Below, in pieces: positions 1-64,000 of a stretch of 64,000 nt of DNA. Source of the DNA: Leptolyngbya sp. SIO1E4 (GTDB taxonomy: Bacteria; Cyanobacteriota; Cyanobacteriia; Phormidesmidales; Phormidesmidaceae); assembly GCA_010672825.2 (NCBI GenBank), contig JAAHFU020000003.1, positions 682,001 to 746,000 of the forward strand, in the 5' to 3' direction. The notes beneath the pieces were generated by a model, which was not told where the DNA came from, made no database searches, and saw only the letters and a program-made list of their open reading frames with translations. The position numbers and the translations under genes are program-made. Position 1 is the stretch's first letter. Each line of letters begins with the position of its first letter.

Positions 1-1223
1 CGCACGGCTCGGGCGATCGCGGCTTTTTTCAACGCCTCGTCAGGCAGGGTGAGATCCTGAAGCGCCATGGCGATGACGGCGGTGTCGTCCATGTCAGGGT
101 AAAAGCGATTCTCAAATTCAAACGCCCAGCCACCTGGCTTACCTTTGGGGTTTTTAATGATCCAGTCGCCATAGTCGAGGATTTGCTTACTGAGCAGCCA
201 TTCCCCCGCCCGCACCAGGGCTGGATGGTCAGGGGCAAGGCCAGAATCGGTCAGCGATCGCAGAGCCAGACCCGTATCCCAAACGGGGGAAATGCAGGCT
301 TGCACCCAGTAGATGTCTTCCGTTTCGATAGCAAAGTTATCGACCGCCTGAATGCCACGCCGTACGATCGGGTCGTTCACGTCGTAGTCTAATGCGCGTA
401 GCGCCAGCAGAGAGTTGAGCATGGCCGGAATAATCCCACCCCAGTCACCTGTGGCTTCCTGGCGTTCAATAATCCATTGTTCGGCGCGCTGAATAGCCAC
501 GTCTCGAAAGGGCACGAAGTTCAAGGACTCGGCCAGCTTAAACCCTTGATCGAGCCACAGGAAGATATCACTCCAGTCACCGCTCTGAGGCAGTTCCCAG
601 CGTACGTTCTCAATGCCTTCGGCGTACAGCTCATCCAGCGTGATGGTGGGGTCGATAACGTACACGGGCTTTTGGTCAAACACGATCAAAAGCGGTACGG
701 TGCTGCCCCTGGCCCAGCTTGAGAGTTCGTAGATGGTTACCGGGAAGGGCTGCTCCAACAGCATGATCCAAGCGGGCAGCGAGGGCAGCCCTCGCCAGTC
801 ATAGCAGCCTATTAGGGCCAGGTGGAATTTGGTGAAGATGCGGGTTTTGCTAATGCCGCCCCGACTCAGAATAAAGTCTTTAGCGCGAACCAGGGCCGGA
901 TCGTGAGCTGGAACCCCCAACACCCGCAAGGCCGTGTAGGCTTCTACCGAGGTGCTCAGTTCACCCCCATCGCCGTAGAAGAGTTCCCAACCACCATGGT
1001 CACGCTGCTGCGATCGCAGGTACGTTTCGGCTTTGGCGAGGGGGCGATCGCGATCGGTGCCCCAAATCTTGTGCAGCAGAATGATTTCGGCGGTGATGGT
1101 AACATTCGACTCCAGGTCTGCCCACCAATACCCGTCTGGGTTTTGAATCGAGAGTAGGTAGTTTTGGGCAGCGGCAATGGCCTGATCCAGTCCTGTTATT
1201 TGCTGCGGGTCTTTGGTTTGCAT
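1..1223 (-). CDS. shc: Squalene-hopene cyclase, N-terminal two thirds (runs off window)
   Basis: Cyclises squalene to hopene/diplopterol, the first committed step of hopanoid synthesis, as a monotopic membrane enzyme. About 407 residues are visible of the roughly 630-640 usual for the family; the 3' end lies beyond base 1. Translation shows QW-type repeats (NPDGYWW near the N terminus, ATGDWGG, KPGGWAFEF) and the catalytic DxDD motif as PDMDDTAV near residue 376, the expected place for this family. The ATG at 1223 is preceded by a GAGGGG-like ribosome site. It is divergent from a hopanoid-associated glycosyltransferase, which supports the call. No lesion is seen in the visible part. Confidence 0.95.
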   Translation of the reverse strand, partial: MQTKDPQQITGLDQAIAAAQNYLLSIQNPDGYWWADLESNVTITAEIILLHKIWGTDRDRPLAKAETYLRSQQRDHGGWELFYGDGGELSTSVEAYTALRVLGVPAHDPALVRAKDFILSRGGISKTRIFTKFHLALIGCYDWRGLPSLPAWIMLLEQPFPVTIYELSSWARGSTVPLLIVFDQKPVYVIDPTITLDELYAEGIENVRWELPQSGDWSDIFLWLDQGFKLAESLNFVPFRDVAIQRAEQWIIERQEATGDWGGIIPAMLNSLLALRALDYDVNDPIVRRGIQAVDNFAIETEDIYWVQACISPVWDTGLALRSLTDSGLAPDHPALVRAGEWLLSKQILDYGDWIIKNPKGKPGGWAFEFENRFYPDMDDTAVIAMALQDLTLPDEALKKAAIARAV

Positions 1224-1412
1224 CTGAGCCCCTCATGCCAAATCGATGGTCATTGAGGCAGCATAATGCAAATGCTTAAGTTCAGGGAAGGTGTCGGCAG
1301 GAATGAACGGCGCTGCTGGATGACAACCATGAAGCAGAAGTTTGACTGGCCGTTTGCTGCCGATTCCAATGTAGGTTTGGGATGTAGGTTATCTGGGCAG
1401 TAAGGGCAATAA

Positions 1413-2585
1413 ATGGCAAGTGTGGGGTTGGGGTTAACGGTTTTATCGCTACTGATTTGGGTGGGAATGCTGGCGTTTTGGGGGCAGTTTTGGCGCGCTG
1501 ATCAGCAGCTAAATACCCAGGACAACCAAGCACCAGCCCCCTGGCCTACCGTTGCGGCAGTTATTCCAGCACGGAATGAGGCAGATCTGATTGGGGTAGC
1601 GGTGCGATCGCACCTTAGCCAGACCTATCCAGGCGGACTGTCTGTGGTGCTGGTAGATGACCAGAGTACCGACGGCACGGCAGCGATCGCGACTCAAGTC
1701 GCCACAGAATTAGGAAAAGCCACAAACCTGACCGTTCTGCCCGGCCAATCTCTGCCTACGGGCTGGACCGGCAAGCTTTGGGCAATGGAGCAGGGATTCC
1801 GCTATCTGCAACAGCAGCCGGTTTCCCCAGACTATGTTCTCTTTACGGATGCCGATATCGAGCACGATGTGGCCAGCGTGCAGCAGCTAGTGACCCAAGC
1901 GGAGGCGAAAGGGTTAGACTTGGTATCGCTGATGGTGCAGCTGCGCTGCCAAAGTTTTTGGGAGAGGCTGTTGATTCCAGCATTCATCTTTTTCTTTCAA
2001 ATGCTCTACCCCTTTCCTTGGGTGAATGATTCTCGCAAGAAAACAGCGGCTGCCGCTGGGGGGTGTGCTCTAATTCGCTTCAGCGCGCTGACTCGCATCG
2101 AGGGTCTGCAGGCGATTCGCCAAGCCCTGATTGATGACTGTGCGTTGGGGGCAGCGGTCAAAGCGGGTGGCCCGATCTGGCTAGGCTTGAGCACAACGAC
2201 CCTGAGCCTGCGCCCCTACCCAGATCTGCCAAGCATTTGGAACATGGTGACTCGCAGCGCCTATACCCAACTCAACTATTCTCCCTGGCTGCTGATAGGG
2301 ACCGTGTTCGGGATGATGCTGGTCTATCTGGTACCGCCAATGGGGGTATTGCTGGGGCTCATGGGCGGACAACTCATGCTAGTGCTGACAGGGCTGGGGG
2401 GGTGGCTGCTGATGGCTGGAGCCTACTGGCCGACTCTACGGCTGTATGGCGGGAATCCTCTACTGGCTTTGGCACTGCCGTTGATTGCACTGCTCTACAC
2501 CCTGATGACGCTGGACTCGGCTCGCCGACACTGGGTGGGCAAAGGCGGTGCCTGGAAAGGGCGAGTTTATAGCGATATTCGCTAA
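1413..2585 (+). CDS. hpnB: Hopanoid-associated family 2 glycosyltransferase (HpnB type)
   Basis: 390 residues. An N-terminal membrane segment (about 4-23) is followed by a GT-A glycosyltransferase domain with VVLVDDQSTDGT at 78-89 and the metal-binding LFTDADIEH around 144-151. Several hydrophobic segments follow in the C-terminal third (about 285-370). This layout and length match HpnB, a glycosyltransferase family found beside hopanoid genes; its exact acceptor is not established from sequence. It is divergent from shc, with a 189-bp gap that should hold both promoters. The sugar donor cannot be read from the sequence. Confidence 0.85.
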   Translation: MASVGLGLTVLSLLIWVGMLAFWGQFWRADQQLNTQDNQAPAPWPTVAAVIPARNEADLIGVAVRSHLSQTYPGGLSVVLVDDQSTDGTAAIATQVATELGKATNLTVLPGQSLPTGWTGKLWAMEQGFRYLQQQPVSPDYVLFTDADIEHDVASVQQLVTQAEAKGLDLVSLMVQLRCQSFWERLLIPAFIFFFQMLYPFPWVNDSRKKTAAAAGGCALIRFSALTRIEGLQAIRQALIDDCALGAAVKAGGPIWLGLSTTTLSLRPYPDLPSIWNMVTRSAYTQLNYSPWLLIGTVFGMMLVYLVPPMGVLLGLMGGQLMLVLTGLGGWLLMAGAYWPTLRLYGGNPLLALALPLIALLYTLMTLDSARRHWVGKGGAWKGRVYSDIR

Positions 2586-2632
2586 ATCGTCACGACACGT
2601 CAGTTCGTTGAAGGATGTCGATGATTGGCAGC

Positions 2633-3511
2633 TTATTCACCCCCTTCATCTCTTATCCGGGATCCACGTTGAAATAAGGATTCAGCAGTGATGGGTAGCC
2701 GTCGACGGAGGGATTCCCTTTCACGGATCTCTTCTATCGTGAGCCAGTACTGCCCATCTTCGTAATCGTCTCCCAAGCCGGGCGGATGGTTATGGAAATC
2801 TACCTCGGGGCGGGTAGCCCCGTCATCTACACGCGCCTCGAAAACTCGGCGACGGAGATTATAGACCTTGGATTGTCGCGATCGCTGATCCCAAAAATAA
2901 ACCTTTTCATCCACCACAAAGGGAGTATGATTTCGACCTAGCAAAGCTATCTCGCCATCAGAATGGCGAACCCAAAGATCCATTTCAACGGAGTTGAGGC
3001 TAATTTTCTCTTCATCGGGCACCATGCATTCCAACAACATCAGCCCCTGCGGATCTAGCAGTTCAATATGGGGCCTAGTGCAGGCTTCAGCACTGTTCAC
3101 TTCCTCAAACAAAGGAAGTAATTCGGTCTTTCCTGAATCCAAGTCTAATAAGCAGTAGTCTTCTTCATGATTCAGCAGTACCGTGTGGTCAACGGTATCG
3201 ACCGGTACGCCCTTGAGGCAACGCTCACTCGGGTCATTCACCCATCCCTGATACAAAATTGTGAGTTTATCAGTTTCTAGATTGTAAGTACCTAAAATTT
3301 GCTGACTGCGGCTACGACACTCGTTGAAGCAGCGCTCAGAGCTGAACATTCCCCCAGAGCCGAAAACAGAAAGGTTGGCGGTGAAGACCCCAATCTTTCT
3401 GTCGTCAGTGTTTTTGATCGGGCCGAATTTAGCATATGAGCTGCAGTCACAGAAAATTTCGCAGGCACTTCCCAGAATGAGTAACGGCAAGAAGTAAAGC
3501 GATCGCCACAT
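2633..3511 (-). CDS. Uncharacterised exported protein
   Basis: 292 residues of unknown function. The first ~17 residues form a signal-like hydrophobic stretch ending LILGSACEIFC; the cysteine could be a lipidation site, but the lipobox is imperfect (Gly at -3). The rest is polar with many Asp, Glu and Arg and several cysteines (for example CFNECRSRSQ), and reads like a beta-rich secreted domain with repeated 'LDLDSGKTELL'-type turns. No family is recognised. It is convergent with hpnB and sits at the 3' end of a minus-strand accessory patch that also holds sulfotransferases. The ATG at 3511 is the only good start. Confidence 0.55.
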   Translation of the reverse strand: MWRSLYFLPLLILGSACEIFCDCSSYAKFGPIKNTDDRKIGVFTANLSVFGSGGMFSSERCFNECRSRSQQILGTYNLETDKLTILYQGWVNDPSERCLKGVPVDTVDHTVLLNHEEDYCLLDLDSGKTELLPLFEEVNSAEACTRPHIELLDPQGLMLLECMVPDEEKISLNSVEMDLWVRHSDGEIALLGRNHTPFVVDEKVYFWDQRSRQSKVYNLRRRVFEARVDDGATRPEVDFHNHPPGLGDDYEDGQYWLTIEEIRERESLRRRLPITAESLFQRGSRIRDEGGE

Positions 3512-3608
3512 GGGGGTACTTTGATGCCTCGCTTTTCACATACCTTATGATCTTAAAGCGTAATCCCTACTCGCTCAGCTAAAGCATCCCTGACTTCAAG
3601 GCAACAAA

Positions 3609-3647
3609 TAATCACTGGCCAGTGATTAATTCTGGCCAGTGATTAAT
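3609..3647. repeat. 20-bp perfect palindrome plus a repeated half
   Basis: Bases 3609-3628 form a perfect palindrome with half-site TAATCACTGG. The string CTGGCCAGTGATTAAT is then repeated at 3632-3647. It lies between the exported protein (starting at 3511) and the 3' end of the sulfotransferase gene (3676). It could be an operator for the 2633-3511 gene or a hairpin after the sulfotransferase gene; there is no T-run to make it a classical terminator. Confidence 0.5.
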
Positions 3648-3675
3648 GAACTCTTTGCCCTATTATTGCAAGCGC

Positions 3676-4392
3676 TTACTTGTTTACAACTTGTTCAAAC
3701 TCATAACCAAACAGTTCAATTTCAGCAGCGCACTTTTCACGAATATATTCAATTTGTTCAGGGTTTAATATCTCTGAGTAGTGCTTTTTGCTTTTTCTAG
3801 ATTTGTTCTTGGTTCTGGGCAACCAGTTATCGAATGGAATGTTTAAGCGTTCACATATAGACGCTGTATCCTCCATCAAATTCTCGAATCTGCCCACGAA
3901 ATCTACAGCGACTTCCCCATCGATAGTATAGATAGGAAAATTTGCATCTGGGTCATTATTCTGCAGAGACTCATCCATCGTAACGACTTGCTTAGTCTTT
4001 TCAATATTCCAGTAATATCGAGAAACCGCCCGATCCCAAGGATTTCTGACAAAGCAGAATTTGAAATAACTATTCCAGATATCTTCCCCTATGAGGTCAC
4101 GAATTTTTTTGGCCGTAATGTGATGATAGTAGATGGACTTTTTGGGAGCAGGCTTTTTACCTCGGCGAATCAGATTTTTCCAATCTCTCAGAGAATACTC
4201 TGACCATTTCACCGGCACCCCATAATTCTGGGGATAAATTCCCATTTCCGATCGGATCAACTCATCGTTGTAGATGACAGGAGTAATGATGTCATCTTTT
4301 CCGCAGAATCTAGACAAGGAAATTTCAACACTGGTTCCAGCGGTTTTGCGTGTTTTGACGAATATATATTTGTACTTGTGGGAAATGATCAT
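3676..4392 (-). CDS. Sulfotransferase family protein
   Basis: 238 residues. The N terminus YIFVKTRKTAGTSVEISL carries the 5'-phosphosulfate-binding loop (about 13-21), and FVRNPWDRAVSRYY (about 114-127) is the 3'-phosphate-binding motif. Both are hallmarks of PAPS-dependent sulfotransferases of the carbohydrate type (Sulfotransfer_2-like). Such enzymes move sulfate from PAPS to a hydroxyl of a glycan or small molecule; the acceptor here is unknown. The gene starts 45 bp downstream of the Asp-box protein gene on the same strand, so the two could be co-transcribed. A second, distinct sulfotransferase lies on that gene's other side. Confidence 0.8.
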   Translation of the reverse strand: MIISHKYKYIFVKTRKTAGTSVEISLSRFCGKDDIITPVIYNDELIRSEMGIYPQNYGVPVKWSEYSLRDWKNLIRRGKKPAPKKSIYYHHITAKKIRDLIGEDIWNSYFKFCFVRNPWDRAVSRYYWNIEKTKQVVTMDESLQNNDPDANFPIYTIDGEVAVDFVGRFENLMEDTASICERLNIPFDNWLPRTKNKSRKSKKHYSEILNPEQIEYIREKCAAEIELFGYEFEQVVNK

Positions 4393-4437
4393 GGGTTCAA
4401 AATTCCATTTACAGCCAATTCAGACTAATCTGACTAA

Positions 4438-6888
4438 TCAGAATAGGATCGTGAGCAATCCAACGGTTAGGACAAACCCTGAGACTGCACTGAATAGCTG
4501 AAGTCTCCTTCTCTTAGTACTGCTGGATATTTTCAGCACTTTAGCAACCGCAAAATAAGTACCGATTGCCACGATGAGAGCCGGAATAAATCTGCTATAA
4601 GGATAGTATGTCAGAGACTTTTCCGTCACAAGCAAACCCGTTTTCACCATGTCATCCGGGCGATTCGGCTGTTCTTCAATTTCAATAATCTGCCAAGTAC
4701 TGCCCCCATCTATCGATTTAAAGACTTCAGCAGTGGCAGAACCGAAGGCAAAAACAGTTTGGTCATCTTTATAAGACGGTGAAAACTGAATGCTTGTCGA
4801 GGAAGTTGGGACGGTATCAAACGGCAGTAGAGGAACATTCTTCTCCTGCAGATCATTCCCCACTTGCTGAAAAGTTACACCAGCATCTGTTGATCTAAAG
4901 ATCCCTTTGCCTTGAATACCGATAATGAGTGTCTTATCAGCTGTGTAGTTTGGGGAAAGGGCAATAATTTCAACAACGCTTTCTTCACCCAGGGTTGAAC
5001 TTTTTAAAGCTTCCCAAGTCTCACCGTCATCTTGAGTTTTGAAGATGCCGTGATCAGTTCCAGCAAAAATGGTCTTATCTGTCTCGTAATCTGGTGACAT
5101 CGATATCGCGAGCCACAGCTCCGATTCAAGGGCATCGCCTGCTGTCATCAAAGTCCACGTTTTCCCAGCATCAGCTGTTTTATAGATTCCAGTAGCGCTC
5201 GATGCATAAAGGGTTTCATCATTTCCGTAGTTCGGCGATATCACAAAAGAGTTCAGTTTCTCATCGATAGAGCCAACAGCGGAAAAGGTCTTACCCCCAT
5301 CTGTAGACTGTGATACGAGCCCTCCATATCGAGTGACAATGTAGACCGTCTGATCATTAGCGAAATCAGGGGAAACAACAATAAACCTGCCACGGGTAGA
5401 ATAATCTTCCTTTCCTTTTACTATGATTTCATCCCAGGTTCTACCAGAATCTTCCGATCTGAAATAGTAATAGTTCAGCATCGCAAAAAGTGTCTGATCA
5501 GAACGGTAATTGGGTGAAAAGATAAGATCATAGAAGCGTGCTCTGTGCACTTCTAAGGTGCGATCGCCATACCGATTAAAAAGCACTTTCGTCAACCCTG
5601 AATTGATCGGGGTCCAGCTATCTCCAGAATCACTGCTGATGTACGCTTCATTTTTATAAGTACCGACAGTGATTGTTGAATCCTCTGGGTAGCTGGGTGA
5701 AATTGAAAGGGAAGTGATCGCCCTTGAGGAGAGCGTATCGAGCTGCTGCCAGCTATTGCCTGCATCTGTAGTTTTAAATAACCCGTCAAACCCCGCTAAG
5801 AAGATCGTTTGATCATCCTGAAAGCTTTCTGTAATGTTGAGGTCTGTGAAATGTGGTTCTTTATCCTTATCTGCCTGTCCTGTTTTAGTTAATCCTGTAC
5901 TATATTTCTCCCACGACTCACCCTCGTCATCTGATCTGTACAGCCCTCCATGCCACGTTGAAATAAAGAGGGTTAAGTTTGCCTGGTCATCGACAATGGT
6001 TTCAATATCTTGAATAGAATCATCAATAGCGTCTTCCCCTACTTCAGCAAAAGAAAGCCCATCATCTATTGACTTGAAGAGTTTACCGTCTTCAGTTCCA
6101 ACAAAAACTAAGTCCGAATCTCCATTCGCCGTAGCTTCTATTGAAACAACCTTGCCAAAATCGCGGAACTCAAACCCCTGCGTCCAAGAAAGACCATTAT
6201 CTTCAGATGCAAAGAAAGCGCCTGCCTCATCAATGGCGAAGAGCTTATTCCCCGATTCACTGCATTCAATCGCGTCAATCTTATTGGCTTGCAGTGTTCT
6301 ACTCCACGCTTCTCCACCCTCATCAGCAATGTAAAGATTCTTATCTGTATCTCGCGCCAATGCTGATGAGGAAAATTCTCTTAGAGAACATAATTGGTCA
6401 ATGTTGAGCGAGACTAATCCAGTATTAATCTTGTGCCAACTGTCCCCAGCATCCTCAGATTTATATATTCCATCCCCTGTCGAAGATGCGAACATGATTG
6501 AGTTTGCAGCAGCTGTCAGCCCTGAAAGGTTATTTTGGTTATCTAACCCCTTGAATGGCCTTTCCCAAGTAGAGCCACCGTCTTCTGACTTAAGCAGATT
6601 GCCTCTGACCACCACAAACAGCGTTTGATTTTCCCCAAAATTCTGTGAAACTTCTACATGTGAAACAACGTCATGGGGACTATGAGCATAAGCTGGCTGA
6701 ACATTGATCAAGCAAGTAGTGAGCACAACCCAGAGAACTAGTGCATTTGGAATTAATGCACCTATAAACACTTTAAGGATTGACAACTTTTGCCAATCCC
6801 AACTGTGCTCTATTTTTAATCTGAAGGTAAATAATTGCTCTAGGCTAAAGCTTTCTTCCACTCCTTTGGTATGTCCTTTGTGGAACAT
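4438..6888 (-). CDS. Membrane-anchored Asp-box (BNR) beta-propeller protein
   Basis: 816 residues. After a basic N-terminal stretch there is a hydrophobic segment (about 40-68) ending QPAYAHS, which looks like a late signal or anchor. The body contains about 14 Asp-box motifs of the form SxDxGxTW (SEDGGSTWERP, SEDAGDSWHKI, SDDEGESWEKY, SIDGGSTWQII and others), the hairpins that stud sialidase, VPS10 and HCF136-type propellers. Two hydrophobic segments close the protein (FIPALIVAIGTYFAVA and VSGFVLTVGLLTILF). No catalytic sialidase residues were identified, so binding rather than hydrolysis is the safer guess. It is flanked by two sulfotransferase genes on the same strand; a joint surface role is inference only. 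Confidence 0.7.
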   Translation of the reverse strand: MFHKGHTKGVEESFSLEQLFTFRLKIEHSWDWQKLSILKVFIGALIPNALVLWVVLTTCLINVQPAYAHSPHDVVSHVEVSQNFGENQTLFVVVRGNLLKSEDGGSTWERPFKGLDNQNNLSGLTAAANSIMFASSTGDGIYKSEDAGDSWHKINTGLVSLNIDQLCSLREFSSSALARDTDKNLYIADEGGEAWSRTLQANKIDAIECSESGNKLFAIDEAGAFFASEDNGLSWTQGFEFRDFGKVVSIEATANGDSDLVFVGTEDGKLFKSIDDGLSFAEVGEDAIDDSIQDIETIVDDQANLTLFISTWHGGLYRSDDEGESWEKYSTGLTKTGQADKDKEPHFTDLNITESFQDDQTIFLAGFDGLFKTTDAGNSWQQLDTLSSRAITSLSISPSYPEDSTITVGTYKNEAYISSDSGDSWTPINSGLTKVLFNRYGDRTLEVHRARFYDLIFSPNYRSDQTLFAMLNYYYFRSEDSGRTWDEIIVKGKEDYSTRGRFIVVSPDFANDQTVYIVTRYGGLVSQSTDGGKTFSAVGSIDEKLNSFVISPNYGNDETLYASSATGIYKTADAGKTWTLMTAGDALESELWLAISMSPDYETDKTIFAGTDHGIFKTQDDGETWEALKSSTLGEESVVEIIALSPNYTADKTLIIGIQGKGIFRSTDAGVTFQQVGNDLQEKNVPLLPFDTVPTSSTSIQFSPSYKDDQTVFAFGSATAEVFKSIDGGSTWQIIEIEEQPNRPDDMVKTGLLVTEKSLTYYPYSRFIPALIVAIGTYFAVAKVLKISSSTKRRRLQLFSAVSGFVLTVGLLTILF

Positions 6889-7105
6889 AACAGCCTCCCA
6901 ATATTTTGAATTTACTAATAGAAATTGATGTCAGCTTCATGGACTACTGGCTTCTCGTTGCTGTATGCCTGTGTCTAAAACAGATACACTCTGAAAACAA
7001 AAATATTTCGGGTTGAAGGCTGAGCCTTTCCCGTTCTACACGTTCTTGACAGAATATCTCATCTGCCTAACATTTCAATTTCGCTCAGGAACATGAGCGT
7101 CAGTG

Positions 7106-7990
7106 TCATAGGCTATTCACCTTGGCGCTACTGCAATCGATATCTAAAACAGATGAAAGTTGGGATAGTTGCTTGCAACAGTCTTGATATACTGACTGGG
7201 CTTCATCAATCGCAGGCTGCGAAATCGTCTGTTTAAGTTCTCGCTGGGTTCTTATAATCTGACCAGCCATAATTTTACCGCGATGATCTCCAACATGCTT
7301 AGAGCCTGTCATTTTTAGGATTTGATACTTTTCAGAAAACCCTGTATCAGTCTCCAAGAATTTCTGGAGAGACTCAAAAACCAAAGGACTGTTTTCAATC
7401 AACTGATCATGTCGAATGAGTAAGGCCTTTTTATGATCACCCATTTTATGGGCGTAGGTTACCAGAGTCTTTAAGCGATTACAGTAGTAAGCCAAGGTCT
7501 CTTCCTCCGACCAGTGAGGCTTGAGGTCACGAATACTGACGAGACTTCTATTGGGTTCTCTAACCAAGAAAATAATATGTATATTTTCGGATAGCAATAA
7601 GCTAGGATCGAGCAGCTTATTATCGTGCAAAAGTTTGTCTAAGATATATTTTTCTTGGAGAGCAAGTTTCTGTAAATCTCCCAAGTTTCGATATTCTTGT
7701 GCTTGCCAGTAAACTTTACACATTAGCTGCTTAAAGTCTTGGGCAGACTGATAACCAATATGAGTTTCACCGTAGCCGATAATTTCAGGATTGGCATTGA
7801 GAATATGCGTTAGCAAAGACGACCCTGAGCGCATATGGCTCAATATCCACAATACTCGGTAAGGTCGCTTACGAAGAGCAATTTTATAGGGGTCTGAGGC
7901 TTGGTACACGCGGTAGTGCAAGTACTGCTTAACCCAATGGTTCTTCCAGAGGCGAATTTGATGACGAAAGGTGCTTAACGGATGATTCAT
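7106..7990 (-). CDS. Sulfotransferase family protein (Sulfotransfer_3-like)
   Basis: 294 residues. LWILSHMRSGSSLLTHIL (about 47-64) is the PAPS 5'-phosphosulfate loop, followed by NANPEIIGYGETH as in Sulfotransfer_3/Stf0-type enzymes. IIFLVREPNRSLVSI (about 138-152) is the 3'-phosphate-binding motif. It differs clearly from the sulfotransferase at 3676-4392, so the pair is not a recent duplication. The acceptor is unknown. Gaps to its neighbours are about 190-220 bp, so an independent promoter is likely. Confidence 0.8.
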   Translation of the reverse strand: MNHPLSTFRHQIRLWKNHWVKQYLHYRVYQASDPYKIALRKRPYRVLWILSHMRSGSSLLTHILNANPEIIGYGETHIGYQSAQDFKQLMCKVYWQAQEYRNLGDLQKLALQEKYILDKLLHDNKLLDPSLLLSENIHIIFLVREPNRSLVSIRDLKPHWSEEETLAYYCNRLKTLVTYAHKMGDHKKALLIRHDQLIENSPLVFESLQKFLETDTGFSEKYQILKMTGSKHVGDHRGKIMAGQIIRTQRELKQTISQPAIDEAQSVYQDCCKQLSQLSSVLDIDCSSAKVNSL

Positions 7991-8179
7991 AGATTTCTGG
8001 ATGCTGTAGTTCTCTTACAAATTCAGCTTTCAAATTCAAGGTCTAGAGTCAAGTCTCTAGGTCAATTGCATCGACATCAGTTTTAAGAACGGGTAAATCT
8101 CTCAATGAAAGGCTCTAAAAGATCAGTAAATCAAGTTTCCTAAAGTTCGAAGCGTGGAGTTATTGATGATTATGATTGA

Positions 8180-9190
8180 CTACTCAGATTGAGCATTGAC
8201 AAACGCTGGCCACTGTAGCCAAGCTGGCAGATCAAGGTCATAATGCCCCGCTTGTTCTGATGGGTAAATGCCCTTTTCGATGAGTTGAATAAGATGGGGT
8301 AAAGCTTGAATGAACTCAGGTGAATGCTTGGCAGGATGAACCGTCCAGGCTTTAGGCGATGCGAGATCTGCCCGGACATATTCCGTTTGCTCTAATCGTT
8401 CACTTGTCATGGGTTCAAAGGACGAGATCGCCCCCTGCATTGGCCCAGTTCCTGGACGTAGACGGCGCTCTACCTTTGCACTGATGGCTTGCAAAGGTTT
8501 AGGAACCCAACGAGACCACAGGGGTTTGAACTTCCAGGACAGTGGAATGGGGGACAGTTGGGCAAACCGTCTCCGATCAACTAAGTAAGCCCGCATACTA
8601 AAAAACTTATGCGCATAAAATCCTCGCTCATCTTGCTTAAACGAATGGGGTTGAAAGAGTTTCCCTTCTGGATGAGGAGGCCCGCAGAGCGGTCGAATCG
8701 CTGAAATTGTGGGCGTGGTCTGCAGCAATTGAATGGCTTCAGAAATCCAGTTAAAGTCTGGTGCCTGATATAGCAACATATCGGCATCGAAGTGAAGATA
8801 GTAGTCCGATGCAGCTTTTTCGATGCAGTACAGCGATGCATAGACCGTAGATCCTTTCCAATTGTGGGTATGCCCCCGCATCAGCTGTGCCTGAGCGGCC
8901 CCAAAATATTTTGCGTAGATCTGATCAACCAGGGCTGGGTCGTAATCTATTTCAACGATTCGATCCATCACGCCTGCATCTATCAGGGCTTGGCAGGCCT
9001 GTCGCACATCATGCTGACTTCCGGTGCCATATCGCTGCAGTTTGTCCCCAGATAAAGGCGCTGTATCGAGTGCCAAAACTCTTTCCACAAAGGGATAATT
9101 GCAGGTTTTGATGAGATGGGGAATGGTGGTTTGTAAGTAAGGTAAGTCCGTTCTCGCGGCAAGGATCCAGACAGAAACTGGCATCGACAT
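8180..9190 (-). CDS. Probable glycosyltransferase (GT-A-like), uncharacterised
   Basis: 336 residues. MPVSVWILAARTD and FVERVLALDTAPL resemble the nucleotide-sugar-binding first half of GT-A folds, and DYYLHFDADMLLY (about 129-141) supplies a DxD-type metal site. It is cytosolic, with no membrane segment. The family is not one I can name; related proteins are usually annotated only as hypothetical or glycosyltransferase-like. It closes the accessory patch with the two sulfotransferases, and glycan building followed by sulfation is a reasonable but unproven joint role. Confidence 0.55.
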   Translation of the reverse strand: MSMPVSVWILAARTDLPYLQTTIPHLIKTCNYPFVERVLALDTAPLSGDKLQRYGTGSQHDVRQACQALIDAGVMDRIVEIDYDPALVDQIYAKYFGAAQAQLMRGHTHNWKGSTVYASLYCIEKAASDYYLHFDADMLLYQAPDFNWISEAIQLLQTTPTISAIRPLCGPPHPEGKLFQPHSFKQDERGFYAHKFFSMRAYLVDRRRFAQLSPIPLSWKFKPLWSRWVPKPLQAISAKVERRLRPGTGPMQGAISSFEPMTSERLEQTEYVRADLASPKAWTVHPAKHSPEFIQALPHLIQLIEKGIYPSEQAGHYDLDLPAWLQWPAFVNAQSE

Positions 9191-9506
9191 AGCAAACTCC
9201 TAAGGGCTGCAGGGGGAGAAGATCCCTCCGAGGAAGCGTATATTGATCAGCGTGCCATAGCTAAACAGTTAGGCTATGAAGCTTTTCCACTGGTTGTCTT
9301 ATGCCCAGAGTGCCCATCTCTGCTGGTAGAACTATCAGCCTCAAGTTTCTAGAAGAACACCAGGTTGCATCGGTGTTTCTGCGGGGAGCCGTGTTTCTGT
9401 GAGAACGCCCCTCCCGCCTCTTACCCAAATGTCGCTGGCAAAATTTTCCCTTTCCCGTGAGAACTGCCGGGAGCGATCTATGCTGGTTTAGCCCTTGGAT
9501 TAAACC
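9191..9506. other. Divergent intergenic region, no gene seen
   Basis: This 316-bp gap separates the minus-strand glycosyltransferase-like gene from menA. It should contain both promoters. I see no convincing ORF, RNA gene or strong hairpin in it. Confidence 0.5.
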
Positions 9507-10424
9507 ATGCAGGAGATGACCACCCAATCTGTTGAGGTTGCGAGCCGAAAACTCTGGTTAGCGGCACTTAAACCCCCTATGTATAGTGTGGCAATTATGC
9601 CCATTGTGGTGGGGAGTGCTGTTGCCTTTGCGGAAACTCAGATTTTCAGGTTCGGTATTTTTCTGACCTTTATGGCTTCTGCTGTTCTGATTTTGGCGTG
9701 GGAAAACCTCAGCAATGACGTCTTTGACTCTGAGACAGGCATTGATGTCAATAAGGCCCACTCCCTGGTCAATCTTACCCGTAACAAGCGGCTAATTTTC
9801 GTCATTGGAAATAGTTGCCTGGGGTTGGGGATTGCCGGAATTCTCGCGATCGCGCTTTGGCAGCAAGATCCCACCGTACTCTTTTTGATTCTGCTGTGTT
9901 GCCTGCTCGGCTATGCCTACCAGGGGCCGCCCTTTCGTCTGGGCTACCAGGGCCTGGGCGAAATTCTGTGCTTCTTTAGCTTTGGGCCGTTAGGGGTTGG
10001 GGCCGCCTATTACAGCCAGGTACAGGGATGGTCTGTGGGCAGTCAGGTGGCCGGAGTTGTGATTGGCGTGACGACTTCTCTAGTGTTGTTTTGCTCTCAC
10101 TTTCATCAGCTGGAGGATGACCTGGCCGCCGGGAAGCGATCGCCCATCGTGCGGTTGGGGACAAAGCGTGCCGCCCAGCTCGTGCCCTGGTGTTGTGGTG
10201 GGGTGTTTCTGCTGGTTGTGGGTTGTCTCTGGGCCGGATACTTTCCCCGATGGGCGCTGTTATCTTTCGCCAGCGGGCTATCGGCCATACGGCTCTCACG
10301 CCATGTGCTGACGTACCATGCCCAGCCCGATAAAGTTAGCGGTGCTAAGTTTTACGCCATTGGGTTTCACTTTTGGAGCGGAGTACTGCTGAGCTTGGGT
10401 CTGGTGCTACCGTTGGGGGGCTAA
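9507..10424 (+). CDS. menA: 1,4-dihydroxy-2-naphthoate phytyltransferase
   Basis: 305 residues; UbiA-family prenyltransferase. In cyanobacteria it attaches the phytyl chain to DHNA in phylloquinone (photosystem I quinone) synthesis. The first Asp-rich motif appears as ENLSNDVFDSETGID (about 66-80) with the conserved N and D residues. Multiple membrane helices follow, and the second acidic region is around HQLEDDLAAGKRSP. It is the first gene of a tightly packed men operon: its TAA overlaps the ATG of menC. A second ATG at 9516 is an alternative start. Confidence 0.93.
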   Translation: MQEMTTQSVEVASRKLWLAALKPPMYSVAIMPIVVGSAVAFAETQIFRFGIFLTFMASAVLILAWENLSNDVFDSETGIDVNKAHSLVNLTRNKRLIFVIGNSCLGLGIAGILAIALWQQDPTVLFLILLCCLLGYAYQGPPFRLGYQGLGEILCFFSFGPLGVGAAYYSQVQGWSVGSQVAGVVIGVTTSLVLFCSHFHQLEDDLAAGKRSPIVRLGTKRAAQLVPWCCGGVFLLVVGCLWAGYFPRWALLSFASGLSAIRLSRHVLTYHAQPDKVSGAKFYAIGFHFWSGVLLSLGLVLPLGG

Positions 10425-11401
10425 TGCTGCAGCTAGCAGTGCGCCCCTATCGCCGACCATTTCGGACGCCCCTACAAACCCATCACGGCCTTTGGGGACA
10501 GCGGGAAGGTTTGATTATGCGCCTGCAAGATGACAAGGGGCAGGTCGGGTTTGGTGAAATTGCGCCTATTCCCTGGTTTGGCACCGAAACTTTAGCGATG
10601 GCAAAAGACCTATGTGCCCAGTGGTCCGATACGGTTGTGCCCGAGCAGATTGCGGCCATTCCTGCGGAGTTGCCTGCCTGTCAGTTTGGATTTGCCCAGG
10701 CCCTGCGATCGCTGCACGGCAGACGCCTCCCTGATCCCAAATACTCACCGGCGCAAATATGTGCCTTGCTGCCTGCAGGAGCAGCGGCTTTAGAGGTGTG
10801 GTCAACGCTATGGCAGCGGGGGCATCGTACCTTTAAATGGAAGATCGGCGTCGCCCCATTTCATCAGGAACGGGCACTGTTTCAAGCTTTGGTGGCAGCT
10901 CTGCCCCCGGGCACCCACCTGCGGCTGGATGCCAATGGAGGACTCACCCCCGAAGTTGGGCAACAGTGGCTCATGGTTTGCGATGCGGCCCCTGATAGGG
11001 TCGAGTTTCTGGAGCAGCCTTTACCCCCTGATGTCATCGTGGATTGGGTGTCGGCCATCGCAGGCACCTTTCAAACCGCGATCGCGCTGGATGAATCTGT
11101 GGCGACAATTAGCCAGCTCCAATCCGTGTATCAACGCCTACAAAATCGGGTGGTGTATGTCGTAAAACCTGCGATCGCCGGGTTTTCTGAACAGCTTTAT
11201 ACCCTCTGCACCCAGCATCACCTGGAGATTGTTGTCTCCTCTGCCTTAGAAACGCCTGTGGGGCGTCGGGCGGCCCTGATGTTGGCTCAGCGCCTATGGG
11301 CAGCAGGCGTTCCTCAACGTCCCCTGGGCTTCGGGGTGGGACACTGGTTTCAGGATAATTGGGACACCCTGAGTGAGGAGGCTCTGTGGTCGCAGCTGTA
11401 A
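10424..11401 (+). CDS. menC: o-Succinylbenzoate synthase
   Basis: 325 residues; enolase superfamily. It dehydrates SHCHC to o-succinylbenzoate in naphthoquinone synthesis. The catalytic set is visible: FKWKIGV (acid/base Lys), LRLDANGG, EFLEQPL and ALDES (metal ligands), and VVKPAI (second Lys). I place the start at 10424 because this ATG overlaps the menA stop (TAATG) and the protein then begins MLQLAVRPYRRPF, as the family does; an in-frame extension to 10373 would lie inside menA. Its 3' end overlaps the menE start. Confidence 0.93.
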   Translation: MLQLAVRPYRRPFRTPLQTHHGLWGQREGLIMRLQDDKGQVGFGEIAPIPWFGTETLAMAKDLCAQWSDTVVPEQIAAIPAELPACQFGFAQALRSLHGRRLPDPKYSPAQICALLPAGAAALEVWSTLWQRGHRTFKWKIGVAPFHQERALFQALVAALPPGTHLRLDANGGLTPEVGQQWLMVCDAAPDRVEFLEQPLPPDVIVDWVSAIAGTFQTAIALDESVATISQLQSVYQRLQNRVVYVVKPAIAGFSEQLYTLCTQHHLEIVVSSALETPVGRRAALMLAQRLWAAGVPQRPLGFGVGHWFQDNWDTLSEEALWSQL

Positions 11402-12876
11402 CACTTTCAGCCATTTTGCAGCAGCGATGGGAACAGACCTGGCTGGTGGGCATCGGGGCGGAGCGCTTCTGGCCTCAACTGCGGCAGTTCCAAGCCCAGT
11501 TGCAAACCCAGCAGCCGCAATCCGTAGTCCTTGCGGAGCCTGATCCAGTCCGGTTTTTGGCGGCGTTTTTGGCGGCGTGTCAGCAGCCCTGTCAGGTGTG
11601 GCTGGCAAATCCGCATTGGGGGTTGGAGGAATGGCAGCAGGTCGTCACCCAGTGTCATCCCGATTGGGTGATCGGGAGGGTGCCGCCTACGGTGGCGGCA
11701 AGATGGCGCAATCGCCCTGTTGAAACACCCGCCAGGGCTGGATATGTCGGGTCTCTGCCCAGTCCGCCAACTGGCAACTCGCGCTCATCGGCACCCCCGT
11801 CTGAACCCTCAATCTTGATTCCCACCGGCGGTTCTTCTGGTGCCCTCCGCTTTGCCGCCCATACTTGGACCACGCTGACAGCCTCAGTGCAGGGATTTCA
11901 GCAACATTTTCACTGCCCTACAGTGAATGCTTACTGTGTTTTACCGCTGTTCCACGTGAGTGGGCTCATGCAAGCGCTGCGATGCCTGTTATCGGGAGGG
12001 GTGCTGATCTGTCAGCCCTTTCAAGCACTGCTCCAGGAGGGGATGATCGCCCCGGTGCCCGATCCAGCATTTCTATCGTTGGTCCCGACCCAGCTACAGC
12101 GGTTGCTAAAGTGCGATCGCGACTTCACCCCTTGGCTCCAATCCTTCACAGCCATCCTATTAGGCGGTGCCCCGCCGTGGCCCAGCCTGTTACACACCGC
12201 TCGCCAGCTGCTGCTGCCCCTGGCCCCCACCTACGGCATGACAGAAACCGCCTCTCAGGTTGCCACCCTGCATCCCCATGAATTTCTGGTGGGCAACAGG
12301 AGCAGCGGTCGGACCCTGCCCCACGCCTCTATCACCATCCGCGATACGGCTGGGCAGCCTCTCCCGCCAGGCCAGACCGGCTTGATTGCCATAGAGGCCG
12401 CATCCCTGGCCCAGGCATACAGCCAGACGCCTGTTTCCGTACCCTTGCAAACGGGGGATTTGGGCTACTTGGACGCTGCTGGGTATTTGTATGTGTTGGG
12501 ACGACAAACAACGCTGATACTAACGGGGGGAGAAAAAGTACTGCCAGAAGAGGTCGAGGCCGCTATCTTGGCCACGGGCATGGTACAGGATGCAGCTGTT
12601 GTGGGGATTCCAGATGATGATTGGGGAGAAACTGTAGTAGCCGTGGTGGTATCAGAGGCGCCTGTTGAAGGGGGCGATCGCCTGCGCCAGACCCTTAAAC
12701 CCCGACTGAGCCCTTACAAAATTCCAAAGCGCTGGCTGCAGCGCCCCTCGCTGCCCCGCAATGCCCAAGGCAAACTTAATCGAGCTGACCTGCGCCAGTG
12801 GGTGATTCAGCAGCTTCAGTGCCCACCTGTAACCACTGGGTCAGCTCTGACGTCAGGGGACAGCGCTGCCGAGTAG
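11386..12876 (+). CDS. menE: 2-Succinylbenzoate-CoA ligase
   Basis: 496 residues; AMP-forming acyl-CoA synthetase that activates o-succinylbenzoate. Motifs in order: P-loop ILIPTGGSSGALR (about 143-155), PTYGMTETAS (281-290), TGDLGYLD (356-363), the hinge LGRQTTLILTGGEKV (371-385) and the C-terminal catalytic Lys in LPRNAQGKLNR. The start is a GTG at 11386, inside the last codons of menC and just after a TGAGGAG ribosome site, which indicates translational coupling. Its 3' end overlaps the convergent thioesterase gene by 101 bp. Confidence 0.93.
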   Translation: MVAAVTLSAILQQRWEQTWLVGIGAERFWPQLRQFQAQLQTQQPQSVVLAEPDPVRFLAAFLAACQQPCQVWLANPHWGLEEWQQVVTQCHPDWVIGRVPPTVAARWRNRPVETPARAGYVGSLPSPPTGNSRSSAPPSEPSILIPTGGSSGALRFAAHTWTTLTASVQGFQQHFHCPTVNAYCVLPLFHVSGLMQALRCLLSGGVLICQPFQALLQEGMIAPVPDPAFLSLVPTQLQRLLKCDRDFTPWLQSFTAILLGGAPPWPSLLHTARQLLLPLAPTYGMTETASQVATLHPHEFLVGNRSSGRTLPHASITIRDTAGQPLPPGQTGLIAIEAASLAQAYSQTPVSVPLQTGDLGYLDAAGYLYVLGRQTTLILTGGEKVLPEEVEAAILATGMVQDAAVVGIPDDDWGETVVAVVVSEAPVEGGDRLRQTLKPRLSPYKIPKRWLQRPSLPRNAQGKLNRADLRQWVIQQLQCPPVTTGSALTSGDSAAE

Positions 12877-13213
12877 CGGTGTCAATACAGACATGGTGGG
12901 TTGCAGCACTCGCCACCTGCCGTTCCCCACGACAGATTTCGTATTGAATGTTAAAGCTGTGGGGCGACGTAGACTGGGGCGTGAGCCGAATCGTAATGAC
13001 GTCTCCACACATGAGGGGACGATGGAAGTCTGCCTCTGCATGGGTAATGGGCACCGCGATCGCCCCCCGGCTAAAGAAGGCTTGTAAGTCTATCCCTGTC
13101 TGCTGCAAAGACGCTTCGTAGGCTTCGTGGCAAACGCTCAGAATTTGCGCAAAATACACGACCCCTGCGGCATCGGTATCTTGAAATCGGATAGTTCGAC
13201 AATATTGAAACAT
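12776..13213 (-). CDS. 1,4-dihydroxy-2-naphthoyl-CoA thioesterase (hotdog fold)
   Basis: 145 residues. It hydrolyses DHNA-CoA to DHNA, the step before MenA; it belongs to the 4-hydroxybenzoyl-CoA thioesterase-like family (the Synechocystis Slr0204 type). The N terminus FQYCRTIRFQDTDAAGVVYFA carries the catalytic Asp region of the hotdog fold. I chose the ATG at 13213 since family members begin at this point; the frame stays open to 13282. It lies tail to tail with menE and the last third of its reading frame overlaps menE. Context (menA, menC, menE) supports the assignment. Confidence 0.85.
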   Translation of the reverse strand: MFQYCRTIRFQDTDAAGVVYFAQILSVCHEAYEASLQQTGIDLQAFFSRGAIAVPITHAEADFHRPLMCGDVITIRLTPQSTSPHSFNIQYEICRGERQVASAATHHVCIDTATRQRCPLTSELTQWLQVGTEAAESPTGAGQLD

Positions 13214-13280
13214 CAGCAAGGGAACAAAGCATTGCAGAGGCTGGTCTTGCCCTCTTATCAGTATCTGTGAGGTTGAGGGC

Positions 13281-13988
13281 ATGGTTCAAGCTTCAGTTTG
13301 GCGTTACCTGACACCTTCACGCAGAAAGGCCCAATCGGTTGGGCTCATCGGCGGCGGCTTGGCCTTGACGCTCGTACTTGGCTGCACCATCCCTGAGAAC
13401 TCAGACGCTCAGTCTCCAGATACGCCTGTCGCTGAGCAGCCGACTACGCCGCCAGAGTTCGTTCCCGAATCCGTCAGCGATCGTGTCTTAGCCACCGCTG
13501 CCCAAGATTTCAATGTTCCCCAGACAGAACTCACCATCCTCCGGTTTAACCAAGAAACCTGGTCAGACAGCTGCTTGGGGCTAGGCAAACTGAATGAGAG
13601 CTGCCTACAAACGCTCGTAGATGGATGGCAACTGGAAGTTATTCACGAAAATCAAAGCTGGTTTTATCGAACTGACGCGACGGGTGAAGCCATTCGACAA
13701 TCTGATTTAGAGCATAATTTACCCCCCTCCGTGAGCGATCTCGTATTACAAATGGCCTCATCCGACGCAGGGGTTTCTGTGAGTCAGCTCCAGGTGACCG
13801 AGGCTGAGCCGAAAGTCTGGAACGGCTGTTTTGGAATTGCAGAACCAGATGCGGTTTGCACTGAAATTGCCATTTTGGGCTGGCGGGCCGTCGTGGAGGG
13901 AGCGACGCAGCGGTGGGTCTACCACACTGATATGACCGGCTCCGACATCCGCCTCAACGATAGAGAATCCGAGGATATAGAGGAATAA
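13281..13988 (+). CDS. Probable lipoprotein with a duplicated ~70-residue domain
   Basis: 235 residues. The N-terminal hydrophobic run ends LTLVLGC (Cys35), a lipoprotein-type signal. Two related units follow, roughly 65-140 and 148-226. Each has a helix (VLATAAQDF / VLQMASSDA), 'VPQTELTI / VSVSQLQV', a W-x-[DN]-[SG]-C-[LF]-G core with a second Cys, then a 'GW-x-(L/A)-V ... W-(F/V)-Y-(R/H)-T-D-x-T-G' strand pair. The paired cysteines in each unit suggest disulfides outside the cytoplasm. I know of no function. It is divergent from the thioesterase gene. Confidence 0.6.
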   Translation: MVQASVWRYLTPSRRKAQSVGLIGGGLALTLVLGCTIPENSDAQSPDTPVAEQPTTPPEFVPESVSDRVLATAAQDFNVPQTELTILRFNQETWSDSCLGLGKLNESCLQTLVDGWQLEVIHENQSWFYRTDATGEAIRQSDLEHNLPPSVSDLVLQMASSDAGVSVSQLQVTEAEPKVWNGCFGIAEPDAVCTEIAILGWRAVVEGATQRWVYHTDMTGSDIRLNDRESEDIEE

Positions 13989-14040
13989 AGGTGTAGCTCT
14001 CTATTATGGCTGCGACCAACGAAGCGACTGCCCACACCTA

Positions 14041-14135
14041 TAGCAGCTTGCATGTGGATACAGGACACCCTAGACCCCATACCCTAGACCCGGTCTTGAC
14101 CAAGATGTCCTGGACTCAACTGAACAAAGCGATAT
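14041..14135 (+). repeat. Dispersed repeat A, copy 1
   Basis: About 95 bp with a core ACACCCTAGACCCC, a second CCCTAGACCC, GGTCTTGACC and TGTCCTGGACTCAACTGAAC. An inverted pair, AGGACA and TGTCCT, brackets the core, so it can fold. It lies 3' of the lipoprotein gene. Three further copies are in the window. Confidence 0.85.
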
Positions 14136-14240
14136 AAAGCGATATTTCCTGGACCGGCCTAACACAAATGCGGACGGCGATAGTAGCTGGTCTGAACCAT
14201 CGTCCCTATAATCGGGGTAAGTTTTTGCCGGGCCTACCCT

Positions 14241-14738
14241 ATGCCAAAATCAGCGCCTGCCGTGCTCACCTCCGTTACCGTTAGCCTGCCCTTCGGCATT
14301 GGCTCAGCCTCCTGGGAAGCTGACCCAACAGAGCAGAATGCGGCTTGGGAACTTTACGTAGAATTGGTAACGCGGATTGCGGTACAGCCGCTGGCAACGG
14401 ATGTGGGTACCGTGCGTGAGGCAATGAACTCTCTCTACAGCTTATTTGCCTCAACGCGGGAGATTTTGCGCAAGGCAGGGCCCAAGGTAGGGGCCTCCCA
14501 CGATTCGGTGGGGGGGATTGCGATCGCTGTATTAAACAACGGCCTACGCCCATTTGTGTCGAAATGGCACCCGCTTTTACAAACCTGGGAAGCTGAGAAG
14601 CCAAACGGAGTCAGCGCCCAAACCCATGAAAAAGCCTGGTCGCACGAACCCACCGTGCGCAATGAGCTGGAAGCGTTACGACAAGATTTAACACAGTATG
14701 CGGATGCCCTGGCGGAGATTGCTGGTGTCAAGCTTTAA
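14241..14738 (+). CDS. Conserved hypothetical protein
   Basis: 165 residues; probably soluble and all-helical, with a beta-like N terminus (VTVSLPFGIGSASWEADPTEQNAAWELYVELVTRIA). Other recognisable stretches are MNSLYSLFASTREILRKAGP, SVGGIAIAVLNNGLRPFVSKWHPLLQTWE and a C-terminal helix LEALRQDLTQYADALAEIAG. The pattern looks like a real, constrained protein, and I believe similar proteins occur in many bacteria, but I cannot assign a domain name or role. It is bracketed by two same-direction copies of repeat A (14041-14135 and 14783-14881). Confidence 0.6.
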   Translation: MPKSAPAVLTSVTVSLPFGIGSASWEADPTEQNAAWELYVELVTRIAVQPLATDVGTVREAMNSLYSLFASTREILRKAGPKVGASHDSVGGIAIAVLNNGLRPFVSKWHPLLQTWEAEKPNGVSAQTHEKAWSHEPTVRNELEALRQDLTQYADALAEIAGVKL

Positions 14739-14782
14739 AGGCAACGATCAGTAGGGTCACAGCAGCGATGCCCCTACCCCAA

Positions 14783-14881
14783 GATATAGCGGTATGCAGG
14801 CTAATCAAGCACACCCTAGACCCCAAACCCTAGACCCTGTCTTGACCCAGATGTACTGGACTCAACTGAACAAGGCTATAT
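14783..14881 (+). repeat. Dispersed repeat A, copy 2 (supplies the Nudix gene's last codons)
   Basis: About 99 bp, same family and orientation as copy 1, with terminal inverted ATATAGC and GCTATAT. Its right end overlaps the end of the minus-strand Nudix gene: the stop codon (14862-14864) and the last residues (IALFS) are encoded by the repeat. Confidence 0.85.
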
Positions 14882-15407
14882 GCCGCAATCGGTAATACCT
14901 AATTTGACAGGCCGCATATTCACAGGTTGCTAAATAGTCAAACGGATGCCATTCATTGCGGCTAATAGATTCAAAATAGCTGCCATCCTGTTCTGCGATT
15001 CCGGGCACTTGTCCGGTCACATCCGCATAAAACAAGTAGCAGATTTCATTCGTTTGGGTGCCTACAATATATCGCCCCAGCGAAGTCACTTGTACGGTGT
15101 ACCCTGCCTCTTCATTGACCTCCCGCACAGCCGCCGCTTCTGGAGTTTCATCGCCATCAATGCCACCAGTGATAGGGCAAGGAAACAGCTTCAGACTGCC
15201 GTTTGCTTCCGAGTTATCGATACACAAAGGTTGCTGCCGAATCAACACCTCATAGCCCTGAGCGTCAGCCCTACAGGTGCGCATCAAGAACACCGCGACC
15301 GAGTCCCGCCCTTTACGTTCTAGGTAGTGGAACCCCCGTTCAGTTGCTTTGAGGCTCACCCAGTGGGTTTGAAACAGTGCTTTAGCTTCGCTCATCGGCG
15401 CATTCAT
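14862..15407 (-). CDS. Nudix hydrolase
   Basis: 181 residues. The Nudix box is complete, from GGIDGDETPEAAAVREV through NEEAGYTV, matching GX5EX7REUXEEXGU, so the Mg2+-binding glutamates are present. Such enzymes cleave nucleoside diphosphates linked to another group; the substrate cannot be told. The sequence around it (SVAVFLMRTCRADAQGYEVLIRQQPL, CYLFYADVTG) resembles housecleaning or sugar-nucleotide Nudix proteins. The C-terminal residues derive from a dispersed repeat, so the native C terminus may have been replaced. An ATG at 15395 is an alternative start. Confidence 0.85.
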   Translation of the reverse strand: MNAPMSEAKALFQTHWVSLKATERGFHYLERKGRDSVAVFLMRTCRADAQGYEVLIRQQPLCIDNSEANGSLKLFPCPITGGIDGDETPEAAAVREVNEEAGYTVQVTSLGRYIVGTQTNEICYLFYADVTGQVPGIAEQDGSYFESISRNEWHPFDYLATCEYAACQIRYYRLRHIALFS

Positions 15408-15465
15408 TCAGGATTGTTGGGTGGCCTGTGGCGGGCGATCGCACCGCCGCAGGCAGAGCGTGTAG

Positions 15466-15600
15466 CAAAAGGCAGAAGGCAGAAGGCAGAAGGCAAAAGA
15501 CAGAAATCAGAAATCAGAAATCAAAACCTTGCTGCATCAGGATTCCAGGAAATCCGATGGCCCTCACTAGCCTTTCAGGTGCAATATCTGGACTGTCTTA
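15466..15600 (+). repeat. Dispersed repeat B, copy 1, with a heptamer tract
   Basis: Eight tandem heptamers (three AAGGCAG, then AAGGCAA, AAGACAG, two AAATCAG, AAATCAA) run into a fixed tail containing CCTTGCTGCAT, GGAAATCCGAT and CAGGTGCAATAT. The same tract plus tail recurs at 31607-31735. Short heptanucleotide repeats of this kind are known in cyanobacterial intergenic DNA. Confidence 0.75.
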
Positions 15601-15673
15601 AAGGATGGCCTGTTATGGATGGCCTTCAGTTTAGGAGGGGCCGCTAAGCACCTGGAGATAAAGCGTTAAGGGT

Positions 15674-16804
15674 CTATTCATCCTCAGACGCTTCAGTTTC
15701 CTCATCGCTATCAATAGGTTCTGCCATTACCTCACCATCTGGATCAAAGGTAATGCGGAACTGAGCTACGGGTTCCTCCACAGCCTGGGCCGGGTCCACG
15801 GGGACGAACGTCAATTCAGGTAGTGGCGTACTGTCCACATTTTCCAGAGCGGCGTCATTTTCATATTTGTAGCCCAGCAAATCCCCTGTTTCAGAGACTG
15901 CAACCCGATACACCAGCGACTCCTCAAAAGGAATCGACTCCGGCAGTTCGGCAGCTAAGGTTTCTTCCAAATCTGCTTCTAGGCGAGCCAGTTCGTCAGG
16001 GTCGGTGATTTCTATCGCTGTGCTGAGGCGGCGCAGCGATGTTGCGGCTGATTCAGGGTCGGTGGGAGGAGAAGCGCCAGCATCAGCGTCAGAGGATAAG
16101 GGTGCATCTGCCTCAGCAGGATTTATACCAGCAGACTCGGCATCGGTTGTCGGGCCAGTTTCAATCGAGGCTGTACCGGTTCCTGGAGCGTCCTCTTCGA
16201 CTAATGCTGTAGATTCCCGTTCTTCCCGCGTCGCTTCTGTCTCAGGTACCGGTATCACAAAGAAGAGGGCCGCAGAGGCTGCCAAGGCAGAGACGCCTGC
16301 AGCCACCGGCACCACCCGCTTAGCTAAAGGCTCAGCCGGACGCGCATGGCGACGGTGAAGCGGTGACACTTGCAGGGTCATATCGGGTAGGGTTTGAGCA
16401 TCTGCCAGCAGCTGATCCACCGCTTCCATCAGGTCAAACAGCTGCACAGTGCTAAGGTCCAGCGTTTTGCGAACTGCTTCCCCATCGCTGTCAGCCAGTT
16501 TTGCTGTGAGCTGATGGCGATGGTTATCCCCTGGTTTCAGCACCACTGAGTTAGCGGCAGACATCTCCTCTGATGCAGGGGCAGCAATGCCGCTCAGAAC
16601 AGATTGGGCGTAAACACTTACCGTTTTCACCAGCGCATCTAGAAATTCACGCCCGCCTGTCAAGGCATCCGTCATGCCTGGAAATTTACATTCCGTATTG
16701 AGTACCACGGTAAGGGGAGCAGCAGGATCCGAGCCATCCCCAGCGCTTAGCCCCTCGACTGTGAGGCTACAGTTAGGCAGCGTGTACTGGCGTTGAACCG
16801 TCAT
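15674..16804 (-). CDS. DUF4335 domain protein
   Basis: 376 residues. The N terminus (VQRQYTLPNCSLTVEGLSAG, VVLNTECKFPG) matches the DUF4335 family, a cyanobacterial group of unknown function. A single membrane segment lies around 172-192 (VVPVAAGVSALAASAALFFVIPV). It is followed by a long acidic, Glu/Ala/Ser-rich linker and a C-terminal domain (LARLEADLEETL ... LVYRVAVSETGDLLGYKYEND). The gene overlaps the upstream DUF3038 gene (ATG shared with the TGA at 16801-16804), indicating coupled translation. The two families are found together in cyanobacteria, which suggests a joint, still unknown role. Confidence 0.8.
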   Translation of the reverse strand: MTVQRQYTLPNCSLTVEGLSAGDGSDPAAPLTVVLNTECKFPGMTDALTGGREFLDALVKTVSVYAQSVLSGIAAPASEEMSAANSVVLKPGDNHRHQLTAKLADSDGEAVRKTLDLSTVQLFDLMEAVDQLLADAQTLPDMTLQVSPLHRRHARPAEPLAKRVVPVAAGVSALAASAALFFVIPVPETEATREERESTALVEEDAPGTGTASIETGPTTDAESAGINPAEADAPLSSDADAGASPPTDPESAATSLRRLSTAIEITDPDELARLEADLEETLAAELPESIPFEESLVYRVAVSETGDLLGYKYENDAALENVDSTPLPELTFVPVDPAQAVEEPVAQFRITFDPDGEVMAEPIDSDEETEASEDE

Positions 16805-17406
16805 ACTACCTCCCCATCAAACAAGCTACTCCAAAGCCGTTGGGGGCCTTGGGTTCCCGTGCAAAATAGCAGACGAGCCAGCAGCACCATCGCTAACTCT
16901 TCTAGCTTTTCGTCAGTGCTGTAGGCAATCACCCCAGCGCGGCGCGGGTTCATGCGCGATCGAAACAGGCTGCGAAATCGCTTCAAATAGTCGGCTAGAC
17001 GAAAGTGATGTTCTAGGGAAAGCTGTTTGTCGCTGAGCTGTTGATAACCCAGTAGCAGTTGCCGAATCAGAACCGTGAGGCGCTTTGCCAAAAAGCAAAT
17101 GATCAAGGTTAAGGCTTTGGCTTCTTCAATAGACAAGGGATTCCGCTGACTCTGTCGCCGCATTGGGTTCGTGCTGCGCATGAGCCACAACCTGACTCGT
17201 CCTGGAATCACTTCTTTCAGTTCCAGCTGATCGGCAGTTTTCAGGAGCGCTTCAGACCCTCCTACATCTAGAGCCTCGATCGCCAGCATGAGTAAATCCA
17301 AATCAACTCGAACCCGACGCGGACATTCCTGAATGGGGAGGTTGGGGTCGGGTAACGTCTCTAAAATTAGGGGCGGAGATTGCGCCGGAGGACTGTCGAC
17401 TTGCAT
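16801..17406 (-). CDS. DUF3038 domain protein
   Basis: 201 residues from the ATG at 17406; a TTG four codons upstream (17418) is also possible. The protein is helical and soluble, with PRRVRVDLDLLMLAIEALD, IPGRVRLWLMRSTNP and LTLIICFLAKRLTVLIRQLL typical of DUF3038. The function is unknown. It ends in the start codon of the DUF4335 gene, so the pair forms a two-gene operon. No promoter was identified upstream. Confidence 0.8.
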   Translation of the reverse strand: MQVDSPPAQSPPLILETLPDPNLPIQECPRRVRVDLDLLMLAIEALDVGGSEALLKTADQLELKEVIPGRVRLWLMRSTNPMRRQSQRNPLSIEEAKALTLIICFLAKRLTVLIRQLLLGYQQLSDKQLSLEHHFRLADYLKRFRSLFRSRMNPRRAGVIAYSTDEKLEELAMVLLARLLFCTGTQGPQRLWSSLFDGEVV

Positions 17407-17623
17407 ATCCTCAAACAATTAAGCCAGCAAAAGGGCAGATTTCGGTTTCAAGAACTTTGACGGAAAGATTCCAGGATCTTGGCATCTTCATACTTGTGAC
17501 ACACAATCGCTCAACATACCGCAAAATGAGCTATCGCACCACCTAAAAACTAGATTTTGGCAATGAAACGCCTTTGCAGTCATGCTCTGTAGCTGCTTCA
17601 ACATACCCAAACCTTGAGCCAAA

Positions 17624-19885
17624 TCACTCAAGTTCTGTCATGTCTTTTACAAACCATTCTCCACCTTGGCGAACCAAGTTGTACTGCATATTGAGCGTTT
17701 CGTCATAAGAGTTGCTGAGATTGCGAACCCCCAGCTCGTAGTACTCAGCGACTTCTGTGACCTGTGCGTCCACCGTTAAGGCCTCTGAACTAGGGTCGTC
17801 AGGCTCAACGTTAAGAATTTCTACGGTGTGCTCGTAGGTAACATACCAGTTATCTCGCTGTGCTCCATTCGCCCGGTTACGCCACTGAGTCAGTGCCGGA
17901 TCCAACAGCGTCGTTTCTAATGCGGCCACATTATGATTCTGACTGAGGGCCTCTCGCTTAGCCCCTAACCAGCTATCAATGACCCGTCCAGCAATGTCTT
18001 CGACACTGATTTGGGCCTCTGGGGGCGGCGGCGTGGGAATGGTAACGGGCGGCGAGGTGAGGCTAATGTCCAGCACCGGGCGCTGTAGTTTGGGGCCGGT
18101 GAGGAGGTACCCAATCCAGCTGAGCGTTCGCACGGTAACGAACCCTAAGGTTCCCATGGCCAGAAGGGCGACGATTATCAGACCTGCCAAGCGATCCCAC
18201 CGGGGAGATCGAGATCGCCGCGATGGCTTACCCTCAGGCGCTGGTGCCACGGCAGCGGAGGGTCGATGCCCATTCTGGGTTGGGGAGGGCGGCCCATAGG
18301 CCGCCCCACTAGACTGTAATTGCCCTTCTGGGGATAACTGTGAGACCCGCTCCGCGATGCTGAGCCCCCCTTCAGCACCACTGGTTTCTTCAGAATGGGT
18401 AGGCACCGGGGTTTCCCGTTCCCCCATGGTGGTCAGCGGGGACTGCTGAAAGATGCCAGCGGTCGGGGCTGCCATTGGCGAGGCCGACTGCCCTGCGGCA
18501 TAGGGAGTCTGGCTAAAGGAGGTGCGATCAGCCGCAGCAGCTGGCGTTGAGGGGGGCGGGGCCTCTGTAGCCACTGATAGGGGCATCGCCTCTAAATAGG
18601 CCTGCACCTGAGGATCAGCAAAATAATCTTTGAGTGCCGTCTGCTGGTTAGCTAAGTCGCGAAAATGGGTAAAGACTTCTTCTCGCAGCCATCGCTCAGC
18701 ATAGAGACATAACCCTGGGAGCAGGTCAGGAGAACTTTGAGAATGCTCGCGAATAAACGCTAGGGGTTCGTATTCCTGACTCAGGTCTAGGGCTCGCCCT
18801 GCTTCTTCTGCCTGCCCCAGCAGCAGTGCGCATACAGCTTGCTCCAGATGGACATCCTGTTGTGTACTTAACCGCCCCAGCAACTGCTTGGCGCGCCGCA
18901 CCAACGCCGGTTGATGGAAGGCAAAACCTCGTGCCAGAAGGGCATATACGGCCAAATAGGTGGCGACCGCAGAGGGGCGGCGGGCTTCTGCTTCAAAGAG
19001 TTCTTGCTGCTCTCCAGCCGTCAGATACCCACGGAGTTGTTGAATGAAGCGCAAAAAGTCGTCGGTGGTCAGCCCTGAAAGGTCATCTTCAGCGCCGTCG
19101 ATGCCCCCGCGATCGTGCAGCATAGCCTTTAAGAGCTGCAGCCCCTGTCGGCGATCGGCCGTTTGGTCTAAGGGGCGTACGACCAACTCTAAGACCCGGT
19201 AAGGCCGCAATTTATACAGATCTGACTGCAGCTCGGCCCGAATCGCCGGAAATGCATTTTCCCGCAGCAGCAGTTCTTGCCCCGTTTCCAAGGACTCTGC
19301 TGCACTTTCATATTGACGTTGCTGCCACTGCTCACGCCCCAGCTCTAAGCAGCCTAAGGCCAATGTCAGCACAATATCTTCGAGCACCCGCTCCGGGTCT
19401 CCGTAGCGGCCATCCGCCAGGCTAACGTTGCCGCTGGTTAAAAACGGACGACCTAGCCGAATGACGAGTTCATACTCCCCTAATTCCAGCAGAATCAGCA
19501 AAGCCCCGACGAATTGGGCCTCATCGATTTCAATGGTAGGGGTGTAGGTTTCTGAAACACTGACAGGTCCGTTATCTGAGGCCAGCGATCGCAAGGTTTG
19601 TTCACCCACCTCTGGACTCACCTCGGCAGGAGCGTCAGCGGCCACCGTTGACTCTAAGGAATAGGTGTGGGTCAGAAATTGAGCATCGTACGTCTGACGC
19701 CTCTCGGGGGCCGCTAAAAGTTTGTAAGCCTCGTCAATCAGAGATTTGCGAGCTTCGATCGCGATCTCCGAATACTCGCGACGGGGTAACTGCAGCGTGC
19801 GATCGCGGTGCGCCTGCTTCAATTGCTCTGCCGTTGCTTGAATCGGCAATCCTAATATTCGGTAATAGTCCAGTGGAATACGCAC
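17624..19885 (-). CDS. ftn2: Cell division protein ZipN/Ftn2 (ARC6 homologue)
   Basis: 753 residues. It anchors FtsZ at the inner membrane and organises the cyanobacterial divisome. An N-terminal J-like domain (LDYYRILGLPIQATAEQLKQAHRDR, about 5-70) lacks a true HPD (HRD instead), as expected for a non-chaperone J domain. A helical region with many 'ALLARG' and 'LLGQAEEA' TPR-like helices follows, then a Pro/Ser-rich linker and one membrane helix (about 566-588). The C-terminal IMS/ARC6-like domain (about 628-753) runs from EDIAGRVIDSWLGAKREAL to GGEWFVKDM. Length and order match the family. Confidence 0.9.
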   Translation of the reverse strand: MRIPLDYYRILGLPIQATAEQLKQAHRDRTLQLPRREYSEIAIEARKSLIDEAYKLLAAPERRQTYDAQFLTHTYSLESTVAADAPAEVSPEVGEQTLRSLASDNGPVSVSETYTPTIEIDEAQFVGALLILLELGEYELVIRLGRPFLTSGNVSLADGRYGDPERVLEDIVLTLALGCLELGREQWQQRQYESAAESLETGQELLLRENAFPAIRAELQSDLYKLRPYRVLELVVRPLDQTADRRQGLQLLKAMLHDRGGIDGAEDDLSGLTTDDFLRFIQQLRGYLTAGEQQELFEAEARRPSAVATYLAVYALLARGFAFHQPALVRRAKQLLGRLSTQQDVHLEQAVCALLLGQAEEAGRALDLSQEYEPLAFIREHSQSSPDLLPGLCLYAERWLREEVFTHFRDLANQQTALKDYFADPQVQAYLEAMPLSVATEAPPPSTPAAAADRTSFSQTPYAAGQSASPMAAPTAGIFQQSPLTTMGERETPVPTHSEETSGAEGGLSIAERVSQLSPEGQLQSSGAAYGPPSPTQNGHRPSAAVAPAPEGKPSRRSRSPRWDRLAGLIIVALLAMGTLGFVTVRTLSWIGYLLTGPKLQRPVLDISLTSPPVTIPTPPPPEAQISVEDIAGRVIDSWLGAKREALSQNHNVAALETTLLDPALTQWRNRANGAQRDNWYVTYEHTVEILNVEPDDPSSEALTVDAQVTEVAEYYELGVRNLSNSYDETLNMQYNLVRQGGEWFVKDMTELE

Positions 19886-20266
19886 TGCTGTTTAATCCCC
19901 ATGTGCCCTATTCAGGAGATAGGATGGGCCTGCATCCTAATCCTAATTCCCGAAGGTCTCGTGTCCCTAACCAGCGAAATCCAGATCGGCCTGACGGTAA
20001 AACGTTCTTCATCATAAGTCGGTTGCGCGGTTCTTAACAGATTAATTTGAGTTCTTTAAAGTCTTCCTTATCTTCCTCCGGCCTTCTCCACTGTCGGGGA
20101 ACATCCGGGTTTAGAATTGGTGGGACATGCATCGCGTCTATGACCCGGTTTAATGGGTTTCGATTTGGCTTTGGCAGGAGATAGCGCTGTCCCCAAGATC
20201 TTCCGCCAACGGTCAATCATTGTTTATTGTGTAAAGTTGGAACTGCTGCAAGGATACGTCACACCC
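19886..20266. other. Divergent intergenic region between ftn2 and pdhA
   Basis: About 380 bp with no supported gene. It should carry the promoters of ftn2 (leftwards) and pdhA (rightwards). A reading frame joined in phase to pdhA extends up to 20153, but it does not look like pyruvate dehydrogenase and is treated as leader. Confidence 0.5.
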
Positions 20267-21295
20267 ATGGCTCAGGAACGGACTCTCCCCGTATTTCACG
20301 CAACCGATGCCTTAGTGACCCAGGAAGAAGGTCTGCTTCTGTATGAAGATATGGTACTCGGGCGTTACTTCGAAGATAAATGTGCCGAGATGTATTATCG
20401 GGGTCGCATGTTCGGTTTCGTTCACCTCTACAACGGTCAAGAAGCAGTGTCTACCGGCGTCATTAAGTCGATGCGTCCCGATGACTACGTGTGTAGTACC
20501 TACCGTGACCACGTCCATGCCCTGAGTGTGGGTGTCCCCGCTAAGAATGTCATGGCCGAGCTGTTTGGTAAGCAGACGGGGTGTAGTAAAGGCCGGGGCG
20601 GCTCGATGCACCTCTTCTCCGCTGAGCATAACCTACTGGGAGGGTTTGCCTTTATTGGCGAAGGGATTCCGGTGGCGCTAGGGGCTGCCTTCCAATCTCG
20701 CTACCGCCGAGATGCGCTGGGGGAGGAAGGGGCCGACCAGGTAACCGCTTCTTTTTTCGGAGATGGTACCACCAATAACGGACAGTTCTTTGAGTGCCTG
20801 AACATGGCAGCGCTTTGGAATCTGCCCATTATTTTTGTGGTCGAAAATAATAAGTGGGCGATCGGCATGGCCCACGAACGCGCCAGTTCCCAAACTGAGA
20901 TTTACCAAAAGGCCAGCGTGTTTGGGATGCCGGGCGTTGAGGTTGACGGCATGGATGTTTTAGCCGTTAGGGCAGCGGCCCAAGAAGCGGTCAGGCGGGC
21001 GCGCGCTGGAGAAGGCCCGACCCTGATTGAATGCCTCACCTATCGATTCCGGGGACATTCTCTGGCAGATCCGGACGAATTGCGATCCAAGGAAGAAAAG
21101 GAAGAATGGCTCTCCCGTGACCCCCTGAAACGGTTTGAAGCCTATCTACTGGAGCAAAATCTAGTTCAAGAAACCGATTTAAAGGCTATCCGAGATCGCA
21201 TTCAAGCCGTGGTAGATGAGGCCGTCACGTTTGCTGAGGCTAGCCCTGAACCCGAACCCAGTGACCTCTATCAGTATGTGTTCGCAGAGGATTAG
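20267..21295 (+). CDS. pdhA: Pyruvate dehydrogenase E1 component, alpha subunit
   Basis: 342 residues. With PdhB it decarboxylates pyruvate using thiamine diphosphate and passes the acetyl unit to E2. The ThDP motif [19 protein letters not shown] is followed by [10 protein letters not shown], and the phosphorylation-loop-like region [17 protein letters not shown] is present. I chose the ATG at 20267 ([10 protein letters not shown]) rather than an upstream in-frame ATG at 20153, because family homology begins here. pdhB follows 82 bp downstream, so the two are probably co-transcribed. Confidence 0.93.
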
Positions 21296-21377
21296 CCCTC
21301 TCTGGTTATCGCGCCCAAACTCCGTCAGTTAACGCTGAATCACTGCACCCATCCATTCGTTTGTAAAAGCAAGATCC

Positions 21378-22361
21378 ATGGCAGAAACGCTCCTTTTCAA
21401 TGCTCTCCGTGAAGCTGTTGATGAAGAAATGGGACGGGATCCCACCGTCTTTGTGCTAGGTGAAGACGTGGGCCACTATGGGGGATCCTACAAAGTGACC
21501 AAGGGTCTCTACGATAAGTACGGGGAACTGCGGGTGCTAGATACGCCCATTGCCGAGAACAGCTTTACTGGGATGGCGGTAGGCGCAGCCATGACGGGGC
21601 TACGCCCGATCATCGAAGGGATGAATATGGGCTTCTTGCTGTTGGCCTTTAACCAAATTGCCAACAATGCCGGAATGCTGCGCTACACCTCCGGGGGAAA
21701 CTACAAAATTCCGATGGTGATTCGTGGCCCTGGTGGCGTTGGCCGTCAGCTAGGAGCAGAACACTCCCAGCGCTTAGAGGCCTATTTCCAGGCAGTGCCT
21801 GGACTTAAGATTGTTGCTTGCTCCACCCCTTACAACGCCAAAGGACTGCTCAAGTCAGCGATTCGAGACGACAACCCGGTGTTGTTTTTTGAGCATGTCT
21901 TGCTCTACAACCTGAAGGAAAATCTGCCTGATCACGACTATCTAGTGCCTTTGGATAAGGCAGAAATGGTGCGTCCAGGCAAAGATGTCACCATCCTCAC
22001 CTATTCCCGGATGCGTCATCACGTCACCCAAGCCGTGAAGAAGTTAGAGAAGAAGGGCTTTGACCCAGAGGTCATTGATCTCATCTCTTTGAAACCCTTG
22101 GATTTTGAGACGATTGGCGCTTCGATTCGCAAAACCCATCGGGTGATTGTGGTGGAAGAATGTATGAGAACCGCAGGCGTTGGGGCCGAAATTATTGCCT
22201 CGATTAACGATCGCTTCTTTGATGAACTCGATGCCCCAGTTTTGCGCTTATCATCCCAAGATATTCCGACCCCTTACAACGGTAAACTAGAGAGCCTTAC
22301 GATCGTGCAGCCTCACCAGATTGAAGAGGCGGTCGAAAAAATGATGGCATTGCAGGTCTAG
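21378..22361 (+). CDS. pdhB: Pyruvate dehydrogenase E1 component, beta subunit
   Basis: 327 residues, the usual length. The start [22 protein letters not shown], the [17 protein letters not shown] motif, the [22 protein letters not shown] region and the C-terminal transketolase-type domain ([15 protein letters not shown]) are all present. It lies between pdhA and secD. The 4-bp gap to secD suggests read-through into the secretion genes, an order seen in other cyanobacteria. Confidence 0.93.
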
Positions 22362-22365
22362 AGCC

Positions 22366-23826
22366 ATGATGGGTAGACAACGGCTGCTACTATTACTAAT
22401 TTTTGGCCTCGCGATCGCCGCAATTGTGGTGATTTCTCAGGTTCCCACCCGCCTGGGGCTAGATCTGCGGGGGGGGACTCAGCTGACGCTGCAGATTCAA
22501 CCAACGGAAGAAATTCCCGTGATTACCGACCGGGATATGGAAGCCGTGCAGCGGGTGATTTCAGGGCGAATTAATGAACTGGGGGTATCTGAGACGTCGG
22601 TGCAGCAACTGGGGCAAAATCAGCTTTTGGTGCAGCTCCCTGGCGTGAGCAATCCAGAGCAGGCCAGACGAGTGTTGGGAGAAACAGCCCAGCTGGAGTT
22701 TCGCAACCAGAAACCGAATACCGAGCAGCAGTTTCAGATTGAGAATCAGATTTTGCAGCAGCACCAGGTAGAACTTTCACTGCTGCAGCGAACCAGCGAT
22801 GTGACCTCAACAGACTCCTCAGTGACAGCAGATGAAACCGATGCGGCCGGGGAGGGAGATCAAGAGCTACAGGCGGTACAGCAGGCAATTCGAGACAGCA
22901 ACGAAGCCATTGCTGACCTGTTTGCCCCTGCTGACCTCACCGGAGAAAGACTGACCGATGCCTACGCGCAGCCGTTTAATAACAGTAACCGCTGGGAAGT
23001 CGTCATTGAGTTTAATGCTGAAGGGGCAGCCCTGTTCTCTGAATTGAGCCGCAACATTGCGGGGACTGGGCGCAGCATTGGCATTTTCTTGGATGATCGC
23101 CTGATCAGCGCCCCGACGGTGGATGTGCAATATGCCGATACGGGCATCACCGGAGGCGGAGCGGTGATTTCCGGTAACTTTAATGCTGAATCTGCCAATG
23201 ACCTGGCGATTCAGCTACGGGGAGGGGCTCTACCCTTACCGGTAGAAGTGGTAGAAACGCGAACAGTGGGGCCAACGCTGGGGCGAGACAGCATTGAGCG
23301 CAGCCTTTACGCCGCGATCGCGGGGCTGATCCTGGTTTTGATTTTCATGGCGGTATACTATCGCCTGCCCGGCATTCTGGCAGACATTGCCCTTGTGGTT
23401 TACGCCTTGCTGACGCTGGCCGTCTTTAACCTGTTGGGCGTAACCCTAACCCTCCCAGGCATCGCCGGATTTATCTTGAGTATCGGCATTGCCGTAGACG
23501 CCAATGTGCTGATTTTTGAGCGCACCCGTGAAGAGTTGCGCAGCGGTAGAACCCTTTATCGCTCGGTAGAATCAGGCTTTGATCGGGCTTTTTCCAGCAT
23601 TCTCGATAGTAATGTGACGACGCTGATTGCCTGTGTTGCTCTGTTTTGGCTAGGAGCAGGGCTGGTCAAAGGGTTTGCCCTGACCTTAGGCATCGGCGTT
23701 TTGCTGAGTATGTTTACGGCGATTACTTGTAGCCGCTCCCTATTGTTGTTCACGTTGGGGATGCCTCAGTTCCGTAAGCCGGAACTGTTTTGCCCTGGCA
23801 TATCCACAGCTCCTTCAAAATCATGA
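22366..23826 (+). CDS. secD: Protein translocase subunit SecD
   Basis: 486 residues. An accessory subunit that uses the proton gradient to complete Sec-dependent export across plasma and thylakoid membranes. It has an N-terminal helix (about 5-23), the signature [15 protein letters not shown], a periplasmic domain with [11 protein letters not shown] and VQLPGV, and five C-terminal helices from about residue 310 ([39 protein letters not shown]). It is shorter than E. coli SecD (615), as is usual outside proteobacteria. Its TGA overlaps the ATG of secF. Confidence 0.93.
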
Positions 23827-24797
23827 AGCTCAATATTACTCGGCAGCGATCGTTCTGGTGGTTAATTTCAGGGTTAGTTTTGCTGGCTAGCCTAATCGGG
23901 ATGATTCTGTGCTGGCAGCAATTCAGGGCACCCCTACGCCCAGGCCTTGATTTTGCCGGGGGTACACGACTTCAGCTCGTGCGTAACTGTGCGGTGGCAG
24001 ACTGCGGTTCCCCCATTGAGCCCGCTGAAGTGCGGTCCATTTTGGCGACACAAGGGCTTGAAACCAGCGTGATTCAGGTATCGGGAGAGGAGGGGCAGAG
24101 TGTCTCTGTCCGCACCCGCAACCTGGATGTGGATGAAGAGGCGACCCTCAGAACTGCCTTGGAAGAAGCCATTGGCCCACTTGATAGCCAGGCTACGCAA
24201 ATCGACTCAGTTGGCCCGGTCATCGGTCGGCAGCTTTTTACGTCAGGACTGCTGGCCCTATTAGTGTCTTTCGCCGGCATTGTGATTTATCTGAGCCTGC
24301 GTTTTCAGCTAGACTACGCAGTGCTGGCGATCGTGGCCCTGCTCCATGATGTGTTGGTGACGATGGGCCTATTTGCCTGGTTAGGGCTGCTGCTCCACGT
24401 TGAAGTCAATAGCCTGTTTATTGTGGCTTTGCTCACCATTGTGGGCTTCTCGGTGAACGACACGGTGGTCATTTACGATCGCATTCGAGAAAGTATTCGG
24501 CTGCATCCCGAGCAACACATCAATGATTTGGTGGACGATGGGGTCAATCAAACCCTTTCGCGCTCAATCAACACCACGTTGACGACGGTTTTAACGCTGA
24601 TGGCGATCGTGTTGTTTGGCGGTGAAACCCTGAAATTCTTTGCCCTGGCGATGATTATTGGCTTTGTATCTGGAGCATATTCCAGTATTTTCATCGCCAG
24701 CACGCTGCTGGCCTGGTGGCGAGAGCGATCTGGGCGGGCCATTGCAGGTCTCTCAGACACGGCTGAACCAACAACTGGGGAAACTCCTCAAGTTTAG
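23823..24797 (+). CDS. secF: Protein translocase subunit SecF
   Basis: 324 residues. Partner of SecD. It contains [14 protein letters not shown] after the first helix, a short periplasmic domain, and the membrane core with [18 protein letters not shown] and [14 protein letters not shown]. The start at 23823 overlaps the secD stop (ATGA) and gives the family N terminus [13 protein letters not shown]; a longer frame to 23790 runs inside secD. Translational coupling with secD is expected. Confidence 0.93.
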
Positions 24798-24802
24798 GTG
24801 CC

Positions 24803-25153
24803 ATGCTGCCCCAGGCCTCCCCGACTGAAACCGCGCAGATGTTGGCGATCAGGCGCACTTGGATGAAGCGATGGTGGCTTGTCACGCTGGGGTTATGGGC
24901 CAGTGTAGGGATAGTGAGCCTCTGGAGCCTCAGGCAAACGTTTCATCAAATTACCGAATATTTTACCTGGGCAGCCATTCGGTACGGGTTGGGGTTTAAC
25001 CGACCCGCAGCGATCGGGTTGGGGCTATGTGTGGGGCTGACGGTGGCACTATTGGTCAAAGAAACTCGCTTCATCTTGTTTGGCCTTACGCGTAAAGAAT
25101 TGAACGATCTACATAAGGCATTGCTAACTCGGCAACGATCGTCGCCGAGTTAG
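24803..25153 (+). CDS. Small two-helix membrane protein, uncharacterised
   Basis: 116 residues, starting 5 bp after secF and thus likely in the same transcript. Two hydrophobic segments are visible: WWLVTLGLWASVGIVSLWSL (about 24-43) and AAIGLGLCVGLTVALLVKE (about 70-88). The termini are basic and polar. No family is recognised. The last four bases overlap the end of the convergent nif3-like gene. Confidence 0.6.
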   Translation: MLPQASPTETAQMLAIRRTWMKRWWLVTLGLWASVGIVSLWSLRQTFHQITEYFTWAAIRYGLGFNRPAAIGLGLCVGLTVALLVKETRFILFGLTRKELNDLHKALLTRQRSSPS

Positions 25154-25965
25154 CAGCTCCCCAAAAACTGGCGGAAGTCTTCGTCACGATCGCTCAGCTG
25201 TACCCAATCAGCCCCAAACTGACGCAACTCTTCCACCAGTCGGGCGCAGGCGGGGCGCTCCGTGGCATAGTGCCCCGCATCAATAAGAACAAGCCCGCGA
25301 TCGCGGGCTTCCTGAAACTGATGAAACTTGCAGTCTGAGGTTAAGTACGCCTGCGCCCCCGTCTTGGTCACATCACCGATAAAGCTAGCCCCAGAGCCCC
25401 CCAACACCGCCAGTCGCTGAATCGGTTGGCTCAAGTCCGCTTCGGGAGAATAAATTAAGTCAGGCGGTGTTAGCGCCTGCTGAATCTGATTCAACACCTG
25501 CTGCAGCGTCATCGCGTTAGATAAATCACCCACCCGTCCATAGCCTACTCCTGGCTGAGTTGGCACCACAGGTTCCACAGCTTCTAACTGCAGTACCTGA
25601 GCCAGCACATCCGCCGTTCCGTCCGCCACCTGATCAAAATTAGTATGGGCGCTGTAAACCCCAATCCCATGGGTGATGCCCAGGCGCACCATTTCCCCAA
25701 CAGCATGGCCTTTTCTGACCGACTTCAGCGGGCTAAAAATCAGTGGGTGGTGGGCAAAAATCAGAGTGACCGGGGTACCTGCCTGATTCAGGGCGATCGC
25801 CTCCTCCATCACCGCCAGGGTCGGGGTCAAACACACCAAGACATGGGCTGGAGCATCTAACACACCAGGCTCAATTTGCCAGCCACAGTTATCCCAACTT
25901 TCCTGCCAAGCGGGTGGGGCCCAGGTTTCAAATTGCGTAATCAGCTCAGCGATCGTCACCATCAA
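25150..25965 (-). CDS. Nif3-like dinuclear metal centre protein (DUF34/YbgI)
   Basis: 271 residues. It has the family metal ligands: FAHHPLIFSPLKSV (HH), YSAHTNFDQVADGTADVLAQVL (H and D) and LIDAGHYATERPACARLVEEL (H and E). The N terminus VTIAELITQFETWAPPAWQESWDNCGWQIE is also typical. The family forms toroidal hexamers; GTP cyclohydrolase- or hydrolase-like and metal-insertion roles have been proposed, and the true activity remains open. Two ATGs in tandem at the start leave one residue of doubt. It is convergent with the secF-linked small gene. Confidence 0.88.
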   Translation of the reverse strand: MMVTIAELITQFETWAPPAWQESWDNCGWQIEPGVLDAPAHVLVCLTPTLAVMEEAIALNQAGTPVTLIFAHHPLIFSPLKSVRKGHAVGEMVRLGITHGIGVYSAHTNFDQVADGTADVLAQVLQLEAVEPVVPTQPGVGYGRVGDLSNAMTLQQVLNQIQQALTPPDLIYSPEADLSQPIQRLAVLGGSGASFIGDVTKTGAQAYLTSDCKFHQFQEARDRGLVLIDAGHYATERPACARLVEELRQFGADWVQLSDRDEDFRQFLGSC

Positions 25966-26182
25966 CCAGTATTTATGAAGAACAAGGGTTCATCCATAGC
26001 TGCACATATCAGAATCCCCCGCAGTTTCCCTGAACAAAGGGGATGGCAACAGCCTGAGATCCGACGATGGGCATCTTCAGATCCATTGGATATTACCGTA
26101 ATCCTACTCACTTACGGCTTGAATGAACGCAATAGCCCTCCACAGGGTATCCCCTCATTATCGGTTGGGTGAAATCAGGCTG

Positions 26183-26213
26183 TGCCTGCTCGCTTGTAAC
26201 AAGCGAGCAGGCA
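26183..26213. terminator. Hairpin after the PEP-CTERM gene
   Basis: A perfect 14-bp stem (TGCCTGCTCGCTTG against its complement) with a 3-base loop, 11 bp beyond the stop of the minus-strand PEP-CTERM gene. There is no T-run on that strand, so it may be a processing or protective hairpin rather than a classical intrinsic terminator. Confidence 0.6.
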
Positions 26214-26224
26214 GTTGACAAAAC

Positions 26225-26914
26225 CTAGGTCAGCTTACGCCGAGCAGCCATGACACCTGCCCCTGCCAGCACCAACCCAATGGCCGTTGAGGGTTCAGGG
26301 ACAGAAGCCATCGTCTCACTAACGCTGGCATTAACCTGAGCACTCCCCACAGCAGCCCCTACTAGATCTGGGTTCTGAAGGACGCCGCTTAATTCCTCTG
26401 AGACCAACAGCTCTCCATCAATGGTCAGGGCATCCCCCTCTAAACTCGGAACAACCCCGGCGATGTCAAACAAAACAGCGCCAGTGGTTAACACATCTTG
26501 TACAAAGAACCCTGTGGCCCCAGTTGTCTCATCAGCACGAGCCGCGTCGAAGCCAATGGAGAAATCACCCACCGCAAGCTCAGCTGCTGTGTCGCCATTG
26601 AAGACAACCCCACCCGTATGCTCAATTGAGCCACCTACAAGAGTAAATCCGGCTTCATCACTGAACGTAAAGTCAGTGTCGGGGGTGATATTAAAGCCCA
26701 CTAAAAATTCATCGGAGACAGGAGCCGCGACCTCTCCCACGGTACCGGTTAGGGTCAAACCGACAGAACTTAAAGTCTCTGTATCTAGAAATACGCTGGT
26801 GACGCCAGACTCTACCGTGAAAGTCGCAGCTTGCGCCTGACTGGGCATCAATACCGTAGTAACAAGGGCTGCGGTTGTAGCGCCTAAAACCGTCGGTAGT
26901 GGATTGAATCGCAT
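26225..26914 (-). CDS. PEP-CTERM sorted exported protein
   Basis: 229 residues. A signal peptide ends near SQAQAATF. The C terminus reads VPEPSTAIGLVLAGAGVMAARRK: the VPEP motif, a hydrophobic helix and a basic tail, which mark substrates of the exosortase system. The middle is a beta-rich, Asp/Gly/Thr-rich domain of unknown role, probably outside the cytoplasm. I placed the start at 26914 because a clear GGAGGT site precedes it by seven bases; an upstream in-frame ATG (26944) has none. The gene is divergent from an ECF sigma factor across a 364-bp gap with a 22-bp palindrome. Confidence 0.85.
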   Translation of the reverse strand: MRFNPLPTVLGATTAALVTTVLMPSQAQAATFTVESGVTSVFLDTETLSSVGLTLTGTVGEVAAPVSDEFLVGFNITPDTDFTFSDEAGFTLVGGSIEHTGGVVFNGDTAAELAVGDFSIGFDAARADETTGATGFFVQDVLTTGAVLFDIAGVVPSLEGDALTIDGELLVSEELSGVLQNPDLVGAAVGSAQVNASVSETMASVPEPSTAIGLVLAGAGVMAARRKLT

Positions 26915-27045
26915 CTTGAAACCTCCGTAAATTTTTTTATGCATCTCTCTGTGCCTTTAGTGGAAAGGCACAGATACCCAAAGAGCCCTTGGGCTAGGAT
27001 CACCTTCCCCATATCGCCATGGCCACGGGCTTAAGAAGCATTACA

Positions 27046-27067
27046 GAACCGGCATTAATGCCGGTTC
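27046..27067. promoter_or_regulatory. 22-bp perfect palindrome in a divergent intergenic region
   Basis: The half-site GAACCGGCATT is followed directly by its reverse complement, with no spacer. A second, weaker inverted pair (AGAAGCC / GGCTTCT) lies at about 27112-27132. The palindrome sits 132 bp upstream of the PEP-CTERM start and 212 bp upstream of the sigma-factor start. An operator for a dimeric regulator is the simplest reading; binding is not shown. Confidence 0.5.
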
Positions 27068-27278
27068 CGCAAGCTTTCCGAACCACTACAGGGATCTCAT
27101 TTCTCAGGTCAGAAGCCGCCGACGGGCTTCTCGTTAAAGTTACGGAGACGCCAGCTAAACGGATTGGAAATCCTGGCAGAAATTTTTAACGAATCCGATC
27201 GGGTAAGGCTGACGTATTGTTATTGATGGGGCTAACGTGACAGCTCTTACTCTCAACTGACGGTTTCGCTAGACATTT

Positions 27279-27866
27279 ATGGACTCTAAGACTGGTGCTG
27301 CCGACCCTTCTTGGATGCTCAACGCGACAGACAATGCTCTTTCAGAGGCCATGCAAACGGGGCAGGTTGAGGCGCTGCGGGAAATCTATCGTCGATATGG
27401 GCGATTAGTGTATTCGCTAGCATTACGGATTTTGAGTACGCCAGAAGAAGCTGAGGATTTAACCCAAGAAATTTTTTTGAAGCTATGGCAAAAAAGTGGT
27501 TACAACGTCGATCGCGGCTCTTTAGGCACTTACTTAACCCTCGTGACGCGATCGCGCGCCATTGATCGGGTGCGATCTCGGGGGGCACGCTACCGCCTCA
27601 TGCAGCGGTGGGATACCGCTCACACGGCTGCCGCCCCCACCAATTTGCCCTTAGAGAAAGCGACCTGGGGTGAGCAGGCTCAGCGCGTCAGGGAGGCTTT
27701 GGCGGAATTGTCCGCGCCCGAGCGGGAGGTTTTAGAAATTGCCTACTATGAAGGGCTCAGTCAATCGCAAATTGCTCACCGACTTGAGATTCCCTTAGGC
27801 ACCGTGAAAACCCGCTCTCGCCAGGCTTTAAAAAAACTTAGATTTAAGCTCCAAGACCTCATTTAG
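27279..27866 (+). CDS. ECF-type RNA polymerase sigma factor
   Basis: 195 residues. Region 2 is visible as ALREIYRRYGRLVYSLALRIL and AEDLTQEIFLKLWQ; region 4 as LSAPEREVLEIAYYEGLSQSQIA followed by a helix-turn-helix, PLGTVKTRSRQALKKL. There are no regions 1.1 or 3, so it is an extracytoplasmic-function sigma factor, similar in type to cyanobacterial SigG. A gene with a membrane anti-sigma layout follows 116 bp downstream, the usual arrangement. The stimulus is unknown. Confidence 0.9.
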   Translation: MDSKTGAADPSWMLNATDNALSEAMQTGQVEALREIYRRYGRLVYSLALRILSTPEEAEDLTQEIFLKLWQKSGYNVDRGSLGTYLTLVTRSRAIDRVRSRGARYRLMQRWDTAHTAAAPTNLPLEKATWGEQAQRVREALAELSAPEREVLEIAYYEGLSQSQIAHRLEIPLGTVKTRSRQALKKLRFKLQDLI

Positions 27867-27982
27867 AAAACCGTTATGCCCCCATTAACGCTTCAGCCCT
27901 AAATCCCCCTGGATACTCCGCCAACCTTTACAAAATCCCATTTAGTTGGCAGCCATGACCTGCTCCGACCCTCCTAGATACA

Positions 27983-28795
27983 ATGACGCGCTCTGACCTC
28001 CCTGATAATTGGCACGACTTAATCGCTGGCTATACGTTGGGCAATTTGACCCCAGCGGAGCAGGCACAGCTTGATCAGCTTTTACAAACGCACCCTGACC
28101 TCAGACAAGAACTGCAGGCCTATGAAGCCACGCTGGCCCAATTGCCACAAGCGCTGGTGGCCTCACCACCTCCGGCCAGTTTAGAAGCGAAAATTCTGCA
28201 AACGCTGCATACGCCAGCGGCGGTTGGTCAAAGCTTACAGCCGCCAATGGCGCCCAACCGTCGTTCTTACGGACTGAGGCTAGGAGCGGCGATCGCAGCA
28301 GGACTGATTCTGTTTTTGGGGTGGGATAATTTGCGCTTACGGCAATCGCTCATGATTAGCGAACAAGACCTTAACATCGCCAATCAGGTGCTCCAAGAAC
28401 TCCAGCAAAATCAGCAACAAACGGAAGCAGTCTTAGCCAGCCTGCGCAGCGCTGAGAAGACGGTATATTCGCTGCATGGCACCGGGGAACTGGCCAGCGC
28501 CTCTGGCAGCGTGGTGACCTTAGCGGGAGAAAACAAAGCCATTTTGGTTCCCCATAATTTACCCGCCCTTCCCCCCGAAAAGATTTATCGTTTCTGGGCA
28601 GCGACGGAGGCCTCTGAGTCACTGATGTATTGTGGCCAGTTCAATACCCACGAAGACGATGCGGTTCAATGGTCACTCCCCGCCGCTGCCTGCAGCACCG
28701 AGGCCAAACAGGTTCTCATTACGGTTGATCCGATCACGGCCTCTACTGAATCAGGGGGCGAGTTAGTGATGCAGAGTCTCCCCGCCCAGGGCTGA
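27983..28795 (+). CDS. Membrane anti-sigma factor (RskA-like)
   Basis: 270 residues. The cytoplasmic N terminus (WHDLIAGYTLGNLTPAEQAQLDQLLQTHPDLRQEL) is the helical anti-sigma domain without zinc-binding Cys residues. A single membrane helix follows (LRLGAAIAAGLILFLGW, about 94-112), then a Gln-rich stalk. The extracytoplasmic RskA domain (KAILVPHNLPALPPEKIYRFWAATE) ends the protein. It should hold the preceding ECF sigma factor inactive until cleaved. No lesion is seen. Confidence 0.88.
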   Translation: MTRSDLPDNWHDLIAGYTLGNLTPAEQAQLDQLLQTHPDLRQELQAYEATLAQLPQALVASPPPASLEAKILQTLHTPAAVGQSLQPPMAPNRRSYGLRLGAAIAAGLILFLGWDNLRLRQSLMISEQDLNIANQVLQELQQNQQQTEAVLASLRSAEKTVYSLHGTGELASASGSVVTLAGENKAILVPHNLPALPPEKIYRFWAATEASESLMYCGQFNTHEDDAVQWSLPAAACSTEAKQVLITVDPITASTESGGELVMQSLPAQG

Positions 28796-28837
28796 GGCCA
28801 TCCGGGCACACAAGGGGAGAAGTGGCATTATTTCCCC

Positions 28838-29449
28838 TTACTTCACAGCCACCCCCTGATAGAAATATCCCCCGACTTTAGGCAACCCCTGACCATAAAA
28901 GGTCTCTAGTTTTTCGAGGGCCAGATGGGGGGTGACCAAATCTGCGATCGCGCGGTCTAGGTGACACCCATCTGCAATGCACTTTTGCAACGGCGTCAGG
29001 CGATGCTGCCAGACCTGCAGCTCAGGTTCAGGGCTGAGCCCATGCTCAATAAAGGTAAATTTTCCGCCGGGTTTCAAGACGCGTCGAATTTCCTTCAGCG
29101 CCTGCTCAACATTGGCAATGCTGCACAGCGTCCAGGTGCTGACGACCCAGTCAAAGGTGTTGTCAGCCATGGACAACGCCTCCCCCCGCAGGGGCTGACT
29201 CGTGACCGGCAAAGGGGTTTGTGCCAGGCGTGGGTGGGCGATCGCAGCCATGCCTGGATTGGGATCAATCACCGTTAAGGAGGCCACGGTGTCAGGATAG
29301 TAGGCCAGATTGAGCCCCGTGCCAAAGCCGATCTCAAGCACTTGCCCCGATACCTCTGAGAGCACTTGCTGTCGATAGGTGGCAAATGGCTCTCCAGCCA
29401 TCGACCAATCAAGCAAACGCGGCAGCACCCAACGACCATACCAGCCCAT
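28838..29449 (-). CDS. Class I SAM-dependent methyltransferase
   Basis: 203 residues. SAM-binding motif I is VLEIGFGTGLNLAYYP, the acidic residue after strand 2 is in LTVIDPNPGM, and motif II-like FDWVVSTWTLCSI and VLKPGGKFTFIEHG follow. The fold and C-terminal 'GGYFYQGVAVK' ending resemble small methyltransferases often annotated as UbiE- or phospholipid-methyltransferase-like; the substrate is uncertain. I chose the ATG at 29449 (MGWYGRWVLPRLLDW) since the upstream 36 codons look non-coding. It is divergent from argF. Confidence 0.75.
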   Translation of the reverse strand: MGWYGRWVLPRLLDWSMAGEPFATYRQQVLSEVSGQVLEIGFGTGLNLAYYPDTVASLTVIDPNPGMAAIAHPRLAQTPLPVTSQPLRGEALSMADNTFDWVVSTWTLCSIANVEQALKEIRRVLKPGGKFTFIEHGLSPEPELQVWQHRLTPLQKCIADGCHLDRAIADLVTPHLALEKLETFYGQGLPKVGGYFYQGVAVK

Positions 29450-29518
29450 GTGTTTTTGTCCTTTGGTTGTACGTCTGTTTCGAGGATAAACGGTGGCTAA
29501 AAATAGCCGATGCAAATC

Positions 29519-29605
29519 TGATAGATGACAGATGAAAATTCGATAGACGGCAGACAAAAATCTGATAGTTTTATAGTTTTCGCACGGCAGGCAAGTAGGC
29601 AGATG
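29519..29605. repeat. Degenerate heptamer-like tract upstream of argF
   Basis: Units resembling GATAGAT, GACAGAT, CGATAGA, CGGCAGA and CTGATAG follow one another at roughly 7-bp spacing up to the argF start. It resembles the heptamer part of repeat B but lacks the fixed tail. It occupies the leader of argF. Confidence 0.4.
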
Positions 29606-30529
29606 ACAGGGTTAAGCGGTCAAGATTTTCTCAGCATGGCGGATATGACTCCGCAACAAACACAGCATCTACTGACGCTAGCGGCTCAGCTAAAAGCCGG
29701 AAAAGTGGAGGCAAACTGCGATCGCAAGATCTTGGGTCTCCTATTTCGCAAGTCATCTACTCGCACCCGTGTGAGTTTTTCATCAGCGATGTGGCAGTTG
29801 GGGGGGCAGGTGCTCGATCTCAATGTCAGTGTCACCCAGGTCAGTCGAGGCGAGCCGATTAAAGATACGGCCCGTGTTCTGGATCGATATCTAGATGTCT
29901 TGGCAATCCGGACCTATGACCAGGCAGAACTGCACGAATTTGCTGAGTACGCAGAGATCCCCATCATCAATGCCCTCACAGACTTAGAACATCCCTGCCA
30001 AGTCTTGGCTGATCTGATGACGGTGCAAGAAGCCTTCGGCCCCCAACTAGAAGGGCTCACCCTAACCTACCTAGGCGACGGCAACAATGTGGCCCACTCC
30101 CTCATCCTCGGGTGCGCCCTGATGGGCATGAATATTCGCGTTGCCACACCGACAGAATATGCGCCCAAAGGCGATGTGGTGACCCAGGCGCAAACACTGG
30201 CGGGCGATCGCAGCACCATTGTAATCACGGAAGACCCCAAAGCTGCCGCAGAAGGGGCCCAGGTGCTTTATACCGATGTCTGGGCCAGCATGGGGCAAGA
30301 AGACCTGGCAGCAACCAGGATTCCAATTTTCCAGCCCTATCAGGTCAATGACAGTTTGCTCGCGGTGGCTGATCCGGATGCGATCGTGCTGCACTGCCTC
30401 CCGGCCCACCGGGGAGAAGAAATTACAGAAGCTGTCATCGAAGGCCCCCACTCCCGCATCTGGGATGAAGCCGAGAATCGCCTCCACGCTCAAAAGGCCC
30501 TCCTGGTAGAGCTACTCGGGGGTCTTTAG
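29603..30529 (+). CDS. argF: Ornithine carbamoyltransferase
   Basis: 308 residues. It makes citrulline from ornithine and carbamoyl phosphate in arginine synthesis. The carbamoyl-phosphate loop RKSSTRTRVSFS, the HPCQVLADLMT motif, DGNNVAHSL and the ornithine-loop HCLPAHRGEEITE are all intact. I chose the ATG at 29603 because it gives the normal family length; the frame stays open upstream through the heptamer-like tract. A copy of repeat A begins 18 bp after the stop. Confidence 0.93.
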   Translation: MTGLSGQDFLSMADMTPQQTQHLLTLAAQLKAGKVEANCDRKILGLLFRKSSTRTRVSFSSAMWQLGGQVLDLNVSVTQVSRGEPIKDTARVLDRYLDVLAIRTYDQAELHEFAEYAEIPIINALTDLEHPCQVLADLMTVQEAFGPQLEGLTLTYLGDGNNVAHSLILGCALMGMNIRVATPTEYAPKGDVVTQAQTLAGDRSTIVITEDPKAAAEGAQVLYTDVWASMGQEDLAATRIPIFQPYQVNDSLLAVADPDAIVLHCLPAHRGEEITEAVIEGPHSRIWDEAENRLHAQKALLVELLGGL

Positions 30530-30547
30530 CCCTATCATCCAGACGTC

Positions 30548-30641
30548 ATATAGCCTTGTTCAGTTGAGTCCAGTACTCTGGGTCAAGACAGGGTCTAGGG
30601 TTTGGGGTCTAGGGGGTGCTTGACCCGCCTGCATACTGTAA
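30548..30641 (-). repeat. Dispersed repeat A, copy 3 (inverted)
   Basis: Reverse-complement copy, closest to copy 2: both share the stretches GTCTTGACCCAGA, CTCAACTGAACAAGGCTATA and ACACCCTAGACCCC-like cores. It lies just after argF. Its terminal ATATAGC is preserved. Confidence 0.85.
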
Positions 30642-30691
30642 ATAGGCAAGCAAGATGATGCCTGCACTGACATACAGGTTTGAAAGTAGCC

Positions 30692-31465
30692 TCAGGCCAC
30701 TGGCGCGATCGCGCGACGAATGGCCGTGGCCACCAACACGGGTGCTTCTAACGGCATCAAATGTCCAACACCTGAAATTTCCACCAGCTGAGCATTGGGC
30801 AGTACCCCCATCACCTCCTGCTGAATGATGGGGTAAGGAATCACCGGATCATCCTGAGATGCCAGAATCGTAACTGGCACTCGTACATGCTTCATCTGAT
30901 CGGCAATGGAGTGATTCATTCCTTCTAGCAACCACCAGCACCAGGCTGATTCAGCCACATTCATATGAGTCCGCACGGCGATAGAGCGCCGTCGCTCAGT
31001 CAGCGGCTTCTGGATGGCTCTATCAATCGTTATCTGAGCATTTTCCTGATTCGAATGATAGTTGAGCAGCCGCGTTCGTTCTCGATAGGATATGGGTTCT
31101 TGAGTGGGCGGTGAAGGGGTCACCAGCACCACCGCTTGCAGCCTCTCACCCTGCAAGCTTGCAGCAACCTGAAGCGCAATCTTGGCCCCCATAGAGTGAC
31201 CAACCAGAACAAAGGTGTCTATCTCTAGGTGGGTCAGGGTTTGGCAGACAAAGTCGCCATAGGCTTTGAGAGATGGCTGTTTCAGGGGGGATGTGTGCCC
31301 AAACCCTGGAAGGTCAAGGGCAATACAGCGAAACTCTGTTTGCAGCTCGCTCGCTACCCAATGCCAGCTGCCAGCATCTCCGCCAAAATGGTGCAAAAAT
31401 ACCAAGGTAGGGTTCCCATTTCCCCATCGGATTAAAGATGGCCTGCTAACTGCTCGCTCTGTCAT
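30692..31465 (-). CDS. Alpha/beta hydrolase
   Basis: 257 residues from the ATG at 31465; an ATG at 31486 is the other candidate. The oxyanion region is VFLHHFGGDAGSWHW, the nucleophile elbow is LVGHSMGAKIALQVA (Ser), an acid is likely in VTILASQDDPVIPY, and the catalytic His is in ISGVGHLMPLEAP. It is a soluble enzyme of the general esterase/lipase/haloperoxidase-like group; the substrate cannot be inferred. It stands alone between argF and a long non-coding stretch. Confidence 0.8.
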   Translation of the reverse strand: MTERAVSRPSLIRWGNGNPTLVFLHHFGGDAGSWHWVASELQTEFRCIALDLPGFGHTSPLKQPSLKAYGDFVCQTLTHLEIDTFVLVGHSMGAKIALQVAASLQGERLQAVVLVTPSPPTQEPISYRERTRLLNYHSNQENAQITIDRAIQKPLTERRRSIAVRTHMNVAESAWCWWLLEGMNHSIADQMKHVRVPVTILASQDDPVIPYPIIQQEVMGVLPNAQLVEISGVGHLMPLEAPVLVATAIRRAIAPVA

Positions 31466-31606
31466 TACTTGCCCTGTCAATATCATTTAGAATACTCATC
31501 AAGAAAACTTGAAGTACTCTATCGAAGGTCAGAGCGGGCAGGCCTCTATATATTTATAGATAAATTATGGTCTATTCCTCTATCTCTAGGTAGATGCAAC
31601 GATAGC

Positions 31607-31735
31607 GAAAGGCAGAAATCAGAAATCAGAAGGCGGAAGGCGGAAATCAAACCCTTGCTGCATAAAGATTTCAAGAAATCCGATTGTCCTAACAGCACCT
31701 CAGGTGCAATATGCCCTGTCCGTCTATCTCTAGAC
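31607..31735 (+). repeat. Dispersed repeat B, copy 2, with a heptamer tract
   Basis: Six tandem heptamers (AAGGCAG, two AAATCAG, two AAGGCGG, AAATCAA) lead into the same tail as copy 1, with CCTTGCTGCAT, AGAAATCCGAT and CTCAGGTGCAATAT conserved. Heptamer number and order differ between the copies, which implies slippage. Confidence 0.75.
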
Positions 31736-32056
31736 AGATACGATCCGCTTGCAGAGGACAGAACTCCTGGTTGTTGATCTTCTTTGGAAAACCCACACGG
31801 GTATAGGAGAAGACTCACATGTTTATAGGGCCAGTAAATTTGATGGGAGCTTGACCGAGTCAAACGCTAACCCTGCCTGTTGCATCTCAACAGCTTGCTG
31901 AAGCCTGGGCTGAATCGCGCGGCGAATCTCTTGTGTTTTAAAGATGGACTTTCATCTGTGAATTTCATGGTTACCCTCTAGTCTTTTTAGACCTAATCTG
32001 CAAGTAATTTACAGAAATGCCATTGCCTTAACCTCTATCTTTCTGGAGATAGACGC

Positions 32057-32218
32057 GATCAGTTCTTGGCTTACCTGCAACCGGCACTCATGGTAAAGGG
32101 AGACTGGGAGACGGTCACACCCATCGTTCAACAGATTTTGAACCAGGGAAATGGAGCCACCCGCCAACGAGGTTGGCTCCAGGAAACTCAGCACTGGCAA
32201 ACCGTCGTCGATCGCTGA
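32057..32218 (+). pseudogene. C-terminal remnant, possibly a carboxylate-amine/glutamate-cysteine ligase
   Basis: About 53 codons end in TGA and read DQFLAYLQPALMVKGDW ... IVQQILNQGNGATRQRGWLQ ... VVDR. The GNGAxRQR pattern near the C terminus recalls carboxylate-amine ligase (GCS2/YbdK-like) proteins. There is no start codon and the upstream frame closes at 31994-31996, so it can only be a leftover. The family guess is weak. Confidence 0.35.
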
Positions 32219-32518
32219 ATTAAACAGACATCTGCAGACATCTGCGGGCATCACCCTTACGGACTATGTCGCTAGCTAGATGTTTGCCGGGGCAAAAGTC
32301 GGTTTTATTAAGGCTATGGGTAAACAGCGGCCTCTGATGGGATATCGGCACTCATTATCTGCAATAAATCTCAGAATCCAGGGGTTAGAGCCAGATAGTC
32401 AGCATCTAAAAATTGTCAGATTCTGACACCTGCTCATCGCGATCGCAACAGCCCTGATTCGGGATATTTCCCAGTCAAAAGCGCACTTTTTGCACCTTAA
32501 TTCAGTTAGACAAACACC

Positions 32519-35500
32519 ATGACGGCATACCTTTACAGCCAGCTAGCGGGGATGCTAGCCCAATTAGCTCAACCAGGGATAGATACCCCTGAAGAAGCGG
32601 CGTTGATATTCTCGGGGCCGCAATTCTTTATTGCCCTATTGTCAGGGTTAGTGCTGGCTTTTGGGTTTCAGCTATTGCTGACCAATTTGTCAGTAGCCGC
32701 CGGAATTTCTTATGTCGGCCAGAGTTCTGCGGACAAATCGGCTTCCAGCAAATCTGCTTCTGGCGGCTCTGGCATGGGCAAAATCAGTGTCGCTGTGGGC
32801 ATGTGGACTTTGATAACGGTCAGTCTGGCGTTGTTCTTTGCCTGTTGGCTGGCAGTTAAGCTGAGTCTTTATAACAGCAGTTTGCTAGGGGCCATCACCG
32901 GTCTAGTGATTTGGGGCACCTACTTCTCGCTGCTGTTTTGGGTCAGCTCCACCACGGTGGGGTCTTTAATCGGCTCTGTGGTGAAAACCGCTACCGCCAG
33001 CTTCAACGCTTTAGTGGGCACTGCCACTGCCGCCTTTGGGGCCAAGGCCGCCAGTAATCAGGTGTTTGAAACCGCTGAAGCAGTGGCATCAGCCGTGCGT
33101 AAAGAGCTGGCTCTAAGTTTTGATGATGATGGCTTGATCGAGTCGCTGAATGAGTATGTGGCTAACTTGCGATCGCCCCAACTAGAGACCCAAGGACTAG
33201 AAGCCGAATTTGAACGACTGATCCAAGATTCCAACATCATGACCCTGGCTGATGCAGATACCCTCAGCCAGCTTGATCGCGAGTCTTTCGAAGCCCTGGT
33301 CAGTCACCGCACAGACCTCTCTCGCCAAGACGTGAAGCGGGTTGCCAATCAGCTCTACCGCACCTGGCAAAGGGCCTTAGGCCAAACCTCGGACGGTAAT
33401 TCCTTAAGCGATTTAGTTGATTATGTACAGTCGGCCCGTCCTGATGAGCAGATTGCTGATCGGCTGAGTGAGCGCCTCGATCAGTTTTTAGAAGAGTACC
33501 GCAAACAGGGACAAACCCAGACTTCTGGCCCCGTCACCCAAGGCTTCAATGCCTTAATGGGGGTCGTCATGGGGCGCACGGATCTGTCCGATTTAGATGT
33601 TGAAAAAATTGCGGGTCAGGTGCAGCAAGTTAAGTCCCAACTGGTAGATCAAAGCGACAAACTGGCCCGTCAGCTTGAGCGTGATGACGCCCACTACAGC
33701 CTGGTCAAGACAGACATTGAGTATTACCTACTCAATACCTACCCCTGGCAGCTCCAGACTGACCGGCTAAAAACTGAATTCCGAGAGCTGCTGTACGACA
33801 CCCAGGCAGATCCAGGGGCGCTGCGACGGGAAATCGCCCCCTTAAATCGGGCCTATTTTGAGTCGCTTTTAGACTCCCGAGGTCTGATGACGCCAGAGGA
33901 GATCGACCGAACATCCTCTCTGCTGGAGTTGGTGCGCACTGAGGTGCTTCGCGAGGTGGTGGACATCGACCGCTTTGAGCGGGCAAAAGCACTGCAGAGC
34001 AAGGTGCAGACCTTTTTACGGAGAATGCCCAAGCCAGAACTCCTTTCAGATATGGGTAACCAGGCCTTCATCTCGCTACTGGAAGACGCCGATGCTAGCT
34101 ATGAAGACTTGCAAAGTCGATTTTCTGAGTTTGACCACAGCCAGTTCGCCCTCATTCTGCGCACTCGCAGCGATTTGAATGAAGCCGAGGTACAGCAACT
34201 GGCAACTCAGTTTGAGCGACAGATGAATCAGGTGTTGGCCGATGCCCATGGGTTGCAAGATGCCACCAAAACCCGAGTCGAAAATCAGTGGCAGCAGCTC
34301 CAAGACTACTTGCGTAACACTGGCAAGGCAGAACTGAACCCTGAAGGCATCAAGGCAGATATTAGGGTTCTGATGCAAGAACCAGATGCGGGCATCCATC
34401 GTCTGCGACAGCGCCTGGCCCAGTTCGATCGCGAAACTTTGATCCAACTCCTCAGTCAACGGCAAGACCTGAGTGAGGCTGAAGTGCGACGCATCGTTCG
34501 AGAGGTTGAAGGTAACTGGTATCAAGTGGTTAACGCCCCCGCCGCCCTGACGGCTCAGGCCAAGGCTAAATATAACGAGGCTACCCGCGCCTTAGAAACC
34601 TATCTGCGTCGCACCGGCAAACCCGAGCTAGATCCAGAAGGCATTAAGCGCGACCTGCAAACCCTACTGGATGATCCAAAAGTCGGAATGCAGGCCATGC
34701 GAGAGCGGCTCGCTCAGATGGATCGCGACACCCTGGTGCAGCTACTGAGCCAACGAGATGATCTGAGTGAAGCAGAAGTCAACCAGATCATTGACGACAT
34801 CCTAGAGACGATTCGCAGCCTCTTGAAGGCTCCTCAGCGACTGGCTCGCCGCGCCCAGCAGCAAGTGCTTTCCTTCGAGCAGTCTTTAGAAGACTATTTG
34901 CGTAACACAGACAAAGCTGCGCTCAATCCAGAGGGCATCAAGCGCGATCTGCAGCTGTTATTAAACGACCCACGCCTAGGGAGTCAGCGGCTGCAAGACA
35001 GGCTCTCTCACATTGACCGAGACACCATTGTTGCGCTCCTCGCTCAGCGCCAAGACATGACCCGTGAGGAAGCCGAGGCTGTGGTGGATCAGGTGTTGGC
35101 CGTACGAGAACACGTGCTGGCAAAAGTTCGCATGGTTCAAACGCGCATTCAAAACCTGATTCGTCGTTTGCTCACCCGCATTCAGATCTATCTAGATTCT
35201 TTAGAGCGGCCAGAACTCGCCTATGAAGGCATTCGGCGCGATCTCCGCAAACTCTTTGATGATCCTCAAGCCGGATTTGAGGCCCTGAAGTATCGCTTTT
35301 CCCAGTTCGATCGCGACACCCTGGTGGCCATCCTCAGTTCCCATGATGCTGTTTCTGAGACCGATGCACACCAGGTGATCAATCAGATTGAATCTGTGCG
35401 CGATAGTGCCCTGCAAAAGGCTGAACGCTTAGAGCGCGAGGTGCAAACTCGAGTTCAGGCCCTCAAGCACCAGGCCGAGCAGCAGGTTGAAGACACCCGT

Positions 35501-35596
35501 AAAGCCGCTGAAGCCGCCGCCTGGTGGATCTTTGGCACAGCGACGATTTCGGCAGCCGCAGCGGCGATCGCAGGGAGCTTAGCAGTCTTAGGCTAA
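32519..35596 (+). CDS. Large membrane protein with seven ~100-residue helical repeats
   Basis: 1025 residues. The first ~180 hold three membrane segments (FFIALLSGLVLAFGFQLLL, WTLITVSLALFFACWLAV, ITGLVIWGTYFSLLFWV). Then about seven related helical units follow. Their core reads 'YLRxTxKxELxPEGIKxDL ... LLxDP ... LRxRLxQxDRDTLVxLLSQRxDLSEAEV'; the last four are closest to each other and the first three divergent. A final membrane segment (WWIFGTATISAAAAAIAGSLAVL) closes the protein. The function is unknown; similar long proteins exist in cyanobacteria as hypotheticals. A scaffold or membrane-tethered sensor is speculation. A strong terminator follows. Confidence 0.75.
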   Translation: MTAYLYSQLAGMLAQLAQPGIDTPEEAALIFSGPQFFIALLSGLVLAFGFQLLLTNLSVAAGISYVGQSSADKSASSKSASGGSGMGKISVAVGMWTLITVSLALFFACWLAVKLSLYNSSLLGAITGLVIWGTYFSLLFWVSSTTVGSLIGSVVKTATASFNALVGTATAAFGAKAASNQVFETAEAVASAVRKELALSFDDDGLIESLNEYVANLRSPQLETQGLEAEFERLIQDSNIMTLADADTLSQLDRESFEALVSHRTDLSRQDVKRVANQLYRTWQRALGQTSDGNSLSDLVDYVQSARPDEQIADRLSERLDQFLEEYRKQGQTQTSGPVTQGFNALMGVVMGRTDLSDLDVEKIAGQVQQVKSQLVDQSDKLARQLERDDAHYSLVKTDIEYYLLNTYPWQLQTDRLKTEFRELLYDTQADPGALRREIAPLNRAYFESLLDSRGLMTPEEIDRTSSLLELVRTEVLREVVDIDRFERAKALQSKVQTFLRRMPKPELLSDMGNQAFISLLEDADASYEDLQSRFSEFDHSQFALILRTRSDLNEAEVQQLATQFERQMNQVLADAHGLQDATKTRVENQWQQLQDYLRNTGKAELNPEGIKADIRVLMQEPDAGIHRLRQRLAQFDRETLIQLLSQRQDLSEAEVRRIVREVEGNWYQVVNAPAALTAQAKAKYNEATRALETYLRRTGKPELDPEGIKRDLQTLLDDPKVGMQAMRERLAQMDRDTLVQLLSQRDDLSEAEVNQIIDDILETIRSLLKAPQRLARRAQQQVLSFEQSLEDYLRNTDKAALNPEGIKRDLQLLLNDPRLGSQRLQDRLSHIDRDTIVALLAQRQDMTREEAEAVVDQVLAVREHVLAKVRMVQTRIQNLIRRLLTRIQIYLDSLERPELAYEGIRRDLRKLFDDPQAGFEALKYRFSQFDRDTLVAILSSHDAVSETDAHQVINQIESVRDSALQKAERLEREVQTRVQALKHQAEQQVEDTRKAAEAAAWWIFGTATISAAAAAIAGSLAVLG

Positions 35597-35634
35597 AACC
35601 TTGACATCGTTCCTTCACACCCAAGGTAGATCAG

Positions 35635-35663
35635 GGGGGCTTCTCAGGAAGCCCCCTTTTTTT
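35635..35663 (+). terminator. Rho-independent terminator
   Basis: Stem GGGGGCTTC / GAAGCCCCC with a TCAG loop, followed by seven T residues, 38 bp after the stop of the 1025-residue protein gene. A textbook intrinsic terminator. Confidence 0.9.
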
Positions 35664-35755
35664 ATCGGTTTGCATGTGGATACAGGACACCCTAGCCCCC
35701 AACCCCTAGATCCGGTTTTGACCGAGATGTCCTGGACTCATATGAAACCCATATA
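35664..35755 (+). repeat. Dispersed repeat A, copy 4
   Basis: About 92 bp, closest to copy 1: the two share TGCATGTGGATACAGGACAC and GATGTCCTGGACTCA. It begins right after the terminator T-run, upstream of arfB. Confidence 0.85.
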
Positions 35756-35799
35756 TTAGTAAAGCGGGGTTCGTGCCCCATTTTTCCAAATCGATCACC

Positions 35800-36213
35800 A
35801 TGCTGCAGATTACCAAGCGAACGGCGATTCCCCTCAGTGAGATTGAATTGAGCGCGATTCGGGCTCAAGGCGCTGGAGGGCAGAACGTCAACAAAGTCGC
35901 TACCGCCATTCACCTGCGATTTGACATCCAGGCCTCTTCCCTCTCTCCGTTATATAAAGAGCGCCTGCTTAAGTTAGACGACAGCCGCATCACCAAAGAC
36001 GGCATCATTATCATCAAAGCGCAGCAGCATCGCACCCAAGAGCAAAATAAAGAAGACGCCCTCAAACGCCTCCAGGCCCTGATTAAAAGCGTCACGGTTA
36101 CCCCTAAAAAGCGAAAGCCCACCAAGCCCTCCCGCAAAGCCCAGAAAAAGCGCCTGGATAGCAAAGCCAAACGAGGACAACTCAAGGCCCTGCGGGGCAA
36201 TATCCGCGAATAG
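35800..36213 (+). CDS. arfB: Alternative ribosome-rescue factor, peptidyl-tRNA hydrolase ArfB
   Basis: 137 residues, the usual length. The GGQ loop is IRAQGAGGQNVNKVATAIHLRF, as in class I release factors, and a basic C-terminal tail (KKRKPTKPSRKAQKKRLDSKAK) is the part that enters the empty mRNA channel. It hydrolyses peptidyl-tRNA on ribosomes stalled at mRNA ends. The ATG at 35800 (MLQITKRTAIPL) matches family N termini; an ATG at 35773 adds nine residues. Confidence 0.92.
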   Translation: MLQITKRTAIPLSEIELSAIRAQGAGGQNVNKVATAIHLRFDIQASSLSPLYKERLLKLDDSRITKDGIIIIKAQQHRTQEQNKEDALKRLQALIKSVTVTPKKRKPTKPSRKAQKKRLDSKAKRGQLKALRGNIRE

Positions 36214-36405
36214 CGAGATGTATCGCTACCCATAAAATTTTGATGCCGCAGTGCTATTACGTTAAGAAATCCAAGAATTTTCTACGCCCGTATCTAAAAC
36301 TACAACAGCCTACTGAAGACCGCTAGACAGTAGGAATCTCACCTTTTAGACGCTTGCAAAACCAGACGCTTCGGAGGAACGCCTTTAGGGTTAGCGGTTG
36401 ATCAC

Positions 36406-38091
36406 ATGAAGCCTAACATCATTGTTTGTGGCTTGGGGAGAACGGGCTATCGAGTCTTCTCATTGCTTAAGCAGCAAGGGGCACAGGTCATTGGTATCAG
36501 CAATCAGCCCACCCATGAAGACGGCATCATTGTGGGTGATTTGCGATCGCCCACCACCCTGATCAACGCGGGTATTTACGATGCTTCTGCGCTGCTTTTG
36601 TTGACGTCTGATGACGCGCTCAATTTGGCAATTTTGACCCAAGCGCGGGTGCTCAATCCTCGGATTCGCATCATTAATCGGTTGTTTAATACCCGCTTGG
36701 GCGATCGCCTCGACCATACCCTGGCCTACCACGTCTCCATGAGTGTATCTGCGCTGGCAGGCCCTATTTTTGCGTTTTCAGCCTTGGGTAACAACGCCAT
36801 TGGCCAGATTGATTTTATGGGCACCACCTGGCCCATGTATGAAGAACACATCGACACCAACCACCCCTGGAACGGTGTATTGTTGCAGCACCTATGGACA
36901 AACCGCGATCGCCTGCTGATTTACTACCTGCCTGCGGGGCAAAAAATCGATTTAGTGTCTGCCGTTTTAGGAAATCAGCCGCTAAGAACCGGCGATCGTC
37001 TGATTGTTGCAACCCGTCCTAACGTCTCCAACGTCAAGCGACTTTCCTGGAAAAGGCGCATTAAAAGCTTTCTTGCAGGGCTGACCCAGTTTCAGCGCCA
37101 GAGCCAAGCGGCGTTGCTGATCACCCTGGTGCTGTTTCTGTTGATTACCTTATCGACGCTGATTTACCTGAGCGTCAACTTCAACATTGCCCTGCCCGAT
37201 GCCCTGTACTTTACCGTAGGCATGTTAACAGGGGCCGGAGGCCATGAAGAAGTTGCAGAGCAGGCCCCCGTTGCCGTTAAGCTGTTTACGGCCATGATGA
37301 TGTTGGTGGGGGCAGGGGTGATTGGGGTGTTTTATGCCCTGCTCAACGATTTGGTCTTGGGTAGCCATTTTCACCAGGTCTGGAATGCTGCCCAGCTGCC
37401 CCATCGCCATCATTACATCGTCTGCGGCTTGGGGGGCGTTGGTTTTCAGATTGCTCAGCAGTTGCGCAAAGGGGGCCATGAAGTCGTGGTCATTGAGCGT
37501 GACCCCAACGGGCGATTTATAAACAGTACCCGCGCCCTCAAAATTCCAGTCATGATTGATGATGCCAGCCTGCCTGAAGCGCTCAATGCCGTCAACATTT
37601 CCGCTGCGTCTGCGCTGATAGCCGTCACAAGTCACGATACGGCCAACCTGGAAATTGCCCTCACAGCTAAAAGTCTGGTTCCCAAGCTGCCCATTGTGGT
37701 TCGCAATCAAGATCCTGATTTTGCAAAACAGATACAGCAGGTGTTTGAGTTTGACCGCGTTATGAGCCCCACCGAATTAGCAGCCCCGTCCTTTGCTGCC
37801 GCGGCCCTGGGTGGACGGGTTCTGGGAAATGGTATGACGGCCCATAACCTCTGGGTCGCGCTGGGAACATTAATCACCCCAGGACATCCGTTTTATGGGA
37901 AGCCCGTATCGGCGATCGCCCAGGAGGCGGATTTAGTCCCCCTTTATATCGAAACAACCCGAGGCCCCCTGCACGGGTTGGAGTTACTGGCCCACGTGCT
38001 GGAATATCAGGATGTGGTGTACCTAACCATCCCAGCGAACAAGTTAGAGGAACTGTGGCGCACAGTGCCCTCTCAACTCGCAGCTAGCTGA
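36406..38091 (+). CDS. K+-channel-like protein with two TrkA-N (RCK) domains
   Basis: 561 residues. An N-terminal Rossmann domain (MKPNIIVCGLGRTGYRVFSLL, GxGxxG) is followed by a TrkA-C-like stretch. A two-helix pore module spans about 230-315 (ALLITLVLFLLITLSTLIYL ... YFTVGMLTGAGGHEE ... KLFTAMMMLVGAGVIGVFYAL). A second Rossmann domain (HHYIVCGLGGVGFQIAQQL ... VVVIERD, from about 330) closes the protein. The pore loop TVGMLTGAGG lacks the canonical TVGYG filter, so ion choice is unclear. The architecture places RCK domains on both sides of the pore. It precedes tRNA-Ser and the island. Confidence 0.8.
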   Translation: MKPNIIVCGLGRTGYRVFSLLKQQGAQVIGISNQPTHEDGIIVGDLRSPTTLINAGIYDASALLLLTSDDALNLAILTQARVLNPRIRIINRLFNTRLGDRLDHTLAYHVSMSVSALAGPIFAFSALGNNAIGQIDFMGTTWPMYEEHIDTNHPWNGVLLQHLWTNRDRLLIYYLPAGQKIDLVSAVLGNQPLRTGDRLIVATRPNVSNVKRLSWKRRIKSFLAGLTQFQRQSQAALLITLVLFLLITLSTLIYLSVNFNIALPDALYFTVGMLTGAGGHEEVAEQAPVAVKLFTAMMMLVGAGVIGVFYALLNDLVLGSHFHQVWNAAQLPHRHHYIVCGLGGVGFQIAQQLRKGGHEVVVIERDPNGRFINSTRALKIPVMIDDASLPEALNAVNISAASALIAVTSHDTANLEIALTAKSLVPKLPIVVRNQDPDFAKQIQQVFEFDRVMSPTELAAPSFAAAALGGRVLGNGMTAHNLWVALGTLITPGHPFYGKPVSAIAQEADLVPLYIETTRGPLHGLELLAHVLEYQDVVYLTIPANKLEELWRTVPSQLAAS

Positions 38092-38142
38092 TACGCCGAC
38101 TACGGTCGTATCGGGAGAGGATGTTCTACAATAGCTAAGCCT

Positions 38143-38226
38143 GGAGAGGTGGCAGAGTGGTCGATTGCGTCCGACTTGAAATCGGATGTCCCAAAAGGAC
38201 CGTGGGTTCGAATCCCACCCTCTCCG
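38143..38226 (+). tRNA. tRNA-Ser(TGA)
   Basis: 84 bases without an encoded CCA. Acceptor stem GGAGAGG pairs with CCTCTCC, G is the discriminator, the anticodon stem TCCGA/TCGGA encloses loop CTTGAAA (anticodon TGA), a long variable arm follows (class II), and the T-arm is GTGGG TTCGAAT CCCAC. Its 3' part plus 7 bp is repeated exactly at 63342-63392, which marks this gene as an integration site. Confidence 0.95.
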
Positions 38227-38233
38227 TTGATAT
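38183..38233 (+). repeat. Left attachment repeat (attL), inside tRNA-Ser
   Basis: These 51 bases, from the 3' side of the anticodon stem to 7 bp past the tRNA, match 63342-63392 without mismatch; identity stops at both edges. Tyrosine integrases commonly use tRNA 3' ends in this way. Confidence 0.9.
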
Positions 38234-38238
38234 GCCAC

Positions 38239-38254
38239 GAATACGGTTGTATTC
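38239..38254. terminator. Small hairpin after tRNA-Ser
   Basis: GAATAC-GGTT-GTATTC forms a perfect 6-bp stem just after the tRNA, with a T-rich stretch (TATTTTTGTTT) about 20 bp further on. It could help end tRNA transcription, but the T-run is too far for a classical terminator. Confidence 0.35.
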
Positions 38255-38472
38255 CCGGATCCCTTAGCGTATTTTTGTTTACTGCGGGGGGATGACTCTA
38301 GGCGGGGAAGTGAGAGGATTGCGGCCTCTCAAATCCCCTAGACGTCCCAATCTAGTCAGAGTAGATCGGTACGCTTAGGGTCATTATGGCAGGCGTCTCT
38401 GATTTCACTCTCTCAGGGACTGCCGTGGAGGTTTCCCCTGTTTTCCTCCAAAAAGTAAAAAGGACAAAGCAC

Positions 38473-38748
38473 ATGTTCCATCCATCTGAGAGTGGTTCAA
38501 CTTATCCGCCTGCGACGGATTATCAACCAGCGACGACATCGCACAGCCCAGTTATGCTCCCGCCCCATAATCAAGAAGTTCTCCGAATGTTTCTGCTGGG
38601 GGACTACGGCGCCATTCGCAGCATGATTGGTCGCTTGGCCACCAGTGGCATTGCCGATGCAACGCGGTGGACGCCGCTGCAGCCGACGGGTCGAGAGGGG
38701 GAGTACATCACGGTACATACCAAGCGCATGGCTCCCGAAACCCGCTAG
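38473..38748 (+). CDS. Small conserved hypothetical protein
   Basis: 91 residues from the ATG at 38473, preceded by AAAAAGGAC; an in-frame ATG at 38386 is less likely. The C-terminal part LPPHNQEVLRMFLLGDYGAIRSMIGRLA ... TGREGEYITVHTKRM looks well constrained and reminds me of small cyanobacterial proteins of unknown role. The N terminus is Pro/Thr/Ser-rich. A terminator hairpin follows. It is the first gene inside the island; if its relatives prove to be core genes, the left boundary would need rethinking. Confidence 0.55.
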   Translation: MFHPSESGSTYPPATDYQPATTSHSPVMLPPHNQEVLRMFLLGDYGAIRSMIGRLATSGIADATRWTPLQPTGREGEYITVHTKRMAPETR

Positions 38749-38782
38749 CGCTTGGCTAATAGGTCTGTTTACCTTATCAATG

Positions 38783-38816
38783 CCCTCTTGCAGTTGAGTC
38801 TGAAGAGGGTTTTCTT
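38783..38816 (+). terminator. Rho-independent terminator
   Basis: CCCTCTT and AAGAGGG form a 7-bp stem around a 13-base loop, followed by TTTTCTT. It lies 35 bp after the small hypothetical gene's stop. Confidence 0.7.
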
Positions 38817-39221
38817 GTGAGAGAGCACATCTACAGCTCTTTGCCAAGATGTAGTGAGTCAGATAGGGCTGCAACTCCGACAGAGGCAGATCGGAAGCAG
38901 TTGGCTGAGCGGCGATCGCAAATCCCCCACTATCAAGCTCAAGCCCAAGAGAAATTTGGCAAGGAGCTCTCGAAGGCAGCACTGCTAGCCGTGCTTGACC
39001 TCCACAACCAAGCCCCCGCTGCCGCTGCTGACTTTATTGAGCATCTCCCTAGTCACGACCCTACACCTCAGGCTCTCATTGAAGCTCGGGCGAAAAGCTT
39101 CGTCAACCCAGCAACTGGGCAACTGGAGGCCCCTGGACTTGGCAATAGTCCAAGCACCGTTAAGGCTGATCAGAAACGACGGGTGAATGAACTCATGCCC
39201 CAGCCCAACTCAAACCCCTAA
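38817..39221 (+). CDS. Doubtful small ORF, possibly a degraded gene
   Basis: 134 codons from a GTG that touches the preceding terminator's T-run, which makes this start unlikely. The middle (RRSQIPHYQAQAQEKFGKELSKAALLAVLDLHNQAPAAAADFIEHL) is helical and protein-like, while the ends look random. No family is recognised. Either a real gene with a misjudged start or a remnant. Confidence 0.3.
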   Translation: MREHIYSSLPRCSESDRAATPTEADRKQLAERRSQIPHYQAQAQEKFGKELSKAALLAVLDLHNQAPAAAADFIEHLPSHDPTPQALIEARAKSFVNPATGQLEAPGLGNSPSTVKADQKRRVNELMPQPNSNP

Positions 39222-39758
39222 AGAAGAAATAGAGCTGACGGTTTTCAGTCTCTAGCCTAATCGCTTATTTCACCTATAACGTCTACAACTTTGGCTAAGC
39301 AAGGATTCCACCTTGTTTATCAATCCTACAACGTTAGTTCTTGTAGCGTTCTATCTGGTATTTAGCAGACATTAGCTCAATCAACACATTACTGAATAGT
39401 ACAAAAGCACCCCAAACAGCGTAGTAATCAAGCGTATTAACTGACGTCGTTGATTCTCCATTCAGTAAGTGGGCTAAAACAACTTGAAATACAGGGATAG
39501 TTGCCGCTCTTGGACAACTATTCCACGATCAACTGCTCCACGATAGGTAATCGACAAGATTTAAGTTTTGACACGTCAAATATGCAGGTTTGAGCACCTT
39601 GTTCTCTAATATAACTAGAGCAACCCGCCATACGGTTTTAGTTTTGAGATGTCCCATAGTATTGGATTCAGGCTGATCCATCGCATCATTTAGGTGCAAA
39701 GTTAAGCATTGTTTTGCAATAGTTTTGATGGACGCATCCTTAATAATTTTCGACAAAA
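39222..39758. other. AT-richer gap with one coding remnant
   Basis: About 540 bp between the doubtful ORF and the NACHT pair. It contains a minus-strand membrane-protein remnant (39334-39513) and otherwise no supported gene. The last ~200 bp should hold the promoter of the NACHT pair. Confidence 0.5.
39334..39513 (-). pseudogene. C-terminal remnant of a multi-pass membrane protein
   Basis: About 59 codons with no start codon read RAATIPVFQVVLAHLLNG ... LDYYAVWGAFVLFSNVLIEL and end IERYKN. Two hydrophobic helices and the final short basic tail resemble the end of a DMT/EamA-type permease. The frame closes upstream at 39529-39531. Probably the stub of a displaced gene. Confidence 0.35.
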
Positions 39759-40211
39759 ATGTTTTGGAAAAAGTTCTTTAAACCAGAGAAGCCTAGTCAG
39801 TCGCAGAGCGTCAGCAACTTCTCCCAGACGGGGAGCATGATGCAACTAGGGCAAGCTGGGCGCGACCTGCAACAGAGCCAAACAGGGGAGCTACAAACCC
39901 AACAACAGGGGCTGACCGGGACAGAGGTAGTGACTCTGCTCGAACAGTTAGAAGCCGCCGTTAAAGGAACTTCTCTTGACCCAACTGTGCAAGAGGAACT
40001 GCTGGACTATCTGCGTCCAGCCAAGCGAGAAGCTGCGAAGGAAACACCCAATAAGGGACTAGTGGAGAAAAACCTGAAACAGGTCAGCGCAACCCTGAAC
40101 ACGCTGAAGGAAACCACCGAAGCTGGCAAAAGCCTATGGCAAACCGGAACAGAAATTTTTAAGGCTGTAGCCCCTTGGCTTGGGGTTGCTGTTGCATTCT
40201 TTGGGCTCTAG
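39759..40211 (+). CDS. Small membrane partner of the NACHT protein (candidate effector)
   Basis: 150 residues. Residues about 14-45 (QSQSVSNFSQTGSMMQLGQA then GRDLQQSQTGELQTQQQG) are Gln/Ser/Gly-rich, and their core MQLGQAGRD is shared with the N terminus of the next gene's product (VQLAQAGRD). A helical domain (about 52-125; LTGTEVVTLLEQLEAAVKGT, LVEKNLKQVSATLNTLKE) and a C-terminal hydrophobic segment (APWLGVAVAFFGL) follow. It lies 56 bp upstream of the NACHT gene, same strand, so likely one operon. Inference: a membrane-acting effector recruited through the shared motif. No family name is known to me. Confidence 0.65.
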   Translation: MFWKKFFKPEKPSQSQSVSNFSQTGSMMQLGQAGRDLQQSQTGELQTQQQGLTGTEVVTLLEQLEAAVKGTSLDPTVQEELLDYLRPAKREAAKETPNKGLVEKNLKQVSATLNTLKETTEAGKSLWQTGTEIFKAVAPWLGVAVAFFGL

Positions 40212-40267
40212 CTCGGCCCTGAGGACAAAAGGCCATAGACAGCAGATGGAGGGGATAAGCGGCGACG

Positions 40268-42325
40268 ATGGCACGGCAAGATCAGAGCATCGAGGGTAGT
40301 CAGATCCACAATAGTCAGGTCCAACTCGCTCAGGCTGGGCGAGACGCTGTCAGTTTTCAAAATAGCCACGATAACCAGGTCATTATCAATAATGCCCTCT
40401 TGCAACTGGGTCCGTCTGGGTCACCTGGAGTGAACTGGGATTGGGCAAGACGGTTCCTGGAGAAAAAGCAGCTGCCCAACATCCGTAAACGGTTGACCGA
40501 TACCCTGGGCCGAGAAAGAGTGCTAATGTCGGTTGGTCTCAGGGAGGAATTGAGCTGGGTCGGCAGATCGCCATTGGAACCGGCGCGAGTTTTGCAGATT
40601 GAAGGTAAAGCGGAAGCTCCCCTCGACCCACACCAGCTTTTGATTGAAACCTTTAGGCGAGACGATATTGCTGGCAAGCTGCTGATTTTGGGGACACCAG
40701 GTTCTGGTAAAACAACGGCCCTACTCAGTCTGGCAGAACAACTGGTGTGTGGTGCCCTGGATCAGCCTAAAACGGTGATTCCGGTGCTGTTTGAACTATC
40801 GACCTGGCGCAAAGATAATCAAAGCATTCACGATTGGTTGATTGAGCAACTGTATGAGCAGCACGGGGGTAATCGCAAAGCCAAAGTGTATGAGCGATGG
40901 CTAGATGAGCAGGTGCTGTTGCCGCTGATGGATGGCCTGGACGAACTAGGATTTGAACGCCAGCAAAAATGTACCCAAAAGCTGAAGACGTTTGCGGGGC
41001 AATATCCTTATTTAGTGGTGTGCTGCCGTACAAAGGAATTTACCCAGGCGGGTATCAAGCTCAACACGCTGAATGGGGCGATCCGGTTAGAGCCCCTGTC
41101 GGATCAGCAAATTCAAGCTTTTTTGCAACATCAACAGTCCCCTCTGTGGTCAGTGATTCAAACAAATCCTCGACTAAAAGTTCTTTTAGAGACAACCCTG
41201 GAAGGCGATCCAGGACTATTACGAGTGCCTTTGTTCGTGGCCCTGGCGGCACGGACCTATAACCCTAAGCACCCTTTTGAAAGCAAAACAGACCTGCTCA
41301 ATCAGTACATTGAGCGGCAGGTATCGCGGGACATGCGGGAAAGTGACCGCCGTAATGACTTAGAAAAGAAGAACTGGGTCTATCAAACTCTAGAACAAGA
41401 ACCTGGTAGACATCAAACTCAACGGACACTGGTCTGGCTAGCACAGCAGCTGCAGAAAAACAATACTGTGGAACTGCTGATTGAACACATTCAGCCAAAC
41501 TGGTTAGAAAAAAAACGGGAAAGAATACGATATCGGCTAACTTTTGGACTAGTTTATGGGCTGATTGTCGGGCTGCTGGCTAGCGGGCTTTTTGCAGGGC
41601 TAGGATTGTTGCTATTTGGGCCAGTTGGAGGGTTACTAGGGGCCTCTGCTCAGATCGAACCGGTTGAGACATTCAAAATCACCTTATCCCAAGATGTACG
41701 ACGAGAAATTTTATACAGTTTGAGAAATTGGCTTATAGGAGGGTTTGTTTTTGGACTGATAGTAGGATTAGGTGTCGGGCAGATGTACGGGCTGGCTACA
41801 GGACTGGCTAGCGGACTGGGCGATGGATTGACAGTTGGACTGATGGGGGGGCTAGTATACGGTCTGGTGAGAGGGCTGAAGCAAGATTTAAAGCTGCGAT
41901 CTCGCCCCAATCAAGGTATCTGGAACTCGCTACAAAGTTTCTTGTGGATAACAGCTCTGTGCTATCCCCTTAGTGTTGTTATTCATGCAAGCAGTATCGC
42001 ATTTCCCTCTTACATCCACGAAGGAATTCCTTATGGAGAAAGCGCAAGCGGTTGGGTGATTTTGAGGGATCTCTGGCAAAGCATTTCTTATTCTCTATTG
42101 CAAGGTATTTGTGGTGCACTGTTGTTTGGATTGGTTTCCGTAGGTGGTCGGGCCTGCCTTCAACATATGTGCTTACGATGGGTGCTCCAGCAAAGTGGTA
42201 TTGTTCCCTGGAACCTGGCTCGATTTCTCAACTACTGCACCGAGCGTCGCTTACTGCAACGGGTGGGGGGCACCTATCGCTTCTTGCACCGAGAACTCCT
42301 GGACCACTTTGCCAGAATGACTTAG
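40268..42325 (+). CDS. NACHT-domain NTPase with membrane C-terminal region
   Basis: 685 residues. The N-terminal ~45 residues (SQIHNSQVQLAQAGRDAVSF and on) share a motif with the upstream small protein. The NACHT module has Walker A GTPGSGKTT (142-150), Walker B LLPLMDGLDEL (217-227) and sensor VVCCRTKEF (250-258), then a helical region. A Gly/Leu-rich membrane region starts near 430, with several segments such as YGLIVGLLASGLFAGLGLLLFG. The C terminus (RFLNYCTERRLLQRVGGTYRFLHRELLDHFA) is typical of cyanobacterial NACHT proteins. STAND NTPases of this kind act as sensors in anti-phage or cell-death systems; that role here is inferred. Confidence 0.85.
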   Translation: MARQDQSIEGSQIHNSQVQLAQAGRDAVSFQNSHDNQVIINNALLQLGPSGSPGVNWDWARRFLEKKQLPNIRKRLTDTLGRERVLMSVGLREELSWVGRSPLEPARVLQIEGKAEAPLDPHQLLIETFRRDDIAGKLLILGTPGSGKTTALLSLAEQLVCGALDQPKTVIPVLFELSTWRKDNQSIHDWLIEQLYEQHGGNRKAKVYERWLDEQVLLPLMDGLDELGFERQQKCTQKLKTFAGQYPYLVVCCRTKEFTQAGIKLNTLNGAIRLEPLSDQQIQAFLQHQQSPLWSVIQTNPRLKVLLETTLEGDPGLLRVPLFVALAARTYNPKHPFESKTDLLNQYIERQVSRDMRESDRRNDLEKKNWVYQTLEQEPGRHQTQRTLVWLAQQLQKNNTVELLIEHIQPNWLEKKRERIRYRLTFGLVYGLIVGLLASGLFAGLGLLLFGPVGGLLGASAQIEPVETFKITLSQDVRREILYSLRNWLIGGFVFGLIVGLGVGQMYGLATGLASGLGDGLTVGLMGGLVYGLVRGLKQDLKLRSRPNQGIWNSLQSFLWITALCYPLSVVIHASSIAFPSYIHEGIPYGESASGWVILRDLWQSISYSLLQGICGALLFGLVSVGGRACLQHMCLRWVLQQSGIVPWNLARFLNYCTERRLLQRVGGTYRFLHRELLDHFARMT

Positions 42326-42581
42326 ATGTACAAGTTAATCCTTTCGTTGAATATTTGCCCCTAGCCGTAGCCATTCACCAATAAGGTTTCTCCTTTCTAC
42401 CATCCTCCAGCCCTGATATCTCGAAGCAAGCCCGACGGAAGGAGTCGTAGGTTTGGGCTTGATGGGCCGGCCCCACGCTATACTCTCGCGGCCACCGGGA
42501 ATGTCCCATCCCACACCTCACATTACTGTTCTTGGCTCACAGAGACATTCCCCGGTGCTGCCCAGCGGCGAGCGTCCCTCT

Positions 42582-43690
42582 TTATAGTTCTAGTTGGGAA
42601 CGCTGACGCTGACGCTGTTCGCGCTGCTCCCGCTCATATGCCTGCAATCGCTGATAGACCTGGTTCAAGTTTTCCATGTCCTTTGCCTGTAACTGGGACG
42701 GCTCTACCTGTTCCCAAGCACCTGTCGTTTCATCCCAACGCGCCGTCATCAGCCGCGCTTGATCCTGACGACGAACGAACACCAGAGATTCATCTTCCCA
42801 GTAGGCTTCATAGGTACGACCTTGATGACTGTCTTCACCTAGACGCTCAAGATAGTCGGCGACGATCGCAGCAGCGGTTTGGGTACGGTCTTGTTGTTGC
42901 TGTTGCTCAAATCGCTTCAGGCCTAGCTGCAACTGTTCTACTTCTGGCTCTCCCAGGTGGCAAAGTTCAGTCGGTTCCCATCTTTCGGTTTCCACATTCC
43001 AGGCGGCTTGCATCAGTTTTTGGTGATCGCTGAGGCGCGTCAGAGTCAGGTGTAAACCATCCCAGTGGGTGGCATAGGTTCGCCCTTGATACGCCATGCC
43101 GTCAGCGCTCTGGATGATTTGGTAGAGAATCGGGGCAACAATTTGCGTCCGCTCCTGTTGCTGCTGCCAGCGTTCTTCAGCCGTCAGAGGAGGACGTTGA
43201 TTGATAGCCTCAATCTCAGATTGCATTTCTGAGCTGTATCTGACGCCTCAATGCTTCTGCAGCCCCGGAAAAGTATAGGCTCGTCCCAGTTTAGTACCGC
43301 TAAACGCCACCCCATCGAGGGCATAGCTGATACCTTTGACTTTGCCGGTGAGCGTGTAACCCACTCGCACATTCACGCCGTTCGCTTGGAGCTGCTTCAT
43401 AAACTCAGTCATCGTTGGACTATCGGCTGCAGACTGCTTGATCTGAGTCAGCAGCTGCTCCCGTGTCCCTACTTCGCCCGTGCACCACACCCGTCGCATC
43501 TCACCGGTCGTCGGTGCCCGACTGTCACGCTCCCGTGAGGAGGGTGTCGGGGTCAACTGATACTGCTTTTCCAGTTCACGAATCACCTTTTCACTGCGGG
43601 GATATTCCCAGGAATCCGTGACGGTGGTGCCGTCAAGAATGCGAATGCGACTCGCGACAATGTGGATGTGGTCGCGGTCGAGATCGCAAC
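42582..43690 (-). pseudogene. Relaxase/mobilisation nuclease, N-terminally deleted and with an in-frame stop
   Basis: Read from 43690 leftwards the frame gives CDLDRDHIHIVASRIRILDG (the HxDxxHxH-type histidine motif of MobA/VirD2 relaxases), DSWEYPRSEKVIRELEKQY, RAPTTGEMRR and GISYALDGVAFSGTKLGRAYTFPGLQKH, all characteristic. A TGA at 43248-43250 interrupts exactly where relaxases continue, and the same frame then runs on (GVRYSSEMQSEIEAINQRPP) for about 220 more codons. A CGA-to-TGA change is the simplest cause. The N-terminal part, including the catalytic Tyr, is missing at the joint near 43690. Non-functional. Confidence 0.85.
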
Positions 43691-44224
43691 CTTCACTTTG
43701 AATATGCGATCTTCTCTGATGACGAACAGCAAACCCGAGCCGATGAAATTATCGAGTTAGCCAAAGCCAAGACGGTGATCATCTCCTTGCCCTCCCAGGT
43801 CGGGCGACCGTTAGGCAATTGGTTAGAGGATGCCATTCCCACCGCCTCGCGCTATGACATTGAATTTGTCTATTGGTTTATCTCAAGTGGGGCCTACGAG
43901 TCTCTCGATCTGCTCAAGCAAGAACTCCAACGACACGGAAACCAGATGCCCTTTGTCCTGGTGCGTAACCATGGCGTGGGTGAAGAGTGGGATATTGAGC
44001 AGGTGGAGGGATTGCCTGCCTTGATGCAATCATTGAACGTCCCGGCGATCGATTTTCCCAAGCTACCGATTAAAGAGCGGAATCTGCTGGACAAAAACAA
44101 TCTGACTCTAGGGGATGCCAGAACTTCAGAGGTCTTTAAGAGTCGTTCGATTAGTCAGGACCGGATTGAGAAATTCCTGCGCAAAGCCTATGCCGCCTTT
44201 GAAGCCACAGGGTTAGTGACATGA
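43688..44224 (+). pseudogene. MobD/ParA-like ATPase lacking its Walker A region
   Basis: The open frame reads LHFEYAIFSDDEQQTRADEI, KTVIISLPSQVGRPLGNWLE, FVYWFISSGAYESLDLL, FVLVRNHGVGEEW and IEKFLRKAYAAFEATGL, which match the C-terminal three quarters of MobD-like CobQ/ParA-family proteins that accompany cyanobacterial plasmid relaxases. The first ~50 residues, with the P-loop, are absent: the sequence abuts the relaxase remnant head to head near 43690. A GTG at 43775 could still start a 149-residue product without a nucleotide site. Its stop overlaps the next gene (ATGA at 44221). Confidence 0.7.
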
Positions 44225-44898
44225 GCAGGAACTCAGACGCAAACGGCTTAACTGAGGCGCAGCGGGCACTCCTGCGTAAGTTCCCTCAGTTGGAAGCGGA
44301 TGACCCACTGGTTGAAATCGCGGCCTGGGTGAACTCGGTTGAGAGCAAGCTAGACCGATTTGATGACAAGCTGGATCGATTTGATAGCAAGCTGGACCTG
44401 TTTGGAGGCAGTATCGCGCAATGGACGATCGGACTTCACAAGCAAGCGGAGACGGTCTGCGACCTGGCCAAGCAGGTCGTCAATCTCCATTCGACGCTAC
44501 AGCAGACTGCCAGAGGCAACGACGCTATCACGAACACCTTGCACAACTTGAAGCCTGCCATCGACAGCTTGCTGAAGGACTCCCAGTCACACAGGCTCTC
44601 AATCGCAGCACAGAACGACAACTTCAATCACTTGAGTCGCGAGATGGCTCAGATAGAGTCCCAGACTCGTCAACTCAACAGTCTCGACGAGCGCGTCATG
44701 CATCGGATCGCGGCCTCGAGCGATGAGGAATGGCGACGTTGGATCATGGCGATATTAGCGGTGAGTATGATGGGGATATTAGCACTCGGGGGATTCTCGT
44801 ACTTACAGGCACGGCAGGCGAATCATCTCAGCCGTTTGCTCAATTCGACACTCATTCGACTGGAGCGGATTGAACGAGCCTTTGGCATTCAGCCTTAG
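44221..44898 (+). CDS. Coiled-coil membrane protein coupled to the MobD-like remnant
   Basis: 225 residues. The N terminus (LTEAQRALLRKFPQLEADDPLVEIAAWVNSVE) is followed by short heptad-like repeats (KLDRFDDKLDRFDSKLDLF) and a long coiled-coil region, one membrane helix (WIMAILAVSMMGILALGGFSYL, about 171-192) and a short basic tail. Proteins of this shape follow mobD-like genes on cyanobacterial plasmids, so a mobilisation-accessory role is inferred. The start overlaps the upstream stop. The frame is intact, though its partners are broken. Confidence 0.55.
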   Translation: MSRNSDANGLTEAQRALLRKFPQLEADDPLVEIAAWVNSVESKLDRFDDKLDRFDSKLDLFGGSIAQWTIGLHKQAETVCDLAKQVVNLHSTLQQTARGNDAITNTLHNLKPAIDSLLKDSQSHRLSIAAQNDNFNHLSREMAQIESQTRQLNSLDERVMHRIAASSDEEWRRWIMAILAVSMMGILALGGFSYLQARQANHLSRLLNSTLIRLERIERAFGIQP

Positions 44899-45027
44899 GT
44901 GTTCGACTGAATGGTGTTCGGGACACAGCCTGAAAACTTCTAGCTAGAAGGTTGCTCGCCGAGTGTTCGGAATCTGGCCCCGAATTAGAAGGTTCGTGAT
45001 CGTTTTAACGTCTAAATCAGGGGCAAA

Positions 45028-46818
45028 TCAAGGTTTGGATATCTCTGGCACTAAGTCATTGCCTGATTGGACCTGCCATAGCCTGGTGTAGCGCCCACCA
45101 AGACCAAGTAATTCTTCATGAGTCCCCCGCTCCACGATTTGCCCCTTCTCCATGACATAGATGCCGTCGGCCTGACGAATGGTTGAAAGGCGATGAGCAA
45201 TAGCAATAGTGGTTCGATTTTGGGTAATCCCCTGTAAGGATTTCTGGATGGCGGCTTCGGTTTCGTTGTCGGTGGCTGAAGTCGCTTCATCCAGCACTAA
45301 AATCGGCGGGTCTTTGAGCAGGGCACGGGCGATCGCAATCCGCTGTCGCTCTCCCCCAGAGAGCTTCTGCCCCCGTTCGCCCACAATCGTGTCGTAGCCC
45401 TGGGGGAGTTGCTCAATAAATGCGTGGGCTTCGGCCAATTTTGCCACTTGGATAATCTGTGCTTGACTGGCCTCAAAGCTGCCGTAGGCAATATTCTCAG
45501 CCACGGTGCCATGGAACAAAAACACATCCTGGCTGACCCAGCCAATAGCACGACGCAGATCGCTGAGATTCAGGGTCTGAATGTCTTGATCATCGATGAG
45601 AATGTCTCCTTGCTGAGGTGTGTAGAATCGCATCAGCAGCTTGACCAGCGTACTTTTGCCAGAGCCCGTGGCCCCCACAATGCCGATGGTGGCCCCGGCG
45701 GGAATGTGTAAGGAGAGCTGCTGGATGACAGACTGCCGCTGGCGGTAGGCAAAGGTGATGTCTTGAAACGAGATTGCTCCGTGCAGTGTTGTGGGAAAAA
45801 CGATTGCAGGGCTGACAAATTGCTCAACTGAACTGTCCAACAGCCCCATCACTCGCCGCACTGAGGCCATCGCTCGCTGATATTCATCGAGAATCTCCCC
45901 CAGCTCGGTAAAGGGCCAGAGCAAATCTTGCACGATGAACACCATAAAGCCGTAGGTGCCGACGCTGAGCTGTCCTGCCAGCACCGCTCGCCCACCCAGA
46001 TACAGCGTGGCGACAAACCCGAGCAAAATCAGAAATCGCAGCAGCGGCTGAAATGCCGTGCTCAGGGCGATCGCCCGCCGGTTGCTCAGGCGGTAGGCAT
46101 GGCTTTCAGCTTCAACTCGGTTTTGTTCATAGGCTTCGGTGGCAAAGCTTTTGATGGTGGCAATGCCAGAGATATTGTTGGCGATACGACCGCTAATTGC
46201 GCCATTGCGCTCCCGCACTTCCCCGTAGCGCGGAGCCAGCCGCTGCTGGAACCAAAACGTACCCCCCAGAATGAACGGAATCGGCACCATCGCCAGCCAG
46301 GCAATGCCAGGAGCCAAAATCACAAAGCTGAGGCCGACGGCAGCGACACGGGTAAAAAAGTCGATCAGGTCGCGGGCTCCGGTATCGAGAAAGCGTTCTA
46401 GCTGGTTGATGTCGTCATTCAGGATGGCCAGCAGCGTGCCGGTGCTGCGGTCTTCAAAGTAGGCCAGCTCTAGCCGTTGCAGATGACCATAGGCATCGAC
46501 GCGCAGCTCGTGCTGGAGGGTTTGAGCCAGGTTGCGCCAGAGTTTATCTGCGCCATATTGAGTGAGGGATTCTAAACCCCAAACGAGAACAGTGAGCAGG
46601 GAAACCACCAGGAGTTGGGTCTGGACACTCTGGATGCCTAGACGAGCGAGTAGAGAGGCGTCGTGCTGGACGAGGATATCGACGGCAACGCCAATCAGGA
46701 AGGGGGGCGCGAGGTCAAAGAGAGTGCGACTGATAGAGCAGAGGGTGGCAGCGGCGATTTGCAGCTGAAACGGTTTGGCGTAGCGGAGTAGACGCCGCAG
46801 GGGAGGCGTAGTGACCAT
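45028..46818 (-). CDS. ABC exporter, fused permease-ATPase (iron module 1)
   Basis: 596 residues. Six membrane helices fill the first ~310 residues (MsbA/multidrug-type permease). The ATPase follows with Walker [14 protein letters not shown]-loop [21 protein letters not shown], signature KLSGGERQ, Walker [15 protein letters not shown] and H-switch AIAHRLS. It is probably an exporter; its place behind siderophore receptor and binding-protein genes suggests siderophore export or handling, which is inference. Two relatives lie in the island: a frameshifted copy (53322-55099) and a fragment (59940-60182), with long near-identical stretches in the ATPase part. Confidence 0.88.
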   Translation of the reverse strand: MVTTPPLRRLLRYAKPFQLQIAAATLCSISRTLFDLAPPFLIGVAVDILVQHDASLLARLGIQSVQTQLLVVSLLTVLVWGLESLTQYGADKLWRNLAQTLQHELRVDAYGHLQRLELAYFEDRSTGTLLAILNDDINQLERFLDTGARDLIDFFTRVAAVGLSFVILAPGIAWLAMVPIPFILGGTFWFQQRLAPRYGEVRERNGAISGRIANNISGIATIKSFATEAYEQNRVEAESHAYRLSNRRAIALSTAFQPLLRFLILLGFVATLYLGGRAVLAGQLSVGTYGFMVFIVQDLLWPFTELGEILDEYQRAMASVRRVMGLLDSSVEQFVSPAIVFPTTLHGAISFQDITFAYRQRQSVIQQLSLHIPAGATIGIVGATGSGKSTLVKLLMRFYTPQQGDILIDDQDIQTLNLSDLRRAIGWVSQDVFLFHGTVAENIAYGSFEASQAQIIQVAKLAEAHAFIEQLPQGYDTIVGERGQKLSGGERQRIAIARALLKDPPILVLDEATSATDNETEAAIQKSLQGITQNRTTIAIAHRLSTIRQADGIYVMEKGQIVERGTHEELLGLGGRYTRLWQVQSGNDLVPEISKP

Positions 46819-46875
46819 AAATCCTAAATTTTGCTCAAGCTACAATTGGGACTAAACGTGCGTTAGGTGCTGGCA

Positions 46876-47157
46876 ATGTTTCTCACTCTGCTGGTTGGCT
46901 CATTGACAGCGTTAGGCGTTGGCTGGTTTTTCGTCGATGTTTATCGCAATCGGCAAAGGCTGTCTCAAAGGCCAGATCCTGAGGTGGATTTGACCTGTTA
47001 CGAGTTGGGCATCGTTCCAGATGGTGACGACCTTCAGGCGGTTGGTCGGGTCGTGAGTCATAGCAGCCATGCGATCGCAGAAGCCTCTAGTGAGTGTGCA
47101 AGTGGTGGAGTTGGGCATTGTGTAGAGGCGATCGCCCACGTTATTGCTCATTACTGA
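46876..47157 (+). CDS. Small protein with N-terminal membrane helix, uncharacterised
   Basis: 93 residues from the ATG at 46876; a GTG three codons upstream is also possible. FLTLLVGSLTALGVGWFFVDVY is a membrane helix, followed by a polar domain with three Cys residues (DLTCYELGIV, SSECASGGVGHCVEA). It is divergent from the ABC exporter, and iron module 2 has no counterpart. No family is recognised; the ORF may be chance. Confidence 0.35.
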   Translation: MFLTLLVGSLTALGVGWFFVDVYRNRQRLSQRPDPEVDLTCYELGIVPDGDDLQAVGRVVSHSSHAIAEASSECASGGVGHCVEAIAHVIAHY

Positions 47158-47357
47158 TGAAGCAGATTTTCACCATGCTCAGCCTTGCATTTTTGAGTAG
47201 TATCGAGAGCGATTAATCGCAACACTTGGCTGTATGGCTTAAGTGGTATAGCTTAATGAACCGGTTGAGGTTGGCATTCTGAAACAGGAAATTTTGCTGG
47301 CTTATCAGTCGGAATACATGAGAAAATTGCCTGACTTTGTGGTCGGATGGCTTCGAT

Positions 47358-48335
47358 TTACAGAAAAGTGATGAAATATTGATAGAGGTCATCAATAAAG
47401 TGATTGGCTGTAATTGGACCCCATACATCCAAGACTATAGGATGAACTTTCCCATTCTGAACTACGCTAAGGGTTGACCAAATTGGATGCTTCATCATTG
47501 ATGCCAGATCTTCAGCATGCCTTTCATAATTCTGTAGGACAAACAAAAAGTCGGCATCCCAATCAGGCAAAGCCTCAATGCTTAAAGGAGTATAACCATT
47601 AGTTTTTATGCTTTCATGTGCTGAGGAAAATTGTATGCCCAAATCAGCCATGACCTGATTGTAAATCCTATTTCCTAGCTTTTCAGCATAGAATGCTGAG
47701 TCATCAACGCCAATTATAGATATCTCTTTGTCTCTCATTTTCTCTGCAAACTGTTGTCGAAACTCCTCAACTTTCTTGTCATACTCAGCTAAAGACTGCT
47801 GAACCTGACTACTCTTGCCGAGGATTTCAGCTAAATATTCTAAGGTTCTCTTGAAGCCGTTTGTATCTGGATCACTTATCATCACTGTTGGCGCAATCTC
47901 AGACAACAGTGGATAAGACTTTTCTTGCCATTCCAAACCCAAAATTAGATCGGGTTTTAAGCTGACAATTTTTTCTAGTGCGGGTGCTTCCATATCACCG
48001 AGAGCTGGCACATCAGCTATGTATTCACTGAGAACATCCGAAGACATACACACTAAACAGGGAGTGTAGCCGACGGGTTTTAATCCTAGTGTCGAAAGAT
48101 TGTCTAGAAGGAAAAACTCATCTAGTATCACTATTCGCTGAGGAGCTGAGGGTATACAGGCTTCGCCCAGTGCATGTAGAACTGTTCTACATGCTTCTAC
48201 ACTGTTTTTGCTTGCAGATAACATATTTGATTGCGGAGGTACAGACCGGTGACAGGCGGTCACTAATACAAGCGATAAAGCCATCAAAATGAGCGATTTC
48301 ATCCAGGAGAGTGAAGCCTTTCTGATTGCAATCAT
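47358..48335 (-). CDS. Fe3+-siderophore ABC transporter binding lipoprotein (module 1)
   Basis: 325 residues from the ATG at 48335 (ATG at 48302 and GTG at 48341 are alternatives). A lipoprotein signal ends SLVLVTACHRS. The FecB/BtuF-type fold follows: PQRIVILDEFFLLDNLSTLGLKPVGY, LEKIVSLKPDLILGLEW, and a C-terminal lobe from PLSIEALPDWDADFLFVL. It delivers ferric siderophore to an inner-membrane importer, whose permease genes are not in this window. It lies 51 bp downstream of the TonB receptor gene and is likely co-transcribed. Confidence 0.88.
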   Translation of the reverse strand: MIAIRKASLSWMKSLILMALSLVLVTACHRSVPPQSNMLSASKNSVEACRTVLHALGEACIPSAPQRIVILDEFFLLDNLSTLGLKPVGYTPCLVCMSSDVLSEYIADVPALGDMEAPALEKIVSLKPDLILGLEWQEKSYPLLSEIAPTVMISDPDTNGFKRTLEYLAEILGKSSQVQQSLAEYDKKVEEFRQQFAEKMRDKEISIIGVDDSAFYAEKLGNRIYNQVMADLGIQFSSAHESIKTNGYTPLSIEALPDWDADFLFVLQNYERHAEDLASMMKHPIWSTLSVVQNGKVHPIVLDVWGPITANHFIDDLYQYFITFL

Positions 48336-48386
48336 ACTCACGTTTCTCAGTCATCTATAGTTGGCTTACAGAGGGATTTTTATGGG

Positions 48387-50870
48387 CTAGAACTCCCAAC
48401 TAATTGAGCCTGTGATGGTAAAAGGTTCACCTCGTCCGATTAAGGTCGGGCTATCTGCAAAGCTGGCGTAGTCTATGTCAAATAGATTTCGGATGTTAAT
48501 TGCAGCATTAAGTTGGTCTCGACGATAGTACAAGGCTGCATCAGTACGCAGATAGCTATCTAGCTCAAACGAGTTAGCTAGATCACCTTGACGCTCACCA
48601 ACAAAGAACAGCCCTAGACCAAAGCCCAATCCAGCAAGGTCGCCCGCTTGAATTTCATAGGTCGTCCACAGACTAGCCTGATTGAAAGGGACGTTATTTA
48701 ACTGATTGCCAACAGAGATGTCATTATCCTCTGTTACTTCTGCATCAGTGTAGGCATAGGATAAAATCACATTCCATCCAGGAAGAATTTCACCGGCTAC
48801 ATCTAGCTCAACACCTTGGCTTCGTGCCTCTCCAGTCTGAATAGAAAACACAGGGTTTTCAGGATCAGGCGTAGTTATATTAGTGCGAGTTAGATGATAA
48901 GCTACCAGGCTTGTCGATAATCTGCCTTCTAGGAAATCAAGTTTAGTGCCAATTTCATACTGAGTGCCTCTCGTCGGCTCAAATACTTCCCCATCTGGGT
49001 TGAATTCTGTGGTTTGGCGAAAAGAGCGACTATAGCTAGCATAAAGTGAAACTGTATCGCTGGGTTGATACACTAACCCAACACGAGGACTAAAAGCACC
49101 ATCATTAATCGTAGGCTCGTCAATATCATTAGTGATATCGTCTTCTCTGTAGTATGCCCAATCGTAGCGCCCGCCAATTAGCAGCTTCAAGTTGTCACTA
49201 AATTCGATCTGGTCCTGAAGATAGACCCCGTAAGTTTCAGCCAATCGCTCAGATTCAAAATCTTGATTCAAGTCAGTAGGTCGTGTAACGTCATAATCTG
49301 GATTAAGCGAATCTAGAAGCGGTAGCAGTATTTGACTGCTGAAAGATTCAAATCGTTGAAAGGCGTTCTCATAATCAACGCCTACTAATAGTTGATGTGA
49401 GATCGAGCCTGTATTGAAACTGCCAAGTAAGTCGACCTGCCCAAAATAAGTATCATCTGATTGGGTGCGATCAAGATAGAAAAGCTCTACAAAACGGTCA
49501 TCCACAATGCCAATAGGAACCGCAAACCTTTGCCTTGGAACGCTAAAATTATTTGCGGAAAAGGCAGTACGAAGTCGCAGATTTTCATTAAATTCATGAC
49601 CTAGTGAAAATCCATATTTATGACTTACCCTCTCGTCAAAGGTGAGCTCCCGGTTGCCCCAGACATTGACATCTCTGAGCAAAAAACTACCGTCGCTGCG
49701 TGCAACCGTGTGAAGGCTGCCGTAAAGATCTCCAGCATATCTACTGTACTCATAGTACAAATCTAAGCTCGTTCTATCTCCTATATCAAATGTGATCGAA
49801 GGTGCAATTAATGTGTTGTTTCTACCACCACCTTCGAAATAACCATCTTCACTGCTGTAGGCAGCGATGAATCGATAAAGAACAGATTCATCGCTTGTTA
49901 ATGGTCCTGTCAAATCGACACTAGGCTGATAAAGCCCAGGATTACCAACCTCAAAAGCGAGATTGTAATAAGGTTCACTGAGGGGCTGTCTAGTAATCGT
50001 GTTGATAACTCCACCAGGTTCCAACGCTCCATACAAGACAGATGAAGGTCCCTTCAGTACCTCTACTCGCTCAATTGCGACGACAGGTTCTTCTGGAATA
50101 AGCGAAAATGTATCTCCTATACGATTACCATTTCGAAGTTGCGACGTTCCATTGGTTGAAAATCCTCTGAAGATTCTGAAAATTGTATCTCCACCATCAA
50201 TAACACCACTGACGGTTTCTATCGCTTCATTGACGGTTCGTACATTGCGATCTTCTAGCACTTGACGTGGCACCACCTGAATCGACTGAGGAATGTCTCT
50301 CAGCGGCGTATCTGTCCGCGTCGCGGTGGTTGCACTCGACGGGTTGTATCCCTCATCCACTTCCCCCGTCACCACAATCTGAATCGCCTCATTCGCCTCG
50401 CCCGCCTGGGCCATCCCCGGTACTACGCTTAGCGTCAGCCCTGCTGCATTGCTGCCCACGGCCACCTCCGGCACTGCATCCGCCCCAGTAATCACCACCT
50501 GCACTCGATCGCCCGCCAGCGGCGACACCTGCACCAGGGCAATGCCCTCAGCCGGGGCAAATTCCTCAAACCCCTCCCCCACCAGCACCGCATTGGGAAT
50601 CTCTACAATCAGCGCATCGCCCGAAACCGACGTAGTTGGCTCCACCAGGGTGCCATCTGCCGTCTCCAGCACCACCTGCAAACCCGCATCGGTCGCCTCC
50701 ACCCGCACGTCGGTAATCTGCACCAGTGACGCCTCAATCTGGGCTAGCCATTCGGTCACCGTCGTTGCCGGTGCCGTCGCCTGATTCACATCCTGGGCCT
50801 GGGCAGACAGCCCCGCCAATACCAACACTCCAGCCAACGGTAACGATACAGAACCTAACCACAAGCGCAT
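48387..50870 (-). CDS. TonB-dependent siderophore receptor with AMIN domain (module 1)
   Basis: 827 residues. Signal peptide (to about AQAQ), then an AMIN domain (about 38-150; VTEWLAQIEASLVQITDVRV), a TonB-box-like IQIVVTGEV, the plug (TPLRDIPQSIQVVPRQVL, VERVEVLKGPSSVLYGALEPGGVINTITRQPL) and a beta barrel ending in the terminal aromatic of FTITGSISWEF. AMIN-TonB receptor fusions are characteristic of cyanobacteria. It imports ferric siderophores across the outer membrane. An inverted repeat lies 29-46 bp upstream of its start. A Uma2 gene separates it from its AraC regulator. Confidence 0.93.
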   Translation of the reverse strand: MRLWLGSVSLPLAGVLVLAGLSAQAQDVNQATAPATTVTEWLAQIEASLVQITDVRVEATDAGLQVVLETADGTLVEPTTSVSGDALIVEIPNAVLVGEGFEEFAPAEGIALVQVSPLAGDRVQVVITGADAVPEVAVGSNAAGLTLSVVPGMAQAGEANEAIQIVVTGEVDEGYNPSSATTATRTDTPLRDIPQSIQVVPRQVLEDRNVRTVNEAIETVSGVIDGGDTIFRIFRGFSTNGTSQLRNGNRIGDTFSLIPEEPVVAIERVEVLKGPSSVLYGALEPGGVINTITRQPLSEPYYNLAFEVGNPGLYQPSVDLTGPLTSDESVLYRFIAAYSSEDGYFEGGGRNNTLIAPSITFDIGDRTSLDLYYEYSRYAGDLYGSLHTVARSDGSFLLRDVNVWGNRELTFDERVSHKYGFSLGHEFNENLRLRTAFSANNFSVPRQRFAVPIGIVDDRFVELFYLDRTQSDDTYFGQVDLLGSFNTGSISHQLLVGVDYENAFQRFESFSSQILLPLLDSLNPDYDVTRPTDLNQDFESERLAETYGVYLQDQIEFSDNLKLLIGGRYDWAYYREDDITNDIDEPTINDGAFSPRVGLVYQPSDTVSLYASYSRSFRQTTEFNPDGEVFEPTRGTQYEIGTKLDFLEGRLSTSLVAYHLTRTNITTPDPENPVFSIQTGEARSQGVELDVAGEILPGWNVILSYAYTDAEVTEDNDISVGNQLNNVPFNQASLWTTYEIQAGDLAGLGFGLGLFFVGERQGDLANSFELDSYLRTDAALYYRRDQLNAAINIRNLFDIDYASFADSPTLIGRGEPFTITGSISWEF

Positions 50871-50898
50871 GTCTAATCCTCACACCAATGCTTTGTTG

Positions 50899-50916
50899 GC
50901 AATCGTTCTTGATTGC
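50899..50916. promoter_or_regulatory. Inverted repeat upstream of receptor gene 1
   Basis: GCAATC-GTTCTT-GATTGC: two perfect 6-bp arms with a 6-bp spacer, 29-46 bp upstream of the receptor's start codon. It could be an operator or a leader hairpin. A different inverted repeat with the same spacer length occupies the same position in module 2. Confidence 0.45.
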
Positions 50917-51108
50917 ATTGCGAGGAGTGTAGGTAAATCGATATAGAGGCGTCTACTCAAATCCGGTCAACGATCCGAATCCGGCCCAGATGTCTGTTTT
51001 TTCTGGGTATTCTCTGCCGTTGGGTCGCTCTATTTCATTCACTTTGGGGTATGCCCGTAAGGCCCCTGGCACTAAGCCATAATGGAACGGTCGGGTTTTT
51101 TGCTACCC

Positions 51109-51966
51109 ATGACCCAGCCTCTGCTAAGCACCGAGCCCGCTGATGCCGAGTTCGCCCCTATTGATGAACTAGACATCAGCCACCTCATCCTTGAAGACGA
51201 CGTCCCTGTGGATAATTTTCAGTCTGCCCAGCAGCAACGTCTACTGGTCGATGCCTTGTGCAGTAACGATATTCTGCCGCTGCCCTTTATCGCAGAAGCC
51301 AACGTCGGCCTATTTTACAAGCTCAGAGGCGAACCGATTGTCCCCGATATGCTGCTGAGCCTGGGGGTACAGCGGGCTGAAGATTTGAGCCAGCGGCGTC
51401 ATCGGGCCTACTTTGTTTGGGAATTTGGCAAAGTTCCCGAGGTCTGCATCGAAGTGGTTTCTAACCAGGAAGGGGATGAGCTGGGACCCAGTCTCAAATC
51501 CCAGCGAAAAGGGAAGACGGTCGGCAAAAAAGACATCTATGCCCAAATTGGCGTGCCCTACTACGTTGTCTTTGACCCACTGCGACAGCTTCAAGGTGAG
51601 GCCGACATGAACGGGGCATTGCTTCGGGTCTGGCATATCGTTTCGGGCCGATACCAGGAACTGACACCTGAGCCAGGGATTGCAACTGTTGGGCCGTCCA
51701 TCTTGCTAGAGACGCTTGGGGTAGGACTGACTCTGTGGCAGGGGCCGTATGAGGAAAAGATCCCTCGGCTGTGGCTGCGCTGGTGTGATTCTCAGGGTCA
51801 GGTATTGCCAACTGGGGCCGAAGGCAAAGTACTAGAACGTCAGCGAGCCGATGCTGAGGCGCAACGAGCCAACGTTGAGGCGCAACGAGCTGAGACCGGG
51901 CGCCAACGGGCCGAGCGGCTGGCGGCAAGACTCAAGCAACTGGGGATCGACCCTGATGACGTTTAG
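51109..51966 (+). CDS. Uma2-family (DUF820) protein, putative endonuclease
   Basis: 285 residues from the ATG at 51109 (an ATG at 51082 is also in frame). The PD-(D/E)xK-like core is visible: VDNFQSAQQQRLLVDAL, VPDMLLSLGV, VCIEVVSNQEGDELG and KKDIYAQIGVPYYVVFDP. The C terminus has repeated QRA(D/N)xEAQRA units, a coiled coil common in this family. Uma2 genes are very numerous in cyanobacteria and their role is unsettled. Here it is inserted, on the opposite strand, between the AraC and TonB-receptor genes of module 1; module 2 lacks it. Confidence 0.85.
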   Translation: MTQPLLSTEPADAEFAPIDELDISHLILEDDVPVDNFQSAQQQRLLVDALCSNDILPLPFIAEANVGLFYKLRGEPIVPDMLLSLGVQRAEDLSQRRHRAYFVWEFGKVPEVCIEVVSNQEGDELGPSLKSQRKGKTVGKKDIYAQIGVPYYVVFDPLRQLQGEADMNGALLRVWHIVSGRYQELTPEPGIATVGPSILLETLGVGLTLWQGPYEEKIPRLWLRWCDSQGQVLPTGAEGKVLERQRADAEAQRANVEAQRAETGRQRAERLAARLKQLGIDPDDV

Positions 51967-52001
51967 GGGCCAATAAATAGTCCGCAATCTAGCTGCTCAC
52001 C

Positions 52002-52991
52002 CTACGACTGAGCTGATATCACACCCAGCGCACACTGTCTGGGCGTGATGCCAAACCGACGCTTAAAGGCCGCAGCAAAGTGACCGGGATTGCTGTAGCC
52101 GCAGCAGTGAACCACCTCTGTAACGCTCAGGTCGGTATCGCGCAGCAACCGCTCGGCCAGAGCCAGGCGCTGCTCGGTCAGGTAGCCCAAAACGGTGGTA
52201 CCAAACAGCTGCTTAAAGCCGCGCCGCAGGGTGCGATCGCTCACCCCCACCCGCTGTGCCAGCGTCGTTTGACAGGGCGGGGTTTCGAGGTGCGATCGCA
52301 AAATTGCCGCCGCCTGCTGCACCCGCGCCATGGTCTCTGGTTTGAGCATCCGGTTTTGGCAAACCGGAGTGCTTATTCCTTCTAGCTGCAGTGCCATCAG
52401 CTCAAACACTTTACCCTGTAGGTAGAGGCGTTTGGTCACTCCAGAAAATGGACAATCAATGATTTGCCGCACCACCGCCCGAATCGCCCCTGTTGTCGGT
52501 GATGAAAATACTTGTTGTGGTTGCTCATCACCCGGAACCAAGACATCAAGTGTTGGCTGCAGTTTGCTTTCTGAGTTACCAAAAAGCTGCGCCAGCAGAT
52601 GGGGCTGGACATGGACGATCACCCCTACCTGGTGCTGAGCCCCAGGAAAAAAGGTTCGCACTGGGGTTTGGATGCCACTGCCGCCAACATAGCCCCAATT
52701 GGCATCCTGATAAATAAAATCGCCGCTATCAGCAACACCCGATACATACACCATAAACTGCACCGGATGCTGGTTTTCAGGAATGTGGATGGCAATATCC
52801 TGGTAAGTGCTGTCAAATATGTGTAGCTCTACACCAGGCTGTAGAGCTACCTCTCGCTCATACCCTTTTCCCAATTGCGGCGGTATCTTAGAAATCGTTT
52901 CTAGACCATCGGCAGAGGTGACGGGCATAAACTGCTGATGAGTCTCTAGCCATAGGGCGTCACTTGCGCTTTGACTGAGTTCGAAGACCAT
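52002..52991 (-). CDS. AraC-family (PchR-like) regulator (module 1)
   Basis: 329 residues. The C-terminal double helix-turn-helix is clear (LETPPCQTTLAQRVGVSDRT, LRRGFKQLFGTTVLGYL, VTEVVHCCGYSNPGHFAAAF, FGITPRQC). The N-terminal part (YEREVALQPGVELHIFDSTY, HPVQFMVYVSG) is the ligand-sensing half seen in PchR-type siderophore regulators. It likely activates the downstream receptor operon when siderophore is bound. It is paralogous to the regulator at 58879-59886; both share the stretch IIDCPFxGxTKRLYLQxKVFELMALQLxGIS. Two direct AAAAGCT boxes (53001 and 53026) lie just upstream. Confidence 0.88.
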   Translation of the reverse strand: MVFELSQSASDALWLETHQQFMPVTSADGLETISKIPPQLGKGYEREVALQPGVELHIFDSTYQDIAIHIPENQHPVQFMVYVSGVADSGDFIYQDANWGYVGGSGIQTPVRTFFPGAQHQVGVIVHVQPHLLAQLFGNSESKLQPTLDVLVPGDEQPQQVFSSPTTGAIRAVVRQIIDCPFSGVTKRLYLQGKVFELMALQLEGISTPVCQNRMLKPETMARVQQAAAILRSHLETPPCQTTLAQRVGVSDRTLRRGFKQLFGTTVLGYLTEQRLALAERLLRDTDLSVTEVVHCCGYSNPGHFAAAFKRRFGITPRQCALGVISAQS

Positions 52992-53321
52992 GGGAGATAG
53001 AAAAGCTTTTGATTATATTAATGGGAAAAGCTCTCAATAGCGATATCTTCCAGGCTTTATTTCTGTCCAGCTGGTCCTCTACAGCCGGTTTCCACATTGT
53101 TGCCGTCAGGATCGATTCAAATAAGCCGCACAATAGGCGCGTGAAAAAAAGGGGAGGAAAGCTGGAAAACACCTTCTCTGGGCCTCACTTCTAGCTCAAG
53201 CCGACTGTACTTCCAGTTCTGGATACCACCGCTCGAAGGTCCCCCGCCAGTCGCCATCAAAAACGCGCGTCCTGACCTGTAGGCGAAACCGGAGGTTTGA
53301 GGTCAAATGCTCCCGCTAGTC
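52992..53321. other. Junction between iron modules with gene scraps
   Basis: 330 bp between regulator 1 and the frameshifted exporter. It holds a VOC-like scrap (53075-53142) and a 39-codon open minus-strand frame (53196-53315; ends FDGDWRGTFERWYPELEVQSA in part) that looks protein-like but is unassigned. The regulator 1 promoter must be at its left end. Confidence 0.4.
53075..53142 (-). pseudogene. Scrap of a VOC/glyoxalase-fold protein
   Basis: One minus-strand frame reads YCAAYLNRS and, after a one-base shift, IDPDGNNVETGC. 'AAY-x-DPDGNNVE' is the C-terminal signature of VOC-superfamily proteins. Only about 25 codons remain. Short, so the call is tentative. Confidence 0.3.
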
Positions 53322-55099
53322 CTAGCTAAGCTGTTTTATCCGCGCTAAGTCATTGCCTGATTGAACTTGCCATAGCTTGGCATAGCGCCCGCCAAAGCCA
53401 AGCAATTCCTCGTGGGTTCCCTGCTCCACAATTTGCCCTGCCTCCATCACATAAATGCAGTCAGCCTGGCGAATCGTTGAGAGGCGATGGGCGATCGCGA
53501 TCGTTGTGCGGTTCTGTGTAATCTTGGCCAAGGATTTCTGAATCGACGCTTCTGTTTCATTATCGACGGCAGATGTGGCTTCATCCAAAACGAGAATGGG
53601 TGGGTCTTTGAGGACGGCACGGGCGATCGCGAGCCGCTGCCGCTGTCCGCCGGAAAGCTTTTGCCCGCGCTCACCGACAATCGTGTCATACCCCTGGGGC
53701 AACTCTTCAATAAAGGCGTGCGCTTCGGCCAACTTTGCCGCTTGGATAATCTGTGCTTGACTCGCCTCAAAGCTGCCGTAGGCAATGTTCTCCGCCACGG
53801 TGCCATGGAACAAAAACACATCTTGACTGACCCAACCAATGGCACGACGCAGGTCCCAGACGTTGAGGTCGCGAAGGTCGAGGCCGTCAATCAAAACGCG
53901 GCCCTGCTGCACCTCATAAAAGCGCAGTAAGAGTTTGACCAGGGTGCTTTTGCCAGAGCCTGTTGCGCCTACAATGCCAATGGTGGCTCCGGCTGGGATG
54001 TGTAGTGACACGTCGGTGAGCACGGGGTAGCGTCCGCTGTAGGCAAAGGTCACCTGCTCGAACTGCACAGACCCACCGACCGTGTTCAGCGGCAGGGGGC
54101 GAACGCCGGTAGGAATCGCGATCGGCGTATCCAGCAAGCCCATCACCCGCCGCACGGAGGCCATCGCTCGCTGGTACTCATCCACGACTTCACCCAGTTC
54201 AGTAAAGGGCCAGAGCAATCGCTGACTGATGAAGACCATAAAGCCGTAAGTGCCGGGAGATAGACGCCCCTGCGCGACCGCGATCCCCCCCAGAAACAGG
54301 GTCGCCGTAAAGCCGATAAGAATGACAATCCTAATCAGGGGCACAAAGGCGGCGCTGAGGGCGATCGCTTCGGCATTGCTGTGACACTTTCGACAGCGAC
54401 GCGATCACGCTCAAACGCTTCGGCAGTGAAGCTTTTGATGGTGGCCATGCCGGATAGGTTATTAGTCAAGCGACGGCTAATCAGCCCGCTTTTTTCCCGC
54501 ACGTCGGCATAGCGGGGTGCTAGCTTCACCTGAAACCGACTCGACCCCCAGAGAACGAAGGGGATGGGTACCATGGCCCAGCCAGAGACACCGGGGGCGA
54601 GGAGGATAAAGGTGCTGCCGACACAGAGAACGGTGGTGAGGAAGTGGAGAATATCGTGAGCCCCGAAGTTGAGAAAGCGCTCTAGCTGGTTGATGTCGTC
54701 GTTCAGCACGGAGAGCACTGTGCCGGTGCTGCGATCTTCTAGATAGCTGAGTTCGAGATCCTGCAGGTGGCTGTAGGCATCGACGCGCAGGTCGTGCTGT
54801 AGGGTTTGGGCGAGGTTGCGCCAGAGGCGGCTGTAGCCATATTCGGTAAGGGATTCCAGACTCCAGATGAGCAGAGTAAGGAGAGAGAGAACGGCAAGCT
54901 GGGTGGTAAGGCTGGTGAAGCCGAAGCGGGCAATCAGCGAACTTTCTTCGTTGACGACGACATCGATGGCGATGCCGATGAGATAGGGGGGAGCGAGGTC
55001 GAAGATGGTGTTGAGGATGGAGCAGGCAAGGGCACTCCCAATCTGAAGTTGATAAGGCTTGCCATAGCGGAGTAGACGCAGCAGAGGAAGACGAATCAT
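53322..55099 (-). pseudogene. ABC exporter, frameshifted (iron module 2)
   Basis: The first frame from the ATG at 55099 (MIRLPLLRLLRYGKPYQLQ) matches the N-terminal permease half of the exporter at 45028-46818. It goes out of frame near 54385-54395, after ERDRVAVES, and continues as a second frame with ...[18 protein letters not shown] and a complete ATPase domain ([34 protein letters not shown]). Compared with module 1, the segment HAYRLSN is shortened at the break, so a small deletion is likely. A second start near 54344 could give a half protein. Sequencing error cannot be excluded. Confidence 0.8.
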
Positions 55100-55132
55100 A
55101 ATACTGGACGATGAAAACATTCAAATAAAGCA

Positions 55133-56113
55133 TCAACGAGGTTCCAAATATTTCTGTAAGTCATCAATCACCGCCTCAGCGCCAATCATGTCTGAGCCCC
55201 ACACCCACGTCACTCCATCGACAAAATAGACCTGATTTTGCTGAACAGCTTTTAACGTTTGCCAAAGCGGATTACGCTTTAGCTTTTCCACAGCTTCTTG
55301 ATCGGCATCATTAAAACTAGCAACAAAGAGAACGTCGCCATCAACTTTATCGATCTCCTCTAGAGAAAGTTCTATATGCCCGTGTTCAACATCTATATTC
55401 TGTGCAGGCGGGCGTTGTAGACCTGCGTCCTTTAAAATTGAACCGACAAATGAGTTGTTAACACTTGTCTCTATCCCGCCAAAATAAAAGGAGATAAAGG
55501 AGATTTTTTTATCCTGATAACGATTACCCAGTGAGGCTTTCAAGTCTTCAATTCTGGCTTGATAATGCTCCCAAGCGGCTTGGGCAACGTCCTCTTTCCC
55601 TAATAGTTGAGCGGTAGAATTGAAGACTTCTTTCCAACTCAGATCCCACCAGTTATAGACAACGGTTGGGGCAATTTGGTTCAGTAAAGGACTGGTTGCT
55701 TCTGTGCCGCTACCAAACCAGCCAAAGATGAAGTCAGGTTTCAGTTCTAAGATTGTCTCTAGATTCGGTTGACCGGATGTACCCAAAGTGGGTATTCCCT
55801 GAGCTTGAGAATCTAAATAAGACGGGAATTCTCCTGTGGCTGGATTAAAGTCATTGGCAGTAGCGATGGGTTTGACGCCGAGCGCTAGGGCATTCGCTAA
55901 ATCCGCAGTAGATAATGTGACAACCCGCTGAGGATTATAGGGTACACAGGCTTCTCCCATGCCATGTTGAACCACTTGACAATCATGCTCGACCGTACTG
56001 GTTTCGGTTTCAGCGTTGCGTAGGCTGTTGTCACCTTGAGAAAAAATCACTAGTGCAATCAAGCTAGCAGCACAGAGGAGATATATCCCAAGGCGTTTTT
56101 GTCTGATAATCAT
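55133..56113 (-). CDS. Fe3+-siderophore ABC transporter binding protein (module 2)
   Basis: 326 residues from the ATG at 56113; an in-frame GTG/ATG further up lies inside the receptor gene. The N-terminal hydrophobic run (LGIYLLCAASLIALVIFS) is a signal or anchor without a clean lipobox. The FecB-like domain follows: NPQRVVTLSTADLANALALGVKPIA, LETILELKPDFIFGWFG, LSLEEIDKVDGDVLFVASF. It is paralogous to 47358-48335 but well diverged, so ligand preference may differ. It begins 13 bp after the receptor gene's stop, a clear operon. Confidence 0.88.
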   Translation of the reverse strand: MIIRQKRLGIYLLCAASLIALVIFSQGDNSLRNAETETSTVEHDCQVVQHGMGEACVPYNPQRVVTLSTADLANALALGVKPIATANDFNPATGEFPSYLDSQAQGIPTLGTSGQPNLETILELKPDFIFGWFGSGTEATSPLLNQIAPTVVYNWWDLSWKEVFNSTAQLLGKEDVAQAAWEHYQARIEDLKASLGNRYQDKKISFISFYFGGIETSVNNSFVGSILKDAGLQRPPAQNIDVEHGHIELSLEEIDKVDGDVLFVASFNDADQEAVEKLKRNPLWQTLKAVQQNQVYFVDGVTWVWGSDMIGAEAVIDDLQKYLEPR

Positions 56114-56126
56114 GCAGTGTCTAGGC

Positions 56127-58727
56127 TTAGAATTGCCACGATAAAGAACCTTGAATCGTAAAGGGGGTGCCGATATGGACAAAATCACTGGAGCCGAAAT
56201 TACTCACGTAGTTCTCTACATCAAAGAGGTTACGGACGTTCAAAGCAGCCTGAAATTGCTCTCTTTCGTAAAAAATTGCTGCATCTGTTCTGAAAAAACT
56301 TGGTAGGTCAACAGTATTGGCATTATCTATAGGGCGCTCACCAATGTAATAAAGCCCTAAACCAAACCCTAGCCCTTGAGCAGCACCCTCTTGAATTCGA
56401 TAGGTTGTCCAGAGATTAAATGCGTGTTCTGGAGCATTAAAAAGACGGTTCCCCTCAGGAATGTCGTTATCTTCTACAATCCTGGCATCTGTGTAGGCAT
56501 AGCCAGCGATAATATTCCAACCAGGCAGAATCTCACCACTAATATCAAGTTCTACTCCCCGACTTCTCTGTTCACCTGACTGTACAGAAAACCCAGGGTT
56601 AACGGGGTCACTGGTCGTCACATTAGTGCGGGTTAAATCATAGAGGGCTAGATTGGCAGATAGCTGATCTGTGACATCTGCTTTGATGCCGATTTCATAC
56701 TGCGTCCCGCGCTCTGGTTCAAGAGCCTCACCAGAAAAGCTTCTACCAATCAGCGGATTGAATGATCGCCCGTAGCTGGCATATAGGGAAATGGGTTCAA
56801 TCGGCTGATATACAATACCTACACGAGGACTAAAGGCCGTGTCTGACTGGCTTGATTCTGTATCGGCCAACCGATCAATATTGCGATTTTCAGAAAAATC
56901 AAGACGTCCACCCAGCAACAGTCTCAGATTGGGCAGCAACGTAATCTGATCCTGCATATAAAAACCAGCAACATCGGTTGTGTTTAAACTATCGTCATTT
57001 ACGTCTTCAGTATTAAAGTTCTGGTCGAAAACTGGGTCAAAAATATCTACGGATGCAACAGGCAGTCCAAAGCCTGAGACGGAATCAATATCAAAACGAC
57101 TGAGGCTAAATCCAAACACAACCTCATGTTCAATTGTGCCTGTGGTAAACCTGCCCAACAGATTTGTATCAACTAGATAATAGTTAAAGGACCTGTCGGT
57201 AAAGAAGCCTTCTCGGTTAAGCGTGCGATTGTCTGCATCCAGGGTCGTGGCGAAAATAACTTTAAGCTCATCAAAAGCGAAGTTATAACGAAACGCATTA
57301 CGGAGCTCCCAGTCATCGTTAAACTGATATTCAAATTGATAGCCTACCCTCCCGTTGATGATGTTTGAAGGATCATCGAAAGGACCAGCAGGGTTAAAGC
57401 CAAATGGAATTTCACCATTGGGGTTAGGTAGCAATGTTCCTACGACTGGTACAGGGCTTGCATTGTTACGTTCTACGATATGGACATCCCCTTCCACAAT
57501 GAGACTGGCTCGGTCGCCGATTTGGAAGCTTAAGCTGGGGGCAATACCGATATTTTCTGCTGACGCAAAGTCTACAGGACTGTCATAATTCCGATAACCA
57601 ACAATCAGCCGACCCAAAGCAGACTCAGAAGGGTTGAGTGGCCCAGAGACGTCAATAGTCCCCTGATAAAAGCCATCATTCCCCACACTGGCTTCAACTT
57701 CATAAAATGGGTCGCTTAATGGACGGCGAGTGACATAGTTAATGAGCGCACCAACAGAACCATTGCCACCATCTCCATAGAGGGCGGAGGCTGGCCCCCG
57801 TATGACTTCAACGCGTTCAACATTGAAGAAATTGCCATCAGACGTGATTTGCCGATCTGGTAAACCATTGACGAGTGCGTCATATTGCTCAAAGCCACGA
57901 GCAGTAAAGTAATCTCTTGTGTTTGCTGCACCGAGTCCTTGTGCGACTAAACCAGGCACATTCTCTAAGGCTTGGGTGATGTTGCGCGACCCAGTATCGC
58001 GGATAACTGCTCGCGGGACAATTTGAATGGATTGAGGAATATCTCGTAGTGGCGTGTCCGTTCGGGTTCCTACGCTTGTACTTCGTGGGTTATATCCTTC
58101 ATCCTCTTCCCCCGTCACCACCACCTGAATCGCGTCCTCCTCTGCGTCAGCGACCGCCTCTCCCAACGTCACCGCTAACCCCGTCGCCGTCACCTCCCCG
58201 ACTGGCGGTGCATCGGTGCCCGTAATCGCCACCCGTACCTGATCACCCGGCTCATTCGTCACTTGCACCAGCGCAATGCCCGCTGCTGGCTCAAACTGCT
58301 CAAATGAGTCTCCCTCTGGCAATGCCAACACCGCATTGGGAATGTCCGCCACCAGCGCATTGCCCACCGTCTGGGTGGTTGGGGTCGCCAGTTCGCCCTC
58401 GGCAGTTTCCAGCACGATTTGTAGGCCGGTTGCCGTTTCCTCAATCTGTACCCCAGTAATCTGCACCAGGGAGGCTTCGATTTGGGCCAGCCATTCTTCA
58501 ACAGTGGTTGCAGGCTGAGGAGTTGACATATGAGTGGGTAGATGGGTAGATGGGTGGATGGGCAGGTGGGTTATCGAGTCAAGGGGTTGCGCGGACACGT
58601 GTCCAATCTCCTGCGCCTCCACTTCCCAACTCGCTTGAGCCGCCACGGGTAGAGTGCCTATTGAGATCCCTCCTCCTGCTACACTCAATGCCACTGCCCA
58701 CCGCACCGAGACCCAAAGCTTCATCAT
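56127..58727 (-). CDS. TonB-dependent siderophore receptor with AMIN domain (module 2)
   Basis: 866 residues from the ATG at 58727 (MMKLWVSVRWAVALSVAGG), which gives a good signal peptide ending VAAQA; upstream in-frame codons to 58823 are less likely. A linker with Pro/His/Thr repeats (HLPIHPSTHLPTH) is encoded by imperfect 8-bp DNA repeats. Then come an AMIN domain (VEEWLAQIEASLVQITGVQI), a TonB-box-like IQVVVTGEE, the plug (TPLRDIPQSIQIVPRAVI, VERVEVIRGPASALYGDGGNGSVGALINYVTRRPL) and a barrel ending FTIQGSLSWQF. It is diverged from receptor 1 in the barrel, so it probably recognises another siderophore. Confidence 0.92.
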   Translation of the reverse strand: MMKLWVSVRWAVALSVAGGGISIGTLPVAAQASWEVEAQEIGHVSAQPLDSITHLPIHPSTHLPTHMSTPQPATTVEEWLAQIEASLVQITGVQIEETATGLQIVLETAEGELATPTTQTVGNALVADIPNAVLALPEGDSFEQFEPAAGIALVQVTNEPGDQVRVAITGTDAPPVGEVTATGLAVTLGEAVADAEEDAIQVVVTGEEDEGYNPRSTSVGTRTDTPLRDIPQSIQIVPRAVIRDTGSRNITQALENVPGLVAQGLGAANTRDYFTARGFEQYDALVNGLPDRQITSDGNFFNVERVEVIRGPASALYGDGGNGSVGALINYVTRRPLSDPFYEVEASVGNDGFYQGTIDVSGPLNPSESALGRLIVGYRNYDSPVDFASAENIGIAPSLSFQIGDRASLIVEGDVHIVERNNASPVPVVGTLLPNPNGEIPFGFNPAGPFDDPSNIINGRVGYQFEYQFNDDWELRNAFRYNFAFDELKVIFATTLDADNRTLNREGFFTDRSFNYYLVDTNLLGRFTTGTIEHEVVFGFSLSRFDIDSVSGFGLPVASVDIFDPVFDQNFNTEDVNDDSLNTTDVAGFYMQDQITLLPNLRLLLGGRLDFSENRNIDRLADTESSQSDTAFSPRVGIVYQPIEPISLYASYGRSFNPLIGRSFSGEALEPERGTQYEIGIKADVTDQLSANLALYDLTRTNVTTSDPVNPGFSVQSGEQRSRGVELDISGEILPGWNIIAGYAYTDARIVEDNDIPEGNRLFNAPEHAFNLWTTYRIQEGAAQGLGFGLGLYYIGERPIDNANTVDLPSFFRTDAAIFYEREQFQAALNVRNLFDVENYVSNFGSSDFVHIGTPFTIQGSLSWQF
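58536..58567. repeat. Octamer repeats inside receptor gene 2
   Basis: Four 8-bp units on the plus strand (GGGTAGAT twice, GGGTGGAT, GGGCAGGT) encode the linker between signal peptide and AMIN domain of the minus-strand receptor. Gain or loss of one unit would shift the reading frame. Confidence 0.6.
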
Positions 58728-58754
58728 GACCGTATCGCCCTCACACCTAATCAC

Positions 58755-58774
58755 ATCCTTCAATTGCGAAGGAT
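58755..58774. promoter_or_regulatory. Inverted repeat upstream of receptor gene 2
   Basis: ATCCTTC-AATTGC-GAAGGAT: perfect 7-bp arms with a 6-bp spacer, 28-47 bp upstream of the chosen start (58727). Its position matches the inverted repeat of module 1. Its presence just upstream also favours 58727 as the true start. Confidence 0.45.
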
Positions 58775-58878
58775 TCCTATTTATTAGGAGTGAGCATAAG
58801 GGCAGGGTAATATTGCGATCCACTCCGATGCTTCACAATCACCCCAAGACTTCGCTTTCGGCTAAAAAAAACAAAAAA

Positions 58879-59886
58879 TCAGGGTTGATGATGAATCGAA
58901 CCGCGCATGCATTCGCGAGGAGTCATGCCAAACTGACGCTTAAATACAGCCGCAAACTGGGCTGGGTTGGCATAGCCCACCTGATTAGCCACCTCTGCCA
59001 CCGTGCAGTCTGGCTGCCGCAGTAGTCGTTCAGCCTGTTCCATGCGACAGCGGGTTAAATAAGCAAACGGAGTGACCCCGAAAACTGTCCAAAATCCTTT
59101 GTTTAGAGTGGTTAGTCCAATACCGATCCGCTGCGCTAGCTCGGTGTTAGAAGGCGGATTTTCGAGGTGCGATCGCAATATCTCTGCTGCATAGTGAATC
59201 CGAGCAGCCGTGTCAGCCTTGAGCAAACCCGATAGAGCAGTCGTTTTCTCATTAGAAATCCCATCAAGCTGTAGCGCCATCAGCTCAAATACTTTGCTTT
59301 GCAAATACAGTCGTTTAGTCGTTCCCATAAATGGGCAGTCGATTATCTGCTGTACCACTGCCCGCATGGCTCTCGTGACCTTTGGCGAAAAGACCTGCTG
59401 CCAGTCATCCCCTTGCACCAGCGGCTGAAATTCAGGCAGCAGTTCTACGGTTGGTGTTGCAAATAGCTGTCTCAGCAGGTGCGGCTGCAGGTGAATATCT
59501 ACCCCTGTTAAGGGTTGATTGGCCAGATAACAGTTGGTTACAGCAGGTTGAATCCCGCTGCCACCGACATAGCTATAGTTTGAATCTTGATAGAGAAAAC
59601 TGCCGCTGTCTACAGTTCCCGACAGATGCACCATAAACTGTACTGGATGTGGGTTCTCAACGCCTCGATAGATGAATCCGTCGGAGTAAGTTTCGTGAAA
59701 GATGGCAAGATCTAAACCTGAACACAGCTCAATTTCACGACAATAGCCACAGCCCAACTGCGACGGCATCGTATAGATGGTTTCCAGATCGTCAGCTGAT
59801 GTAGCCGGAGGACAGTGATGCTCAGCTTCGGCATAAATGTTATCGAATTCTGTAGCTGTCAAATCTAGACTCATAGCAGATGACAA
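58879..59886 (-). CDS. AraC-family (PchR-like) regulator (module 2)
   Basis: 335 residues (ATG at 59886; a second ATG at 59874). The C-terminal DNA-binding domain is intact (NTELAQRIGIGLTTLNKGF, VTPFAYLTRCRMEQAERLL, VAEVANQVGYANPAQFAAVF, GMTPREC). The N-terminal half parallels regulator 1, sharing HPVQFMV, SYVGGSGIQ and the IIDCPFMGTTKRLYLQSKVF region. It precedes its receptor gene by 151 bp, the undisturbed module order. A Fur-like palindrome lies 14-28 bp upstream of the start, which would tie it to iron status. Confidence 0.88.
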   Translation of the reverse strand: MSSAMSLDLTATEFDNIYAEAEHHCPPATSADDLETIYTMPSQLGCGYCREIELCSGLDLAIFHETYSDGFIYRGVENPHPVQFMVHLSGTVDSGSFLYQDSNYSYVGGSGIQPAVTNCYLANQPLTGVDIHLQPHLLRQLFATPTVELLPEFQPLVQGDDWQQVFSPKVTRAMRAVVQQIIDCPFMGTTKRLYLQSKVFELMALQLDGISNEKTTALSGLLKADTAARIHYAAEILRSHLENPPSNTELAQRIGIGLTTLNKGFWTVFGVTPFAYLTRCRMEQAERLLRQPDCTVAEVANQVGYANPAQFAAVFKRQFGMTPRECMRGSIHHQP

Positions 59887-59899
59887 GGCTGAGGTTTAA

Positions 59900-59914
59900 T
59901 GAAAATTAATCTCA
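59900..59914. promoter_or_regulatory. Candidate Fur box upstream of regulator 2
   Basis: TGAAAATTAATCTCA is a near-palindrome of the form TGAxAxTTAATxTxTCA, which resembles the 7-1-7 Fur-box pattern. It lies immediately upstream of the AraC start on the minus strand. The match is by eye only. Confidence 0.4.
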
Positions 59915-59939
59915 ATAATCTCTAACAGCCTCTGAAAAG

Positions 59940-60182
59940 TCAAGGTGTGCAAGGGGTATGGACAATCGCCGCTTCTGTTTCGTTATCCACAACAGACGTA
60001 GCTTCATTGAGTATCAGAATGGGTGGATCTTTGAAGACGGCGCGGGCGATCGCAATCCGCTGCCGCTGTCCCCCAGAAAGTTTTTGTCCACGCTCGTTCA
60101 CAATCGTGTCGTAGCACTGGGGAAGCCGCTCGATAAAGTCATGAGCCTCAGCCGATTTCGCCACCTCAATAATCTGCTCAGT
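59940..60182 (-). pseudogene. Fragment of a third ABC exporter
   Basis: About 80 codons: [20 protein letters not shown], the signature [17 protein letters not shown] and Walker B-like [19 protein letters not shown]. This is the middle of the ATPase domain only; the permease, Walker A and H-switch are missing. The Walker B Asp is replaced by Asn (LILNEATS instead of LVLDEATS). The right edge abuts the AAA+ remnant on the other strand. It sits where a third module's exporter would be expected upstream of regulator 2. Confidence 0.8.
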
Positions 60183-60320
60183 GGGCGAACGCGATTTTTG
60201 TTGTTTGATGAGGCGGATGTGCTGTTTGGCAAGCGATCGCCAGTGCGGGATGCCATGATCGCTACGCGAATATTGAGACGAGTTATCGGCTGCAGATAAT
60301 GGAGAAGTACAAGGGGGTGG

Positions 60321-61097
60321 GGCATTGCTGAAATGAGGGATGAATCATTCAGCGATTGGATTTTCGAGAGGGCATCGGGAGGTCACCAAACTTGAGGGAG
60401 TGAATCACCAGCCGCAGTGAATGCTTCAGCATCTCTAGTGATTTCGAGTAACACAACGTCTTACGGTGGAGACGAGCGAGGTAATGCCGCAATCGCGTAT
60501 TTTCACCCTCCACCCGGGTCATATAGGTCTTACTCACGATTTGGTCACCTTCTGGGATGTAACTGGGGTAGACCTTCCAGCCATCAGTCACGGAGAAAAA
60601 GCACCGCCATACCCTGACCATCGCCCATAACGGTTCAAAGGTTTGCCCACTGCGGTCACCGACGACCCACCCGAGGATACCGGGCCGGAAGTGGTCGACG
60701 ACGGTCCAAATCCAGAGTTTGTTTTTTTGCCCCGACAAAGGTCTGGAGTTCATCCAGTTCTACCACTTCAGGGACCCCTTCTGGGTCGTAGGCATCGGGC
60801 AGCAACTCCCCACTCTGTTTGACCCAATGGATGACTGTGGTGTGATGCACACCACTCACCCGTTCAATTGCCCGAAAGCCCAGCCCATTTGTATACAGCT
60901 TCAAACATTGACGGCGCACCTCATCGCTGTAGCCGAACTCGGTTTGGGGGTTCGCGACAAACTGACGTCGACAATCCACGCACAGGTGATTTTGTTGGCC
61001 ACGTCGATGCCCATTTTTGCGAATATGCTCAGAACCGCACTCAGGACATTGCATCGGCATCTCCGGAGATTTTTCCATCCCTCAATTATGCAACGCC
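60321..61097 (-). mobile_element. IS1-family insertion sequence, 777 bp
   Basis: Imperfect 22-bp terminal inverted repeats (GGCATTGCTGAAATGAGGGA left; GGCGTTGCATAATTGAGGGA right, read inwards) enclose two overlapping frames. The insertion is flanked by 8-bp direct repeats GGGGGTGG (60313-60320 and 61098-61105). Size, ends, duplication length and coding plan all fit IS1. Both frames appear intact, so the copy may be active. Confidence 0.92.
60349..61078 (-). CDS. IS1-family transposase, InsA/InsB joined by -1 frameshift
   Basis: The first frame (61078-60656; InsA-like) has a zinc-finger MQCPECGSEHIRKNGHRRGQ ... CVDCRRQF and a helix-turn-helix (AIERVSGVHHTTVIHWVKQ), then ELDELQTFVGAKK. At a run of seven A residues (60722-60728 on the complement) a -1 shift leads into the second frame (to 60349; InsB-like): NKLWIWTVVDHFRPGILGWV, VTDGWKVYPSYIP and TRVEGENTRLRHYLARLHRK, the DDE-type catalytic half. 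The A-run is the known IS1 slippage site, so two frames do not mean a broken gene. Confidence 0.9.
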
Positions 61098-61229
61098 GGG
61101 GGTGGCAACTTTGACGACGAATAGCGCAGCAATGTGGATGAAGCGTTTGTGGGGTGGCTGCGCTTTATTAGCACCAACCTGGTTGCGGCTTCTCAGTCTT
61201 AAATAGCTTACAACCAGTGTCAGCCTAGT

Positions 61230-61901
61230 TTAGACGTCAACGATCGCTGCCATCAAATCATGCAGCGTAATTTGTAAATCAGGGAATGTGGCTGATTGGA
61301 TCGTTTGATTGATCCAGTATCGTTGCCTAGAATAGCGATCGCCATCCAAGTTACAAACCGTCACGGCTGGCTGCTTGGGGGTTCCAATATAATCGACGCC
61401 ACCTAAGCCGCGATAATCAACAATCCAATATTCGGATACTTCTAACAATGCATATTCATCAATCTTGCGGGCATAGTCATCTTGCCAGTTGGTACTCACA
61501 ATCTCGGCAATGAAGCGGATAGCCTGGCCACTGCTAATAATCGGCTCCCGCTGCCATAGGGGTTCATTCTGGAGAGCCAAGCAATCCAAGATAATGATAT
61601 CCGGCCTCAAGGCTGTGGCTTCGACTGCTGGTGGTTTGATCAAGCAACTTTTAGGAATAACCCACTTCTGAGGCAATCTGAGGATTTCAGCCGCCAGGTA
61701 GGCAGTGAGTTGATCGGCGATCGCCTCATGTGGCCCAGTGGGTTCCAAGTCCCGCAACTCCCCATCAATCAATTTATAGCGAGGATCATCGCCATATTGG
61801 GCAACAAACTCTTCAAAGGTCAGCGGTTTTGTCAGTGCTGAGATCACTAGCCAGACCCTCGTAATTTGGCTTTTGTTGTCGCTGATCCTTATTTTAGACA
61901 A
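61230..61901 (-). CDS. Uma2-family (DUF820) protein, putative endonuclease
   Basis: 223 residues as written; homology starts around LTKPLTFEEFVAQYGDDPRYKLIDGEL, so a GTG at 61847 may be the true start. Core motifs are LRPDIIILD, IRFIAEIVSTNWQDDYARKI and YALLEVSEYWIVDYRGLGGV, the family's PD-(D/E)xK-like nuclease signature with a Glu/Lys pair. It belongs to a different subgroup from the Uma2 protein at 51109-51966. It stands alone, with no clear operon partner. Confidence 0.85.
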   Translation of the reverse strand: MSKIRISDNKSQITRVWLVISALTKPLTFEEFVAQYGDDPRYKLIDGELRDLEPTGPHEAIADQLTAYLAAEILRLPQKWVIPKSCLIKPPAVEATALRPDIIILDCLALQNEPLWQREPIISSGQAIRFIAEIVSTNWQDDYARKIDEYALLEVSEYWIVDYRGLGGVDYIGTPKQPAVTVCNLDGDRYSRQRYWINQTIQSATFPDLQITLHDLMAAIVDV

Positions 61902-62119
61902 GCAACAAAGCGTGGTTCCAGCAAGGTCGCATAATAGAAATGGTCAGTTGGTTTAATTTCTTACCATCAACCTCCTTAAGGGAAAGCCATACCCCTAGCT
62001 GGAACCAAACTATCTACAAATATTTGCAAAGATACCGTTGTTCTGGTGCTCTCTAGGTTAGGGGCAAGCAGTTATAGTTCTCAGCATCCGACTTGGACAC
62101 AACCTAATTTCTTGACATC

Positions 62120-62494
62120 ATGTCTCCTATCGATGCAAAAACACGCAAACAAATCGTCGCGAACGTCCTAGCGGCTCGTAAAAGCCGGACTACCTTCTTA
62201 GCTGACATGAAAGAACGTCAGACGCAAGGCTGGCAAGCTGCGCACAAAGCGGCTGTCACCCTCAAGGAGGGATTTGGAGCAACACGTGTGGTCCTATTTG
62301 GCTCAATGCTCGATCATGAACACATGACCTGGCATTCTGATCTGGATCTGGCCGTGTGGGGTATTCAGGCTGAAGATTACCTGCGGGCAGGAGCAGCCGC
62401 TGAGAAAGGACATCCTTTTACGGTTGACCTGATAGACGCCGAAACAGCTCCACCTCACATTTTGGAAGCAATTCACCAAGGGATTGACCTGTGA
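62120..62494 (+). CDS. MNT-type nucleotidyltransferase antitoxin
   Basis: 124 residues. The minimal nucleotidyltransferase motif is present (VVLFGSMLDHEHMTWHSDLDLAVWG: GS followed by DLD), with a further acidic residue in FTVDLIDAE. Such MNT proteins pair with HEPN RNases as antitoxins, in studied cases by AMP-modifying the toxin. Its stop overlaps the start of the HEPN gene (GTGA at 62491-62494). The protein looks functional although its partner is frameshifted. Confidence 0.8.
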   Translation: MSPIDAKTRKQIVANVLAARKSRTTFLADMKERQTQGWQAAHKAAVTLKEGFGATRVVLFGSMLDHEHMTWHSDLDLAVWGIQAEDYLRAGAAAEKGHPFTVDLIDAETAPPHILEAIHQGIDL

Positions 62495-62966
62495 AGGTCA
62501 ACGCCCTGGTCCAACGAATTGAGCAGGAATTAACCCACGTTCAAGCGTCAGTCGCTCAAACGCAGCGCCTGATTCGCAAAGTTTCTCAAACTCAAGATGA
62601 GGATATTCAAGACGCTCTTATCGCAGCCAGTGCTCTAAACATGCAGAGTTTCTACACAGGAGCCGAGCGCATTTTCTATGAAGTTGCCAAGGAAGTCGAT
62701 GGCTACGTGCCTACAGGCGCAGACTGGCATCGGCAACTGCTAGAGCAGCTTCCATAGACATTCCTAACGTTCGTCAGAGTGTTCTTTCTGAGCAAGTCCG
62801 AGCTGATTTAGATGAATTTCGGCGCTTTCGTCATGTTGTTAGAAGCAACTATGCCTACGGTCTGAGAGCTGAGCAAGTGATTAGACTTTCGGAAAAATTG
62901 CCTGGCTGTAGTCAACTTTTGATTCAAGATATCCAAACCTTTACGAACGCAATCGCTAGAACCTGA
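62491..62966 (+). pseudogene. HEPN-domain RNase toxin, frameshifted
   Basis: The first frame (62491-62757, GTG start) gives the N-terminal HEPN helices (VNALVQRIEQELTHVQASVA, IAASALNMQSFYTGAERIFYEVAKEV). It meets TAG at 62755-62757. The next frame is open from there to 62966: DIPNVRQSVLSEQVRADLDE, FRRFRHVVRSNYAYGLRAEQ. That second piece carries the Arg/His (FRxFRHxxR) region expected at the HEPN active site. A one-base deletion near 62754 explains the split. The 88-residue product would lack the catalytic motif. Confidence 0.75.
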
Positions 62967-63341
62967 TCTGGGTTAACACCTCGCATATCCCAGAAGTTTT
63001 CACCCGGAACAGTTGGAGTTCAGTCCAGATGGATTTTTGCAGTGAAGTTCCTGTTTTGGATCAGCCTTGTCGAAAAGACTGCATCCGACCTGGACAATTA
63101 GCCAAAGCAATTGGTCAGTGTATGTCCAGCGCTGTAAGCCAACTGCAACAAGTATCTTAGGCTTTTAGGACAACATGGCCATCTTCAAGACCAAAATAAA
63201 AAATAGAGAAGGAAGCTGGGAATTCGACCTCAGAAATTAGCATCTGCCTTCCGAGTCCAATTTAAGTCCAAAAAGAAATAGGTGAAAGCTGTAATCTTCA
63301 CTGAAGAAGAGTTCCAGAAAAAATTACGCTCGAAATGAAAA
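62967..63341. other. Gap before the right attachment repeat, no gene seen
   Basis: About 375 bp. A short open stretch near 63066-63160 (RPGQLAKAIGQCMSSAVSQL) recalls a helix-turn-helix but is too short to assign. Nothing else is supported. Confidence 0.4.
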
Positions 63342-63392
63342 CGGATGTCCCAAAAGGACCGTGGGTTCGAATCCCACCCTCTCCGTTGATAT
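63342..63392 (+). repeat. Right attachment repeat (attR or tandem att)
   Basis: 51 bases identical to 38183-38233. The 5' half of the tRNA is absent here (GAAATGAAAA precedes it), so no functional tRNA is encoded. Two TGGGCAAA boxes (within 63474-63491) follow between this repeat and the integrase remnant and could be integrase arm sites. Confidence 0.9.
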
Positions 63393-63495
63393 ATCAAGGG
63401 TTTCGGGTGATTGTCACAAGCAATCGTCCCCAATCAGAGTGAGGTGTTTTAGGGTGGTTTTGGCTAAGATCCTGGGCAAATCTTGGGCAAAAATC

Positions 63496-63752
63496 ATGGA
63501 CTTTGAAGCGAGATTAGAAGCTGTAAACCAATCGCTAGATCTGCTGAACATCCGGAAGCGGGGGAAAGGAACCGGTCGCCTGTCTATTCGGGGTATATTT
63601 CCGCCTAAACCAGGGGATGGCGATTCCCCCAAGCATTACGAACATGCAACGGGTAAGCCTGCCACTCCAGTTGGACTGAAGATAGCCAAGGCGATCGCTC
63701 AAGAAATGGAAGCCTTGTTAGTCAAAGATAATTTCGAGTGGCGACCGTATCT
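63496..63752 (+). pseudogene. Tyrosine integrase, N-terminal fragment cut by an IS
   Basis: About 85 codons from the ATG at 63496: MDFEARLEAVNQSLDLLNIR, GRLSIRGIFPPKPGDGDSPK, TGKPATPVGLKIAKAIAQEM, NFEWRPYL. This is the N-terminal arm-binding/SAM-like portion of cyanobacterial phage-type integrases ('RLxLRGxxPPKPG ... TPAGLKxAExxA'). The catalytic R-H-R-Y part is missing; sequence changes at about 63753 into the end of an insertion sequence. Its place right after an att repeat is normal for such integrases. Confidence 0.7.
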
Positions 63753-64000
63753 AACAGGACTTACGCATTGACAAATTCAGCCGAATGAGGATTCAAGTCG
63801 TCTTCCCCATCAGCGGCACTTGGAGGATGAACTGGCGAGCAACGTCTTGATAGAGGTGACGTTGGAGCTCATACCAATTGCCCAACTGCTGGTGCCACAC
63901 TTGCAACGCCAACTCGACAAAGGCCCGCAGAGCACAAAAGAGATGGGTATGAATGGATTCCTTGAGGCGCACCCGAAAGCGACGCAGCGCACACAGCTGT
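63753..64000 (-). mobile_element. Insertion sequence end with partial DDE transposase (runs off window)
   Basis: The end begins CAGGACTTACGCATTGACAA, a terminus of a kind often seen in cyanobacterial IS elements. Inside it a minus-strand frame (63793-64000, continuing past the window) reads RRFRVRLKESIHTHLFCALR ... WYELQRHLYQDVARQFIL and stops at 63793-63795. This looks like the C-terminal part of an IS4/IS701-type transposase; the exact family is unsure. It truncates the integrase gene. Confidence 0.6.

What the first reader, a model, noticed from the sequence alone, without database searches (positions are those of the whole stretch)
43660..43720. One deletion joint removed the N termini of both the relaxase and the MobD-like ATPase
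Seen: reading left from about 43690 the frame is relaxase, starting at its histidine motif; reading right from about 43690 the frame is MobD-like, starting after where a P-loop should be. The two are head to head with nothing between. A single deletion of the divergent promoter region with both N termini explains it and would have stranded the element.
Basis: partly seen in the sequence, partly recalled or inferred. Interest (0 to 1): 0.55.

Follow-up and report, generated by a model that had tools for sequence, protein, structure and literature searches.

The report
Dead plasmid-transfer gene pair, joined head-to-head
In a cyanobacterial chromosome, one break has fused the leftover back halves of two plasmid-transfer genes, and the two halves appear to come from different plasmid lineages; it is a fossil of a mobile element rather than a working system.

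Summary
Relaxase homology (minus strand) ends at 43687; MobD-type ATPase homology (plus strand) begins at about 43685-43709. Each edge is certain to about 20 bp. The relaxase has lost about 98 codons and carries an in-frame TGA. MobD has lost its P-loop, which 21 of 21 aligned relatives keep.

Intact relatives exist: in 16 of 16 records chosen for carrying both genes, the two face outward, with other genes between them. At least ~1.5 kb of genes is missing, not only a promoter.

The relaxase arm groups with another copy in the same genome and a Leptolyngbya plasmid. The MobD arm groups with pLBY-type modules. Placing the window MobD in the relaxase's lineage is rejected (AU p 6e-5 or lower); the converse test on the whole relaxase clade is weak (p 0.028). 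So the joint lies in a mosaic module or spans two modules, rather than being a plain deletion in a co-inherited one. Short homology at the joint could not be tested.

By-product: an undescribed ~160-nt element, mostly 3' of mob genes, with covariation that rests on three divergent copies.

The parts
38142..38227 (+). tRNA-Ser (UGA), left of the mobile-element remains; a possible integration site, not shown to be one
   Evidence: ARAGORN, Rfam tRNA
38863..39212 (+). Remnant 84% identical to a gene near the sister element in C3 (L008 591-940), same order and orientation relative to the relaxase
   Evidence: blastn
42418..42577 (-). ~160-nt element directly 3' of the relaxase gene
   Evidence: model R1, 177.9 bits (the window copy is one of the model's own sequences); pair counts
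42582..43687 (-). Relaxase pseudogene: residues ~99-464 of the C3:217-kb copy, N terminus missing, internal TGA at 43248-43250
43668..43709 (.). The joint, best placed at 43687|43688; the range gives its uncertainty
   Evidence: end of relaxase DNA homology and start of MobD homology
43688..44224 (+). MobD-like ATPase pseudogene, P-loop missing
44221..44898 (+). 225-aa protein whose start overlaps the MobD stop (ATGA); counterpart of the gene after mobD in pLBY, C9 and G007
   Evidence: phmmer

Best explanation
A dead mobilisation locus. A single non-homologous joint at about 43687|43688 fused the C-terminal part of a MOBP-type relaxase gene (minus strand) to the C-terminal part of a MobD/StbB-like ATPase gene (plus strand). 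It removed most of the relaxase nuclease domain, the gene(s) upstream of it (mobC in the sister elements), the intergenic region where oriT would lie (inferred), the first gene(s) of the divergent operon, and the MobD P-loop. The two arms descend from different mob-module lineages. So the loss happened either in a module that was already a mosaic, or as a deletion running from the relaxase of one element into the MobD of a second one. Shown: the joint, both truncations, the extra stop codon, the outward-facing arrangement in relatives, and the discordant placement of the arms. Inferred: oriT loss, order of events, and loss of mobility.
For: Homology ends sharply on both sides. P-loop (GGVGK[ST]) in 21 of 21 aligned MobD relatives, absent here. 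16 of 16 relaxase/MobD pairs outward-facing, 1,531-13,756 bp between the equivalent points. Relaxase tree: window with ownC3_217k and the Leptolyngbya NIES-3755 plasmid, UFBoot 100; MobD tree: window with pLBY, G022 and G036, UFBoot 94, and with those plus C9 and G007, UFBoot 99. AU rejects the window MobD inside the lineage of its relaxase (p 5.7e-5 and 2.5e-5) and the window relaxase alone with the pLBY group (p 5.2e-5). Gene X of the sister elements matches 8 loci of the ParM lineage or with MOBV relaxases, and none of the 6 pLBY/C9-type loci. No orphan N terminus of either gene was found in the 8.2-Mb assembly at E 1e-3. In-frame TGA; 13 of 29 window-specific codon changes non-synonymous.
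Against: The ancestor itself was not found: no relative seen pairs this relaxase type with this MobD type. AU for moving the whole relaxase clade (window + two closest) to the pLBY group is only p 0.028, and SH does not reject it (0.208). The relaxase clade is sparsely sampled, and the C11 copy was not in the tree. Other discordances exist: the Gloeocapsa pGLO7428.02 relaxase groups with the window's (86), its MobD with the Nostoc group (98), so the signal is not unique to the window. Gene X also failed to match five ParM-lineage loci (L083, L085-L088). Relaxase decay is mild: dN/dS against the copies 0.12-0.17, and one intact copy also shows 12 non-synonymous of 32 codon changes.
Confidence: 0.7

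Rival explanations
1. One reading: one deletion inside an ordinary, co-inherited divergent relaxase/mobD module.
For: Same outward-facing order in 16 of 16 examined pairs; the gene after mobD is still in place and overlaps its stop, as in pLBY.
Against: Discordant relaxase and MobD trees and AU tests; sister elements carry a different divergent gene and no MobD.
Confidence: 0.2
2. Assembly chimera: two unrelated stretches joined at 43687.
For: Relaxase copies with 91-93% identity exist in the genome, and one of them is split between two contigs, so this family does trouble the assembly.
Against: The window relaxase is a distinct third copy with its own stop. No N terminus of a third relaxase or of this MobD was found elsewhere, though a piece of 50-75 residues at about 50% identity could escape E 1e-3. 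The assembly has 12 contigs and is listed as 99.99% complete.
Confidence: 0.06
3. The arrangement is functional: a shortened MobD or relaxase is still made.
For: The MobD fragment is an open frame of about 180 codons without stops, and the next gene is intact.
Against: The P-loop and most of the nuclease domain are lost, the relaxase has a stop, and no second copy of the joint exists in this genome (both relaxase copies stop matching at 43687).
Confidence: 0.03

Closest known systems
Leptolyngbya boryana pLBY mob region (NZ_AP014641.1)
   Same: relaxase(-), small gene(-) | gene(+), MobD(+), 226-aa gene(+); its MobD is the closest in the tree set (52.0% over 173 columns)
   Different: Intact; its relaxase is only 26.6% identical to the window's over 177 columns
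Cyanobacterial MOBP plasmids with relaxase-mobC | ParM/StbA - X - MobD (pNPM2, p057_B, pANACY.01, pOSC7112.01, pGLO7428.02)
   Same: Relaxases 43.0-51.7% identical to the window's; divergent MobD
   Different: MobD only 30.6-36.4% identical; ParM present; intact by annotation
stbABC of R388, and the StbB-like genes of RP4 (TraL) and pTF-FC2 (MobD)
   Same: An operon with a ParA-like ATPase carrying a deviant Walker A, transcribed away from the MOB genes across oriT in R388 (PMC3098194, passages seen)
   Different: Window copy truncated; homology of this MobD to StbB or TraL was not tested, only the KGGVGK motif and position

Membership tests
MOBP relaxase (PF03432) | Complete nuclease domain with the catalytic Tyr and the three-His motif | tested here: not met
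   The domain of the C3:217-kb copy spans residues 19-143; the window begins at residue ~99 and lacks the His before HIH. Motif roles are recalled, not from a call.
MOBP relaxase (PF03432) | Descent from an intact member | tested here: met
   91-93% DNA identity to two copies; the C3:217-kb copy is an open frame and scores PF03432 at 6.5e-36
MobD/StbB-like ATPase | Deviant Walker A (KGGxGK or AGGxGK) | tested here: not met
   Present in 21 of 21 aligned relatives (19 KGG, 2 AGG), missing here
MobD/StbB-like ATPase | Sequence homology over the rest of the protein | tested here: met
   E 7.3e-48 and 8.2e-48 to two genomes, 9e-48 to pLBY. Pfam names no family for the fragment; intact pLBY and C9 MobD score CbiA only below its cut-off.
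Outward-facing relaxase | MobD mobilisation module | Relaxase and MobD transcribed away from each other with mobC and oriT between | tested here: inconclusive
   Orientation met; nothing is left between the two genes, so mobC is absent; oriT was not testable here

The most novel reading that the evidence does not exclude
The arms of these mob modules are exchangeable units, each ending in the ~160-nt element. In C9, in the C3:217-kb element, and in C10/C11 if those contigs adjoin, one copy lies 3' of the relaxase and another 3' of the divergent arm. If the element serves as a recombination or processing site, arm swapping would explain the mosaic seen here, and the joint would be a failed swap.
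Probability: 0.1. Interest if true: 0.55.

Novelty: new member of a known kind. Interest (0 to 1): 0.25.

Why it matters
It is an ordinary fate (a mob locus decaying in a chromosome), but the two sides of the transfer region look to have had separate histories before decay. It also places a poorly described cyanobacterial gene set (relaxase-mobC facing ParM-X-MobD) beside the stb-type leading-region operons known from R388. The element found next to it has no Rfam match and could be tested directly.

Tried and rejected
Microhomology at the joint: the relaxase side can be read from the other copies (L007 has the HIP1 octamer GCGATCGC at the breakpoint; L008 does not), but I found no close DNA relative of the MobD arm. 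The best DNA match was 72% over 98 bp, starting 18 bp inside. So short homology is untestable and the HIP1 idea stays a guess.

Empty site: the gene left of the tRNA (36406-38091) matches in 35 of 60 family genomes at E 1e-80. In the four relatives whose stretch I fetched, nothing else of the window or the next 20 kb matched at the thresholds used. The ABC transporter at 45028 has its best relative on another contig than that gene in G007; with draft contigs this is weak. Element boundaries and insertion site remain unknown. Of the 20 direct-repeat families shown (of 21), none involves the tRNA.

A scan of genome contigs with the MobD fragment found no relative. DNA search of plasmids with the 5-kb region: all 20 rows listed (of 229 records) lie in the part of the ABC transporter.

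Right-hand copy of the element: the model finds none after 44898 (with filters off the best score is -1 bit). A 27-base string at 44954-44980 resembles the two ends of the element with the middle missing; I saw it by eye and made the pattern afterwards, so I do not count it.

The MobD half of the table was wrong (alignment end effect) and was redone. One search stopped on a thread error after the relaxase identities; the trees are.

A single-sequence fold of the element is no more stable than shuffles (z 0.34).

Full report
What is there. The window is G000:C3:682001-746000 of an 8.2-Mb genome in 12 contigs. A relative in the same family, G007, is probably an uncultured Halomicronema: its contig C13 and the named record L171 have the same length (43,637) and the same model score. 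Reading left on the minus strand from 43687 the DNA is a MOBP-type relaxase gene; reading right on the plus strand from about 43688 it is a MobD-like ATPase gene. Two further relaxase copies in the same genome, at C11 (92.9%) and C3:217 kb (91.3%), lose similarity to the window at the same base, 43687. The MobD edge is less sharp: the better matches begin at 43685-43709, and the only DNA match near it begins at 43706. The first 19 residues of the relaxase match the last bases of contig C10, and C11 begins at about residue 21, so C10 and C11 probably adjoin.

How much is missing. Against the C3:217-kb copy the window keeps residues 99-464; the PF03432 domain of that copy is 19-143. The relaxase fragment also has a TGA at 43248-43250 where both copies have CGA. 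In MobD, 21 of 21 aligned relatives have GGVGK[ST] near the N terminus (19 KGG; L052 and L058 AGG), and the window fragment starts after it. These 21 are 18 stretches from same-family genomes (of 40 places listed), the C9 copy and two plasmids. In 16 relatives with both genes, the distance between the points equivalent to the joint is 1,531-3,243 bp in six pLBY/C9-type loci and 2,801-13,756 bp in ten loci of the ParM lineage (in some of the latter, insertions lengthen the interval, and the Planktothrix stretch shows no ParM).

Intact relatives. Leptolyngbya boryana pLBY has relaxase(-), small gene(-) | gene(+), mobD(+), 226-aa gene(+). Nostoc, Anabaena, Tolypothrix, Aulosira, Oscillatoria and Gloeocapsa plasmids have a relaxase, usually with mobC, facing ParM (annotated so in most), X and mobD, usually followed by a DUF6753 gene. 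All 16 pairs that I aligned face outward; I chose them because both genes were on one record. As a wider count, of the 60 plasmid records listed for the relaxase (of 295 with a match), 16 are also among the 45 with MobD. By my reading of the two tables, all 16 face outward if two records (NC_019754, CP070234) are closed into circles, and 14 of 16 lie within 7 kb, those two included; the others are 13.5 and 53 kb apart. Of the ten listed at 55% identity or more, nine have MobD. The other 44 of 60 have none, so the relaxase also occurs without it. MobD modules face relaxases of other classes too: Mob_Pre/MOBV in pGLO7428.03, and TrwC-type in Chondrocystis.

Two ancestries. The relaxase tree (19 sequences, 180 columns; the C11 copy not included) puts the window with the C3:217-kb copy and the Leptolyngbya NIES-3755 plasmid (UFBoot 100), and these with pGLO7428.02 (86). 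The MobD tree (23 sequences, 173 columns) puts it with pLBY, G022 and G036 (94), then C9 and G007 (99). C9 with G007, G022 with G036, Oscillatoria with Planktothrix, and the Nostoc-type plasmids keep together in both trees. pGLO7428.02 does not: its MobD goes with the Nostoc group (98). AU tests reject moving the window MobD to the ParM lineage (p 5.7e-5; 2.5e-5 without Oscillatoria and Planktothrix) and moving the window relaxase alone to the pLBY group (p 5.2e-5). Moving the whole relaxase clade is rejected weakly (AU 0.028, SH 0.208). In the sister elements the relaxase and mobC face a 107-aa gene, not MobD. That gene matches gene X of eight loci of the ParM lineage or with MOBV relaxases, and none of six pLBY/C9-type loci at E 0.01; it also missed five ParM-lineage loci. 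The gene after the window MobD matches counterparts in pLBY, C9 and G007, and one in L054, but none in the G022 and G036 loci searched. So the arms differ in origin. Whether the module was mosaic before the deletion, or the deletion ran between two elements, is open.

Age and decay. Relaxase divergence from the two copies is 80 of 1089 sites each; dN/dS is 0.12 and 0.17, and 0.11 between the copies. Window-specific codon changes are 13 non-synonymous and 16 synonymous, against 4 and 29 (C11), and 12 and 20 (C3), in the copies. The loss looks recent relative to that divergence (inference).

Assembly. The N termini that a false join would have displaced were not found elsewhere in the genome at E 1e-3. 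Reads were not available.

What it works like. In R388, two operons leave the oriT region in opposite directions: the MOB genes and stbABC, whose StbB shares a deviant Walker A with its homologs; TraL of RP4 and MobD of pTF-FC2 are named as StbB-like, and deletion of stbB abolished conjugation (PMC3098194: start of abstract, and 12 of 22 passages). By analogy the lost interval here held oriT; that is inference. A search of the held papers for cyanobacteria, plasmid, relaxase and MobD gave one paper, on satellite plasmids in E. coli. A broader search on cyanobacteria and MOBP gave 18 papers, of which I saw ten titles and abstract starts.

Side finding. A ~160-nt element lies on the same strand as, and 3' of, the gene before it. 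Seven copies match strongly (window, C11 twice, C3:217 kb, C6, C9, G007) and three weakly (C9:6370, directly after the gene that follows mobD; C3:221 kb; C10). Eight of the ten follow mob genes: five a relaxase, three the divergent arm, two of these some hundreds of bases after gene X. The copies at C11:6762 and C6 do not (the C6 copy follows a few codons like the relaxase's end). Covariation: in the seven strong copies none of 40 pairs changes on both sides. With the three weak copies, 12 of 40 do; the score 0.262 was reached by 0 of 500 shuffles, the number of double-changed pairs by 3 of 500, but the number of pair types by 80 of 500; slid structures reach at most 0.069. That alignment was fitted to the model, and the double changes come almost entirely from the three related weak copies. 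One copy alone folds no better than shuffles. Rfam has no match on the copies searched. No match among plasmids by blastn, none among viral contigs to an exact pattern, 1 of 292 drawn genomes of the phylum by the model with strict filters, namely this one, and by DNA 2 of 60 in the family. An exact-pattern scan of genome contigs found 11 stretches, of which one (Halomicronema) matches the model strongly and one other only at E 0.012. A paper search listed 6 of 14 papers, none with a title naming such an element.

Noticed in passing
window 42418-42577 (-); L007 1347-1506 and 6762-6923; L008 7799-7954 and 11143-11307; L009 2441-2602 and 6370-6537; L011 8416-8572; L057 9270-9431; L077 14945-15109: ~160-nt element, 3' of mob genes in 8 of 10 copies and sense to the gene before it; in C9 and the C3:217-kb element it is 3' of both outward arms. 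No Rfam match; seen only in this genome and one Halomicronema-like relative.
   Followed up: partly
L043, L078, L079, L083-L086, L088-L090, L092, L093: The MobD arm (often with ParM/StbA in front) faces relaxases of three kinds: MOBP, MOBV (Mob_Pre) and TrwC-type. In many, a segregation-type actin and a MobD ATPase share an operon opposite the relaxase.
   Followed up: partly
G000 C10 end / C11 start (L077, L007): Relaxase gene apparently split across two contigs; together they are 39.8 kb and look like one plasmid-like element.
   Followed up: partly
window 38142-45000: Mobile-element remains, with a NACHT protein (40268-42325) among them, start just right of a tRNA-Ser gene, a common integration site (recalled). 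I did not search this stretch for an integrase by family.
   Followed up: partly
L088 4669-5819: Two genes annotated as acetyltransferases (one as gentamycin 3-N-acetyltransferase) lie between the mobilization genes and the divergent operon of an Aulosira laxa plasmid.
   Followed up: no
L091 3964-4800: MobD of Crinalium epipsammum pCRI9333.02 is annotated as two pieces, and the frame I matched is 135 aa: another likely broken copy. Short MobD pieces also occur in G005 and G015.
   Followed up: no
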